Shown here: piece after piece, positions 1 through 64,000 of the stretch | Layout of the letters: each line of letters starts with the position of its first letter | How positions within the stretch are numbered: the stretch's first letter is position 1 | Source of the DNA: Asterionellopsis glacialis | Taxonomy: Eukaryota > Bacillariophyta > Plagiogrammaphyceae > Rhaphoneidales > Asterionellopsidaceae | DNA: 64,000 nucleotides | Reading direction: 5' to 3' | Assembly (NCBI GenBank): GCA_014885115.2 | Contig: WKLE02001741.1 | Span: 1-64,000 of the forward strand | Program-made: the position numbers and the translations under genes | Notes under the pieces: generated by a model | Told to the model about the DNA's origin: nothing | Databases searched by the model: none | Seen by the model: the letters and a program-made list of their open reading frames with translations, nothing else

Positions 1-378
1 GGAAATCACCCGGAGGTGGCCAGATTTGATAGCGCCAGTCATAGTTAATAAATAAAAACTACCAAGAAAATTTTGAAAATCACTGTTGCTTTGAGGCCGC
101 ATGCATTATTATACCTATACCTGGTAATAGAGGGGTAGTCGAGAGGTTCGTTACGTGGCGGTGGCCACCTGACTGGTTCGACGTGTTCATGACATCCTGT
201 TTGTTTGACGTGTCACCACGGGAGTCACGCGGGTTCTCTCACACAAAAACCAGAAGGAAAATAACCATCATCAGTCGCGCAGTCCGAAAGCACACACTGG
301 AGGTTGGTACGTATTATCAGTAACGCGCTGTATGACTCTAGTACCTGGTAAGTATCTCTTGTGATTTACCTGGGTGTG
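1..378. other. Upstream intergenic region
   Basis: No coding region is supported here. Copies of the palindromic TACCTGGTA motif occur near 117 and 341. The stretch is the probable promoter and 5' leader of the Nudix gene. A GTAAGT at about 349 could be a leader-intron donor, but I cannot place a matching acceptor. Confidence 0.5.
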
Positions 379-1812
379 ATGGCTGCGCGGTTTGTAGCAG
401 GGCTACGAACGTTGAGACAAACCACGTTGATTCAGTTAAGTATTATTATTAGAATTGCATTCGTAACTTTCTCGAACCAAGTGCATGGCTCCGACTACAG
501 CACCATCGCGTTTACACCACAAATAATTAGGAGGACTGGCCCATTCGATACATTACAGCGAGAGCGAGCAATGAAAATGTTGAAAAGGCGTTCAATAACG
601 TCGCTTGAAGATGGAAACGAATTGTTTGGTCGAAAGAGAAAGAACAATGTAGACGAACCAGCAACTGATGTGGAAAATCCACTCGCCGGATTAGTCGCAG
701 CTGCAGGCGACTTTCGAAAGAAAAATAGAAAGTTTCCTCCCTCAAGATTCAAAGTTGACGCCGATGGGAAGAAGTGGCGTCTCTGTGCCGGAGCAGCGGT
801 GTTGAACTCGGAGAATCATATCCTCGTTGGAGAACGTATCCATGTTCAGGATTCATGGCAAACGCCACAGGGAGGTGTAGATGACGCCTGGAAAAAGAAT
901 GGCAACAAAGCAGAAACCATAACAGAAGCTTCACACAGAGAGTTGTACGAAGAAGTGGGATTGAAGGTCAAAGAGCACGTCATTGTTGAGAAAGCTGCCA
1001 TGGAGGATGAAAATGGCTGTCGATATGAAACGAAAGGTGCAGGCGATTGGATGAGCAAACTCGGCTTTGCAGGTCAAGAACTTCACTGGTGTGTATACCG
1101 ATGCATCCAAGGTCAGGGAGACGAAGATCCTTACAGGATGTGTGATCTGCTGGGGAAGAATGGGGAAGAGGCTGAATTTTTAAGAGTTAAATGGGCTCCC
1201 ATTGATGAAGTATTGGAAAACATTTGGCCCAAGAAACGACCAGCCTACGAAAATCTTCGTACAATTCTTAAACCAATTATGAAAGAATGGGAAAATCGAT
1301 GTAAACAATTGGATCTTAGTGGAACATGGTCACGAGATGCATCGTTGAGTTCTCATGTTGTTCTGGGACTGGTTGCTCGAGGATTCTCAAAAGACGAAGC
1401 GAAACGTAAAGCAGGACAACCCTATATTCAAAATTGGTCGCGAAATAACAATGACACAACTCTATGGACAGTTTCAACTTTTAACGATGATGGAAAAACA
1501 ATAAGACGGAAAGCGGACTATAAGATTGGAAATCGGGAAGAACCATACGCAGGCAAATCAACTATCTTTGGCATGTCTGTTGACGGTACCAAAAGTGTTG
1601 TTAAACGTCGTACCGCGTTCTTAGCAGAACCTGACGCAGATGAAGGTGGAATTGCACACGTTACCTTAACTCAAACGCATTTGGGAAGAGAGGAGTCAAG
1701 GAGATACATGAAAGAAGGTCGTATGGTTTTAAAGCGAACATTCTTGCCTGGTTTTGTTGGAACAGCTAATGCTACTGTATCGACTGAAATATTTGTCCGC
1801 TTGGAGCAATGA
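379..1812 (+). CDS. Nudix hydrolase fused to a lipocalin/FABP-like domain
   Basis: Single-exon gene of 477 aa. I start at ATG 379 because the reading frame upstream offers only GTG. Residues about 125-310 form a Nudix fold: WQTPQGGVD followed by a Nudix box (GGVDDAW...REL.EEVGL), closest to the Ap4A/RppH type that hydrolyses dinucleoside polyphosphates or mRNA caps; the box glutamates for metal binding are present. From about residue 325, LSGTWSRDAS begins a roughly 155-residue segment with the beta-rich pattern of fatty-acid-binding or lipocalin proteins, ending in a beta strand before the stop. The N-terminus has a hydrophobic stretch (about 15-32) followed by STIAF, which could be a signal or transit peptide. 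The Nudix call is firm. The calycin call is inferred from pattern only, and the substrate is unknown. Confidence 0.85.
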   Translation: MAARFVAGLRTLRQTTLIQLSIIIRIAFVTFSNQVHGSDYSTIAFTPQIIRRTGPFDTLQRERAMKMLKRRSITSLEDGNELFGRKRKNNVDEPATDVENPLAGLVAAAGDFRKKNRKFPPSRFKVDADGKKWRLCAGAAVLNSENHILVGERIHVQDSWQTPQGGVDDAWKKNGNKAETITEASHRELYEEVGLKVKEHVIVEKAAMEDENGCRYETKGAGDWMSKLGFAGQELHWCVYRCIQGQGDEDPYRMCDLLGKNGEEAEFLRVKWAPIDEVLENIWPKKRPAYENLRTILKPIMKEWENRCKQLDLSGTWSRDASLSSHVVLGLVARGFSKDEAKRKAGQPYIQNWSRNNNDTTLWTVSTFNDDGKTIRRKADYKIGNREEPYAGKSTIFGMSVDGTKSVVKRRTAFLAEPDADEGGIAHVTLTQTHLGREESRRYMKEGRMVLKRTFLPGFVGTANATVSTEIFVRLEQ

Positions 1813-2757
1813 AAATCAATTTATTTACAGCTCCATTGAAAAGTAATCACTGCTTGATAATGGCAAGGAAAAATAGTGAAAATCAAGATTATTTGGAAGA
1901 CATGTCCAAAGTCTTGTCGCAAGGGTACGGTCAAACTGCTTCAAATTAGGGACTACTTTACTGACAAAGCTCAGAACTTTAGATCTATGCAAATGCAAAA
2001 TACTTTTAATTTCTTTCTACCAAAAATAAACTAAATCTACGCTATATTTTGAAACCTGTTTCGTATATTCGGATTTATTCACTTCTTTTCGCAGACTGCC
2101 ATAAGAAGAAGGTACTGTGTTACAAAGGTTGAAGGATGCTCCACTGCCAAACAGTAGAGAACCTAGTTAGTAGTACTTCGTAGTCTAGTGGTCGTTATAT
2201 CGCCCTTGCACAGGTATATATTGATTGATTGTAGTGAAGTCAGGAGGTGTTTTGTATAGCGTTGAGCTCTGATCAATGCGAGCGTAACCAAGGTGTTGGC
2301 GGATTTACTTCCCTACCCGGTCGAAGTTAGTCATAATATTTCGCGCCGTGGGACCTAGTTAGTAAGTAAGTAACTATAATAAGTATTTATGATAACCCTT
2401 TTTTTTAAAATTGTTGTATGCTAAAGGTCAACCTCTTGATGTACCTGGTACCGGGTAGGACTAAATTTTACCAGGTACAGGTACGGTAGTACCAGGTACA
2501 GGTACGGTAGTACCAGGTAAGTTGTACCTGGTAAGTAGAGTTCGGTACGTACAGGTACCTGTATGAGAGCTGCAGTAAGACATGTCCACTACCAGCAGGT
2601 CCCACAGATAAAATAACAGAAATAAATACGCTGCAGATCAAGGATCAACAGAACACAAAAAAATCCGAACTCTACAGGGAGGCAAATTATTACTCCACGC
2701 ATGCGGTTATCATAGGCGTCCGACGATGTCCAACAGTCAAACGACATTTACGCAGCG
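1813..2757. other. Intergenic region with palindromic repeat cluster
   Basis: No gene is supported. Positions 2174-2211 resemble the 5' half of a tRNA. Positions 2441-2565 are packed with GTACCTGGTA/TACCAGGTAC motifs, including a 21-bp unit repeated exactly at 2469-2489 and 2490-2510. Confidence 0.6.
2469..2520. repeat. 21-bp tandem repeat inside a GTACC cluster
   Basis: The unit TACCAGGTACAGGTACGGTAG occurs at 2469-2489 and again at 2490-2510, followed by a third partial copy. It is built from the palindromic TACCAGGTA word that recurs between genes throughout the window. Confidence 0.9.
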
Positions 2758-4308
2758 ATGAAAACCCCTTCTTCTGTCAAGGATGCTTTGATTGCTCTTA
2801 ATAGATTGCAAAAGCTAATACTTCAATCTGCTTTAAACGGCCAAACTCTGCCTCTGTCAAGCTTGTTTCTTGTGATACATGGAAGTCTTCACTTGGTCTG
2901 TTTTGTGGGAACGGAGAATGGGGTCAGGACACCAGCTGAGCTAATATCTTTCGCTATCATTGCGGTTGTCACTGGAGTTAATATATTGGGCTATATTTTG
3001 CTGGTATCTCTTTATAAGCACTCTGTTGAAACAATTTTCAACAAGAAAGTTCCTGAAACCTTACTGGACTGTCTACCTTCATTTGGCGCCCATCTCGCTA
3101 TGCTAAGGCCGTTGGAAGCTTGTTGGCGGTATGTGACATCAAGATTTCGGGTTTTACCAGACATTATTGTTCTTGGGGAGGTGCGCTGTGGCACTACTAC
3201 TTTGTGTCAGCATCTGTCCTCTCTTCCAGGTTGTCACCCTCCATTCTGTTTGTGGAAACACCCTGAATTAGATAGAAAAGAGGCCTTTTATTTTGTTGGG
3301 CACTACCTTGGTATGGTCGATCCATTTTATTATAGAATGTGTTTTCCTCTTCAAATTACACGATGGTTTCACCGCGTCGTTCTCCGAAGACCATTTTTTA
3401 CATTTGACGGCTGCGCTCAATACCTGACGAGTCCAACTGCACCACATTTAATTGCCCAAGCGTACCGCGAAGCCGGACAAAAGCCACCAATCCTTGTTGC
3501 CTGTGTAAGAGACCCCGTTGATCAGACAATAAGTTGGTGGAAGTACGAAAATAATGCTATTCTCTGGTAAGTCACAATGCTTTTTGATAATATAGCTTGA
3601 ATCAATGTTGAATTCATCCTAATTTTTCTACGTATTTCCTTGTTTTTACGTCGCATACTATATGAAAGGGGGAGTAGTATGGGTCTTCATAAATGGAATA
3701 CTGATTTGAGAACAACTTCTTATCCGCCGCAGTCACTGTCGCAAGCAATTGACTTTTCAAAGTCAAAAACAGTAGAAAGCGCATTCAGACGTGCAAGCAA
3801 ACTTTTTGACAAAAGCAAGCCTGTATCACGTTTTATCCTACCACCGTGGGCAATGACCTGGCCATCAGGCCAGCTTGCTACAATAGGCCGTAATGGTTGT
3901 TTTGCTGCCAATATTCGTAGATACGAAGAAACTTTTGGTAATTATTTTGGAAACAACAGTAGCGGTGCGAATATTTCAGAAAAGATTCCGCTATCAACAA
4001 CCTTGAAATTTGTCAATGTCATACATATTGAAATTCTTAACGATACCACAAAGCTCATGAATGCTTTAGGTTCCTTAGTAAGACAAGCTTTTCAGAGGAA
4101 TCCTGCACACTCAACTGACTTCAAAATGATTGATTTTGCAACTTTTGATCACAGAAGCGGCAAAGTTCACCGAAACGCCAGCCACCAGGAAACGGGTAAA
4201 GCCAACTTGGAAAATGAGGAAAGACTGACGAAGCTGTTCAAAAGTGATACAAGTGACTTGGAGGATTTATGTGGCATGTCCTTTGGGTGGAAAACGCCAC
4301 CAAAATGA
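2758..4308 (+). CDS. Membrane-anchored sulfotransferase
   Basis: Two exons, 2758-3566 and 3669-4308, separated by a 102-bp GT-AG intron that splits a Trp codon; about 482 aa. The N-terminal 110 residues contain two hydrophobic segments (about 40-57 and 65-85), consistent with a Golgi membrane anchor. LGEVRCGTTTL (about residue 140) matches the 5'-phosphosulfate-binding loop of PAPS-dependent sulfotransferases. VACVRDPVDQTISWWKYE (about 248-265) matches the 3'-phosphate-binding motif RDPxxRxxSxY. The family transfers sulfate from PAPS to carbohydrates or other acceptors; the acceptor here cannot be predicted. The C-terminal exon (YPPQSLSQAID, and a late VNVIHIEIL strand) fits a carbohydrate sulfotransferase. 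Confidence 0.85.
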
Positions 4309-4462
4309 TCGGTGTTCAGTAACTAGTCCTAATTGCAGAAGGACACACGGCTCGAGATTGTTTTGATACAATGATCGGTCACTCGACACAAAAGTTTACG
4401 TCAAATTTTTGCTTAGCATCACATTATTATTGTTTTATTTATTTACAAAATATTCGCACAAT

Positions 4463-6157
4463 CTATTTACCTCCCTTGTAGTAGTACATTGGCCATGCGC
4501 GAACTTTTACTCTTCTTCCATCTCTTTTTCGTTTTTCCTCTTTTAGTATCCACCCATCTAATTGCTGTTCTCCAAACGGAGGTAGCACTGACGGAGGAAG
4601 TTGCCCATAGAGACTCTCCCCAAACTGGTCATACTCGGGTTCTTCCTGGTAAGTATATTCAGCAGTCATTGTTGGCAAAAGCTGTTCATTTGGAACACGA
4701 ACAAAATTCTTCATTTCAGACGCATACGCTCTTAGTTCTTCTTGCTGAGCACGAATAGTATCTTCATACGACTTGAGCTTGGATTCGTACATTTTACGCA
4801 TCTCTTCGATTTCGAGCTCAGACCTTTTCTTTTCTTCTTCAATTGCTTCTTCAGCATGTTTTCTGGATTCTTCCTGTATCAGTGCAAAATCATTATTGGA
4901 TACTGGCTTTTGAGAGACCGTTGCTTCCAACAAGTCGACTTTAATCGCTGGAGGAAGACTGTTATACTCTCTCACAGCAGTTTTAGTTTGCCGATTTTGT
5001 GTAGAGTTTCGCTTAGGAGTAGAAAGAGCGACATTCACGATTTCCGCCGAAGCTTTTATACACCGATCATACAATTCCCCTTTCTCACGTATTGTTGTAT
5101 TTTTGCCTTCATCGTTGCCACGTTCTTCCGCGTCTAGCTCCATCAAAATTTTAAGGTAAAATAATGACTCCTCAGGTGCAATTCTTGGCATGATACGGAC
5201 GTTCGTGATGGCCTTGAGCATGGCTGCATCAACAGTTCCTGGTCGACAACGGCAATATGCAGCAACTCTAGAGCTCAAAACTTCACTACTACAAACTAAA
5301 TCAGGCGAAGTGACCACTTTCTCAAAAAGAATAGGAGGAAGTGTCACGATCGTAGCAAATTTGATGAATTCGAAATTCTTAGAACAAATATGTGCACAAA
5401 CGTCAACAAGTTTCTCATGTTTGTATGTGTCAGCTTCCGCGAGATACGTGGGAGCAGTGTCGACCGAAAGGTCATTTTTAATAAAAGCGGTAATAGAATC
5501 AAATAATTCCCGAATACCAAAACAAGTGGCAAGGTGTCTCAACGCCACTGCTGATTCGGTTGTTGCTTCGACAGGACTTCCGACGGGAGAATAAATAAAA
5601 TCAAGCATTATCGGAAAAGCATTTGCAGCGGATGGCCTCAGTTCAATTCGTGTCCCCTTATGTTTTGAAGCCGATTCGCTTGTTTCGTTACTCTCTGCCA
5701 TCGAGAGCCTCTTCTTCTTGAAGAGATTCGAAAAATACTCGCTCCTCCGAGGTCCAACCGCGAGTTGTGTCTTGTGCACAAAGTACTTCCTCGAAGGAAG
5801 CATCGACTTAGATTGCTCCAACGTGCGTACTAAAGGTACTTCTAAACCTGTTTTGTCGGATTCATCGGAGCGCGACTCGCTGGTATCTTTTGATATATTC
5901 TTCTGGTCTAAATCATCGTTACTGATAACTGTAAGTGTCCAATCACTTAGACTTTCATCCGGATCTAGCCTCCAACTTAACATCGGCGCAGATGAACTAT
6001 AGTCGATGTGTTCACGATGAGTTCGTACATGGTGCTTCTGCTCACTTAATGAATGTGATGATGATGTGGTCCTAGTACGATCATCTATGTCCTCTAGACG
6101 AGCATGAGGGCTCCTTGAGAAACGATACGTACTGAGATCAACGGATTCCTCCGCCAT
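4463..6157 (-). CDS. BTB/POZ-domain protein with C-terminal coiled coil
   Basis: Single exon, about 564 aa, started at ATG 6157; the frame opens slightly upstream without an ATG. After a Ser-rich, charged N-terminus, residues about 118-240 look like a BTB/POZ domain: YFVHKTQLAVGPRRSEYFSNLF is the core helix-strand, and LDFIYS is the usual BTB signature. A BACK-like helical region follows (about 240-350). Residues about 440-505 form a strongly charged coiled coil (HAEEAIEEEKKRSELEIEEM...). The last 20 residues are basic and aromatic. BTB proteins usually dimerise and often serve as Cullin-3 adaptors; neither is shown here. Similar large BTB families are common in diatoms. Confidence 0.75.
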   Translation of the reverse strand: MAEESVDLSTYRFSRSPHARLEDIDDRTRTTSSSHSLSEQKHHVRTHREHIDYSSSAPMLSWRLDPDESLSDWTLTVISNDDLDQKNISKDTSESRSDESDKTGLEVPLVRTLEQSKSMLPSRKYFVHKTQLAVGPRRSEYFSNLFKKKRLSMAESNETSESASKHKGTRIELRPSAANAFPIMLDFIYSPVGSPVEATTESAVALRHLATCFGIRELFDSITAFIKNDLSVDTAPTYLAEADTYKHEKLVDVCAHICSKNFEFIKFATIVTLPPILFEKVVTSPDLVCSSEVLSSRVAAYCRCRPGTVDAAMLKAITNVRIMPRIAPEESLFYLKILMELDAEERGNDEGKNTTIREKGELYDRCIKASAEIVNVALSTPKRNSTQNRQTKTAVREYNSLPPAIKVDLLEATVSQKPVSNNDFALIQEESRKHAEEAIEEEKKRSELEIEEMRKMYESKLKSYEDTIRAQQEELRAYASEMKNFVRVPNEQLLPTMTAEYTYQEEPEYDQFGESLYGQLPPSVLPPFGEQQLDGWILKEEKRKRDGRRVKVRAWPMYYYKGGK

Positions 6158-7116
6158 TCTGACATACAGCAATTCGAAAGGGCAACTCAGGAAAATAAGC
6201 AGGCGCTTATGCTTTGATGTTGTTTATTCGAAGGCCTAGGAATAGTCCTAGATGCTCTGGCTGCGATCAATTTTACGAAGTCGTAATCAATTGCAAGTAG
6301 CTCTCGCGAAATCAACTAACACTGGTCATCAACATCGAAACTCAACGCTCCCGTGTTAAATTTCCAAGAAAGTGTGAGTTGGCGATAGTCCCTAATATTC
6401 CCCTGAAAACATGTTGTCTGATGAATTGTCCAGGCTTACCCGCTTCGTAGTATTATAGTCTACTTTATGTAAAATTTGAATCATTATTTATAGAAACGAA
6501 GACTTAAAAACACAAATATCAATAAATTTACATCCAGAGTTGAATAGTTATAAAAATACACGATCTTGCCAAAGTTGTCCATTGTACGAGATGACCATTT
6601 GTTTATGATTTACTCGTGACTAAATCATCATGTTAAAACGTGACTGTGGTTATTCTGCATCCAATATATATTTTACCGGCGTATGGTGACCACAAGACTT
6701 ACGGACTCGTTATTTGTGTGCCGCTTCTTCTGACTTCTGATTGAAATGTCGGTGTTGTTCCTCACCATCTCGTCTTGGCACATCTAAACTGTTGTTGAGA
6801 AATTTCATTTTGAATCAAAGAAGGATTATCGTTGAACGAACGGCATTTTTTGAAACTGCTGTTTTTCATCATCGCTTTGTCATTTTACACTTTTCAGACA
6901 CGAACACGACCTAATCACGAGTATAAATCTTGCTACCACATTTTTAAATACTTTTCTGGAGCGTTTTACTCATACTGGGTCCTACGTAGCATTAGATTTG
7001 TCCCGCAGTCACGAACAACCGGAAAGACTTACGGCAGTCCTCTAGAATTGATCTATTAAGTCGGGTGGCTAAAATCTACTCTAAACTCGCAACCAACAAA
7101 TCAAAATTGATAGAAG
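6158..7116. other. Divergent intergenic region
   Basis: This lies between two genes transcribed away from each other, so it should hold both promoters. It is AT-rich. Short open frames exist but lack ATG starts or recognisable motifs, and I see no repeat of note. Confidence 0.5.
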
Positions 7117-9324
7117 ATGACAACAGAAAAATCATCATCTTCTACAATCACCCCAACATCTTTGTCTCTTAATGAGCAAGACGTAGTAATTTTTGATCCA
7201 GTGATTGCAGAAGAAAGTTCTTTTCGGTTATCGCAAAAAGGCAACGCCCTTTTATGTGATTTGGTTTTCCTTCAATTGTTTTTCTCGAGAGAATATATAA
7301 CTTCCAAAACAAGAAGCCCGGAAGAAGTGAAAAAAATAGCAAGCCATATATATGAAATTTTTACAAGTGGGCAAACTTACATGCTTCCAGGTACAGTTGA
7401 CATCACGCAAAAATATCTGAAAGGGGGAAGCCGATTTATGAAGGAAAAAAAGGAAAAGAATTCGAAAATTACGTGGGAGCAAGCTGATGAAGAATCATCA
7501 AAAAAATTCCTTTTCTGTCTCATCAGAGTATTCGAGACGAAAGAATCTGTTGACAATAAAGAATCTATCGCTCTTGCTTCACAATTCTTTGAGGAAAACG
7601 ATAAACCATCAATTGGCAACCCTGAAGAACAAGACATTGTGTTTGCACAACGAAAATCAATGGAAAGTCTTCCTCCTTCATACTACAATCGGTCAAAAGG
7701 AAAGGAGCGCTATCTTAACTTGATTGATGAGTATCTCAGTGTGACGGGAAATATGGGCCATTTGGGTGTCAAAAGAGCAGAGGCTGCTGTCGCAATAATG
7801 AACGTCGCAACAGAGCGGGGATCATTACAACGAAAGACTTCAGGAAACGAAAGGCGATTTATTTCAGTTGACCAAAAAGACAACAAAGTGACATGCAATG
7901 TCCTTCAACCTGCAACAGCTGCAGAGATAACATTGCTACTTTTATTTGAAAAGCTTCATGAAACAGGGGGTCCGAAATCCGGTGAAGCAGTTGTACAAAA
8001 CAGTAAGCCTTCAAAAGAAGTAGGCGAATCGTCAGAAAATCCTGCGTTTATCCACCCAGGTAAAGAGCCAATAGCTGTTCCGGAACCTCATGACGTCTTA
8101 TTTGGTAGAGGAGGATTGACAAATAATCATCCAGGTAATAAAAGATTTCGTGACATAATATCGCTTCATCGTCCAGACTATGTTCGAGCTATCAAGGTAG
8201 AAAAACCAAATGTTTCTCGACGTATTGTAAGAGCAATAAGATCTGGATTACCACCCGGACGTTTTCTTAAGAAGAACCCACAAGATGACATGTGGTATGA
8301 TGTCGGAGATAAGCATGCAGCTGAAAAAACGTCTCAAGCTCTTCGAGAAAAGATTCGTAAGGGCGAGGATGATGAAATGCGGCCTGAAACCGGGAAACGA
8401 AAATTAAACGACGCGACAATCTCACGCCCTGGCAAAATGCCAAACTATGATCCACAAAACCAGCAACCGGGGGGAGTCGGCAATGTCCCTCTCAATCCTG
8501 CACCCCCGTATTTTGGAATGGCGCACAACAACAGTAATATAGTAGCTCCTTCGCAACTTAGACAGTACGGTATGGGCTTACAAATAAATAGTATAGTGCC
8601 ACCAAAGGGTCAAGAAACTAGTAACAGCAAAACAATAGAGAACAAAAAAAGGGAGGGGAAGAACCAAAAACAAAATGCCTCGGGCAAGGGAGGAATACAA
8701 GTTGAAAAGGGAGGAAGAGCCAACGCCGAAGAAGAATTTGTGCCGCTGGATAAGAATGGTAATATTCTAGTCACCGACCATGATATACTTTGTGGACGCG
8801 GTGGACTGACCAATCACCACATAGGGAACAAAAGATTTCGCGATGTTGTTGCTTTACACCGTCCAGATTATGTTCGCGCTTCAAAAGTACAAAAACCAGG
8901 CGTTGCACGCATGATCGTACAAGCTATAAGGAACAGCGACCCTCCAGGTAGATTCTTGAAGAAAAACGAGGAAACAGGGAAATGGTACGATGTTGGCGAC
9001 AAACAAGCTGCGATAAAAGCGAGTCAAGCGCTTCGTGAAAAAACTAAGGACTTCCCAGACCCAGCTGAAAAGAATGCAAAACCCGCTCTTCTTGCTCCAA
9101 GACAACATCCACCGCATTTTGCACCATACACCAATATAATAAGAGGGAGACCGTTTATACCAGCAGGAGGCGAACCTCCAAAAGATGCATACACCAATAT
9201 AGTAAGAGGGCGACCGTTTAAATCAGCAAGAGGTGAATCTCCAAAAGATCCAGATTCCGCGCAACATTTTCCCGACCCAGTCGCAAACGAAGAAGGTAGC
9301 CCTGCAAAGACAGTTGAAATTTAA
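7117..9324 (+). CDS. DUF6824-domain protein with two clear and two degenerate modules
   Basis: Single exon, 735 aa. Two clear copies of the diatom-expanded DUF6824 domain lie at about residues 323-412 and 550-642. Both show (D)VLFGRGG/(D)ILCGRGG, GNKRFRD, LHRPDYVRA, PPGRFLKKN, WYDVGDK and KASQALREK. Residues about 42-140 and 193-282 follow the same order of features in weakened form: a Gly-Asn/Lys start, an aromatic-Tyr helix, a Val-x-x-Ile helix, a Phe-x-x-x strand and a final AA/SS-x-x-x-x-x-LL helix. I read them as two decayed copies. The linker is low in complexity. The tail holds a 22-residue tandem repeat (YTNI(I/V)RGRPF...PKD). The molecular role of DUF6824 is not established; a regulatory, possibly nucleic-acid-binding, role is often suspected. 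Confidence 0.85.
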   Translation: MTTEKSSSSTITPTSLSLNEQDVVIFDPVIAEESSFRLSQKGNALLCDLVFLQLFFSREYITSKTRSPEEVKKIASHIYEIFTSGQTYMLPGTVDITQKYLKGGSRFMKEKKEKNSKITWEQADEESSKKFLFCLIRVFETKESVDNKESIALASQFFEENDKPSIGNPEEQDIVFAQRKSMESLPPSYYNRSKGKERYLNLIDEYLSVTGNMGHLGVKRAEAAVAIMNVATERGSLQRKTSGNERRFISVDQKDNKVTCNVLQPATAAEITLLLLFEKLHETGGPKSGEAVVQNSKPSKEVGESSENPAFIHPGKEPIAVPEPHDVLFGRGGLTNNHPGNKRFRDIISLHRPDYVRAIKVEKPNVSRRIVRAIRSGLPPGRFLKKNPQDDMWYDVGDKHAAEKTSQALREKIRKGEDDEMRPETGKRKLNDATISRPGKMPNYDPQNQQPGGVGNVPLNPAPPYFGMAHNNSNIVAPSQLRQYGMGLQINSIVPPKGQETSNSKTIENKKREGKNQKQNASGKGGIQVEKGGRANAEEEFVPLDKNGNILVTDHDILCGRGGLTNHHIGNKRFRDVVALHRPDYVRASKVQKPGVARMIVQAIRNSDPPGRFLKKNEETGKWYDVGDKQAAIKASQALREKTKDFPDPAEKNAKPALLAPRQHPPHFAPYTNIIRGRPFIPAGGEPPKDAYTNIVRGRPFKSARGESPKDPDSAQHFPDPVANEEGSPAKTVEI

Positions 9325-9442
9325 ACTAGAGAAAAGTATGTTGTTGAACTTTTGACATGAAGTCTACGTGCATGTACTGTAATTATAAAGCATTGGTGAG
9401 TATGCAAGAATGGAAACATGTGCTGCGCTATATTGCCCTCGA

Positions 9443-11572
9443 TTAAAGACGAGAAGCAGTTCCCGTGTAGACCCCAACGCCGTCCTTCGTAAGGCGCTTT
9501 AAGTGCTGTTCATAACCAGGTCCAGGTTCAGATTGGTTCAGAGGATCACGGTTTGCGGATTCCATAATGTGTGGGTAAACATCCCCATCCCAGCGGCCAA
9601 GGGCACTCTTAAGACGGAAGTCCGAAAAATCTCGGGCATCAACCAGGGGAATGGCATTTGGGCGAACTATATCAAGAAGGTCCAAAACACATGAACGGAC
9701 CCAACCAGCCTGCTCCTGAGAAGCGTATCCGTCTTCAAGGAAATCTCCAAGTTCGCGTTCCATCCAGTACAATCCAAAGAGAACTGCCAAGTCCCGAAGG
9801 ACGGTAAGCTCGTTCGACGTGATGATACTTCCTCTCTCTTCAGCATCAAGGCTTGCTGCTGTGTTTTGTAATAGTACCAATAATGAATAAGCACGAGATG
9901 TACGAGCCATTTGCACCAAGGCGTTATTCCATGCTTGCTGCATTGTCTTACCGCCCATAACCGAGGATTGAATTTGTTGTGCAGCCTCAGCTAACAAACG
10001 CGCCGCTCGATGCCGGAAGGCTTTGATCAAGACTGGCAACTGACGCAAGTCGTCAGCACAACGAGCTTCCAAACGTTCGGAGCTGCCGGACATGATTGCC
10101 TTTAGGGAAGGAATGAGATGTTTTTGATCACATTTGTCGTATACAGAAAGATCGTCGTTGCCTTCAACAGCTTGAACTAACTTCAACAGAACCTTAACTA
10201 CCTGTTGTGGAAGCATATGATTGTCTCCTTCAACGGTAGGGTTTTGAAGATACGATGTAAGCATCTCTGGTAAGCCAGAGCACTGCAAAAATCCGTGTCC
10301 ACCGCATGCCTTACGGCAGTCTTCAATGCCATCAGCAGCCACTGTGGTTGTGAACGACTTGAGAGCAGAAGTTGATGCATGAATATCAGCAACTTCTGTC
10401 TTGGTGATATTTCCACCAGACACTAATAGCTTTTCAATCGCGGTGAGGTCCTCAAGGACTTTCTTCCCAGTGAAGAAGAAGCAGTACGATGCAGCCAAGC
10501 TGGGCAGCAGACGGTGTTGTTGCTGCTTGTACTCCAAAATCTGAAGTTCGCTCTTTCCATCTTCACTGAAACCCTGTTTGCGAATGGCTGAATAACGAAG
10601 TGAAATAGTGCACGCCATTGCCAAATGTTTACCAGCTTCGTTGATAATATAAGCACGGACTTGCATCATGGTAATATAAGAAATTTTAGACGTAGCGTCG
10701 GATATAGACTTCTTCTGATATTTTCCATTTTCATCAACGGTAGAAAATCTCATAGCCATATTGCGACGAGGAATGACAACGTTTTCAAACCGAGCAAAAC
10801 CATTGTCCATATTATTGTAACCAATCTTGGGTCCAATGTCGCCGGTCTTGACTCCAGGTAATAATTTATGACTGTCCATCGATCGCAAAGGGACCAAGAA
10901 GTTATGAATACCACGATCAACACCATCGCCATCTATTAGTCTTGCAATAACCATAGCATGGTTGGCAGTACGACCAAGTGTTCCAGGCCAAAATTTGGCA
11001 CTGGTAATTGTTGGTGAGTTGATCACCCAGCTCCCTCCAGGTTGACCACCTTTGGCTTCCGGCAAAAATGTAGCGGTTGTTTCAAGGGCACGCACGTTGC
11101 TTCCGTGACCAAGCTCAGTTTGTGCATAGCAACCAATCATTCTCCAATCACGGCACATCGGAAGCCACTTTGCCTTTTGCTCTTCATCACAAAGACTAAC
11201 GATATTCGGAACAAACATAACCCAATGTAATGAAGTCGGAAGATCATCTGCCACAGCAGCCAGTAAAGTCGGGTAGTCTTTGCTTTGAATAATTTGACCA
11301 TCACATTCGTTTCCAATTCCTAACTTTCGGCAAATTTCCACAAGACGTACTTGCTTAGCTAACGCCCTCACGTGACGGTCCGTGCGATGAAGGTAAGCAT
11401 TTTCTTCGTTCGAAAAGATCCCTGTCGGATCACGAGCAATCACTGCTTCCAAATGACGACGTCTTTCTGTCTCAGCCTTGCCACCATCGAATAGATTTGT
11501 CATACGTTCCACGGAAAAGGTTGCTTGTCCACGCTCTCTCGCGAGGTCTGCATTCACCTTGGTTGACGCCAT
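9443..11572 (-). CDS. Peroxisomal acyl-CoA oxidase
   Basis: Single exon, 709 aa, the usual length for the family. ATG 11572 (MASTKV) is the first methionine; seven more upstream codons are open but lack ATG. The FAD/substrate region reads CYAQTELGHGSNVRALET, and KACGGHGFLQCSGLPEM is the acyl-CoA oxidase C-terminal signature. The protein ends in Ser-Arg-Leu, an accepted PTS1 peroxisome signal. The enzyme oxidises acyl-CoA to trans-2-enoyl-CoA and passes electrons from FAD to oxygen, giving hydrogen peroxide; this is the first step of peroxisomal beta-oxidation. Chain-length preference cannot be read from the sequence. The start codon lies about 1 kb from the next gene, which runs divergently. 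Confidence 0.95.
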   Translation of the reverse strand: MASTKVNADLARERGQATFSVERMTNLFDGGKAETERRRHLEAVIARDPTGIFSNEENAYLHRTDRHVRALAKQVRLVEICRKLGIGNECDGQIIQSKDYPTLLAAVADDLPTSLHWVMFVPNIVSLCDEEQKAKWLPMCRDWRMIGCYAQTELGHGSNVRALETTATFLPEAKGGQPGGSWVINSPTITSAKFWPGTLGRTANHAMVIARLIDGDGVDRGIHNFLVPLRSMDSHKLLPGVKTGDIGPKIGYNNMDNGFARFENVVIPRRNMAMRFSTVDENGKYQKKSISDATSKISYITMMQVRAYIINEAGKHLAMACTISLRYSAIRKQGFSEDGKSELQILEYKQQQHRLLPSLAASYCFFFTGKKVLEDLTAIEKLLVSGGNITKTEVADIHASTSALKSFTTTVAADGIEDCRKACGGHGFLQCSGLPEMLTSYLQNPTVEGDNHMLPQQVVKVLLKLVQAVEGNDDLSVYDKCDQKHLIPSLKAIMSGSSERLEARCADDLRQLPVLIKAFRHRAARLLAEAAQQIQSSVMGGKTMQQAWNNALVQMARTSRAYSLLVLLQNTAASLDAEERGSIITSNELTVLRDLAVLFGLYWMERELGDFLEDGYASQEQAGWVRSCVLDLLDIVRPNAIPLVDARDFSDFRLKSALGRWDGDVYPHIMESANRDPLNQSEPGPGYEQHLKRLTKDGVGVYTGTASRL

Positions 11573-12633
11573 TTTGGTTCTTGGATAAGACAATTATGTT
11601 GTTCTATGCCCCAAGAGAGAGGAAGTTCCTTTTGTGCACAAACACGAACCTCATGATTCGCGTGGAACTTCAACTCCGTCAACCTTGTGCTGTCAGCTGT
11701 CAGTCTCTGCGCGAGAGTTGAAAAAGGATAAGAAGAGAAAGAAAACCCATGCACGCGCGCACTGACAAAGTGACGGTCGGTACGAGTCTCACAAGCACCC
11801 CGAAAATTCAAAGTCCAACAATTTTCGCGATAGAAAAGAGACTGTCATCTGTCGCACGCACTATCATATTATAATATATTCATTTCGCGCATACTCGCGT
11901 CTTTTTGAAATTTTAGTTGTTAGAAAATACGTTGTCCATTATACCGTATTTTCAATTTCAAAATTTTTGATGCAGTACATTGCATTTTATTATATTTGAT
12001 ATATAATACATAAATATTTGATTATTAAGTATGGCCAGCGCGGTCCCGCCTTATTTTACTTAATTCGGTTCCATTTCAATTTGTCAACAGAACGGTAGTG
12101 AATTCTTGTAAACTGTTTCCATTACATAACGAACGTCATAATTTGCATAAATTTAGGATATACCTCATTCCCTGTCAGTAGTTGGAGCTAGCAGGGACAG
12201 TTCGTACCTAGAGTACCAGGTACCCTACCAGGTACCAGGTACATGGTACTTTACCAGAACCAGTTTTGATACTTAAGGTCAGGAGGTATTCAGGGTCACA
12301 ACCAGTGCAACTGTACCGCACTTCACAGATAATAAAAAAACACCTAGAAAATAGCATGTCCAGTCTTTTTGTGTCGTTGCAGTTTTCCCAGTTTGTCGGT
12401 CTATTTGAGTCTCCAGAGAGGTCCTGGTAGTGTACACTATCCGGGGCCGTCGTCTTCATCCATTTATTTATATTATATGCCTTTAACCTGTTGCTGGCAC
12501 TACAGAACTTGTCGTTCAAGTTAAAATAACCGGGTCTGTTTTCAATCCAGCCTGCTGTAGACATTTGTTCCTATAGTTAATGTTCTAAGTGTGGCCAATT
12601 GATTACAAAATTCATTAGAATCAGTCAATCAAC
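11573..12633. other. Divergent intergenic region with GTACC motifs
   Basis: This lies between the acyl-CoA oxidase and the GH99-like gene, which diverge. Positions 11860-12030 are very AT-rich. Positions 12207-12260 carry a run of TACCAGGTACC palindromes. No gene is supported. Confidence 0.55.
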
Positions 12634-14108
12634 ATGAGAAGGGTAGTGGTTTTGTTTTTCCTTCTTGGCTCAATTGCGTTCCGTGTATCATCTGCCTTGA
12701 ACGGCGATGATCGGTCACTCAGAGAATCACAACGAGCTGAACGGAGAAATTTTTTTAGACGAGCTGGGGGAGGTAGAACTCGTGGTGGAAACAAACCAAG
12801 GTCAGCTGCGAAACCAAATCCAAGGAAAAAAAGAAAACGTACTCCTCTCCCTCCAACAACTTCTAGACCGACTGCTTCTCCCACGACTTCGGCACCAACT
12901 AAATCACCCGTACCAAGTCCCTATAATTATACAGTTGGAGTTTACTATTACCCATGGCATTCACATGACTTTCATGGAGGGAAATACCTAAGAGCTGATT
13001 TGGAGCCTGAGCAATATCCGGAGTTGGGGGAGTATGATGATCGGGAAGCATCAGTTATTGCTCAGCATTTACAATGGAGCAAGTATGCGAATATTAATTT
13101 ATGGGTTTCTGCCTGGTGGGGTCCGGGTAGACGAACTGATACTACGTTAAAGCAGCACGTTTTCCCTCACAATGACTTGGCAGATAGTGGTGTTAAGATA
13201 GCCCTACTGTATGAAACCACAGGTCGCATTGATACAGATGCACTGAACGATACCGCAACAGCAACAAGAAGGGTATACGATGACATTGATTACATAGCAA
13301 AAACATATTTTGACCATGACAGTTATCATCGCATAGATGGACGTCCTGTCGTTTTGATATACATCTCTCGCTGGTTAGACAATTATGATTTGCTAGAAGA
13401 GGTAGTCGGGTTGATGCGTAATGCTTCTGCTGCAAATGGGCATGATATATACCTTATTGGAGATCAAGTTTGGGGCAGGGCCCCAGGGGACAACTATCCT
13501 CCATTTGCCCTTTTAGATGCTGTAACTAACTATGGTAAGAGTTTCGTACAGACACACGTCAAGTTTTGCTGTCATGTTAAATTTGTATTTCTTATAATGC
13601 TTGTCGTTTACAAAAACTATGCCTTGTTTCAACAACAGATGTTTACGGCAACATGAATAGAAAGTATTATGCAGGGCAAGACGGAGTTGATTCATACCAT
13701 GAGAAACAAGTAGCATGGAGGGATGCAGCCAAGCTTCAAAATTGTGGATTCATACCTTCGGTGACTCCTGGATTTAATGATGCTGCAGTTCGTGATGGAC
13801 ATATTCCGGTATCAAGAAAACTCAGTGAGACATCAGATTTTGGTACACTCTTTGAGGCGATCTTAGCCAATGCTCTAACTATCCTAGATGATACGACGGG
13901 TTCAATGTTTCTAATAACATCATTTAATGAATGGCATGAAGATACACAGATTGAACCCGTCGAAGAAAATGTGTTCAAACTTGACCTGAATAGGACTACA
14001 AGCTTGCCCACAAATCTTACATACGGTCTTGACTACCAACGGTATGGAACTTTGTACTTACAGTTATTGAGAGATGCTACGTCTTCTCATAGTAGCAGTA
14101 TTTTGTAA
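12634..14108 (+). CDS. Secreted GH99-like glycoside hydrolase
   Basis: Two exons, 12634-13534 and 13639-14108, with a 104-bp GT-AG intron; the junction reads VTNY/DVYGN. About 456 aa. A signal peptide (MRRVVVLFFLLGSIAFRVSS) is followed by a basic stretch and a Pro/Thr/Ser linker (TSRPTASPTTSAPTKSP, about 72-90). The domain opens with VGVYYYPWHSHDFHGG and contains NLWVSAWWGPGR. Near the end comes ITSFNEWHEDTQIEP, matching the catalytic NEWxExTQIEP block of family GH99 (endo-alpha-mannosidase/mannanase), whose two glutamates are essential. The protein is probably in the ER/Golgi lumen or at the cell surface, acting on alpha-mannosides; the Pro/Thr linker is typical of diatom wall-associated proteins. 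The exact substrate is inferred from the family only. Confidence 0.88.
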
Positions 14109-14138
14109 AATAATATTTTTCAGAAACATAAACTCTAG

Positions 14139-14987
14139 CTAGTCAATTATTTTGTGCAATGGTCTATTTGGATGGCGATTGTAGTGGTGTATGAGTGCCT
14201 GGGACGCTGCTTTCACAAATGCATCATTGCTCTTGTCACCGGCACACTCATCTGCATTCCACCACCATTGTTGCATCCCTTCCAAAATAACGTCTACATT
14301 GAGTGGTTCCTGTGGATGGACAACTCCAGCAGGTAATGCTTCAAGTGGCCATCTAGCACTCATTACAGAAAGTTTCTTTGACCGATTTAGTGATCGATTG
14401 GGTTGTATACGACGATCAATCAACATACCAATTATGACCACATTAGCAGGTGCACTTTTTGGATCCATAACATCTGTAGAATCAGGTGAAAGGTACACTG
14501 CTCCACTTTGCTGAAGGATATAGTTTCCATCGCACCCCTCTTTACTCGTATCACAAATAAATTCCACGTTCTTGGGAAGGTCTTTCTCATTATCGTGGTC
14601 ATTCTTACCCCAAAGTTCTTGTAATCTAGCTTCAAGCGCCTCTTGATCTTTCATATTCTTAGAAACAATTTGCACCGTTGCAAATTTCTTTTTATCTTGC
14701 ATTTGACACTGCCACTGTAGAAAGTTACATATTTGCTTTGCTACTGCAAGAATCTTTTCTCGTCGTGGGCGTGCCTCCGAGGGGAATCCGTAACCAGCAT
14801 CACAGATTAAAACCCTTTTTGGTAGTTGTTCTTGAAGAGATAATTTCGACAAATCCTCATTAATTGAAATGTCCTCGGTCCTCACTTCACTTTCGTCAGC
14901 ACCTTCTATATTTTCTTGCACTATCTCAGCAATTGTGTTCGTTGGAGATTTCTTCGGATCTAAAGTTGCTTTTTCTGGAGTGGCCAT
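14139..14987 (-). CDS. Trm10-family tRNA methyltransferase (SPOUT)
   Basis: Single exon, 282 aa, starting at ATG 14987. The first 55 residues are acidic and low in complexity. The core shows KRVLICDAGYG at its start, SGAVYLSPDS, then VVIIGMLIDRRIQPNRSL and SARWPLEALP. These match the Trm10/TRMT10 blocks that build the SAM-binding trefoil knot (IYLTxDS, YVIGGLVD, ARLPI). Family members methylate N1 of purine 9 in tRNA. The region after the knot (VDVILEGMQQWWW) matches the terminal helix. Divergence is high enough that substrate base and compartment are open. No clear transit peptide is seen. Confidence 0.78.
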   Translation of the reverse strand: MATPEKATLDPKKSPTNTIAEIVQENIEGADESEVRTEDISINEDLSKLSLQEQLPKRVLICDAGYGFPSEARPRREKILAVAKQICNFLQWQCQMQDKKKFATVQIVSKNMKDQEALEARLQELWGKNDHDNEKDLPKNVEFICDTSKEGCDGNYILQQSGAVYLSPDSTDVMDPKSAPANVVIIGMLIDRRIQPNRSLNRSKKLSVMSARWPLEALPAGVVHPQEPLNVDVILEGMQQWWWNADECAGDKSNDAFVKAASQALIHHYNRHPNRPLHKIID

Positions 14988-15288
14988 GGTTGACACCGAG
15001 ATTCACAAGACCGCAAGACAGGGCAACATCAAGAAAAAGAAGATAACAAAAAAATTCGAAATCAAAATAATCACAATTTTTTTTTTGCAGGTGCGGCGGT
15101 CACATGCCGGTCTGACCGTATGACGAATAGCCCACCGGATTGATTTCTGAGAAGGGCAAGCTCTACTCTAGTAGGAGTTGTAGAGACTCTCCAAACTTGT
15201 TAAAAATCCTAACACACATCTAAACCTCTAATGGTATGATTCTAACATTGAATAGACTAATTTCCGTAGTTCAACTGATTTACTCTAG

Positions 15289-15291
<3 letters not shown>

Positions 15292-15326
<35 letters not shown>
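15292..15326. repeat. (AG)n microsatellite
   Basis: Uninterrupted AG dinucleotide run of about 35 bases. Confidence 0.97.
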
Positions 15327-15329
<3 letters not shown>

Positions 15330-15479
15330 AAAAAGTTTTTAAATTATTTGATTTTACAGTATAAAAATGAAATGGCATTGGACTTTAAGTGAAATAGATT
15401 CTATTGATATTGCTTGCCAATTGAAACCCTCGCAGACGAATTCATACCACCAAGACGCAGTGGAATTTTTTAAAAAAAT

Positions 15480-15540
15480 GAATAGGTTTCAGTTCCATGG
15501 AGTACAATTTGCCGGTGGAACGTCATTATCGTCAAAAAGG
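15480..15540 (-). promoter_or_regulatory. Candidate SECIS element in peroxiredoxin 3' UTR
   Basis: About 120 nt after the stop codon, read on the minus strand, is AUGA (15526-15523), then 12 nt, then AA, then 18 nt, then UGA. This is the order and spacing of a eukaryotic SECIS. UGAC (15525-15522) faces UGAA (15491-15488), giving the tandem G-A/A-G pairs of the SECIS quartet. A perfect 6-bp helix follows (GUUCCA 15521-15516 with UGGAAC 15497-15492). The apical loop carries the unpaired AA. The lower helix is weak (GAUA/UAUU, then U-run with A-run). This was found by eye; no folding was computed. Confidence 0.6.
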
Positions 15541-15648
15541 GAGGGAATCTCCAATCAAAATCATCAATAGAAACTTAGCCTCAATCTAGGTACCACTGCC
15601 TGTACTTTGCTTATTTCATACTCTATCAGCACACGTACAACTGAATGA

Positions 15649-16242
15649 CTAATTTCCTTTGATTGCATCAAGCATGGCAGGAGCACATGTAACTTCTGGG
15701 AAGGCATCACCAGCAGGATCATCATCAGCTTCAGCAATGGCAAGGTGTTTAATTTCACCATCAACAACATGAAGGGCATGGCGCTTGCAACGTCCGATAA
15801 TACCAATGCTGTTAGGACCTTCGTGAGTTAGCTCCATATCAAGTGCCTTGGTTAGGGTTCCACTGGGGTCGCCCATGAATGTAATCATGGAACCTTCAAT
15901 GCCCTGGTCAGCAGCCCATGCCTTCATTACTGCACCATCGTTGACACAATACACAAGGACTTCTTCAATCCCTGCCTCCTTGAGAGCGTCTTGATTCTCA
16001 AGGTAACCAGGGATTTGAGTTGTGGATCACGTAGGAGTAAAGGCTCCAGGTAGACCCACGACAAGAAGATTCCTTCCCTTGGTATAATCTACCAAATTAA
16101 CTTCGTCAGGTGGGAATCCAGAATGAAGATTTACCGATGGGAGCTTGTCTCCGACACTGGCAAAAGCACGAAACGATTGCTTGTTGATAAGACCCGAAGA
16201 ACGGCCCGCCGTTCGGGCTACAACGGTAGCGATGCGAAACAT
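15649..16242 (-). CDS. Type II (PRX5-like) peroxiredoxin, predicted selenoprotein (UGA = Sec72)
   Basis: One exon, 197 residues if the in-frame TGA at 16029-16027 is read as selenocysteine. Upstream, residues 1-71 end in LPGAFTPT. Downstream the same frame continues as STTQIPGYLENQDALKEAG and then VNDGAVMKAW to a TAG stop at 15649. Type II peroxiredoxins have FTPTCS here; the TGA replaces exactly the peroxidatic Cys and nothing else is broken. VTCAPAML near the end supplies the resolving Cys, as in PRX5. A SECIS-like hairpin lies in the 3' UTR. The N-terminus (MFRIATVVARTAGRSSG...) is basic and hydroxylated, resembling a mitochondrial presequence. The enzyme reduces peroxides using thioredoxin or glutaredoxin. 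The alternative is a pseudogene with one nonsense change. Confidence 0.85.
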
Positions 16243-16808
16243 CGTATCTGTCTGGTTGTAAAAAACCTTAGCCTCTCTTTTGTGAAGAGTGTTGTCACTG
16301 CCGTGTCGGTTGTTCGGTGGACTCTTCTCTTCCGCTGACGGAAATCGACAACATCATTTTTTGGGTGTCCTTGATGGCCTCCAACCGCGCTGACGCTCGC
16401 TCGCTCGTCTCTCCCTCCACCATAACCCTGATGGAGATCCGATGTAAGAGTACAGGTATTACGTTGGAATCTACTGTATGAATTCTGGAATGTTTCAAGG
16501 GTTGGTGTGAGTATCTTTAGCGAGTCAGCCTGACTCGCATGGACCCATACTTAGTCCTACTCTGGTAAAAAAAAAGGTATTTACCCAGGTACCTTAAAAA
16601 CTAGGAGTACCTGGTAGGACCTACCTGGTACACCCGCCAGTACAAAGATCTCTTCGCCTTTCTCCAAACACTCGGTTCATCACCATCAAACAGTTTATCG
16701 AGACTCTTCGAAAAATCGAACTCGCCTTGTTGTTTTGTCACGACAACACAAACTTTCCCACCATTTCATTAGCAATTTTCACATTCTCAAATTATCTGCT
16801 AATTAACT
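16243..16808. other. Divergent promoter region with GTACC motifs
   Basis: This lies between the peroxiredoxin (-) and CacyBP-like (+) genes. Positions 16575-16635 carry TACCCAGGTACC/TACCTGGTAGG copies. No gene is supported. Confidence 0.55.
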
Positions 16809-17699
16809 ATGGAAGCGACCATGATGGATATTGAAGAAGTCGGTTCTACGGAACAGGCAGCACCGTCGGAAGAACGGCTTCTTGACGCACAAGCCATTGA
16901 GGAAGCAGCTGCTCAAATGACACGTGTATCAGCTAGATTACATTTAGAATCCTTGGCTAAAAAGTTACGAAAAGAAAGTGAAGCACTTAAGCGAGTCGAG
17001 AAAAGTCGAGCGATGGCGGAAAAATCCGAAGCTGCTGCGACGATGGAATCAGCTGGAGGTGGAAATGAAGCTTCATCTATTCCTGCAAAGGATGATGAAT
17101 CAAAATCATCTCAAGAACCTTCTGCAGTTGCAGCTACTCCTCCTGCGCCTACTCCGAGAGCTCCCAAAGTAGTAGCTGCCAAGCCACCACCATTGACGAA
17201 TCAAGCTAAATATATACCAATCGATAAATTTGCATTTGATTTTGGTGGTTACCGATCGAAATTTGTTACGATATATATTGATTTACCATTTGTGGGGACA
17301 ATCCCCAAGGAACAAATTAAATGTGACTTTCACACATCTTCGTTTGATTTGATTGTGAAAAATCTGGAAGGCAAGTCCTATCGGTTAGTAAAAACAAACT
17401 TAGAAAAGGATATAGTGCCTGACAAGTCGAAATATATAGTCAAATCTGACAAAATCGTCATTAAATTAGCCAAGGTTAAGGGCGAATACGGTAGCTTTGA
17501 CTATTGGAGTAAATTAACAAACGAAAAGAAGGGTGTCACTGGTAGCAAGAAATCAGATGACCCTTCTGCTGGTTTGATGGATATGATGAAAGACATGTAT
17601 GACTCAGGTGATGATAACATGAAGAAAATGATTGGTGAAACCATGATGAAACAACGACGAGGTGAACTGGGTGCAGACTCAGCCCTTGGTGGTCTTTAG
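16809..17699 (+). CDS. Calcyclin-binding protein/SIP homologue (CS + SGS domains)
   Basis: Single exon, 296 aa. Residues about 20-70 form a helical N-terminal hairpin, followed by an Ala/Pro/Ser-rich linker. Residues about 137-230 form a CS domain: KFAFDFGGYRSKFVTIYIDL and VKNLEGKSYRL are characteristic of CacyBP/SIP. The C-terminus (SAGLMDMMKDMYDSGDDNMK, then TMMKQRRGE) matches the SGS segment. In animals CacyBP links the SIAH1 ubiquitin ligase with Skp1 and binds S100 proteins and Hsp90; which of these hold in a diatom is unknown. The human protein is shorter (228 aa); the extra length is the linker. Confidence 0.9.
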   Translation: MEATMMDIEEVGSTEQAAPSEERLLDAQAIEEAAAQMTRVSARLHLESLAKKLRKESEALKRVEKSRAMAEKSEAAATMESAGGGNEASSIPAKDDESKSSQEPSAVAATPPAPTPRAPKVVAAKPPPLTNQAKYIPIDKFAFDFGGYRSKFVTIYIDLPFVGTIPKEQIKCDFHTSSFDLIVKNLEGKSYRLVKTNLEKDIVPDKSKYIVKSDKIVIKLAKVKGEYGSFDYWSKLTNEKKGVTGSKKSDDPSAGLMDMMKDMYDSGDDNMKKMIGETMMKQRRGELGADSALGGL

Positions 17700-17945
17700 T
17701 TCAAATGTGTCAAAAAACTTTCTGATGGTTTATTAGTCATAAAGTAGATGAGCATTCAGCCTATCTTTTTGGCTTGTTGAGTCGACTTGGCTGAAACGTA
17801 GAGAATGTAGAGAGTTCAATAGAACCTACCAAATGTATATATGAGACGTGCGCAAAATCCAATTTAGACGCAGCCTATTTAGTATGTAAAGATGCAGTAT
17901 TAGAAAAATTAAAGATGAAACTTAGGGGAGTTCGATTAGAAATGG

Positions 17946-18476
17946 TCATTGTGAAAGAACACGCGAATCGACCGTTTCAAGGATCCCACATGGGAAGGGG
18001 TCGATAGGGATATCCAACATATTTTCGACACGGGAAGGGTGATAAACTGCGTAGTAATCTTTGATACCGGTAGCCAGGGCAGTTTGCTTTGCAACTGCTG
18101 TGTAATGCCGTGATATTTGAGCAATATGGTCTGTTTCAATGTGACGCATATGTTGTACTTCGATTATTATTCGTATAGTTTGTGTTCTTTCTCGTTGTCG
18201 CCACCGAGACAAACGAGTCTCTAAACCTCGAAAGCATACTCGTTTTCCTATTATATCGAGTAGGTTAGATGCATTATGATCATGTAGTACTTGAAGTTGC
18301 ATGCACAAGTTCCTATCGGCCTCCCTGAATCTTTGTATATCTGATGGCTGATACCAGAGTGTGCATCGTTCATCGACTGACATGCACGAAAGTGGCGGAA
18401 CTTTCGGTATTACTTGCGCTTCGAGAAGAAAAGATACTTTTTTCTTCTTATTTTTTGACTCTGTTGTAGTGTTCAT
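17946..18476 (-). CDS. Conserved-looking hypothetical protein
   Basis: Single exon, 176 aa, ATG 18476. I do not recognise a named family. A basic N-terminus (KNKKKKVSFLLEAQVIP) leads into TLWYQPSDIQRFREAD. Then come CFRGLETRLSRWRQRER and a helical segment HMRHIETDHIAQISRHYTAV with many charged residues. The pattern of a Trp-Tyr-x-x-x-D/E-x-x-x-F motif, a Cys-x-Arg-Gly-Leu-Glu motif and a later helix resembles a family often annotated as hypothetical in diatoms. Its 3' end lies 246 bp from that of the CacyBP-like gene, in convergent orientation. Confidence 0.6.
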   Translation of the reverse strand: MNTTTESKNKKKKVSFLLEAQVIPKVPPLSCMSVDERCTLWYQPSDIQRFREADRNLCMQLQVLHDHNASNLLDIIGKRVCFRGLETRLSRWRQRERTQTIRIIIEVQHMRHIETDHIAQISRHYTAVAKQTALATGIKDYYAVYHPSRVENMLDIPIDPFPCGILETVDSRVLSQ

Positions 18477-19109
18477 TGTCTTTTCTTGTTGTTCGGCACT
18501 TGCAACTTTTATTTAATAGGCATGGGTTCGGTCTATAGTGAGTGTTCTTGCTTTACGCCAGACTTGATTATTCTGACTTCTAGTTCTATCGCTACTTTTC
18601 ACTTGCATTTATGAACATTAGAATAGCCATATCTTGTTGGTTCCCTTCTTCAGTGTGTACGAAAGAGCAAAGAAAGAAATTTATATACCAAGTATAATAT
18701 TTATTAATCTTATGAAATCAGGGGTGATACAGTTTATTGCCTTTCGGGGTACTTGAGAAAAATGTTTACTTATAGGCAACGGATTTTTGTGGTGTGCACA
18801 GAACACGTAAGGATGCATGGCAAGAAAAAGCAGAATTTTTTAGATACAAAAAGAGTTCATAAATGATGATCTTTATTCAATGGATAATGAAGTTCCTTAA
18901 GCATGAACTATATATTTATGGAGCTGGTGTTTTCGGGGGTATTTTAATCACGGTTTGAGATAAATCCACGTTAACAGTCCACGATCTGATTGAAAAAATA
19001 CCGATTGCTCTTATGCTATTAATTCGATACACGTAGGTGTTGTTCTTGAATGCGTTAATGATTACTACAAAAAAAGTACAGGTATCGCAAGAGCAAGATG
19101 CCCAAGACA

Positions 19110-19468
19110 GAATCAAGAAGAAGTTATCAAACCTTCGTTCATTACACTCTATATATGTATGAATGATATTTGGGGGTCCAACGAGGCCCTAACTGGTACG
19201 AAGTGTGTTGATCTTTATTTTCTGGAAATAGGATGGAGTACCGTCACGACTGCCGGAATGGGTTTTTAAGTCGTGGTTCCCTTTTGAATTAAAAAGTTAG
19301 AAAGAATGAAATGAATTGTCAACTATCAATGCAGGACAATTTATACATTTTGTATTTAGGTTGAAACATCCCAACGCTATTTACGGTAATCGTTGAAAAC
19401 TCCCCAAAGCATTTTTAATTTTCTTTTCCATGCACAGGAGTAAACAAGAATACCGTCAAGTACCGGGT
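19110..19468. repeat. 364-bp tandem repeat, copy 1
   Basis: It starts at GAATCAAGAAGAAGTTATC and runs to AATACCGTCAAGTACCGGGTAG. It is nearly identical to the next 360 bases, differing by scattered substitutions and small indels. I see no protein-coding frame conserved between copies and no terminal inverted repeats. Confidence 0.92.
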
Positions 19469-19473
19469 AGGCC

Positions 19474-19834
19474 GAATCAAGAACAAGTTATCAAAACTTC
19501 GTTCATTACTCTATATATGTATGAATGATATTTGGGGGTTCAACGAGGCCCTAACTGGTACGAAGTGTGTTGATCTTTATTTTCTGGAAAGAGGATAGAG
19601 TACCGTCACGACTGCCGGAATGGGTTTTTAAGTCGTGGTTCGCTTTAGAATTAAAAAGTTAGAAAGAATGAAACGAATTGTCAACTATCAATGCAGGACA
19701 ATTTATACATTTTGTATTTAGGTTGAAACATCCCAACGCTATTTACAGTAATCGTTGAAAACTCCCCAAAGCATTTTTAATTTCATTTCCATGCACAGTA
19801 GAAGTAAACAAGAATACCGTCAAGTGCCGGGTAG
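19474..19834. repeat. 364-bp tandem repeat, copy 2
   Basis: Direct repeat of 19110-19468. Differences include one loss near TATATATGT, TTCCCTTTT versus TTCGCTTTA, and AATTTTCTTTTCC versus AATTTCATTTCC close to the end. Confidence 0.92.
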
Positions 19835-20293
19835 AACGACGTGATCATTAGTACCGGCACGGTACAGACAGTATAAGATACTGGTACATAAAAAAATGGA
19901 ACACAATGGAACACAAGACTTAAACTGAAAACGGAGGTCTTGATGCCATCTTTTCTGCAATCTCAACGGACAAGAGTTTCTCCGGGCACCTACGGGCTTG
20001 CTCGAAGTGAGTAGGTCCTAGGTCCTACTTCACAAGCAACAACAATTCCCATTTTAAAAATAGTATGGTGAGGGATTTTTGCCCATGATGAACACAAAAA
20101 GAAGAACAGACAAGTATATTTCTACTTCAAAACCTTATGATTCGACAGGCTGACGAACTCCGGAAAAGAAATATCCTGAAATGCATTTGGGCAAATTACG
20201 AAGACGAAGTACCAGCCCCCCCAAAAATAAAACCTGCTTTGTCTAGAGTGTCATGACTTCGTTGCTTTCATTACTGGTCAGACCCTAAAGAAG

Positions 20294-22722
20294 ATGACAA
20301 AAACGTTGTCTTCTCATCCCATCCAAGGTATTGTATGGAATCCATATCTCCACACAAAGGAACCTTCTCCTACCAGCACCCAAGAGAAGTCACTATCCAA
20401 AACTACACCAATCAATGACAGCAATCCGGTTCAACCGGAAGAACATTCACTCTCAGATGAAGAACGTTCCTCAGCAAATCAAATCGATTCCTTGGTTCAA
20501 TCAGACAACCAATCCAATCTCAGTAGTGAAGATGAGTATGTGTGGGTGGAGTGCATGGCTAACAGGCTTGATGCCTATGTCATGCTTGCTCCACATAAAT
20601 TGAGGGGTTATGTAAGAGAGGCCCTAGAAACAACACAATTGACCAATCAACATAAAGCAAAATGTCACAGGACAATTTATGAAGTAGCACGGATGATTAT
20701 TTACAAATTTCCAAATAAGTTTCATAGCAATTCCAACTTGTTGAAAGTTGAAAAATGCAGAGGAAAATACTAGAAGAGCTGCCTGGCTTATCACGCAGTT
20801 TCCACCAGGCACGTCTCACTTTGAAATTCTAAATGACAATGGCATGCCTGTACCATACATGCCATACTCAGCCATCATTGGGACTAAGATATACTTCTTG
20901 ACATGGGAACTGCATGTTCCCAATCTCAAGTTGGACTGTCCAAAGGAGGGATGTGGTGGGTTGTTGATTCATGACAGGTTTGATATGTCCAAAAATGGCA
21001 CCATGATGCCACTCATCATGTTTCATGGGTTGTATCCATGAAATACTGTTACAACAACCAGAACTGTAAAAGCACGTACTGTGCATGTGACAGTGAAGTG
21101 CTAATCCAGCTACCTGGATGAGCACAGTAGCCATACCCAGTAGAACCAAGGTATGCAACAACCTTCAAGTTCCAATGAAGTAGACATGCCACAGACTCTT
21201 TGGAGAAACTAATGGTTACTTACAGTAATGCAAACATGTTTTCTAAGTACCTATATGAAAAATTGGGAAAAGAATATGTTAGAGTAGAGGCAACCTACTA
21301 CAACCGTTGCATTTACAATGAGGTCAAGGTTGCCACACCACTAGTATCATTTGAAGAGTGGTGTGGCAATTTTAGTATTTTACCCTCTGGTGATGTCCTA
21401 CGGGACTTGTATGGAATCCCTGCACAGTCCCTCTTAACACTTAGTGGTATCAGTGAAGATGAGTGTCACACCAGGGAAATGCAAAGTGTTGGTTGTGACA
21501 CCATGTTTTGTCAAGATCACACACTTCAAGTGTGCAAGAACTACCAGAAGTCAAATGGAGCGCATTCTTGTTGGGACATTTCTGTTGGGAAAGGTAAAAT
21601 AGCCTGTGCAGTACTAGTGCCATCATCTAGTGTAAAAGATGTGGCACATGCTGCTGAGCAGTGTACCAGGAGGAGCGACTACTGGGACCCACTGTTTATG
21701 TATTGTGACACCGGGCCAAACAAACAACAAGGCCTTTTGAGAATTAATATTCCCCTAGATTATAGGAAGACAATTAGTCTGTTTTTCACATTATTGTGCA
21801 TATTTATTCAACTTTATGTGATAGTCATGTTGATTTTGTTCAAGCTGTTTATGCTTTAAGAGCCTGATTCTACCACCTGAAGTAGCCAAGCCAATGGAAC
21901 ATGACTTACTACCAACCTACAGAAATACAAATAAGTGGGAATCACTATCGGACACCCTGCATTTAACATGTACATGCACCAGGCATAATAAGTCAATTGA
22001 CAAACATACAAGATATGAAGAAATGTCCCTGGAGGAGCGTGCTAAAGTACCAAATTTTCTACATGGTTAACTGGCCTTTTTTAATGGTAGTGACCTGAAG
22101 GTCATCAACCAAAAAGCTTGTTCTGTTTGTATTGCCCATGATGTCCATCAAGGTGTCACACCCTTAATGGAAGACAATGGGGGAAAGATTCTTTTCTGCC
22201 TATTTGAGGCAGCAACAAGAAAGAAACAAGATGTTACCTGTACACCCTTTAAATGATAGGTGTAAGTGCACATCTTGTGCCAACAATCCAGTCCCGTTGC
22301 ATACTGAAGAACAGCAGCAGGATAACATTGCCATGCCCAGTAGTACCAATAGCATTCCCGACAAGATATTCAAAGTGTCACCACTACCACAACAAGAGAA
22401 GGCATCCCAAAAATGGAAGCATGACATGCTGCTGGAACCACCAAAGTACTTGGTCCCTACTTTTGCTGCAAGCCAGCTGTCGCTGCCACTCCCGCTGCCA
22501 CCAGCTGCTTTTTTACTGAATCCTCCAAATTTTCTACCAAATCAACCATTTCCTCCCCACCAGTACTACCATCAACATCAGCCACAAATGTTCATTCATA
22601 TTGGCCATCAGGGGAGGAAACCGCAAGTCCAATGGTGGTGCCAGGGGTGCTTCCATTGGCACAATAACAATCGATTGGGCCGCCGCCCAAAAACCTGTGT
22701 TTGTCCACGTCACAAAAAATAA
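20294..22722 (+). pseudogene. Decayed transposon with zinc-binding and transposase-like core
   Basis: One long coding region broken by frameshifts and stops. Frame pieces are 20294-20773, 20748-21041, about 21039-21185, 21200-21859, about 21870-22160 and 22177-22722; I do not join them. In order they show a Ser/Asp-rich start, a helical segment, CPKEGCGG and then CYNNQNCKSTYCACDSE ending in LPG (a Cys-rich zinc-binding region like that in DUF6729-type transposon proteins). Next come FCQDHTLQVCKNY and FMYCDTGPN, two acidic motifs spaced like the first two residues of a DDE/RNase H-type transposase. The C-terminus has CKCTSCANN and a WWCQGCFHWHNNNRLGRRP zinc motif. I found no convincing terminal inverted repeats or target duplication. 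The superfamily is uncertain. Confidence 0.65.
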
Positions 22723-23394
22723 ATTCGTAGAAATAACTAGTACTAGTACAAAAGTTTACAGTATCTTTTAGTGTTAGAGTTAGTTTTCGTCCATTTTGTT
22801 CTTTTGGCCACTTTTGTCGGGTGCTTCGCCCCCTCCCGCCTCGTCCCTTAGAGGGGGGCTGCGCCCCCCCCCCTTCCCCCCCTGTAAGCCCTGTAAGCCC
22901 CCCTGGTAGTTTCTACTCTAACAGAGTCCTCTCTTTAGAGAGAGGATCATACCAGGTACATCGTACGTACCTGGTACCCTAGGAACACATACCGTAGGAC
23001 AACGGTCAGCGGGGAGTGACGATTGAGGAAAAGACAATCCCACGATCGGGGATAAGCAATAGCGGACGTTGCTGGATGAGTTCTGAGAACAAGTTGTGAG
23101 AGTTCTTTGTGTAAGAATGAAAGACCCGTTTCACTCACTCAGGAATGTCTGGAGAATTGACTAAAATCTAAATTCCCGGGAAAGAGAATAGAGACTGCGG
23201 TTCCAATCTAGAAGTTGTGCACATCAGCTCGTTAGAGATTTTCTTTGTCGGTCCTTGTGGTTCATTGTAAAGTCGCATTCATCCTAACCGCTGAAAAGAT
23301 AGACTCTAGAGGCCTCTCTAGACTCTTTTTAAAAAAACGTCATCCCAAATCAAATTGTTACATTTAAATAGACACATACTAAAGCACTAAAATC
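22723..23394. other. Intergenic region with GC-rich hairpin
   Basis: Positions 22820-22905 are unusually GC-rich, with GGGGGGCTGCGCCCCCC forming a perfect stem, perhaps the right end of the decayed element. TCCTCTCTTTAGAGAGAGGA (22927-22946), a GTACC pair (22949-22980) and TCTAGAGGCCTCTCTAGA (about 23305) are further palindromes. No gene is supported. Confidence 0.6.
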
Positions 23395-23823
23395 ATGAAT
23401 GACTATCCCGGTGGAGAGGATCCAAGATATGGAGAATTGGTACGATTTTTAACACAAAGTCAAGAAATGCGACACACTGCCAAATCAGCTGTCAAGCAAT
23501 CATTGTTTTCAGGAGGCGGTGCTTTTGCAGGAGCCTTCGTTATGGGCCCTATCGGTGGATTGGTTGGCGGTGTGGTTGGATCTGTCATCGGTTTCTTACA
23601 AAGTGATGATTATGATGGAGCTGTTTTAGCTATTGCCAAGTTGGACAATGACCATCAACAACGACTCATGACGGATGTGGGGAAGGTATTGATGACAGCA
23701 GGTGCCACAGTACAACAAATCGGATCAACGGATGTATTTTTTGATACATTGTCACAATTTGCAGAACAAGAAGCAGTACGGAATGGAGTTTGGCAAGCAT
23801 GTCTCAATGCAAGTCGAGATTAA
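23395..23823 (+). CDS. C19orf12-like glycine-zipper membrane protein
   Basis: Single exon, 142 aa, close to the 141-152 aa of animal C19orf12. The central hydrophobic hairpin GAFAGAFVMGPIGGLVGGVV is a glycine zipper, matching the [20 protein letters not shown] block of C19orf12. The preceding KSAVKQSLFSGGG and the following LDNDHQQRLMTDVGKVL also match in position (LPPAEQQRLFNEA). In humans the protein sits at mitochondria, ER and lipid droplets and its loss causes a neurodegenerative iron-accumulation disease; its molecular function is unresolved. It is expected to insert in membranes as a hairpin. Confidence 0.8.
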   Translation: MNDYPGGEDPRYGELVRFLTQSQEMRHTAKSAVKQSLFSGGGAFAGAFVMGPIGGLVGGVVGSVIGFLQSDDYDGAVLAIAKLDNDHQQRLMTDVGKVLMTAGATVQQIGSTDVFFDTLSQFAEQEAVRNGVWQACLNASRD

Positions 23824-24525
23824 AAATAATATATATGCATGTGAGAGTGTAATAATATTGAATACATCTGACTTTAACTTTTGTTCAAATGTATTCGAAT
23901 CTACGTTACTCATTCATTTGCGATCGTGTCGTCCCTGTGACAGGAAATTAATACTGAAAAATTACACGTATCCTAGATTCTTTATTTCCAAATTCATCTC
24001 AAGATGTATTGCACATGAAATATGTTAAAGAAAATGGCTTCAGATAGTTTAGAAAGGATTCGTCCAAGACTGCGATTATAAGATGATACGATTTTCGGCG
24101 GTCAAAACTTTTTCTATTCGTGAAAGAATCACAGTACCGTCTTAGCATTGAACATCATGTGAATCTCGTGGTACGAAGAATCAATTTCAGCAACGTACTA
24201 GGCTTTTTTTCAAGAGGACATGCTTAGACGGAACAACAACTAAATGCCACACTTTCAGTACTTAATTATTTTTCTAGAGTTTATGTTGCCCTCACATCAA
24301 CCATAAAGAAGATACCAAGACAAATTCACAGCCTTTCAATTCACGGAAAAGTATAACGACAATAGTATTACTTCTGGTTCAAAGTTGAACTCAAAAACAA
24401 ATAATCAATTTACTTTCGAAATTATTTAATGTATCTTGCGCTGAGCAACCTTTTTGTTTGTCACCACGCACACTCTCTCTTGAAAATGGAATGCTGTGTT
24501 TACACCACCACCATCATCAAAATTC
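23824..24525. other. Convergent intergenic region
   Basis: AT-rich sequence between the C19orf12-like and rhamnose-synthase 3' ends. No motif or gene is seen. Confidence 0.55.
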
Positions 24526-25865
24526 TTACTCCTTGTTCCTGCGGAATTCGTCGGGCATGTTATCAGGAAGCCACCCCATTTCAGTCAAGTTCTTCTGCAT
24601 TCGCTGGAAGCATAAGTCATAGGCTGTATGAATATCATTAATCACAATACCCTCGGGCATGTCCCTCATAAGTTTGGTAGTATCAAGTTCATTGTTAGAC
24701 CTAGGAGCCTTGATGACCTTGGCTTGTTCTTCAATGCTAAAGTTAGTGTATGTGTAAGTGGGGTCAATGTACTTGGTATACAAATCAAGTACTTGATTAT
24801 GAGAAATGACACCAGGATTGGTAAAGTTGTATACACCAGTCAATCCCTTCTTGGCCATGGCAAGAGATGCAGGTAACATTTCATGAAGGATGGTCATACT
24901 ATTGGGGATGTTGACGACCTTTTCATACTTGACAATCTTGGTAACAAAGTTACGATGAATTAAATCATCACTTACAGGCATACGGACGCGAAGGATCATA
25001 CAGTTGGGATAACATTTGAGCATGGGTTCCATGTAGCCCTTGGTTTGACTGTAGAAGGACCCATCAAAGTTGGGTACATCTTCTTCTGTAAATCCAATAC
25101 CAGATCCAAGTGGATGAGCATCATCGTACTTGAAAATACATCCGGTAGCATAAACGGTACAATGAATATTCTTTTGAAGGCACAAATCAGCGACATTCAA
25201 TGTTCCAATGACATTCGTACGGATCGTTTCAGGCTTGTGATCTTCACACCAATCAATGTTTGGACGTCCTGTAATACCAGCCGCATTCAATACATGTGTT
25301 GGTTTGAGTTCATCAAGTTCCTTTTCGACATCCGCACGATTTTCAATACGAACTTCTGAGGGGAAAACTTCGATTCCCCCTGCAATGAAAGCACCGACAA
25401 CAAAGATAGGAGAGGGTGGGATATGTCAAGGCATCATTTTGTAAAAAAGAAACGGGTTAACACGAAAAGGGAGGGAGAGTGATGAGAAGACGGGAGAATG
25501 ATTTCACGACTCCTAATGAGAATCAATCAATGCATAATTAAGAGGAAATTTTCCAGCATTGCATGTAGAATTTTTTCAAACGCCCAAATCTTTGACCAAA
25601 AAAAAACCTGACAGCTGCAACAAAACAACATAATCATTTTCAATTAATCAAACATCAATGCCGTACAACAAGGTACAAGTTAGTACCAGCTGCGGCGCTG
25701 CTGCAATATCTTTAATAGCTAATGCGATTTCAGACTCAATAACCTCATCATCCGAAAAAGAAAAAACACACCTTCCTTCTTGATCAAATCGATCATAAGG
25801 CCACCGATCCATCCGGTTTTTCCTCCGTACACAAGAACGCGTTTCATGGGTGCTGCTTCCGTCAT
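24526..25865 (-). CDS. Nucleotide-rhamnose synthase (NRS/ER-type epimerase-reductase)
   Basis: Two exons: 25865-25772 and 25379-24526, intron 392 bp (GT-AG, phase 1); 315 aa. Exon 1 encodes MTEAAPMKRVLVYGGKTGWIGG, the NAD(P)-binding Gly-rich loop (GxxGxxG). Exon 2 continues with HVLNAAGITGRPNIDWCE and YATGCIF, then GSFYSQTKG (the YxxxK catalytic pair), ILRVRMP, IPNSMTILHEMLPA and KAPRSNNELDTTKL. These are near-exact blocks of plant NRS/ER and of the RHM C-terminal domain. The enzyme converts UDP- or dTDP-4-keto-6-deoxyglucose into the L-rhamnose nucleotide by 3,5-epimerisation and 4-reduction, in the cytosol. It supplies rhamnose for cell-surface polysaccharides. The intron is longer than most here. 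Confidence 0.93.
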
Positions 25866-26881
25866 GGTCTTCTTGAGATAGTGTCCGTAGTCGATGCAAG
25901 TGTGGTTTTTTTATGTATGAATGCAGTGTCTGGTATGTTTTATAACGGCATGTTCGTCTTTGCAGGTCTTTTTTGGAAATATAATCATACCAGGTAGAAA
26001 GCATCCATGCATGTATGTCCCATTAATCTGACTGGATAATGCCGCCAGCCAGGCTCAGTCAATCTTCCGTTGAATAGGACCTACCAATATCATCCTGTGC
26101 TCCCGCGCGGTAGTACCTGGTACTATTATTGTAGGCAGCACCCCTTCTTATATGTATCTTCGTATCTTTATAATACCTTTTTTGAAAGATACTGTACGTG
26201 GTATGATGGGAAGTTGATTAAAGGCACCTGGTACGCCAGATAAATGTAAAATGTAGTAATCTAACGTTGTACCAGGTATACCAGGTACTATAACAACATA
26301 GACAATCGTAGATGCGACGATACTACCGTATTTGGGTGGGTTGAAGTATCGGTTGAAATGGTGCCACATAAAAAAGCCTTTTCTTCTACCTGGTAAATTC
26401 TTGCGTAAATACAGTACAAGGTCACATGTCCAACAAATCTGGATTTTTGATGCCCGCCGCCATCAGTCATCCAAAATCGAAGAAAACAGAATTCTGAGTT
26501 GGTATTTCTTCCTTCAACCGTCAGACTAACGTCTCAAACGTGTCTACCTCTCCATCCGTCGGTTTCACGGTCGGTACGTAGGTCCTACAGGCAAGAGACA
26601 GAACTCGAGAACAAACGTCAAATTAACGTATCAAACGTCAGGCCCTCCATACGTCTATTCTCAGACGGTTCGACATTCGACACACAACACAAAAAGTCCG
26701 ACACAAAAAAATTATGAAGACTGAGTATTGTAGCCAAACAACCCGACTCGACAGGGTTATTGATCCGTACAGAACAAAAAGTAATGAATGGAGGAAACAC
26801 TATCAAACAACCAAATCGTTCACTTTTCGTCTTTTACACCTGCATTTCATTTCTAAAATTGATTGATGAAATACGAGGAAA
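25866..26881. other. Intergenic region, partly duplicated downstream
   Basis: It contains TACCTGGTA/TACCAGGTA copies between 26105 and 26395. From about 26410 there is patchy similarity to 28060-28300 (for example GTCCAACAAATCT and CGTCTCAAA...GTCTACC), which marks the outer part of the methyltransferase duplication. No gene is supported. Confidence 0.55.
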
Positions 26882-27785
26882 ATGGTGGATAAAAAGCAAA
26901 TTCTTTACATGCGTCATCTGCAAGTGGTGGTACGTTCTTGTGTGTGTTATTCATCTTTTTTGTTCCCTATTGTCAGTGTTCTCCAGAGAGCTAGCATGCT
27001 GCGTAACCAAGTAGTTCTGCCTCCTATTCTTTTTCAATTGTGTGCATTGATCTCTAATCTATGTGTCTTATTGTTTTCTTTCTCCTCTTTCTTAATATGA
27101 TAATAATAATAATATTTTATAGGAAGAACTGTTTGATGAATACGCTGAAACATTCGATGAACATTTATTGAATGGTCTCCGATATGATGTACCTAAATTA
27201 ATGAGGAAACAAGTTCCAATGGAACGTAAGTTTGAAAGATGCCTTGATTTAGGATGTGGAACAGGATTAGCTGGTCAAGCATTCCGTGATAGTTGTAAGT
27301 ATTTGGAAGGTGTCGATTTGTCCCATGAAATGGTGAAAAAGACACGAGCAAGACGACGAGAGGATGATGAGAATGATGATGCCACCAATAAAAAAATATA
27401 CAACAAGGCTTTCCAAGGTGATCTTGTACATCATTTACGTAAACAAGATGATGGATCCTTTGATTTGCTCATCAGTGCTGATACTGTCATGTACCTATTT
27501 GATCTTGAATTATTATTCAAGGAAGCCAAACGTGTCATGTCGATAAATGGTCTTTTTGTTTTTTCAACTGAATCTGCTACTGAAGATGAAATTGAAGAGG
27601 GTGAGTTGGGGATCATTGAAAGAGAAGAGACAGAACGTTTTGCTTATACACGGAAGTATGTTGTAGATATGGCTACAAAGAACAATTTCCATCTTGAAAG
27701 TGTTGTAAACGTCCGAACTCGGAATGAATCAACCTACGTAATTCGTGGTGATATATTTGTTTTTGTACGGACTGAAGATGCATGA
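26882..27785 (+). CDS. SAM-dependent methyltransferase, tandem copy 1
   Basis: Model: exon 1 at 26882-26929 (16 codons), intron 26930-27122 (GTACGT...TATAG, phase 0), exon 2 at 27123-27785; 236 aa. The main exon starts EELFDEYAETFDEHL, the usual lead-in of class I methyltransferases that follow TPR or NDUFAF5-like families. It then has CLDLGCGTGLAG (motif I, SAM binding), LEGVDLSHEMV (motif II acidic end) and FDLLISADTVMYL (motif IV). The substrate is unknown. Exon 1 is inferred: it gives an ATG, an open frame, a strong donor and matching phase, and it is preserved in copy 2. If it is wrong, the first usable ATG lies inside the domain. An acidic loop (REDDENDD) differs from copy 2. Confidence 0.75.
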
Positions 27786-28491
27786 TGAAGGCTATCTTTG
27801 ATATAATTTTTTTAAATGATTATATTCTTAGCATTGCGATCAACGTTAAGCTTTTCCTTCATTTTTGTAAAAATTGTCTCATAAGCCTGTGTACCGGTAT
27901 ATAGTCAAAAGATGAGTAGGCCAATAATGTTGATGTTTTCTTTTACCACACTTGAAACAACGTGATTTAGTTTTTTTGGTTTAGTTATTGAAAACCTGCA
28001 TTACAGTGCAACAAACAACAGATGTAGAGTATCTGCAATCTTTTCTTGCAGATTTTTACAGGTCCAACAAATCTTGCAAAATCGAAAAAAGAACATGTGG
28101 GTATTTTTTTAATACTCATACGACTTGTTCCACATGGTACAATGTACATGTACCTGGTACACAGAATTTACTTATTACTACAGGACTGATTATTTTATTT
28201 CTCTTCGTGATAACGTTAATTTACCGTCTCAAAGTTGTCTACCGGTTTATCCGTCTGTTCTCACCTTTCAACATAGCACACCCAAAAGATACGGACACAA
28301 CATCATAATCATAATGTTGTATCTTGTATCAAACCAACGCAACAGTTGTTGATCCTTTTACAGAAAAACTATGATAAAAATGGATGGACAGCTGTGGATG
28401 CAGCACACACTATCAAACATCTACTTCAATTCTTTTTCATCTTCTAGACCTGCGCTCCATTTCTAAAATTGATTGATGAAATACGAGGAAA
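27786..28491. other. Intergenic region between methyltransferase copies
   Basis: It contains a 21-nt relic (27999-28019) identical to 29647-29667, the 3' coding end of the acyl-AMP ligase gene. A GTACCTGGTAC motif lies near 28150, and the divergent upstream flank of copy 2 follows. No gene is supported. Confidence 0.65.
27999..28019. pseudogene. Relic of the acyl-AMP ligase 3' end
   Basis: A perfect 21-base match to 29647-29667. On the minus strand it encodes the last residues VVCCTVM of the neighbouring ligase, but the stop is lost. It lies at the matching position after methyltransferase copy 1, as expected if the duplicated segment reached into that gene. Confidence 0.7.
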
Positions 28492-29392
28492 ATGGTGGAT
28501 AAAAAGCAAATTCTTTATATGCGTCAACTGCAAGTGGTGGTACGTTCTTGTGTGTGTTATTCATCTTTTTTGTTCCCTATTGTCAGTGTTCTCCAGAGAG
28601 CTAGCATGCTGCGTAACCAAGTAGTTCTGCCTCCTATTCTTTTTCCATTGTGTGCATTGATCTCTAATCTATGTGTCCTATTCTTTTCTTTCTCCTCTTT
28701 CATAATATGGTAATAATAATAATATTTTATAGGAAGAACTATTTGATGAATACGCTGAAACATTCGATGAACATTTATTGAATGGTCTCCGATATGATGT
28801 ACCTAAATTAATGAGGAAACAAGTTCCAATGGAACGTAAGTTTGAAAGATGCCTTGATTTAGGATGTGGAACAGGATTAGCTGGTCAAGCATTCCGTGAT
28901 AGTTGTAAGTATTTGGAAGGTGTCGATTTGTCCCATGAAATGGTGAAAAAGACACGAGCAAGACGACGAGAGGAGGAGGAGGATGATGCCACCAATAAAA
29001 AAATATACAACAAGGCTTTCCAAGGTGATCTTGTACATCATTTACGTAAACAAGATGATGGATCCTTTGATTTGCTCATCAGTGCTGATACTGTCATGTA
29101 CCTATTTGATCTTGAATTATTATTCAAGGAAGCCAAACGTGTCATGTCGATGAATGGTCTTTTTGTTTTTTCAACTGAATCTGCTACTGAAGATGAAATT
29201 GAAGAGGGTGAGTTGGGGATCATTAAAAGGGAAGATTCGCAACGTTTTGCTTATACACGGAAGTATGTTGTAGATATGGCTACAAAGAACAATTTCCATC
29301 TTGAAAGTGCTGTAAACGTTCGTACTCGGAATGAATCAACCTACGTAATTCGTGGTGATATATTTGTTTTTGTACGGACTGGAGATGCATGA
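28492..29392 (+). CDS. SAM-dependent methyltransferase, tandem copy 2
   Basis: Same model as copy 1 shifted by 1610 bp: exon 1 at 28492-28539, intron 28540-28732, exon 2 at 28733-29392; 235 aa. It keeps CLDLGCGTGLAG, LEGVDLSHEMV and LLISADTVMYL. Protein changes from copy 1 are few: the acidic loop is REEEEDD with one residue fewer, and a handful of substitutions cluster after residue 160 (for example IEREETER to IKREDSQR). Intron sequences are as similar as exons. Both copies look intact. The gene's 3' end faces that of the acyl-AMP ligase about 250 bp away. Confidence 0.75.
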
Positions 29393-29643
29393 TGAAGGCT
29401 ATGTTTGATGCATATTTTTTAAAATAACGATATTCCCACTATTATGTAGAAAGTTATTTTTCCTTTATTTGCCAACTTTTGCCCCTTCAGCCTCTTCTGT
29501 ATTGTGAAATGATGGGGAGGCCTAAAGTGGTTATGGAGACTACCGGTACAGTGACATATCGTACCACGAGTACTATCTCAACTGTTGTACTACCAACACA
29601 TCGAGCAAAGCGATTAAGTTCAGTTAGTTTATTTTTTAAATAA

Positions 29644-32542
29644 CTACATTACAGTGCAACAAACAACTCCGGGTGGACAACCCAAGGCTCCAGCAATTCC
29701 ACCTTCTGCCGATGGGTGACTGGCAGCAGGAGCAGGGCGGGGTGTTCCATCACCAGCATTCACATCTCCGTCGTCATCGGGTGCATACCCGAGCTTGACG
29801 ACATCTGCCAATTTGACTAGAGTTGTCGATTCTCGAAACAAGTATTCATCAGACAATTTCGTTCCGTAACCACTTTCAAGTAATCCTTTGAACTGTGAAA
29901 TTGTGAGACTATCTAACATAGTAACCAGTCCTTCCTCCTTCTGAATTATATCCTCTGGAATCGATCCCATTTTAGCTATATCCGATGTTAACTTGGCAAC
30001 AAGATCTTTCTTGTCCATAGCTCGTATCTCTCTCACTTTTTCTGGATCGGCTACTGCTTGGTTGCTACTACTACCACCTGCTGTACCTTGTTCGATTTCA
30101 AAGGAAGACGTGTTGTTATCCTTAAATGATTTGCAGTACACAACTTCTAAAGAATTGGCCAAAAAACCTTTTCGGCACCAAGCACGTGCAATCTTCCCAC
30201 TCGTAGTTTTTGGTACAGTACGGGGTTTGAGCAAACAAAGTTGTGATATGCCTAGAGAATGTTCTGCATTTATAGCTGTTCGAATTGTATTTGCTAATGG
30301 ATCACACAATTCCGAAATACCCTGTGATTTCCAATCAAAGCCATTCCAAAAGTGAGCTATCAAGTCAATACATGCATTTAGGGGAGACGAACGTCGCCTA
30401 AAACCGGTTTTCAAACCAGTATGACACCTCTTATATGAATAACACTTACCTTCCCCTTGGGAACCTCTCGCAGTTCCATGACGAGAGCAACCTCTTCACC
30501 TCCTTCGTGGGTTGAATCAATAGTGAATGCTGCCGAACAGCCAGGACGAACCAATTCCGATGATGCTTCAGCAGTAGATTCAAGATCTTGTGGGTAGTAA
30601 TTACGACCTCCTACGATTATCAAATCTTTCAAACGACCACAAATAAAAAGCTCGCCTTTGTGAAGAAAGCCTAAATCACCTGTCCGTAGGAATTCTTTGT
30701 CGTCATTGCCATCGTCCAACAATGCCATAAAGTCAGTTTTTGTTTCATCTGGTTGACCAAAGTATCCTGCTGCCTTACTTGGTGATCGAACCCAAATTTC
30801 TCCGACTACATCATCGGCAACCTGTTTCATCGTCTCTGCATTCACAATCCTTACATCAACTGCTTGATGTGCTGGATAGCCACATCCAACCAAACGCGTC
30901 GTTGTTGAATTACCAGTGGCTTTATCTTTCAGAATTACTTTTCCATCAACTTCCAGTTCTTCTTTTCCAACAGTCAACCGCTGTTTACCTCCCGAACATA
31001 CAAAGACAGTATGTTCTGCTAAACCATACGTGGGGAACAATACACCCTTTTGTAAACCAAATGGTTGAAAGGCCCGTTCAAAGGCAAGGATACTTGGTTC
31101 GTCGACCGGTTCAGCAGCATTAATAATGTGCCTAATAGATGACAAGTCCAGTGTATCTTTCGAATAATCCGATGGATTTAATTTCCGTGAGGTAACCTTG
31201 AAGGCAAAGTTAGGTGCTTGTAAATGTGTCCCACTATATTTGGATACAGCCTCCATCCACATCATGGGCCTTTGTAAGAAAGATAAAGGAGACATGTAAT
31301 AACCAGATCCACCACAATACAATATACCAAGATAAGATCCTTAACAATATCAGTACGTTTGATGTATATTATTGTCGTCATTTATCCACCAAGAAGCATT
31401 GCAAACGCAACCCAAAGTCCCCCAGACACAGGAAAACGTACAATGTTAGTATCGAAAGAGAGTGGGAAAGATTGAAAGTTTTTTTTTTTTTTCTACCCAA
31501 AAATAAAGACTTTCGACTTATTGCATAATACGTACCAATTAAACCCATATCATGATATTGTGGAAGCCATGAAACAACGATAGTATCATCTACAGCTTTC
31601 AATTCATTTGTAATGATGGAAAGATTATGGGCAAGATTCCCATGAGTAATCATGACACCCTTCGGTTCACTGGTCGATCCAGATGTGTATTGTAAGAATG
31701 CTAAATCGGTAGCAATAGGACTTTTCATGGATTTGTCCGACCATGACTTGGAGGGCGTACTACCATCATTTGTGACAATCCACTGTAAATCTTCTGGCCA
31801 TTTAGAAGTTGTCTTTTTGGCACTAAAACCTTTGAAGGTATCTTTCAAACCTGAAAAAAAAAACAATGGTGGACGTGGTTTTTTGTTTTTTAAAAAAAAT
31901 GTGAATACGAATGAAACTCCAATACAATTACAATCCAAGTACTGTACTTGTGTACACAACGACATACCTGCAAGCTTTTTCATATGATTATAGGAAACAG
32001 ACGTTAATGCAACCTTGGATCCAGATTTTTCGACAATACCAGAAAACATAACTATAGTATCCTTCCTTGTTGGGTTTGGAGGGAATACTGGTACAGCAAC
32101 AATACTAGCCTTGAGACATGCAAGGAATGCAATCATAAAATCAAGGGACGGAGGATACACCAACACAACTCTGGTTGTGTAATAATAGTAAGTACACACA
32201 ATGCAATGCAAACAAATTAATAATGCGTATCACATGAGTGAATTTTTAAAAAAATGAACAATTGATACGCAGGTCGGATTATAATAATATACTTCTCAGC
32301 ATTGCCGTGTTCCATCCTTACCTATCTCCTTTGCGAATGCCTGCATCTACAAGGCGCTGTGCTACATTATTCACTTCCTTTTCTAAAGTTTTGTAAGTAA
32401 ATTGTTTTTCTACTTTCCCGCCATCGCTTCCATTTGATAAGAAAGTGACCGCATTCTTTTCAGGATAGGTTTTCACATTTTTCTTAAGTCTAGTTAGCAA
32501 AAGATCAGGTAATGATGTAGAAGTACTTTTCGACGAAACCAT
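29644..32542 (-). CDS. Fatty-acyl-AMP ligase fused to acyl-carrier domain, with C-terminal CaaX-like box
   Basis: Five exons on the minus strand: 32542-32322, 32170-31968, 31850-31536, 31339-30450, 30321-29644; all GT-AG with matching phases; 768 aa. Motifs in order: QYTSGSTSEPKGVMITHGN (about 195-213, AMP-binding P-loop), SWLPQYHDMGLIGSYLG (typical of fatty-acyl-AMP ligases), FPTYGLAEHT, LRTGDLGF, DLIIVGGRNYYPQDLE, and PKTTSGKIAR near 580. Residues about 640-725 form an acyl-carrier domain; TMLDSLTISQF places the phosphopantetheine Ser near 681. A Gly/Pro/Ala tail ends in CCTVM, a CaaX-type prenylation box. FAALs activate fatty acids as acyl-adenylates and load them on carrier proteins rather than CoA. 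The pathway fed here is not evident from neighbours. Confidence 0.93.
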
Positions 32543-33083
32543 CGTGTAGACCAAAGTTTTTTGTTGGTGAGAAGCCAGAAAAATCTATCGTTGTGTGCCT
32601 TGTTCGATCAAAAATCTTGAAACAAATGCAACAGAAAATATGCGTGATTCGCTGTTAGTTTGTACGATGCTTGTTCGATCGTGTAAACCGTGTGAATCTC
32701 GAACAAATCGTTTGAGTCTTGTTTGAGCACATGTCTGTGCGTTTCTCCCGCCTTCTCGCATGCGATTTCCCCCGCGAAAACGAAAAACGAAAAATTCTGG
32801 CGCGAGCGCATAAAAACGCGCACGGTTTTTGAAATTCAAAAATTTCGTTTCTCCGGTATTTTTTATCTTCTTTTCTCTGGTTGGATTGTGGGTGGAACAT
32901 CAAAACTTCTCTTTCACATCTATTATTCATATCGATAGAAGATCACATCAGTAGATCTATCATTCTACCGTACTGAGTATGTCAAGCTGCTGAAACTTTT
33001 TATCTTTGGTGCCTTTTCTTCTTGTGCATGGCAAACACACTTGAAAGCTAAATCGTGCCAATCACGTATTTTCAACGTAAAGT
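32543..33083. other. Divergent intergenic region
   Basis: Shared 5' flank of the acyl-AMP ligase (-) and the next orphan (+). Short antisense frames exist without motifs. Nothing further is seen. Confidence 0.5.
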
Positions 33084-34550
33084 ATGAGTAGCAGTAGTAT
33101 TATTTCATCTTCCACAAGAGAGAATCGTTCCTATGGTGGAAAAGCTGGAATTTGGTTAAAGAAATGTCGAAGATCTCCAGTGTTTGGAAACTGCAGCAAC
33201 AACAATAACAACAACAATGAACAAATACTAGTATCAGGCCAAAGTAACAGTCGTAGTGTAACTCCATTGGTCACTGAGGAAAATCTATTGGAAATTCTAA
33301 CGGCGCAAGCTACACACAAACAAGACTTTAATAATAATGAATCCGCAAAAACTATAGAAGGCAAGGATAATCACAGTCCATCACCAGTGGATGTCAAGAC
33401 AATTATTGGATGGGATGATGTTTTGTGTCGACCAATTTACAAGAGTACCACAGATATGAATGCTTCTATTGCTGTTGCTGATCGCAGTGTAACAGATAAG
33501 GATGGTAATGACATACCAGTAGAAGAACAATCATTAAAGATTCATGCAACAAATAAAACTACCAAGAAAAGACCTCGTCCGGGTTATGGGACTCGTAAAC
33601 ATACCACAAGGGAAGATTTCAATGAAGCGGTAGACTTTAATAGTAACAATGATCTTCGCGAAGATAAAATTACTGATACCAATGACGACGACCATGATGA
33701 TGACAATGCGCGACATGAGGAACCTAATAAAGTACCGACAAATGTAAACAATAATGATGATGCTACGGACAGCAAGGATTTCGATAAAGCTACTATTACA
33801 ACAAGTGATGAAACTTCAAGGCAAGGAACGCAGGTTATGTCAGCTCATATGACGTCGCCTAATGATGCAAACTTTGATCTTTCTAGTCCACATCCTGTTC
33901 GATTATCTTCCATTTGCCATGCATTGAACAGTGAAGCCAAAGGAACACCAGCCATCCCAAGGGTGACCGATTTTAATGGTGATGATTCAATGATGAAAAA
34001 ATTACAACCATCACAACAAACATTAAACTTGGAACCTGTCTCGGAAGAACCAAATACAACCATCCCAAAGGGTGCATCATCATTGTTATTGAAACCAAAG
34101 GGAAAGAATAAAACAGATGCTAATAGTGCTACAACAACAAAAGCTATCCATGATCAAAATGGAGCTATACAAAATAATGATGACGATGGTGCTACTGATA
34201 ATACTTCAAGAGAGGAGGAAAAAAATATACACCTCATTCGTCAACCTTCTTCTCATACATCCATGGATATTGCCAAGGCATTCTTTGAACATTTAGATTC
34301 CACACAAATTCTTGTTCTGGATAGTAGTAGTAATGGTACACCGCTACAACGATCAGGAACACGATATTGTTGTGTACGGACATTACGAAAGACTGATATG
34401 TGTAGTACTCCATTAAAAGAAGAATACAATACCTATGTGGAAGCTACCAAAGAAAATGGAGTTACACCATTATCTATTCAAGAGTATGCTGTTAATAGAG
34501 GGAATTACTTTCGTAAATCACAAGTTTATGAAGGGTTCTTGGATGAATGA
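33084..34550 (+). CDS. Asn/Asp/Ser-rich hypothetical protein
   Basis: Single exon, 488 aa, with ATG in a clean context. I recognise no domain. Most of the protein is polar and low in complexity: an Asn run (NNNNNNNEQ, about 40), an acidic stretch (TNDDDHDDDNARHEE) and many Ser/Thr. Two parts look conserved. KAGIWLKKCRRSPVFGNC lies near the N-terminus. A roughly 95-residue C-terminal block (MDIAKAFFEHLDSTQILVLDS..., then RSGTRYCCVRTLRKTDMCS and VTPLSIQEYAVNRGNYF) resembles a small globular domain. The composition suggests a nuclear regulatory protein, but that is a guess. Confidence 0.65.
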   Translation: MSSSSIISSSTRENRSYGGKAGIWLKKCRRSPVFGNCSNNNNNNNEQILVSGQSNSRSVTPLVTEENLLEILTAQATHKQDFNNNESAKTIEGKDNHSPSPVDVKTIIGWDDVLCRPIYKSTTDMNASIAVADRSVTDKDGNDIPVEEQSLKIHATNKTTKKRPRPGYGTRKHTTREDFNEAVDFNSNNDLREDKITDTNDDDHDDDNARHEEPNKVPTNVNNNDDATDSKDFDKATITTSDETSRQGTQVMSAHMTSPNDANFDLSSPHPVRLSSICHALNSEAKGTPAIPRVTDFNGDDSMMKKLQPSQQTLNLEPVSEEPNTTIPKGASSLLLKPKGKNKTDANSATTTKAIHDQNGAIQNNDDDGATDNTSREEEKNIHLIRQPSSHTSMDIAKAFFEHLDSTQILVLDSSSNGTPLQRSGTRYCCVRTLRKTDMCSTPLKEEYNTYVEATKENGVTPLSIQEYAVNRGNYFRKSQVYEGFLDE

Positions 34551-34938
34551 ACAAGTCAATCAATGAAAATCAACATCAAGGTGTACTTGTAGAGAACATA
34601 CAATTTGTACAGAAATATAATGTCGAATGAATGAACATCAGGACTTGTAGTAAAGATTATACAGTCAATAGAGATGTGATTTCAATACCAAATACCAATA
34701 CAACGATAAAGATTCACGGGGTAACAAAATCTAGCCGTGTACCATGTGAAGTATTTAAACATAAAATTTAATCGCTTTTTATTAGGTTTCAATTGCTATA
34801 TTCCTTTGATGATAACCTAGATTTTCGAATGCCCAAGATGTGAAATCTTAAAGATTTTATAAAAAAGGTGTTGAGCACCATTTCTCTTTCATTTGTAGGG
34901 GCAAGTCTAAAATAAAAAAAAATCTTTGTATTGTTAAT
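34551..34938. other. Convergent intergenic region
   Basis: AT-rich 3' flanks of two convergent genes. Nothing recognisable is present. Confidence 0.5.
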
Positions 34939-36822
34939 TTATGCGAGCCATAACAAAAATAGCAAAATGTGAAGTGGTGTGTATACTGTCAATACATATG
35001 GAGTGTAGACAGGAAATATATTTGGCACCAGACTTAATGGCGGCCAAGTTACAAGCAATATTATCATTTGGATTGGAAACCAGAAACTTCTTCGTCGTCG
35101 TCGTCCGTCGTCGGTTTCGTTTTTCGAATCATACGATGGAAATGCCAACAGTGCAGTCCACAGCAATGTCGAAGGATAAGCCAATGAAACGTGTGACATG
35201 ATTATGGGAACATGTAGATAAACTGCCAGCAGACATGCCAAAAAATGAAGATGTTTTTGGACATTATTGCCATTCTTTTGTTGATTGATTTGCAGCAAAT
35301 CACGAAGTGTGACTGCAAAGACAAGAGTATATACCAAACCAAACAATGCATTCATTACAGAAATTTCCATCCAAGCTGACACCATCAAAAGCGATAGGGT
35401 TGCACTCGCTGTTCCAATGAGAGTTTTGCTAATGATTTCCAACGAGAATTGCTCAATATCCACAAATAGGAGTAACAAGGCACGGATGACAAGAGGTAAT
35501 GCGAGTAAAATATTGGGAATCAGATACTCGCTATGTCCAACAAATTTGTTTGGTGATGGAAGTAAGTATAGAGTAATAGAATGATGTAGACGTTCGTGCA
35601 AATTGCTAAGTCCTCGAATGAAGTATTCTACTCTTTGAACCATTGCCGCTGCAAATTTTGCTGTTTCTTCTTCAGATTGTCCACGAGAGAACGCTTCAAT
35701 AGTGATAGAATCAATTCCGCGATCCAGTACTGGTGCATGTGGTGGATATGGCCCCATAGCAAGTGTATAAGCAAACAAAAACATATTACCAAGATCAACA
35801 GCCCATTCGTAGATTGAAGAGAGGTTTTTGTCCACAAAGGCCTTCCATTTCGAAGCTTCAGAGCTGTAGGGGTGCATTACAATGTTGTAACTTCGAAAAA
35901 CAGAACCTGCTGCGAATACATAATCTAGATTCGGTAGTACACCGCGGCGTCCTTGTGGTAGTAATCGTATCTCATTCAATGCAGATCCTGAGGCTTCAGA
36001 TGACATTTTAAGTACAAGCAGATTTCGAATAATCCCCATGGTATAGTCAGGCGGAAGTTGCGATATAGACTCTCCCTCGACTGAATGATATGTAGTTCCT
36101 AAATACGTGTCAAGAAAGGTGGAAATTGTTGATTCTAGTTCAGTTGAACTATCTGTCGGTGATACGAGGAGTATAGTTTTGGCCAACCATGGACTTTGTT
36201 GAGCATTGGACAACCGTTGCAAGAAGTAAAGGAGGGGAAAATGAAGACTACTTGTACCCCATGTTGAAGTAGGTGCTGGAACGACTAAAACGATTGTCTC
36301 CTCTGTTGGTACTACTCCACTGGAAAGAGAGATTACCTTTGCAACATCAAATCCTGCAGATTCCTGACGAAGACACGATAAATTTGGAATATCATTTGGT
36401 AAACTCTCGCATAAGCTTTTGGAGTAAAGGCCAGCCCCACTGTCATCTGTCGATTGGTGTTGATCTCTTTCTACTGTAGCTGGGTAATCTGTTCCTCTAC
36501 GAATGAAGAATCCTGGTTCTAACGCATTTTCATCAATATAACTTCCACGGCATTTCGATTCACCCGTTATAACAGAAACCACAGGATGAAGACACGTCCA
36601 AATAATCCCAATCAAATAAGGTACAACTATGAATCTCTTGAAGTATTTTGCCTTGAACACTTTTTTGATTTTGTTGCGTATTTTTTCTTTGATGATTTCT
36701 TTTTTTGATTTTTGAACATTTTCCTTCGACTTTTCTTTTGTGACCGTATCGTCATTTTGCTGTTGTGAGGCTAGGTCGGTCGTGACATTTTCCGCTGCTT
36801 CCTCCGATGGCTTGGCTGTCAT
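34939..36822 (-). CDS. GPAA1: GPI transamidase subunit GAA1/GPAA1
   Basis: Single exon, 627 aa, starting at ATG 36822 (MTAKPSEEAA). A Lys-rich cytosolic N-terminus is followed by a transmembrane helix (RFIVVPYLIGIIWTCLHPVV). A large luminal domain carries LPQGRRGVLPNLDYVFAA and PYPPHAPVLDRGIDSITIEA. RGLSNLHERLHHSITLYLLP is the Gaa1 hallmark (in other species RxxSNxxERLHxSxxFYLL). Several hydrophobic helices follow to the C-terminus. Gaa1 is a subunit of the ER complex that cleaves proproteins and attaches GPI anchors. It is thought to form the amide bond, and its luminal domain has an M28-peptidase-like fold. Confidence 0.9.
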   Translation of the reverse strand: MTAKPSEEAAENVTTDLASQQQNDDTVTKEKSKENVQKSKKEIIKEKIRNKIKKVFKAKYFKRFIVVPYLIGIIWTCLHPVVSVITGESKCRGSYIDENALEPGFFIRRGTDYPATVERDQHQSTDDSGAGLYSKSLCESLPNDIPNLSCLRQESAGFDVAKVISLSSGVVPTEETIVLVVPAPTSTWGTSSLHFPLLYFLQRLSNAQQSPWLAKTILLVSPTDSSTELESTISTFLDTYLGTTYHSVEGESISQLPPDYTMGIIRNLLVLKMSSEASGSALNEIRLLPQGRRGVLPNLDYVFAAGSVFRSYNIVMHPYSSEASKWKAFVDKNLSSIYEWAVDLGNMFLFAYTLAMGPYPPHAPVLDRGIDSITIEAFSRGQSEEETAKFAAAMVQRVEYFIRGLSNLHERLHHSITLYLLPSPNKFVGHSEYLIPNILLALPLVIRALLLLFVDIEQFSLEIISKTLIGTASATLSLLMVSAWMEISVMNALFGLVYTLVFAVTLRDLLQINQQKNGNNVQKHLHFLACLLAVYLHVPIIMSHVSLAYPSTLLWTALLAFPSYDSKNETDDGRRRRRSFWFPIQMIILLVTWPPLSLVPNIFPVYTPYVLTVYTPLHILLFLLWLA

Positions 36823-37211
36823 GGTCACGGTGAACAAGTTTCAAACTGTCGGAGGGTAAATAAATACGATCTTGCGTTGGGGATTTCGAGAGTATTGCTC
36901 CTCTAGATTTACTTCTTTTTGAAAATTTGACACTGTTAGGAGTGATTGGCCGTTGTGGGACGTTATCGAGATATTGATGCAAACAATGGTGGTATCTGGA
37001 AATACTGAGACCTACACATTTGAACGCAAAATTTTGAAAATCTGGGTCGTCATTGTATGGGTGGAGTCTGCTCTGCATCACGCAAGTCTAATCATAACTA
37101 GCTTTGTCATCGCATTCGATCGATCCCTCCAAAGCCTTCGGTAACGAACACATCTCCGTCGTCGTCCTTCTCCAAGAGACCCAAAAGAAGAATCTTATCC
37201 AACCAAGCACG
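36823..37211. other. Short divergent promoter
   Basis: About 390 bp shared by GAA1 (-) and the Pkr1-like gene (+). No motif is recognised. Confidence 0.5.
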
Positions 37212-37493
37212 ATGTCTTTCGTTTCACAGCTTATGGCACCTGGTGGCGGGGTTATGTTGCTACCCTTTGTGAAGATTGTAATTGGATGTTTGCTAGTCGT
37301 AACGCTTTCCGCATTTGCCGCAGGAGTTGCTAGGATTCACATGGCAATTCTATCCTTTTTGAGTGGAGGATTGCTATTTTCTCTTTATTTCTTCGAAGTA
37401 CAATATGCCAAAGTAAAGGGAAATGCAGAACAACGAAGTGGTAACGGTTCGGCTCAAGCAGATTCCTCAAGCAAACAGCAGAAGACAGATTAA
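37212..37493 (+). CDS. Small two-helix membrane protein, Pkr1-like
   Basis: Single exon, 93 aa. ATG 37212 is the first methionine in the frame (MSFVSQLMAPGGG); the open frame upstream has no ATG. There are two hydrophobic helices at about 14-37 and 42-60, with a short turn AGVARIHMAIL and a terminal hydrophilic Ser/Gln/Lys tail. The layout resembles fungal Pkr1, an ER protein needed to assemble the V-ATPase membrane sector: a short N-terminal helix, PG-rich start, two helices with an IHxxxL turn, then FxxE. The similarity is by layout and a few residues only, so the function is tentative. Confidence 0.6.
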   Translation: MSFVSQLMAPGGGVMLLPFVKIVIGCLLVVTLSAFAAGVARIHMAILSFLSGGLLFSLYFFEVQYAKVKGNAEQRSGNGSAQADSSSKQQKTD

Positions 37494-38477
37494 AAGAAAC
37501 AAGTTATTGAACCCGGCGTTGCGATTGACCAAAGTTGTATTCCAAGTATTCTTATTCGCTCAAAGAGGAAATCAAAGTGCGGTTGATGTTGGGATTCCTT
37601 GTGGAACATAACATCACTGGAATTTAGTTTCTTTTAGCCATAGCACAAATGAAAAAAGCTGCCAATGTATGTTTTGAAGGATTTTAGAAGAAACATAGTC
37701 TAAAATACAGCAAGTGTATACATATTTGAAGAAAAAAAATGCTCGTCAGTCTTACTTTTATTGAATCGGTTGTTTTAGCGGTATTGTTGAGGCGTTGCTT
37801 GATATAAGCCTTGAGTGGATGCTTACAATGAAATTTTCTCTTTCAATTTGAATGATAAAATTTCTTCTTTTGAACTTTTTTTTACACGTATGTTGAGAAT
37901 CTTGAATTACGTGGATTACATCGCAAGGTTTTCTTGAAAGAGGAATCATCGACATGCACCAATTCTCTCCGTGTTTTACAGCATCCTTGATCCTATTTCA
38001 TTGATATTATTATCATATTTTTTATTATATCATTAGTGCAGGTTGGTGAACATTATTTTTTTTGTCCCTGCGTATTGCAAGTTTTGTCCACGAGAAACAA
38101 TTCTTTCGTTCCTGTCCGTAGTACGTTAATGTCTGTCATCTGTCTTTGTACATTTTCATCTGTGGTACGTCATTCGTACGTCGTTTACCAGACTGTAAAG
38201 AGAAACTCGTACCTTACACACCCGCGCAGTCGCCCACACTCAAACGCAACGCATCTATCACTCTATCACGCACACATCACTCGCTCACATCTTCGACTCG
38301 TCTCCATCAAAGAAAAAAAATCAGAAAACGCAACAGGAAACATCAGCTTGTAGCCTGCTAGAGTAGGTGTCGGCACTGTTCATCTGAAACTGTCCAATTT
38401 GTGACTTTTGAGCATTCTGCTTGGTTATTTCGGTGAATTCATTTTGATTTCTCCATTCAGACTTTTGCCTGACTCTT
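37494..38477. other. Intergenic region
   Basis: About 980 bp between a gene ending at 37493 and PRORP-A. It is AT-rich, with short frames only; no motif is recognised. Confidence 0.5.
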
Positions 38478-41252
38478 ATGACTATGCGAACCATCACGAA
38501 GTGCCGACAGATTTACAAGCTCCTTACTTTTGGAATAATTTCTTACTTGCCAGCACAAGGAAGTCACTTGACCGCATTTGTCTCCTCTGTGCAGACGAGA
38601 CCTTATGGATCTTTAGTGGGCGCAGCTACATCATATCAAAAAGACAAATGGTCTCTTCCGATGATTATTGGAGAAGAAGCTTCAATTCAGAAAGATGGTT
38701 CAACCGAGCAACTTATAGATGAAGACTCATGGAAAGAATATGAAGAAACATTCAGAGAAGTCGTTCAGACAGGGAGAGTCATGAAGAAGGATAATTTAGA
38801 AGAAATGGCGATGGCGATAGAATATCTCGCAAAAAACGAACCTGTTGTAACGACAGATGTATCACTCGTGGACCTAAACTCGGCTGCCGACCATAAGGAT
38901 GATTTCAAAGCTCAACGTCAAAAATTTCTCGATCAAACAAATTTAACATCCTCGCACTATGAATTTGTGGGTCGCACGCTTACTTATCTAGGAGATTATT
39001 GTGCCAAACGCCGTCTTTCCGTTCCTTTAAAAGTTGCATGGCATAAACTGAAGGAAACTGGGATGATCCCACGAGAAAATTGTATTAGTACATACCTATA
39101 TGTTTTAAGTCTTGATGATACCTCAGACTTATCATCTGAAGTTGCTGCCTTTCATGACCTGGTTTATGAACCAAATGAAAAGACGGTTTCTTTGCGTGTG
39201 AAGTCCTTAGTGGGGAAAGGAGATGCATCAGGTGCCCTTGAAATGTTGAATTCGTCAGCGGTAAGTCTGGTTCGTGTTGCTTGCATCTTAGGGGTTCCGT
39301 CCAAAGAAAAGAAAAGTATATTCTAATCATTTTATTTCTTGGTAATGCAGGAAAGTTCCAAGAGCGGAGAATGGAAAAAGCTCAGAACTTACCTACCGAT
39401 CTTAAGTTTGTTCTGTTCCCGAGGTGAAATGACTTCAGCCCTGCAACTGTATCAACAAATGCGAAACTCTTCTACCGTGTACTTTGACTCTGACACATAT
39501 GCAATTCTGCTTGGAGCTCTTGCTCAACAAGGATACTTTCGGTCAGTGAAACTGTTGTCGTTTTCTTTTCTTGGTAGTAAGTATAATGTATACACTATCC
39601 TTACAAGTTTTCTACTTTTTCTCTCTCTAGGCATGATTCTAAACCAATCGAAGGATACCCACTATCACCTGGTCCTCAATTTTTTGACCAGATGGTAACT
39701 GAAATGGCAGACGACTTACTTGAGATCAATAACGCATCTGTTGGGATATTGCGGGAAGCCTTCGCCAAAGGATACCCAGAAAACTTCAAAAATGAGGAAG
39801 AAGTTGACCTGAACGATGAAATGCCGTTGTCAGATAAACGCGCGGGTGTAAACGAATTTGTGCTGAGCCGTGTGCTTGTGAACGAGACAACAGCTATATG
39901 TCCCCGCACGGGTACAAAACTTAGCCTTCTCAAGTTAGATAAAGATCAAAGAGTACGCGTACATGATACTCTTCTTGACATGGCAGCTATTCAGTATGAA
40001 GAGTTTAGGGCAAAGCTTGCAGCTCGTTACAAGAAGAAGATGCAAGAAATTGAAAATAGCGACTTTGCTGTTCGGGAACTTGCCCGTTTCTCCAAGTGGC
40101 TAGAGTATGTTTATTCTGCATCTTGCTAAATTTTTTTGCGTGCTAAGATTCACTTTTACTCACATGTTCCCTTTACATATTACTTTCGTTTATCTCACAG
40201 TGATCGAGAAGGAGAACCTTTCACAGCTATTGTTGGTAAGATTGTCTGTTTTTTCTAATTTGATTTAAATTTGGTTTAAATATAACGAGTTCTTGGTATT
40301 ACTAACCGAACATCTTTTGTTGCATGCTTATAGACGGGCCAAACGTGGCATACTTTGGGAGTGGCAATGTAAATTACCGACAGGTCGAACTTGTTGTCGA
40401 AGAGCTTGAGAAGATGAATGAAAACCCACTGGTAAGCTGACAATGAACGCGTGACCCATCTTCTGCGTGGATGACTGCGTATGATTCTCACCATTGTGTC
40501 CAAAATAATTTGCCAGGTTACTATGCCTCAAAAATATGTTGCAGAGAAATTTAATGTTGGTGTAGGATTTACGCAAATACTAAAAGAGGAAGATTTGGCC
40601 ATCATGAATAAGTAAGTAGTCACACGAAGCAAATCTAACCCACCAATATTTCGATGTTGTTAAATCATGCACTAATTTAATATTCGATTCAACGTCACAG
40701 ATTACTGGAATCAGGAAAGATGTACATAGTCCCAGCAAAGTGCCTTGATGATTACTATTGGATGCTTGCAAGTGTTTCGGAGCAAAAAAAATCTTCTGCG
40801 GGGGTCGATATCCATGTCCCTCCGAGCAATAGCGAACAACGATTCCCTGGACTTCGTCCGATGTTGATTACGTGCGATCAAATGCGAGATCATAAATTAG
40901 AACTTCTGGAGCCAAGGTTGTTTCGGAGATGGTACAGGTAAGTCCAACTATTCCAACCGTCCTGACTTTCGTATTCAAACGCAAGCTTCGTCTAACGCTA
41001 AAAAATTCATCTTGATGTAGCTCGTTCATTGTTAACTATAACATTTCTTGCGTTGCAAATGGAGAGTTCGAGGTATGCAATACAAATGGCGACTTAGATG
41101 GAGAGGAACAAGAAAAACAGGTTGAATTTTTTCCAGCAGACTTTTTCAGTCGGGAAATACAAGGAAGCCCAACTCCCGACGGAGATGCAACAGTTTGGCA
41201 TTTCCCAGTAAGCGAGTGGGGGCAACACGAGCGATTTTGCATCCGGCTTTGA
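38478..41252 (+). CDS. Protein-only RNase P (PRORP), copy A, probably plastid
   Basis: Eight exons: 38478-39260, 39351-39541, 39631-40104, 40201-40235, 40334-40431, 40517-40611, 40701-40937, 41021-41252; every junction is GT-AG and in phase; 714 aa. The N-terminus (KLLTFGIISYLPAQGSHLTAF) looks like a signal peptide with a Phe-containing cleavage site, as in diatom plastid preproteins. Helical PPR-like repeats follow (residues about 95-340, with LRTYLPILSLFCSRGEM). The NYN metallonuclease domain has IVDGPNVAYF (Asp 495), CLDDYYWML (Asp 575/576) and CDQMRDHKL (Asp 618/622), the metal-binding acidic residues of PRORP. WHFPVSEWGQ...FCIRL carries the C-terminal His and Cys of the zinc site. PRORPs cleave the 5' leader of pre-tRNA. 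Convergent with copy B. Confidence 0.95.
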
Positions 41253-41306
41253 TAAATTCTATTCGCAAAATAAAAATTACTTAATTTTGTTGCTGCTAAT
41301 CTGACA

Positions 41307-44300
41307 CTAACTAGTTGGGATCCTGATGCACATCCTTTCATTTAGTTCCCAATCGCTAACAGGAAAATGCCACGCAGTACCCCCTTCACCTTGTCCACTA
41401 CTCACTGATGAGGAGTTCCCCTGAATCTCACGACTAAATGTGTCGGCAGGACTGAATCCGATTTCCCTATCAACACTTTCTCCGTCTACGAATGCAGTAA
41501 ATGAATAGTTCACAATATGGCAACTGTACCAACGACGAAATAATCTTGGTGATATCAACTCAAGTTTGTGATCCCTCATTTGGTCGTTTGACAGTAACAT
41601 AGGTCTTGCGCCCGGAAATCTGCTATCGCCGTTATCTGGAGCAATGTCCAAGTCAGCCCCATTTCTAGACTTTGTCTGATCTGAGACACTCGCCAGCATC
41701 CAAAAGAAGTCATCAAGCCACATTGATGGAACTCGGTATAATTTTCCTCTTTGTTGGAGGCTATATTGAAAAACAAAAAAAGCAAGAAAGGTAAGAAAAG
41801 ATCAGCAGTCAAATAGTCATTGCAAATACGAAAAAATCTTGACTTACTTCTCTAAGATTGCTTTTTCCTCGTCATTCAAAAACTGTTTCACCCTCCCACC
41901 AGCTCCGTGCACGAAAAATTGCGATTGTCCATACTTGTATGGGATGATTACTAGTGGGTTTTCATTCATTTTTTCTAGCGCATCCACTACAAACTGGATT
42001 TGGTGGTAGTTGAACTTGCCTGTATTTTATTACGTAATACATACAATTCTTTAGAAGAAAACATCCAAAGTGATAAAATGCAGGCCTGGATTACTAAGAC
42101 GTACCTTGAGCAAAATTTTGGCCAAAGAAAGCCACGTTTGCACCATCTGATATACACGTAATGTCCACAACACCAAATATTTTAGTACTAGTCGAAAATG
42201 TTAAAGTCAACCTTGGAAAACACATTTCTAACTCACCTATAATTGCTGTAAACGGATCGCCCTCCCGAGTGCTGAAAATTAATGTTACAAAAATTGCCAA
42301 GTGAGAAGAAATTGCGCAAAACATTATTGTATACAAATAGCTGACAAGGACACTGCACTTACTCTAGCCATGTAGCGAAATCTGAAAGAGCTGCTTGTGC
42401 TTTATCGTAGTTTCCGTCGCGTGCGACTTTTTGTGCAAATTCTTCAAACGTTGAGGCAGATAGCTCCAGTAGTCCTTCGTGTAGTTCCTTTTTCTCGTCC
42501 CCTTCAAGATTGATCAGTCGAAGTTTCACACCAGACCTGGGACAAATAGCAGTATTGCTATCTACAGAGACACGGCTAGCGATTAATTCTCCACCTTCAG
42601 CTGCTTTGTTCCTGGGAGACAGTGGAGCAAGTGGGTGGATTTCTTCTAATTTTTTCCCCGTATCCGTTCCCTGAAAGCCCAACTTGAATGCAGTGTACAA
42701 TCTTCTGGCGGATGCAGAACTAATTTCAAGGATATCCTCTGCCATCTCGGCTGCTATTTGGTCAAAAAGCTGTGGTCCCGATGCAGGTGAATATCCTGCT
42801 TCGTTCGCTCCTTCTATGGGATCAGATGCGGGGCTGCGATTCATATTAGGAAAAGGAAAAGAAAAATTAGAATTTTTCGCAAATTTTGCAAACTTTAAAT
42901 ACTCTTTCTTCCGTAGGAAAAGTTGATGCACTTACCTAAAGAAGCCGTGTTCTGTTATGGCCGATATATACTGCACATAGGTCTCTGGTTCGAAGTATAC
43001 AGTGGATGTACCCCTCATCTTTTTAAAAATTCGAACAGCGGCGCTTATGTTTCCCTTGTCTAGGTATAGTCGAAGCACTGGTAAATATGTCCGATGTCGA
43101 AGATCACCAAGCTTCGACTTTGGTTTGTCCAACATCAAAGCATGGAATTAGTAGGAATTTGAAAACCAAAAAAACATTTTGAATTATTAAAAACTTACCG
43201 GGATTCGCTCAAGCATCTCTTCCGCTCCTTCAGGGTCACCGTCTGCAACTAAAGATCGAACGCGAATGCTCAAACTCTTCTCCGTCGCATCATATAATAA
43301 ATCATGAAATATGGCAATTTCTCCAGGAAGATCTTTAATATCATCCTCGTTTCCATTGCTCTCCTCTTCGTTGTCTTCTTCACAATCATCACTATCTGGA
43401 TTGCGTCCTAAAATATCCATGATAGAACTCTTTCCTTCTGACCTACTTGAAATGAGTCCAGTGCTGCGGTTACGATGAGAGGCAAAAGAATATGCTGAGC
43501 TGGCATATAAGCAGGCGCTCAGCGAATTGCTGTCTATAGTATAGCCAGCCTCCTTTAGCTTTCTCCAGCAGATTTCCATAGGTAAAGACTTTGCATGCTT
43601 TGCACATTGACCTGATAAAGCAATCAAAGCTTTACAAGCTGACTCAATTTGGTCATTATCCATTCCAGTACGCTCCATGAACGCCGCTTTTTGCAATTGG
43701 AGCTCATTTCTAAAGTCATTTCTCTTTTCTTTGTCAAAATTTGTCACCCGCTTGGCAACTGCGTTTTCCAACATGGGCAAGTTATAGTCAAGTGTCTTTT
43801 CATCTCGACGCAACCATTCTAACACTGGCGCCTTGAAATCCTCACTCAATGGTTTTTTCGTGTGTGCTTTGGTGAATTTGTTATGGGATACAATGTCATT
43901 TAATAATTCTATATACTGATCGTAAGCATCCCTGTCGTATGCATTTGGACTGCGTTTTTGGGCGGCCTCGGGGACGGGGAAAGCATCAAAAATTGACTTG
44001 GCTGCTGGCTGATAGAAAATTGATTGCTGCTGTGGTGATTGAGAAGGCCGTGAATCCCCCGGTTCGAAAATCTCTGAGTCGGAAGCTGTTAGTGTTGAGC
44101 TACTGCTTTCGTTCATAAAATCTTCTGGATGTTTGTCGTGTCGATCTTCTGGTTTCGTTTCCTCTCTACTTTTAGCAAGAATAGATGAAAGAGTTGGCCT
44201 GGAGGATTCACGAGGTCTTGTTTGAGATAAAAGGGATGCCAAGGCTGATGGAGTTTCTGAAGTCGAGTTGCTTTCTATTCTGTCGGTGTTTTCCTTCCGC

Positions 44301-45007
44301 CCTCGGGATAAAATATCTGACAATGAAGGTCGGGTCCTGGTTGTCGTTGACGCCGTAGATAAAATAGTATTATTAGCTTTTTCCGATACAGAAAAATCTT
44401 TTGATAGAATAGACGCTAGAGACGAACTAGGTGAAGATTGATTTTCTTTGCCCGATATATTTTGCCCATAATTGGACTCACCACTTCGAGATTCGGAATA
44501 ATCAGATGAGTCCATATTTTGTCGAGTCCTCTCCGTGGGATCATATTGATCACGACGACCCCGCGACTCGAAATAATCTATTGAAGCTACATTTTGTCTT
44601 GTCTTTTTTGTGGGATACCCTTTCGCCGCCATAATGGCATCAATTTCTTCAAAAAAAGGAACATACTTCTTCTTTTTATCTTGTGGCTCTTGATCGCCAA
44701 GCGGTGTATGGGTGGAAAACGGTACACTTTCACCATTCCCCACACTGTCAATTCCTTCCGTGTAAATATCCTCGAAAAGTTGGGCATCATGCTCGCTTTC
44801 ATTTAGATTAATCTCTTCATTTTTGTCTCCCAAAATAGATGCATGCTCTACTGTCGGTTTCTCGTTTCTTTCCTGTTTGTCAGAGTCCGAGGAAAACCAG
44901 AACCGTTCTGCACCATGCCATTTCGCACCAAAGCTACGAAGTGCTGGTCCTTTTCCACCATGACGACGAAATCTCGACAAAGTTGCAGATAAGTTTGGAC
45001 GAAACAT
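41307..45007 (-). CDS. Protein-only RNase P (PRORP), copy B, probably mitochondrial
   Basis: Seven exons: 45007-43199, 43117-42936, 42833-42363, 42271-42237, 42146-42105, 42019-41848, 41760-41307; all in phase; 1054 aa. The exon 2 acceptor has a poor pyrimidine tract. The N-terminus (MFRPNLSATLSRFRRHGGKG) resembles a mitochondrial presequence. Some 350 residues of Ser/Arg/Glu-rich low-complexity sequence precede the PPR-like helices. The nuclease domain has DGANVAFFG (Asp 833), WLDDFFWML (Asp 920/921) and NDQMRDHKL (Asp 963/967), then WHFPVSDWELNERMCIRI. Five of its six introns fall at the same position and phase as in copy A, showing common descent. It is over 300 residues longer than copy A because of the N-terminal extension. 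Confidence 0.94.
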
Positions 45008-45549
45008 CACTAGCTTTGGGATCGACTAACCCATACAAAGTCACGTTGGTGACTAGAGTATAATCAAAACAGATATCAAGCGGGTGTCAACCCGGTGCAG
45101 TGTAATCTAACACTGAGGCTTATTTCGAAGAAATCCCAGAGAAAAAAATGGATGAAGCCACGAGGGGAGATGAAAATAAAAAATATGAGATCCAATGGGT
45201 CATGAGCTGGTTAAAAAAAATGTAAGAATTCATGAATTAATATTAATTTTATGTAGAAAATTTACCCGAAAAATCATCTTCTACAGACCCTAAATTTCTT
45301 TATGAATCATCCAATGTATACGAATACCTCGTATCCCCTCATGATGCAACATCTTTTGTGAGTTCTACTCTTAAAAATGTCCTTAATATCCCTTTTCACA
45401 AATTTTCCCACATCTATTCTTGATTTTTGTTCTTTGTACGAGTACGCACAGAAAGATCTTGCACATCACACATCACATCACGCTGCTTTCAGTCAGGCCA
45501 TCACTCATCTCAAACTAGAGGAGTATCTAAAGCCAAATCAAGATAACAA
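45008..45549. other. Divergent intergenic region
   Basis: Shared upstream region of PRORP-B (-) and the secreted Cys-rich gene (+). No special motif is seen. Confidence 0.5.
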
Positions 45550-45987
45550 ATGAAGCTCAATCTTTCCATTGCCACCGCCGCCATTGCTTTGGTAGCTGCA
45601 TCTGCATCTGCAGAGGATGTTGTCGCACAACTTCATCTTATTCGTCCGGGTGGCCTTCCCACGGCAACGGACGGCGGTGCGACTACCCACTACGGTTCTC
45701 CCAAGGACGGGTGCGAAGCCGATGAATCTGCTTTTTCCATCATGGGTGTTCCAGGATCGGTTTGTTCTCCAACTTGCACAAGCAATCCCTGTCCGACTGA
45801 CGTGCCCGATGGAGTAACTGCTACCCCGACGTGTGCTCTACAAAATCCAGCTTCTGGAGACAAATACTGCGCTCTCATTTGTGACCCCACTTCTTCCGCT
45901 ACTTTACGTGGGTCTGACGGTGGTGGACAATGCGGTCCGGCCTCTTGTCAGCCCATTCAAGGCACTGGCATTTGCACCTATGATTAG
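45550..45987 (+). CDS. Small secreted cysteine-rich protein
   Basis: Single exon, 145 aa. A clear signal peptide (MKLNLSIATAAIALVAASASA, cleavage near 21-22) is followed by about 124 residues with twelve Cys and many Gly, Pro, Ser and Thr. Motifs include GCEADESAFSIMGVPGSVC, SPTCTSNPCPTDVP and KYCALICDPTSS. The even number of Cys suggests disulfides in an extracellular or vacuolar protein. I recognise no named family; small Cys-rich secreted proteins of this type are common in diatom genomes. Its first bases lie in a purine-rich leader (AGATAACAA ATG). Confidence 0.8.
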   Translation: MKLNLSIATAAIALVAASASAEDVVAQLHLIRPGGLPTATDGGATTHYGSPKDGCEADESAFSIMGVPGSVCSPTCTSNPCPTDVPDGVTATPTCALQNPASGDKYCALICDPTSSATLRGSDGGGQCGPASCQPIQGTGICTYD

Positions 45988-46208
45988 AGGAAGCAAACAA
46001 TATAATTTTCTCTAAAAAATAATTCTTTAAGTAGACCTATTGTTTTTAATTCGCATCGAAAGTTTTTTTCGTTAGTATGCTTACTGTCAGTACGTGGACA
46101 GTTAGACACTTTAGTAATATTGAATAGAACAATCCATAATAATTCCAGATACACACTCCGAGTTGCTCTACTAGAGATTGAAAGCAAACATCTACCCAGT
46201 ACAATATT

Positions 46209-47859
46209 TTACTCGAATTGAACCGACAGAGTAAGGTTGATATGTTCCATGATTGGGTCTGTCACAGTAAGCTCCTCGCCAGATTCGATCAGAGATGAAA
46301 GTGTTTTATCTAAATTGGGTCTAGTTGCTTTTTCAAGTGCTGGAGGTTTCTGCATGTACAGCGTCAATCCGCTTCCTGTCGTAATACTTGGCGACTTGAG
46401 TCTCAAATCTCCGTCAATCAACTTTTGGATTAATTCGTTCAAAGTTTCCGTTCGTTTCAAGACCATTTTACGCACTGTTGTAGTGCACACTGGACAATCT
46501 TCCTTCTGTTCATATACAAAGGTATGACTGTCTACACCCGTAAATGTGCCGGCACCTCGGTACATCATATACGTATTGAGCGATTGTGAACAAAAGGTCA
46601 AAAGTTTAATAACCTCATTGACACAAGCTGCAGCAATGATCGCATTTGTTGATGCAACTGCTGGAATGATATTCTTAACAACGCCCATCGTATTCATATA
46701 AGTCACTCCTGAAATATTATACTTGTCAGCTCTTTCCTTCGCTCGTTCGTACACCCATTGCATATCTTCTGGCGAATCCGTGTCTAGTTTTTTGTCGGGG
46801 TGTTCTTTCGACCACAAGAGGACGGATGCATACGCAATACAATGCTCCGGACGACGTGGAGTTTCTGCAATGGTACATAGAGGGAATGACTGTTGTGGAG
46901 GGAACATGCTAAGGGAACATTCAAAGCAGCTGGTAATACGAGGCAAAATGACACGTGCCTGGCCAGAAAAACCCTCGGACCCTCCATCCACGAAAGGAAT
47001 AATGGTAGACGGGTCTGGATCGCCATCATCGTCAAATTGTACAAGCCCACAAATGGTAGCATTCAGCCAACGGCGAGCCTCAACGTTGTCCAAACCTGAA
47101 ATAATGCAATTGAATTTAGAATAAAAAGATGGAGGCTTGTCCTGAATCATTCCGTGATGAGGTGTCACCTTCATCCAGGGACAACGTTTGTTTATGAATT
47201 CAGCAGCAACCTTTGCCTTGGATTTTCCTACATCCTTTTGTCGGAATAGAAATTGACGATTAAGATTGGTAACATCAATCGAGTCCAAATCAATCACATC
47301 AACATTTGGGATACCAGACATGGCCAAATCTTTGAGAAGTTCACATCCCAAGCCACCTGCACCAACAACAAGGACACGCGAGGTTTTCAATACAGTATCC
47401 GGTAAGCCCGATAAAGTCGACCCAGACAGACTGGAGTTTGGCTCAAATTCACCAATGGGAAGTGATCCACTTTCATTAGCAAAAGCTGATGGGCGACTCA
47501 AGAGTGTGAGAAGTGATCCCCGTTTAGGTTTTTCACTGTCTGAGCTACCGCCGTTATTGTTGGCTTCCGTCTTTTATTGTAGAATACGAAGCAAAAAAGG
47601 GTGGGGAAGAGCAAAAATTTTGAGATAGGTCCCAAAGGCATCTTTACTTTTCTTCCTAATGTTGAGATCTCCAAACCTAGAGCTACTTTGCAGTAGCTGT
47701 AAGTGAGATGCTGTAGATCGGCAGGCCGAAATCCCCCTTGCTTGACGAACTTACCATTTCGACGTCCGTGATACCATCACTTTTCATTTCAGCATCTGCG
47801 ACCTTTTCGGAATTCATTTCGTCTAAGGACCTCTTCGACATGAGATCGTTATCGACCAT
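46209..47859 (-). CDS. UBA3: NEDD8-activating enzyme E1 catalytic subunit
   Basis: Two exons: 47859-47755 and 47570-46209, intron 184 bp, phase 0; 488 aa. The first ATG in exon 1 is 47859; 47841 is an in-frame alternative. An acidic/Asn-rich N-terminus leads into VLVVGAGGLGCELLKDLAMSG (ATP-binding Rossmann loop) and DLDSIDVTNLNRQFLFR, the ThiF/E1 signature. The catalytic Cys sits in FPLCTIAETPRRPEHC, the UBA3-specific form. CPVCTTTVRKM supplies part of the zinc site, and the C-terminus is a ubiquitin-like fold that recruits the E2. With APP-BP1/NAE1 it adenylates NEDD8 and forms the thioester passed to UBC12, activating cullin ligases. The partner subunit is not in this window. Confidence 0.95.
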
Positions 47860-48424
47860 CCGTACGGACTGCGGTGAAGGACAAAGGGGGTCGCGGAAGA
47901 ATATCGAAAAGATGAGAAACGCAAAACGAATTGATTTGCTGCGGGAACGTAACCAGCTGATTTCAAGATGTTGAAATTGATCCGGGGGGGGAGAGGGGCG
48001 TCTATGGTGTTTGAGTTTCTGTACATCGAGGTTTTTGCAAGAGAGCGTGTTTCCGAGTTCTTTCCCACGTTGTTCTTGTATCTCGTTGTTTTAGGTTGGG
48101 GTTATGCTGGGGAGCGGACAAGCACGTCTGGAATCGCTAACGGTGACAATACTGACTTTTCAGTATTTTTTGTGGTACATGATGAATATCATGAAACAAT
48201 CTTTATTCCTTTTAGTTACCTTTACCACATAAGGTGACAACGGCTGGTCCGGCGAAATATTTGTCAAACACGAACAAACTTTCGTATTGACTACAATACC
48301 TAACAACGCGTTTGTACATATTGTCTTTTGGATCTCAAAGAGCGAGAATCTGAAATCCTCACTCTGCCGACATCATAACTCCTGTTGTACTACATTTTTG
48401 TAAAATACCGGTACAGCAACTGCC
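47860..48424. other. Divergent intergenic region
   Basis: Shared 5' flank of UBA3 (-) and the TDP2-like gene (+). It holds a short G-rich run at 47981-47998. No gene is supported. Confidence 0.5.
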
Positions 48425-49345
48425 ATGTCGAATTTGGATAACAATGAACACATTGGTGAACGACCAGTGACTCCACCTGTAGGATCTGTTTCCATGAACT
48501 ACAATTCCAGAGGTACTCCTCCACCTCTTCCCAATCGACTTGTCATTGTATCCTTGAATGTTGCTGGATTGAAGCCATCCAAAGCGGCCCCGGATGGATG
48601 GGATCCAATCCCGGCATTTCACAAAGAACTTTTAAAGTATAAACCACACATTATTTGTCTTCAAGAAGTTCCATCTGATAGTACGGAGCAAGATCATTCC
48701 TTGTTTGTCCTTCCTGGATATGAATGTGTAGGTTCGCGTTCGTCTCATTGTGAGAATGTTGTTCTAATGGTTCTCAAGGAATGGGCTTCTCATGTTGTTT
48801 GTACATCAAACATTCATGCACCAGCAGTGTTGGGGACCATGGAGTTCTCTGTAGTCAGTGGTGGCACTCAAAAAATCACCTTTGGTTCCTGTCATTTGGC
48901 ACCCTTTCAAGAAGCAAAGGGTAAACGGTTCAACCAAATGAAAATCATTCTGGAAAAGATACAACAAACAAACAGTGATACCATGATCCTTGCAGGAGAC
49001 TACAATATGAGACAAGAAGAAGATGCAAAAGTTGAGAAAGACTTGAATCTTCGTGATGCATGGAAGGAAGCTGGGTCTCCTCAAGATCAACAGTATACAT
49101 GGGATAGTTGTGATCGTACCCCCAAAGGTGCACCTCCCGGTTCAGGACCTCACAACCAATACCATGGACCTGACACTTACCAGTATACAAGTCGGTATGA
49201 CAGAGTTTACTTTCGTGGTGATCACATCTTGCAACGTGTCACAAATTTCCAACTGATTGCAAACAACCCATTAGCAGATGACAACCCATTCCATTACTTG
49301 AGTGATCATTATGGCATTGTCACAACTTTTGAAGTTTTTAAATAA
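48425..49345 (+). CDS. Endonuclease/exonuclease/phosphatase-fold protein, TDP2-like
   Basis: Single exon, 306 aa. The EEP fold motifs are all present: VSLNVAG at the start, CLQEV (metal-binding Glu), GDYNMRQEED (catalytic Asp/Asn), YTWDS and RYDRVYFRG, and SDHYGIV (catalytic His). The GDxNxR...TWD...R(F/Y)DR...SDHxG series is the pattern of tyrosyl-DNA phosphodiesterase 2, which removes topoisomerase II adducts from 5' DNA ends. The CS-like N-terminus (about 40 residues, Pro-rich) lacks a UBA domain. Other EEP members such as nocturnin-like deadenylases are possible, but the TWD and RYDR blocks favour TDP2. Confidence 0.82.
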   Translation: MSNLDNNEHIGERPVTPPVGSVSMNYNSRGTPPPLPNRLVIVSLNVAGLKPSKAAPDGWDPIPAFHKELLKYKPHIICLQEVPSDSTEQDHSLFVLPGYECVGSRSSHCENVVLMVLKEWASHVVCTSNIHAPAVLGTMEFSVVSGGTQKITFGSCHLAPFQEAKGKRFNQMKIILEKIQQTNSDTMILAGDYNMRQEEDAKVEKDLNLRDAWKEAGSPQDQQYTWDSCDRTPKGAPPGSGPHNQYHGPDTYQYTSRYDRVYFRGDHILQRVTNFQLIANNPLADDNPFHYLSDHYGIVTTFEVFK

Positions 49346-50096
49346 TTCCATTATTTAGTGAAGAAAATGTTGACTGTTGTTGTTGTAACATCTACCAACT
49401 ACTGCGAGATTACTATATAGACCATAGCGTTTAAGCAGAGATGGTAGGATTAATCCACTGAAACCAAAACGTTCAGAAGCTTTTAACAGGACACAGAAGA
49501 TCGCGAGACCTACAAGACTATACTCTAATGTAATGGTACAAACAAATCATGGTTGGAGTTTCATCCTATATCTATCTAAGAACCTTGATGGTTTCTTTAT
49601 GAGGGTTGATTACAAGACTAAAACTTGCTCGTACCGGTAGTCCTTGCTTATTCTTTCGTACGGTTCTGCCAGAGGCGTCGGAGGCTTCTTTTTACTGTCG
49701 GAGGGAAGAAAAAACATGTTTTTTGTCCTCCCCGGAAACATGAGAGAAGGAAACTCTTGGGAGAGATTTAAACATTTAGATTTCTACGTGTGGAAAGGAT
49801 ACCAAATCAAGTTTTTTCTTTACAAGTCCCATCACATTTTGGCGCGCCAAAAAAGGTGGAAACGAAACAAACGAGACACGCAAGAGATCCCATCGACAGT
49901 CGCGACGCACGATGCAACAAACCACAAACGAGAACACCCCATCCAATCAGCACTGTAACGCCATCCAGATACAGGATTATACAATATTTCTGCTTGATAC
50001 ATTTGACATTGCACGTCTTTACCCAGAACGAAGAAGGTCTCACAATTACTATACATAATATAAACAAAGTTTGACCTGCAAGCGAAATAGAGAAAC
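49346..50096. other. Intergenic region
   Basis: About 750 bp between two plus-strand genes. No gene or repeat is supported; short frames lack motifs. Confidence 0.5.
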
Positions 50097-51464
50097 ATGT
50101 CATCAACCTTGAACGAAGAAACGATGGCTTCAAGTGCAACTCATATGGTATCACATAGTGACGATGATGGCTCATCAAAAAGGAAGGAAGCTTGTCGTAG
50201 CAGTAGCAGTAGTCCTATGCGTAATCATGATGGTTCGCCCATGCTCAACCACGATGGAACGATCGTTTATAGAAGTACGTTACATTTCTTGCTACTTGTT
50301 TGTAGACAGAACAAGTCACGATTGACTTTATTCTTTCCCTCTAATCCAACATGCGATGAATGCTAAACCAAAAGAGCAATATTGTAATCCTAAACTTTCC
50401 TCTTTTTTTTAATTTCTTCACTCTGTCTTGTATTAGGCCAATATTTAACAACAAATCCACTGCGGTCGGATTGTAAGGAAAGGGTCGGTTGGAACAATAC
50501 CAAAATTACGTATATGACTGGTGATGCAGTTATACGCATCATGAATGCTGCCTTTGGTCATGAGGGTTGGAGCACAAAAATTATCAAGGAAAGGGAAGTG
50601 CAATGTGAACTCCAGAATGATGGTCATTGGCATGTGGGTTACATTGCGAGTGTTCGAGTCACTCTTACAAAATCTGGAACCTCCCATGAAGATTGTGGTA
50701 CGGGCGAGGGAAATGATGAAAATAAATTGTTAGCGCACGACAAGGCATTGAAGACGGCCATTACGGATGCCATGAAACGAGCAACTCGTCACTTTGGAGA
50801 GAAACTGGGGAATGCCTTGTACGTTCAGGGTAATGGTTTGAACAAGTTACCACATGACCATAGAAAGGCTCTAAGAGAACTTCAAAATAAAGAAGTTTCG
50901 GCATTCGGACCTCAGGAGCAGTACAAGAAAGTGCAACGTAATAGGAAACTGGATCAAACAACTGAACAAACAATAGGAATGGCGACTAATCCATTGACAG
51001 TGCAACAAACTGCACACCAAGGGACTAGCACAAATGGCTTCCATCGTCGAAATCAATCCGGTCCAGGTATGGTAACCCCCATGGCTGCCAGACCGGTGTC
51101 GGCAGACTCTGGTGATAGAACTAAGGCTCTACATACAGGCCAATCGTATCAACCAGAGAATCCAAGACACAGAGAAACTGAGAGTGGTGACTCTCCCAAC
51201 TCCAATCAAGGAATGGTGGGATCAACGACTGCAGCATCGTGTCCACAGGAAACAGAAGCATTATCTCCTTCTGACGCGTTTTACTCTTCTCCAACAGATC
51301 TCCCACAGGAAGCTCAAAACCGAATAAATGCAGCTTCCAGGGTGCATAATAATTCCGAATCGGTTCCTCCTGTCCCCGCCGCCAATCGAAGATCTTTTTA
51401 TCAGAGCCCTACTGTAGATCCAAAGCGACAAAAGGTATCCGCAAGAAATCCCTACCAGCGCTGA
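50097..51464 (+). CDS. RAD52: RAD52 homologue
   Basis: Two exons, 50097-50274 and 50437-51464, intron 162 bp with phase 1 junction (VYR/SQYLTTNP); 401 aa. The first 50 residues are Ser- and Met-rich. QYLTTNPLRSDCKERVGWNN, ITYMTGDAVIRIMNAAFG and GWSTKIIKERE match the RAD52 N-terminal ring and DNA-binding domain; AHDKALKTAITDAMKRATRHFG with GNALY is the family's signature helix. RAD52 binds single-stranded DNA and anneals complementary strands, mediating RAD51 loading and single-strand annealing. The C-terminal half is Gln/Ser/Pro-rich and low in complexity, as usual. Confidence 0.95.
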
Positions 51465-51812
51465 AGGACGACACTTCATCGATAGTATGTCACAAGGCCA
51501 GACCATGCCAAGAAATACTTCAACTCTACTTTCAAAAATGGGAAGACGCATCTCGCTGTTTCTAACCGTCCGCGTTAAAATTATAAGATGTGCAGTGTGG
51601 AATACATGAAATTGAATAATTACTCTACATGAAACCTGAATGCTTTTGGAAGCAGATGATACAACTCAAAAAAGTCATTCGTTTTAAACATCAAATACTC
51701 CATTCTTATTTTTTGAAATTCGTATCCACTTTATTTTCAATGCATAAAACTGAATAACCGCTTTACCTGAAACCTACAGCCTCCGTAGACTTCCAGTAAA
51801 TTCAAGCAAGTT
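51465..51812. other. Convergent intergenic region
   Basis: About 350 bp of AT-rich sequence between convergent 3' ends. Nothing recognisable is present. Confidence 0.5.
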
Positions 51813-53309
51813 TTAACGTGGACTGAAGAATTTTGAAAAGCTTTCACTGAATTTTTTCACTGGGTTGTCCATTGGAATCTCTAGTCGGAGAGGCTCACTT
51901 CCATCTCGACGTTTGTCTTGATCATCATCATCACTGCTATCACTCAAAAGGTGAGAGACCTTGTCCAAAGCCTTATTCAGTTTGCCAATAGTAGATATAA
52001 GTAACAAAACTCTATCTTTCACGCGTTGCATACGCGTTAATAGAACATCCTTGCAGATAAAAATAGTCCCCTTTTCTAAAAGTGCTTGATTTGCAAAATC
52101 CTTAACTTGATTTCGCACGTATCTAACTGTGTGAAGCCACGCAAGTGGTCTTGACATAATGTAAATGAAAGTAATTTGTAAGATCGCCATGGCGTACGCC
52201 TCGCATATCAAAAGAACAAAAGGCCATATAGGCAAGGCAAGTTCCATAGCTTCCTCGTACATTTTTTCCGCAAATACTTCAGCTTCTTCGTACATACTTT
52301 CCGTAAAATTTTTGGCCTCGCCCACATATTTTTTCACGTCAATATCCTCTGACATGTGAATATTTTCTGGCATATGCATATTCTCAGGCATATGAATTTC
52401 CGCACGAATGTCTTCAAGAGTTCGATGCATTGCGTCAGAATTCATTTCTGCTCCCGACAATGAAGTATCTGAAGCAGTTAGCGTTCCAACCAACGGGAAA
52501 ACGTAGGTAATCGCAAAAGCTCCAATCATTTGAAATGCAAGACACCAAAGAAGCGTAGGGAAAATAACCCGACAGCGATATGCACCTGGACTTCGCAACA
52601 CGGGAGGAATAAATTGATCAACAGATATTGATGCCTTCACTTCTCCGATGTTGTTGTCAAGATCATCTGTTGCTCCCTCTAATTCCCTTTCCACCTCTTC
52701 TACACTAGGAATATCAACACTTGGATCAGCTTTTTTCAACACCTTCCTAACCTTGGAAGCTCTTTTAATCACGGGCCGATAACGGTCAACCACCGTGTTC
52801 AACTTGCCTTGAATTTCTTTGACATTTGATTCCACCAAGACTCCAACAAAATCGACTACAGATTCAATTTCCTCCTGTGCATCTCGTGACAAAGTAAGCG
52901 CCTTTGACGCCTGTGACATCATCCGAGTCGAAATTGGCTCGATACTAGCCAGGAAAATGATCATTGCTACCATATATGGAAGGTATGTTGCATACAATGA
53001 CACGTAAGGAAGTGGTTGTTCTACTTTTGACTGCCACAATGCCCCAGCGAGTAAAGTTAGAAAAACTAGGGTAGGAAATATTGCTGCGCAACAGCAATTT
53101 GTTGTTGGTCGGCCAAATGCATCGGGAGAAACATCTGGTAGATCCACCGTCACGTTGGCTCTTTCGATACATTTGTCTAGAATGCCTAACAATTCCACCT
53201 CTTTTTCATTGGCATCTGGATAGCGTTCTTTAGCAGCAAGTTTGGCATCTTCTGATGATTCAAGGCCAAGCTCTACATCCGGGATCGGTTCGTATCCGTC
53301 TTTCGACAT
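51813..53309 (-). CDS. Multi-pass membrane protein of unknown function
   Basis: Single exon, 498 aa, ATG 53309 (MSKDGYEPIPDVELG). An acidic N-terminus is followed by a pair of hydrophobic segments (about 80-95 and 108-125), a long helical, partly coiled-coil cytosolic or luminal loop, then a further pair (about 260-285 and 360-390). Between the pairs is a short tandem repeat (HMPEN, HMPEN, HMSED) and two copies of SMYEEAE/KMYEEAM. The C-terminus has an acidic Ser/Asp run (SDSSDDDDQDKRR) and KKFSESFSKFF. I do not recognise a family; topology suggests a tail-looped integral membrane protein. Confidence 0.7.
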   Translation of the reverse strand: MSKDGYEPIPDVELGLESSEDAKLAAKERYPDANEKEVELLGILDKCIERANVTVDLPDVSPDAFGRPTTNCCCAAIFPTLVFLTLLAGALWQSKVEQPLPYVSLYATYLPYMVAMIIFLASIEPISTRMMSQASKALTLSRDAQEEIESVVDFVGVLVESNVKEIQGKLNTVVDRYRPVIKRASKVRKVLKKADPSVDIPSVEEVERELEGATDDLDNNIGEVKASISVDQFIPPVLRSPGAYRCRVIFPTLLWCLAFQMIGAFAITYVFPLVGTLTASDTSLSGAEMNSDAMHRTLEDIRAEIHMPENMHMPENIHMSEDIDVKKYVGEAKNFTESMYEEAEVFAEKMYEEAMELALPIWPFVLLICEAYAMAILQITFIYIMSRPLAWLHTVRYVRNQVKDFANQALLEKGTIFICKDVLLTRMQRVKDRVLLLISTIGKLNKALDKVSHLLSDSSDDDDQDKRRDGSEPLRLEIPMDNPVKKFSESFSKFFSPR

Positions 53310-53924
53310 CGTGCCCAAGCCTAGGAACAGGATTATAATGTATTGATATAGTACGAGATGAAGGGATAGCGTATTTATCTCTATCTATTGCTGGTGTTGT
53401 AGACCCACCGGTATGGATACCATGCGAATCTTCTCGTCAACAGGCCAATGGCCAATTCGCAACCAAAGAGCAAGAAGAAAAAGATCACTCAAACGATCAA
53501 CTTCAAAACTACAACTGCAATTATTCAACATACTATGACACATACAAAGATGAGTATACCTGGTATGTGAAAAAGAGAAAAAAAAATATCCGGTACAGCC
53601 CTGGTTAGATTGCATACCGGTTTCCAAGTAATATTTATTTAGTACATCGTGTCAATAATACATCCTGAAGTTTAGACAAGTAAAAAATAAGACCTAAACA
53701 TTGGTACTACCTTGTTCAGTAGTAATGGGTGCAGCTATAATACTTATATTTTGCTTCAACGATGTCCAATTTCGAGCCAGCAGGTGTTGAAAAATTTAAC
53801 AAGATGTCTCCAGCAACAATTTTTTTCTACTATACATACTCCAAGTTGGTCCAGTGTTAACCGACGATACCATGTAGTAGGGATACTTCTTGTTTTTTGC
53901 TTTCTACATGTATTAATACCAGGT

Positions 53925-54560
53925 ACTGTACTTATTAATGAACCTGTCGTACCCCACGTTTGTTCTGCAAGGTACTAGTACTAGGTATGTCCTTTGCTTC
54001 CACGGTACTGTACCTTAGCATAGTCTTACCTGGTACCCCTGGTACAAGCATTGTACGTATCATGTACGGTACATCGTAAAGGTAGGAAAGGTACTTAGTA
54101 TCAAATATATATAAGGAGAATTGACTACTTACTTTATCCCCATTCTTAATTTTTTGTACATACTACAGTAACAGGTATATCAACAGATTAAAATTTATAA
54201 CATTATATTTTATTATTTAATCACCGTACCTGGTAGGACCTAGTCGTTAGTACAGGTACAGGTACCTGGGCTGCAGGTGCTGACTACCTGGGTACAGTAT
54301 CTGGTATTTAGTAGCGTCGTATGTACCTGGTACAGGTAGGAACTACCTGTACCAGGTACCTGGTAAAAGGTATCTTGTATTTACTAGGAGTACTAAAAAT
54401 AATTGAAGTGAAATACTGTAGACTCTCTCTAGAGAGAGTAGTCCGATCGTTCCAGAGTTGCGAACAATCTTCGTACCGGTGTATAATATTACAAGTGGGT
54501 ACCCGGGGGTACAGGTACGGTACTCTAAGTAGACTACCTGGTACTGTAATTTGTTCTGGC
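53925..54560. repeat. Dense cluster of GTACCTGGTAC palindromes
   Basis: Many copies of TACCTGGTA/TACCAGGTA, alone or as GTACC(A/T)GGTACC, at irregular spacing over about 630 bp, among AT-rich sequence. They include CAGGTACAGGTACCTGGG at about 54256 and TACCTGTACCAGGTACCTGG at about 54343. Confidence 0.9.
54422..54439. repeat. 18-bp perfect palindrome
   Basis: ACTCTCTCTAGAGAGAGT is identical to its reverse complement. Related shorter palindromes occur at 60566-60577 and 60632-60645. Confidence 0.97.
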
Positions 54561-54863
54561 CGTCGACCATATCCAATCGATATTTTTTGCTTCTGTGCAG
54601 AAACCTACCAGTACCGTATAATACTGTATATTCAGATCTCAATACTTCTAGAGAGTCACCTTTTCGAAAATCCGCATATGGAGCAGTCTTGCATCTTCAT
54701 CGCTGTGCCTTATTCAATAAATAATAGTTCTGTTTTAGTCGTGTTTCCACCACGGATTGCACACCTCAAACAAAAATCGGAAGTAACCCCTCTTCATAAA
54801 AACTTTACATTGCCCGATACACATTTTGAAAAGGAAAACTTCATTCGTTGACCACATTTCATC

Positions 54864-55491
54864 ATGCCCAGTATTGTTCTTAAGAAGACTTTCAAGGAAT
54901 TAGAACATCGTGTAGGCGATACAAAGGAACTTTCCTTTCATGGGACGTCGGTTACTCGTTCCATGATCGATAATGTGAATGATGCAATGAAGACAATCAA
55001 ACTTGCATCAGGTACTAAACCCATTTCTTTTACATGGGATGGGCGTAAGGGCCATTATGTTGCTCGTATGGACTATGCATTTCAAAAGGCATATGAAGAA
55101 GATGCTGTCGCTGAAATTCTAGATGTAATGGAAGGTATGGGTTGGAATTTTAGATTTCAGTATGATGCCGAGTTCTCCAAAAACAGATTTTTAGGAAACG
55201 ATTCCGAAACCTTCCAATGAATTATGGATTTTCAGCAAAGAACCAGAAGTTTACCAAGTACATAAGGGAACTGTCGATGTGAAAGTAGGAATTAGTCTGA
55301 CTACTAGTGAATCGACTGGTTTGATTAAAGTTAAATCTATTTCTGAAGGAGGTTTGTTTGAAGCCACTGGTATTCAGCCAAAGACTGCGATCCTGAGTAT
55401 TAATGGGGTACCATGCAAAGGAAAATCGGCATCTGAAGCTGTTAAGATACTTTCAAGTGCAGTAGGTCGCATCAAAATCATGACCTATTAA
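54864..55491 (+). CDS. PDZ-domain protein split by a +1 frame change
   Basis: The first frame, 54864-55220 (118 aa), begins with ATG and stops at TGA just after GNDSETFQ. The sequence after it, in the +1 frame, continues without a stop as ELWIFSKEPEVYQVHKG and then a PDZ domain (about VGISLTTSESTGLIKVKSIS, GGLFEATGIQPKTAILSING, KGKSASEAVKILSS) to a TAA at 55491. Skipping one base at the TGA would join them. No intron motif spans the gap. The first part has no named domain; it is helical with FTWDGRKGHYVARMDYAF. Explanations are a sequence error, a recent frameshift pseudogene, or a real +1 recoding site. The PDZ part is clear; the rest is open. Confidence 0.65.
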
Positions 55492-56220
55492 CTTTAAATT
55501 GAGTCCAAGGTGAGCGCTCCCAGGGTTTCTAGGTACTTCGCGGCAATTCCATTGATTGAGCCATGTGGATATTGTTTGTGTTTCAAGTTGCCAAAGTTTT
55601 TTGTTGAAGTTTAGATTATCGTAATTTAGGCTTTATGTTAATCTTATTGCATCACCGAATAAAAAAGAACTACATTTTCTGTTTTGAAGTTTGTAGCTTT
55701 TGGCCGTCGTCGGAAAAAAAAACATTTTCTAATAATCAATTTGAATCATCATTATTGCTTTTTCAGAAAAAAAATTATTCGTTCCCCATATCCACGCCCA
55801 AGTTTTCTTCCAAAGATTTCGTCAATGAGATTGTTGATTCTTTTTCTTCTTTTTTTGAATAAGTTCTGCTATGTTGATTTATATTTGACCCCCCGGCAGA
55901 TTCTTCAAGCCCAGTAGCCGACATCTGGACCCAAATTTAGGTCCTTGTCTAGAGAGGGTCCTGCTACAGAGTTGTTGCATGAACACACATCATGAACTGG
56001 CGTGGGAATGAAAATGGAAGGTGAAACAAAATATTTCTGTGAAACAAAATATTTCTTTCTGTGCGTATTTTTTTGTTGAAATTTACAGACAAACGCAAAT
56101 TTATAAATGCTTCAGCTAGACTCTGTAATAATGTTCTTGCTGAAATATTTCGGTTGTGGAAAAATGGAAATACCATTCCCTGATAATATAACCTATGTAA
56201 ATTTCTAGGATTAATTATTT
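55492..56220. other. Convergent intergenic region
   Basis: No gene is supported. AT-rich, with the short duplicate GAAACAAAATATTTCT near 56020-56055. Confidence 0.5.
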
Positions 56221-58099
56221 TTAATCGTCCATTCCTTGACCATCTTCATCCTCCTGTGGAGACGCATCAGATTGAAATAATTCAACAAATTTTTGTTCGA
56301 TAATATATCTTTGATCCGCATCTTCGCAGCGGCGCAAATTCAAACATTCCCGCAGCAAACCTCCGCTTACATGAGGAGGAATACGAGTACAACTCTGGCA
56401 CCATCCAGTTTTGGTGCAAATTTCACTTCCACACTGAACACTTGGAACGAATAACCCACAACGGACACAATTTTCGTTGTCCTCGGGAGATCGAAATGGA
56501 CCAAAGCGACCAGCATTACGAGCAATTCCTCCTCCCAAAACACTTTGAGCTGCCAAAATACCAATACCCCGTTGCATATTCCAAAGCTCGTCACTCCGAC
56601 CCTTCATTTTCTCCGGGAATGCTCGCAATCTGTCTAAGCGAATTTCATTTGGAAAATCAGTTGCCTTGCTCAATCTGAGCCGGTGCTCATCCTCGCGCTC
56701 GAGTTGTCGACGTAAATTATGAAAGCGATTTTTAATGCCGTTGTCTGTGCGCCCCGGTATCATTTTTGACATTTTTGCCCAATGACTTCCCATGGTATTG
56801 TACAGATGAAAAATGGTGGCATCTTCCACAGGACTCCAGTCGGTGTTCTTTAATCTGGGATTCAAGTGATTGACATAACGTTCTCGACATTGTTTTCCAG
56901 TTCGGTCTGGCATAGATTGCGCAACAATTGACCATTTCATAGGCATTCGCATATTTTGAACTAATGCCAACAGCATCGAATCTTCTTCTTTTGTCCAAGC
57001 CTTTGGTCCGGCCTTTCGTTTTACAGTACCTGAAGAGGTTGGTGAGCTATTGGGAGGGCCATCTCCGGATCTTTTGCTGTTGGGTGGTGGCATTCCCATC
57101 ATGGCTGGAGGATATGCATAGTTTGGAGGTGCCCCATAAGGGCCAGCATGTCCAGGATAAACAGGTGGTGGATATTGCCCCGGAGTACCCATGCCATACG
57201 GTCCAGGAGGACCAGGTGGGTACATACCCTGCGGTGGTGGAGGTCCACCCCCAGGTGGTCCACCAGGACCATATGGTGGGTAGTTTTGTGGCGGCATTCC
57301 CCCCATTCCTCTTTGTACCCCGGGATGTTGACTATGTCCCCACTTCTGATCTGGTGAAACACCCTGCTGGGGTGATTCGTTCCCAAAGGGTGGAGGTGCC
57401 ATTCTCTGCTGCATATCTGTTGGAGGACCTCCCTCATTCATCCCCTGCGCAGATTGAACCCCCCCAGGCGACAATTGCATTTGCTCCCCAACTTCAACTG
57501 GTGATGCGGAATTTCGTACAGGAGCTGCACCAGTCGAATTACTCTCACCAATTTTGACCCATTCTGTGTCATCGTCGTCGTATTTCAGCAAGTGCTCTCC
57601 AGTGGAGGGATCATATCTTTGAACGGTGCCAGTATACCACTGATTATCGATTGGCCAAAACACTCGCACTTGCTTCCCTATCATACATTGTGCACAAAAT
57701 CTGCAAGCAACAGAGCATCAAATAGAAAGAAAGTGTCTTGTTAGCATAGGTTGGCCGTTCGATGATTTTTTTCAAAAGCTCACCCAAATCACATATATCA
57801 TGTGGGCTGTGAAACAATGAAAATTACGGATCCAACCGAGTTCAACACCATTCTTACCTTGGTTTCTGGTTTGTTGGCGTTGCACTGGCATCAGGATCAT
57901 CACATGCCAAAAGAGGAAGTCCTGTTCTTTGGCATCCAGCGCATGGTTCTAAGGGAGCAGAGTCGACCATTGGAGAACTAAGAAGTGAGATATGATTCAA
58001 TGTTACGGACTTTCCGTTGAGAGCTTTTTGTGCATCCGTTGTCCATCCGTTTGACGGGACAATATCATGCTTTTTTAGCGTGCACCTGCCTAGCCCCAT
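56221..58099 (-). CDS. R2R3-type MYB protein with zinc-binding and Tudor-like N-terminus
   Basis: Two exons: 58099-57858 and 57700-56221, intron 157 bp, phase 2; 573 aa. Exon 1 ends in PCAGCQRTGLPLLACDDP and the junction adds RFCAQC, so a four-to-five-Cys zinc site spans the intron. VRVFWPIDNQWYTGTVQRYD and EHLLKYDDDDTEWVKI form a Tudor/agenet-like module of the kind that reads modified histones. A Gly/Pro-rich linker follows. Then come two MYB repeats (AWTKEEDSMLLALVQ...GKQCRERYVNHLNP and DWSPVEDATIFHLY...NGIKNRFHNLRR). A C-terminal region has CVRCGLFVPSVQCGSEIC, with a further CQSC, a probable zinc ribbon. It is likely a chromatin-linked DNA-binding regulator. Confidence 0.88.
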
Positions 58100-58861
58100 T
58101 CGTTGAAGCGCACGTTGACATAGTAGTCGCCTACAACTAGTCAGCAGTCCAAGTAGACTACCTGTAGTCTCTAGAGGTCCTACCTGTACCTGTACTGCTA
58201 CATGACTATTTGGTCCTATGTACCAACGTGGTTCTACTCTATTATGTAGAACCTACACAGGTAAATCCGAACGAAAATATGTACCAGGTATTTAATACCT
58301 GTACCTGAGGTATCAGTACTAGAACTGTGAAGCTGTTCCTGTAGGGTAGAGGTGCGTACTCTGACCTCCGAGGGAGCAGAAGTAATCATATATAATAAAA
58401 AAGAAAATCTCGAATCTTGCAGTCAGCTATTTGTAGGCCCCCCGAGACATATCGTATGCATAGGTTGATCCTACGCTGAGAGGGGTGCGGATGGCAAAAG
58501 TATCTTAGAAAGAGTAAAATACAAAAATATGTCTGTGGGGATCTCTCTAGTTTCGTAACAAGTACTCTCTTACTAACTAGAGGTCCTAGATCCTAGAGTT
58601 TAAAAGTAAAAGCAATCAGAACCCTCTTTACTAAAACTACAAGGACTAGACGACTCGAAAACATTAGACTAACTGATGATGTTCTTATCGAACATTTGCA
58701 CCATGCGTTTGTCAACAAAAGATCCAAAAGAAGCCATGTTGTAAATTTATGAGATTTGCACTTCATGAACGAATAATACAAGAAACATGCGGATTATGGT
58801 ATGCTGCTTTTTTAGTCGGTAGCTTATTTTTCTTAAAATGCCAAACATAAAATTAAATATT
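58100..58861. other. Divergent/convergent flank with GTACC motifs
   Basis: Positions 58140-58330 hold GTACCTGT/TACCAGGTA copies and 58160-58172 a CTCTAGAG motif. A short minus-strand frame at 58593-58781 has no motif. No gene is supported. Confidence 0.55.
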
Positions 58862-60157
58862 TCAACATTTTTTACTGAAGAAGTCAAGAATGCTACCCTT
58901 AGTATCCTGTCGTGGTTTCTTGCCGGAAAGTTGCGGCGTTCTTGAAGTACTGGTATGCACTCTCTTTTTTAAGTTGTTTGGGGTCGCACCTATGGAGTTA
59001 GAGGACGAGGATGGGAGAATAAGCCCTTTTTCCTCTACAGAGCCGCTAGTTTTTATATTGGATTTTACAGTGGTTGTCTGGTGAGGAACACTTGAAAACA
59101 ATATTTTAATTGATCCCTTGCTACTATTCAAGGATCTCTTTTGTCTTTCAGCAACCGAATTTCCTGGTGTAGAGGAGGATAATGTACTGGTTGTCCCGGA
59201 TGTATTTTTCTGCCCTGTAGTAGTCGTAGCCTTCGCAAACATCGCCTGTAGTGAACCTTTACCTCCTTTTTCTATCACGTGGTCCGCCTTCCAACCACGA
59301 ACAAGATTTATTGCCATTCGTACGGGGGCTTGCTGTGTATCCAATGCTTTATCCGTATCACAAATTTGCTGCAAATTCTCACTGACCAATCGCATGAGTG
59401 TACGGGCATTTTTAGGCCCATTACACTCGTGGTCATTAAGGAAGAAGGCGAACTGGGTAATACCCTTTCTTGCTCGATTAGCAATCACCGCTGCTTCTTT
59501 TGCTAGTTGGTCATCCGAGTAAAATGTCACACCTCTATCCCCCATCTTGTGAAACCGAGTATAGCACCAAGATCCTGCCGTGACCGCTTCATCAATTGGT
59601 ACACGTAGTGCTGATCCATCGGGTGATACATTTTCACACACTGCAAAGCCGTGTTGCTTTAAAACTTTGAAAACCTCACCACAATACCAACTCGGATGAC
59701 GGAATTCGAAAACAACTTTCATACCCTTTGGGACAAGCGCTGAAAGGGCGTGTAACTTTGAGATGTCACAATGAAGAGATGGTGGCAATTGAAACAACAT
59801 TGGTCCAAGAGAACCACCGCATTCATTCCCAATGTTGCCAAATCCTGCTTGGATTCGTTCAAGAAAAATGGACCATGTCTCGTCGATCCCCTCAAGTTTC
59901 CTTACATGCGTTATATCCTGAGGAATTTTCACACTGAACTGAAATCCATCTTTCGCATCTCTGGCCCATCCTTGAATCGTTTCAACGCGTGGAATACCAT
60001 GAAACGTATTATTGATCTCTACTGCGGAAAAGACACCCGAATAATGACGAAGCTCTTTGTTCTGTGGCAAACCACGGGGATAAAGATTTCCATTCCGCCA
60101 ATGTGAATAATTGTAACCAGCAGTGCCAATATAGACATTACCATTGTTGGAAGCCAT
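58862..60157 (-). CDS. DUF72/YecE-family protein with C-terminal PCNA-box-like motifs
   Basis: Single exon, 431 aa. Residues 6-290 are a DUF72 TIM-barrel domain: IGTAGYNYSHWRNGNLYP at the start, AVEINNTFHGIP, FQFSVKIPQDITH, MKVVFEFRHPSWY and FAFFLNDHECNGPKNA. Bacterial members (YecE) are uncharacterised in detail. The remaining 140 residues are Ser/Thr/Lys-rich and contain three short motifs of one type: KGSLQAMFAK (300-309), KGSIKILFSS (347-356) and KGSILDFFSKK (420-430, the C-terminus). These resemble degenerate PIP/APIM-like PCNA-binding peptides, whose core is hydrophobic-x-x-Phe-Phe. Many DNA-repair proteins end in such a box. A role in DNA metabolism is inferred, not shown. Confidence 0.85.
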   Translation of the reverse strand: MASNNGNVYIGTAGYNYSHWRNGNLYPRGLPQNKELRHYSGVFSAVEINNTFHGIPRVETIQGWARDAKDGFQFSVKIPQDITHVRKLEGIDETWSIFLERIQAGFGNIGNECGGSLGPMLFQLPPSLHCDISKLHALSALVPKGMKVVFEFRHPSWYCGEVFKVLKQHGFAVCENVSPDGSALRVPIDEAVTAGSWCYTRFHKMGDRGVTFYSDDQLAKEAAVIANRARKGITQFAFFLNDHECNGPKNARTLMRLVSENLQQICDTDKALDTQQAPVRMAINLVRGWKADHVIEKGGKGSLQAMFAKATTTTGQKNTSGTTSTLSSSTPGNSVAERQKRSLNSSKGSIKILFSSVPHQTTTVKSNIKTSGSVEEKGLILPSSSSNSIGATPNNLKKRVHTSTSRTPQLSGKKPRQDTKGSILDFFSKKC

Positions 60158-61269
60158 TCTTTCTGTTACAGAATTTCAGCTGCTCAAGTCTTGGAAGGAA
60201 TCCATTTCCATAAGCACAATACCGTACCAGCTTCTTCTCGATTCTTCGCTTCTTCCTTTGATTTCGTTTGGAGCACAATTGATAATGTCGTTGCTTCTTG
60301 CTCCCTTCTTCTTTCTTGGTGATGTCTCTGATCGACCTGATCCATATCCCTTCGAGCTTGACTCGTCTTGGAGGAGCGACGGGATCGTCAACGTCAAGAC
60401 AATTTCTCGGAGAAGAATGACGATAGAAAAAAATGATCGATCGATGAAGGAAATTCTTGGAGGTAAAGGAGAAATTGTCTGTTTGTCTGTGAAGGTGAAG
60501 GACCCGAGAAAGATAGACGTGCTGACATGACTTGATTAATGTTAGAGTTAGAGTAGAAGTAGGCACTCTCTAGAGAGAGAGAACCCTACCTGTACCTGTA
60601 CCTGGTACCAGGTACCGCAGTACCTGGTAGTCCTCTCTAGAGAGGTAACTGTGCTTACTAGTAGAGACCTAGAACATACCTGGTACAACCAAGGTACCTG
60701 TACGAGATTTTACGTACCTGGTATTATACATACTTAGCAATACATATCTTGATCAAATTTGGAAATGCTTGGTCGTACGAGACAAAGACCAAAACTTCGC
60801 ATTTCTAATTAATCCCACGAGGAAAACCCGTTAAAATATTGTCATTCTTGGTAACAACTGGTAAATACCTGGTATGAGTACCTGGTACCTGGTACAGGAC
60901 CTAGTTACGACTATCTGGCTTGGGTATTTTGATTGTCGAAGGTACTATACTCTGGTAACGGGGAACCATTCTTTTTTGCGTATTAAATTTTTTGTAAATC
61001 TCTCCTTTAGACAAGACAGGTTTAACATATGAACTATAATCATATATGAATAATAATTAATTTTACTCTTGTTTTTTTTGTCATACTTGTCCCGCCAAAT
61101 GCAGTAATTAAGACTTATGAAAGAGCATGCGTTGAGCCCGCCCGAGAAGAATTTTGAATTTGACTCCCGCTCACAATAATGGCAAAGAATTTCTGCAATC
61201 GAGGCTTTTCCTTTTTCCGTCCTCTGAGCGACATTTGCTGGCTTTGACTGAATCGATAACTGGTGTAAC
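60158..61269. other. Intergenic region with palindrome clusters
   Basis: The stretch 60540-60935 holds many GTACC(T/A)GGTAC motifs plus CTCTCTAGAGAG (60566-60577) and CCTCTCTAGAGAGG (60632-60645). No gene is supported; minus-strand open frames up to 61730 are antisense to the next gene. Confidence 0.65.
60560..60935. repeat. Cluster of GTACC and TCTCTAGAGA palindromes
   Basis: At least eight TACCTGGTA/TACCAGGTA words, for example CCTGGTACCAGGTACC at about 60601, intermixed with two perfect TCTCTAGAGA palindromes. It sits between the divergent DUF72 and Pro/Thr-rich genes. Confidence 0.9.
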
Positions 61270-62637
61270 ATGGAAAGAATCACCAAGGCAACACGCAAGA
61301 TGAATTGTTTTTTCTTACGCTTGATGATAATACTTTCACTAAGCCAAATTATAGAAGCACGAAAATGGAGAGATGTTGTCGACCCCGGCGTGTTCATTAT
61401 TACGAACGACGATATTGTTCGGAAAATCCACGCGATGGAACAAGACCCAATGATCGCTAGGAGCACCGATGCTCCTACCCATAGTCCCACTAAATCATTT
61501 TCTCCATCGCTGGCCCCGTCGAAAAGTCCAACCATTGCACCAACAACAGCAACTCCGTCCTTGAACCCTTCTTCGGCTCCATCGGTATCGATCGCACCAT
61601 CTTTTGCTCCGTCACAAGCTCCGTCACAAACAATGGGACCAACAACGGAAAATTCCGAAGTACCATCTAGTTCTCCTGTAAGCGTTCCAACTGCTTCGCC
61701 TACCATAAGATATAAATATGTTGAAGGCAATGGAGGTTGTGGTGATCAAGAACTCCTGTATGAGATCATTATGTACGATTCTTGGGGAGACGGATGGGGA
61801 GGTACAAGGCTCACTATAGATCGAATAGAAAAACCTGATGGCTCTTTGTTTCACACCGATGTGATAGTGAAACGAAGCACTGAATTTTTCGCAGATGGAA
61901 CTTCAATTATAACTACAAAAGCTAGAGGCATCGATGGAGACAATGTCACAGAGTTTCCGGCTTTGGATGAACCAGCGAATCCTATTTTTAGTGGTGGGCT
62001 GGATATCGGACATGAAGATTTCCAGTACGTTTGTCTGCGACCATGGAGGTGTTACAACGTAGTAGCCAATGGTGGCCAATGGAAAGAGGAAGTGACATGG
62101 GAAATTCGCCCTGTTCCTGTAGGCATGACGGAGGCACAAAGAGAAATCCAACAGAAAGATATCGCCAGAGGTGGCGCGCCTCGTGATTGTCAGTTTTCGC
62201 TTGTGGATAAATTTACAGGACAAAGTGCGTGTGAAACAACATGCACTTGGTTCCCATCTGAGCGCCCTCCCAACGTGCCGGCACCGCCTTCACCACCAAC
62301 TGTACCTCCTCCTACTGCACCCTCAGCCCAACCCACTGCCATGTTTGCAGCACTCCGAACGGAGGTACTAACAATCACTCCAACGACATCTCCATCAGAT
62401 TCACCAACAAAATTGCCTACAAAAGCACCGACAAAAGAACCGACACGAGCCCCGACAAAATCTCCTACGCTTCCTCCAACAGGAAGTCCGACAAAATCCC
62501 CTACAGTCAAACCAACAGCTAATCCAACCTTCGTGTTGGATGTTGATCCTTTATCTATTGTCAGACCCGCAAATAATAGAAATCGGGAATCGCGGGGCCG
62601 CGATAGTTCTCCTAGAAAATACGGGGAGGCGAGATAA
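61270..62637 (+). CDS. Secreted Pro/Thr/Ser-rich protein, likely cell-surface
   Basis: Single exon, 455 aa. A hydrophobic segment near residues 13-28 (CFFLRLMIILSLSQIIEA) is a signal peptide, preceded by a basic start. Two Pro/Thr/Ser-rich linkers flank a middle domain: about 65-145 (THSPTKSFSPSLAPSKSP...) and 335-430 (PTKLPTKAPTKEPTRAPTKS...). The middle domain (about 150-330) contains MYDSWGDGWGGTRLTI, a motif seen in many diatom and oomycete secreted proteins, and Cys at CLRPWRCYN and CETTC. PT-repeat proteins are typical of diatom cell walls and adhesives. The C-terminus is basic and polar (RESRGRDSSPRKYGEAR) with no GPI signal. Confidence 0.82.
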   Translation: MERITKATRKMNCFFLRLMIILSLSQIIEARKWRDVVDPGVFIITNDDIVRKIHAMEQDPMIARSTDAPTHSPTKSFSPSLAPSKSPTIAPTTATPSLNPSSAPSVSIAPSFAPSQAPSQTMGPTTENSEVPSSSPVSVPTASPTIRYKYVEGNGGCGDQELLYEIIMYDSWGDGWGGTRLTIDRIEKPDGSLFHTDVIVKRSTEFFADGTSIITTKARGIDGDNVTEFPALDEPANPIFSGGLDIGHEDFQYVCLRPWRCYNVVANGGQWKEEVTWEIRPVPVGMTEAQREIQQKDIARGGAPRDCQFSLVDKFTGQSACETTCTWFPSERPPNVPAPPSPPTVPPPTAPSAQPTAMFAALRTEVLTITPTTSPSDSPTKLPTKAPTKEPTRAPTKSPTLPPTGSPTKSPTVKPTANPTFVLDVDPLSIVRPANNRNRESRGRDSSPRKYGEAR

Positions 62638-62706
62638 TTTAAAAAGTCAAATTAAATATTTCTAGCATTACTTTTTCCAATCGGTATTGTTAAGTATTCA
62701 ATATTT

Positions 62707-63635
62707 TCAGATTAACTTCGCTGACTTGATGTAAGACAGGTTTGGGTACAATGCATTCAAATATTCGACACCAAAGTAAGCCGCCTTTCCTTGATTAACA
62801 CTGCCTGATAATCCTCCTGATATAGATTCTTTCAACCCATACTCTGAATTTAATTTTGAAACAACTGAATCCATCCCCTTTGTGACTCTAGCGAAAGGGA
62901 CAAATCCTTGTGAATCCAGAAAATTGGGAGGTCCGTCATTATTGGAAAGATTGATGAAGACCTGCGTTTGACGAGTATTTTTTCCTTTGGTAGCAAACGA
63001 TAAGGTGCCCTTTGAATTTCGTTGTGTGCGTGGCTCATCTGGGAGAGCCTTACAATTTTTTTCGCAAAAGAGCCATTCTTTGTTTAAAGCAGGATCAGAT
63101 GCAATTCCAAACTGAGCTACATATCCAGGGAGCTAAATGAGAGCAAATAATTGTCAAAGAATGTCACGCATGAGCATAATACCAACGCAACATTGTATTG
63201 TTAGATAATCTCCCTAACAGATAGGTTTCCACGTACCACACGAAAGAACCGAGCATCATCGTAAAATCCTAACTCAACAAGTTCTTTGAATCGCCTAGCG
63301 GCAAGTGGTGCCCATGTCGAAAAGATTTCAATTTCGATCTCCCCAGTTTTACTTGGATCTCTTGGGTCCAGTTGCACATTGAGAAGGACTTTATAATCTC
63401 CATTTTCGTCATCGGCTTGGACAGGAGCAATACTACCTATCCCAACAGTAACGACACCCAACAATCCAAGTAAGCTCTCTCTTCTGGAAATTGAAGTACG
63501 AGAAACTTCGTGGCGATCTACTGGTGAATTTCTCGCTTGGAAAACAGAAGTAGATAGCGATGAAACAGCATGAAAACTGCAAGCAATAGTAAGTGCTATC
63601 AGAATATTTTGAGTAAATCCTCTCTTTGTGAGCAT
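62707..63635 (-). CDS. Plastid (probably thylakoid-lumen) cyclophilin-type peptidyl-prolyl isomerase
   Basis: Two exons: 63635-63237 and 63132-62707, with a 104-bp GT-AG intron in phase 0 (FFRV then LPGYVAQFGI); 274 aa. The N-terminus is bipartite: a signal peptide (ILIALTIACSFHAVSS), then a Ser-rich transit stretch. It is followed by SRRESLLGLLGVVTVG, a twin-Arg thylakoid (Tat) signal ending at PVQADDE. The cyclophilin domain shows FKELVELGFYDDARFFRVLP across the junction, then DEPR, NSKGTLSFATKG, QTQVFINLSNN and FVPFARVTKGMDSVV. These enzymes isomerise Xaa-Pro bonds, helping fold or assemble lumenal proteins. Exon 2 is easy to miss because the surrounding frame has no ATG near it. Confidence 0.92.
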
Positions 63636-64000
63636 TATTGTTGATTTGAAGAAATTTCAATTCAACGATGGAGGTGGGGCGAGAAGTCCTTTTGTGATGA
63701 GATGTCAGAAAGTCCTTGCTAGCTTGGACAGGTTCAAGGTACCGGTAGACCGGGACTACCACATTGTGGGGCCTCAAAGCAACATCAATCTCAAAATCAT
63801 TTTCAATTTCTCACAAAAACTTCCTGTCGGTGCGTCAGTCAGCGAGAGAGGCATTTAGTGGAGTATGTTCAAAAGACATTTCCATTCGTTTGTTAAATAT
63901 ATTATCTATTATATACATTATTACCAATATATAAACACACACAAAAATACCCGGTACTAATTGTACTCAGATTTTCCAACAATATCCAATGCTAACGATG
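63636..64000. other. Right-end region upstream of the cyclophilin gene
   Basis: This is the 5' flank of the cyclophilin gene; anything beyond the window edge is cut off. A GGTACCGG word occurs near 63738 and CCCGGTACTAATTGTAC at 63950. No gene is supported. Confidence 0.5.

Follow-up and report, generated by a model that had tools for sequence, protein, structure and literature searches.

A predicted selenocysteine-containing Prx5/PrxII-type peroxiredoxin in the diatom Asterionellopsis glacialis

A 64,000-nucleotide stretch of the Asterionellopsis glacialis genome (GCA_014885115.2, contig WKLE02001741.1, positions 1 to 64,000 of the forward strand; here, the window) holds a peroxiredoxin frame that is open except for one TGA, placed where the family has its catalytic cysteine. 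Is this codon a stop, an error, a tryptophan codon, or a site of selenocysteine (Sec) insertion? We put a probability of about 95% on the last of these, namely, that this is a nuclear diatom selenoprotein gene in which UGA at codon 72 is translated as Sec by means of a SECIS element in the 3' untranslated region.

Results

Peroxiredoxin frame with a TGA at the peroxidatic position

The coding sequence spans positions 16242 to 15649 of the minus strand, comprises 197 codons, and ends in a TAG stop (15649..15651); the TGA occupies 16027..16029 (codon 72), and the frame is otherwise intact, as the original prediction had stated. Its protein scores 80.8 bits against the Pfam Redoxin model (cutoff, 26.6), and structure comparison aligns the TGA, in the context GAFTPT-U-STTQIPGY, with the Cys of FTPTCS or FTPGCS in 3uma and 4k7i, which bears out the predicted placement at the peroxidatic position. 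Profile search, structure comparison, and a predicted model together show a Redoxin domain, a Prx5-like fold, and a PxxxT(S)xxC/U active site, all of which identify the product as a Prx5/PrxII-type peroxiredoxin. Residue 72, present as Cys in the model, lies in a helix (residues 70 to 82), and Cys99 lies at the end of a strand (residues 94 to 99). Residues 1 to about 28, a low-confidence part of the model, resemble a mitochondrial presequence, and the product is probably mitochondrial.

SECIS-like element downstream of the stop

An element with the layout AUGAC-GUUCCA ... AA ... UGGAAC-UGA occupies 15526 to 15489 of the minus strand, starting 123 bases past the stop. The motif, the perfect 6-bp GUUCCA/UGGAAC helix, and the distance of about 120 nucleotides agree with the original prediction; the spacing needs correction, in that the element reads AUGA-N12-AA-N17-UGA and the 18 nucleotides first given count to the GA. 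It also satisfies the search rule set out in PMC2375036 (NTGA, 10 to 13 nt, AA, 15 to 39 nt, GA). We scanned both strands of the 64-kb window for ATGA...TGA sites in which AA or CC follows ATGA by 8 to 14 nt, with a minimum of 6 contiguous pairs and of 8 pairs out of 12, and this element was the sole site to pass; relaxing the requirement to at least 4 contiguous pairs gave four sites in total. When a 600-nt 3' flank was shuffled 3,000 times per setting with dinucleotide content preserved, 0.9% of the shuffled flanks passed the relaxed scan, 0.4% passed the 6-bp scan, and 0.03% passed an ATGACG test. As bare letters, ATGACG-N22..44-CTGA is not rare (3 found versus 2.57 expected), so the signal lies in the helix and its position and not in the letters alone.

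The same AUGAC-G...C-UGA layout recurs in the paralogue described below and in glutathione peroxidase (GPx), SelT (two copies), and SelM genes. A scan of each locus for ATGACG, at least 3 pairs, and TGA, run in the gene direction from its base 1501 onward (712 to 2,145 bases each), gave matches in five of the seven TGA-containing genes (four of the six other than this gene) and in none of 15 others; loci L005, L007, L018, and L028, which are parts of genes already counted, and two MsrA rows lacking a locus were omitted. Two TGA genes (L016 and L025) showed no ATGACG signature in the stretch scanned. The contrast is partly circular because the signature was picked out in the very genes compared, and it approaches an independent test only for the membership of the window gene, whose element the original prediction had already noted. 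A MAFFT alignment of five SECIS elements was discarded because its 3' side was misaligned. In the SelT gene (L019, contig C1197), the two similar downstream elements lie about 235 nt apart, apparently within a duplicated 3' segment.

The alternative that survives best is that the TGA acts mainly as a regulated stop or leaky codon, yielding little full-length Sec protein, and that the element called here is not the working SECIS. With 6 contiguous pairs, helix II is short; Rfam searches returned no SECIS at E values up to 5 over 14500..17000 or up to 10 over 15380..15660, and the folding check that the original prediction had proposed gave the element no support, with energies for four cuts no better than those of shuffled sequences (z, -0.55 to +0.85). 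Against these stand the paralogue, whose corresponding element (AATGACGTTC...GAACTGA) starts 144 bases past its own stop versus 123 here, and the conservation of coding sequence beyond the TGA; we therefore give this alternative little credence. The motif, its helix, its position, and its sharing with other TGA-containing genes lead us to treat the element as a predicted SECIS.

A paralogue sharing the in-frame TGA

The genome encodes a paralogue (L001, C186:13718-14158) with TGA at the codon equivalent to codon 72. Aligned residues are identical at 27 of 47 positions before the TGA and 92 of 125 after it (119/172 overall, about 69%), and beyond the TGA the two genes differ at 24, 18, and 68 first, second, and third codon positions, respectively, the pattern expected of a protein under selection. 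Conserved coding sequence thus continues past an in-frame TGA at a Cys-equivalent position, and the comparison indicates that codon 72 is coding.

This bears on whether the locus is a pseudogene or a sequencing error, with the TGA either an inactivating mutation or a Cys codon called wrongly. The gene is known from the assembly alone, but a same-codon TGA occurs independently in a paralogue this divergent, third-position bias persists beyond it, and other genes of the genome carry TGA at catalytic sites, all of which makes a defect highly improbable.

Among the other Redoxin matches, a peroxiredoxin on C916 (L003) has Cys at the site (FTPGC). The patterns used picked out no peroxidatic motif in those on C94 and C551; the C551 match shows WCGPC, which is a thioredoxin-like site.

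Selenocysteine machinery and TGA codons elsewhere in the genome

A tRNA-Sec gene lies at C1060:24659-24744 (76.5 bits) and is called tRNA-Sec with anticodon TCA by ARAGORN. The second match of that search (C558:16134-16221; 57.6 bits with the tRNA-Sec model) is tRNA-Ser(TGA) according to ARAGORN, and the two weakest matches are tRNA-Leu. Profile searches of the genome also found SepSecS and, on C267, eEFSec, identified by the Pfam models euk_SelB_III and eEFSec_4th and by the human eEFSec structure 5izk, although it falls below the bacterial selB cutoff. The best selB match, on the tRNA-Sec contig C1060, looks like EF-Tu by sequence and was set aside. No match to the selD/SPS or AIRS models was obtained in the genome. 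AIRS (PF00586) had no match at all in the whole genome, which is odd because we assume that this model should pick up PurM too, and we read these absences as reflecting the limits of either the search or the assembly.

Across seven families, 28 match rows comprised 7 with TGA, 2 with TAG, and 19 with no stop; the TAG rows probably read through introns. The seven TGAs fall in two peroxiredoxins, two GPx genes (NVASK-U-G and NVACK-U-G), SelT (CVS-U), SelM (CSG-U), and MsrA (LG-U-FW), at what we take to be the catalytic Sec/Cys sites of their families. In the selB search, stops occurred in 1 of 23 rows (1 TGA and 2 TAA), the row of the EF-Tu-like gene, and all three fall outside that gene's open stretch. 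A nuclear code in which TGA simply means Trp (or some other amino acid) and Sec plays no part could draw on the Trp of catalogue homologues at the site but has next to no chance of being correct, given that 21 of the 28 family rows lack TGA, that all seven TGAs lie at catalytic sites, that the one further TGA (in the EF-Tu-like gene of the selB search) is outside that gene's 328-codon open stretch, and that Sec machinery is present.

The paralogous TGA, the machinery, the five other TGA genes, and the shared SECIS signature all favor Sec at the peroxidatic position, as originally predicted. We propose that tRNA-Sec(UCA) and eEFSec would decode UGA at codon 72 as Sec, with the 3' hairpin recruiting the decoding machinery. 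A tandem pair of SelT/SelW-like Rdx domains at C268:56980-57687, each with a 375-codon open frame, lacks TGA.

Relatives in the protein catalogue

A protein catalogue search gave 1,191 matches, of which 120 were listed. The original prediction had suggested comparing Cys with TGA in relatives; at the protein level, to which the catalogue extends, the motif places W at the site in 89 of the 120 listed matches, C in 22, S in 2, T in 1, and E in 1, with no motif in 5, and an alignment agrees on the W and C counts and differs in the remainder. A Trp at the peroxidatic site would presumably be inactive, and one relative (P0007) that is identical to the C186 paralogue at 166 of 175 residues has W where the paralogue's DNA has TGA; the W in these relatives thus most probably represents TGA rendered by a Trp-reading code, with a real TGG possible in some. 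Section 10 of PMC7539508 names a Sec-to-Trp change as possible.

At such a TGA, automatic annotation easily truncates or garbles the gene model, and the catalogue relatives show apparent Trp and skipped or shifted residues: P0052 (Nitzschia inconspicua) lacks the stretch at the site, and P0035 and P0039 look frameshifted. Organism names, whole or cut off, accompany 4 of the 120 listed relatives (Nitzschia, Cylindrotheca, and, apparently, Dactyliosolen and Corethron), presumably all diatoms, which agrees with the diatom source implied by the original prediction. In a tree built from the 113 rows (of 122) that carry W, C, or a known TGA, the Cys label needs 10 changes versus a shuffled mean of 20.2, suggesting that Sec and Cys forms switched repeatedly, if W means Sec. 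No relative was found in the viral contigs scanned. Among the 120 listed relatives, 10 carry a C-terminal KDEL and a further 12 a C-terminal DEL (P0002, P0004, P0110, and others), which suggests endoplasmic reticulum forms of the peroxiredoxin.

Candidate resolving cysteines

Sec would attack the peroxide to give a selenenic acid, and the thiol that resolves it would be either a conserved Cys of the protein, with Cys99 and Cys152 the most likely candidates, or one supplied from outside. Cys99 (VYCVND; 15946..15948, minus strand) is C in 78 of the 89 Trp-called and 7 of the 22 Cys-type listed relatives (the paralogue taken out of the latter row; Fisher P = 4e-7, uncorrected for kinship). Cys152 (GRCKR; 15787..15789, minus strand) is C in 75/89 and 21/22, respectively, and so is not tied to Sec. 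The resolving Cys had been reported as retained: this holds for the present gene in the form of Cys186 (VTCAPAM; 15685..15687, minus strand) but fails for most Sec-like relatives, with C at that column in 10 of 89 Trp-called versus 11 of 22 Cys-type listed relatives. In the structural comparison with 1hd2, residue 161 of that structure is matched with residue 194 of the model; barring a gap, the human counterpart, Cys151, would then lie about two residues away from Cys186. With Cys186 so poorly kept among Sec-like relatives, the better candidates for the resolving role would be Cys99 or Cys152.

Discussion

Diatom Sec peroxiredoxins have been published before: PMC2375036 lists two among 16 Thalassiosira pseudonana selenoproteins, and the 2020 algal survey (PMC7539508) describes a PRX family of Sec-containing peroxiredoxins in algae, including diatoms. 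These published cases (from Thalassiosira pseudonana, two; from Ostreococcus; and the PRX family) resemble ours in being Sec peroxiredoxins found through SECIS elements, with diatom hosts among them; they are likely of the same subfamily. This exact gene was not found in the literature searched. We regard it as a real Sec peroxiredoxin of an already known kind.

The gene shares fold, sequence, and the FTP-T/G-C-S active site with PRDX5 and other type II peroxiredoxins (1hd2, 4k7i, and 1oc3) but differs in that Sec would replace the peroxidatic Cys and in that its Sec-like relatives keep Cys99 and mostly lack the C-terminal Cys. Bacterial Cys-type homologues (Stenotrophomonas, Caulobacter, and kin) are 33 to 43% identical; 23 of the 24 loci carry Cys at the site, and the last match begins beyond the motif, at the end of a contig.

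A broader scenario, which we hold tentatively and at well below even odds, is that of an old, widespread algal Sec-PrxII clade with repeated Sec/Cys switching, in which Sec works with another resolving thiol, Cys99. Were this so, gain or loss of Sec would accompany a rewired catalytic cycle. The Cys99 correlation suggests a hypothesis, open to testing, for the regeneration of Sec peroxiredoxins. Diatom genes of this kind would tie diatom peroxide defense to the marine selenium supply.

The neighbors of the gene in the window are a partial glycosyl hydrolase 99 gene (13653-14108) and a CS-domain gene (16809-17699), and an AG dinucleotide tract of 17.5 copies lies downstream of the peroxiredoxin gene at 15292-15326.
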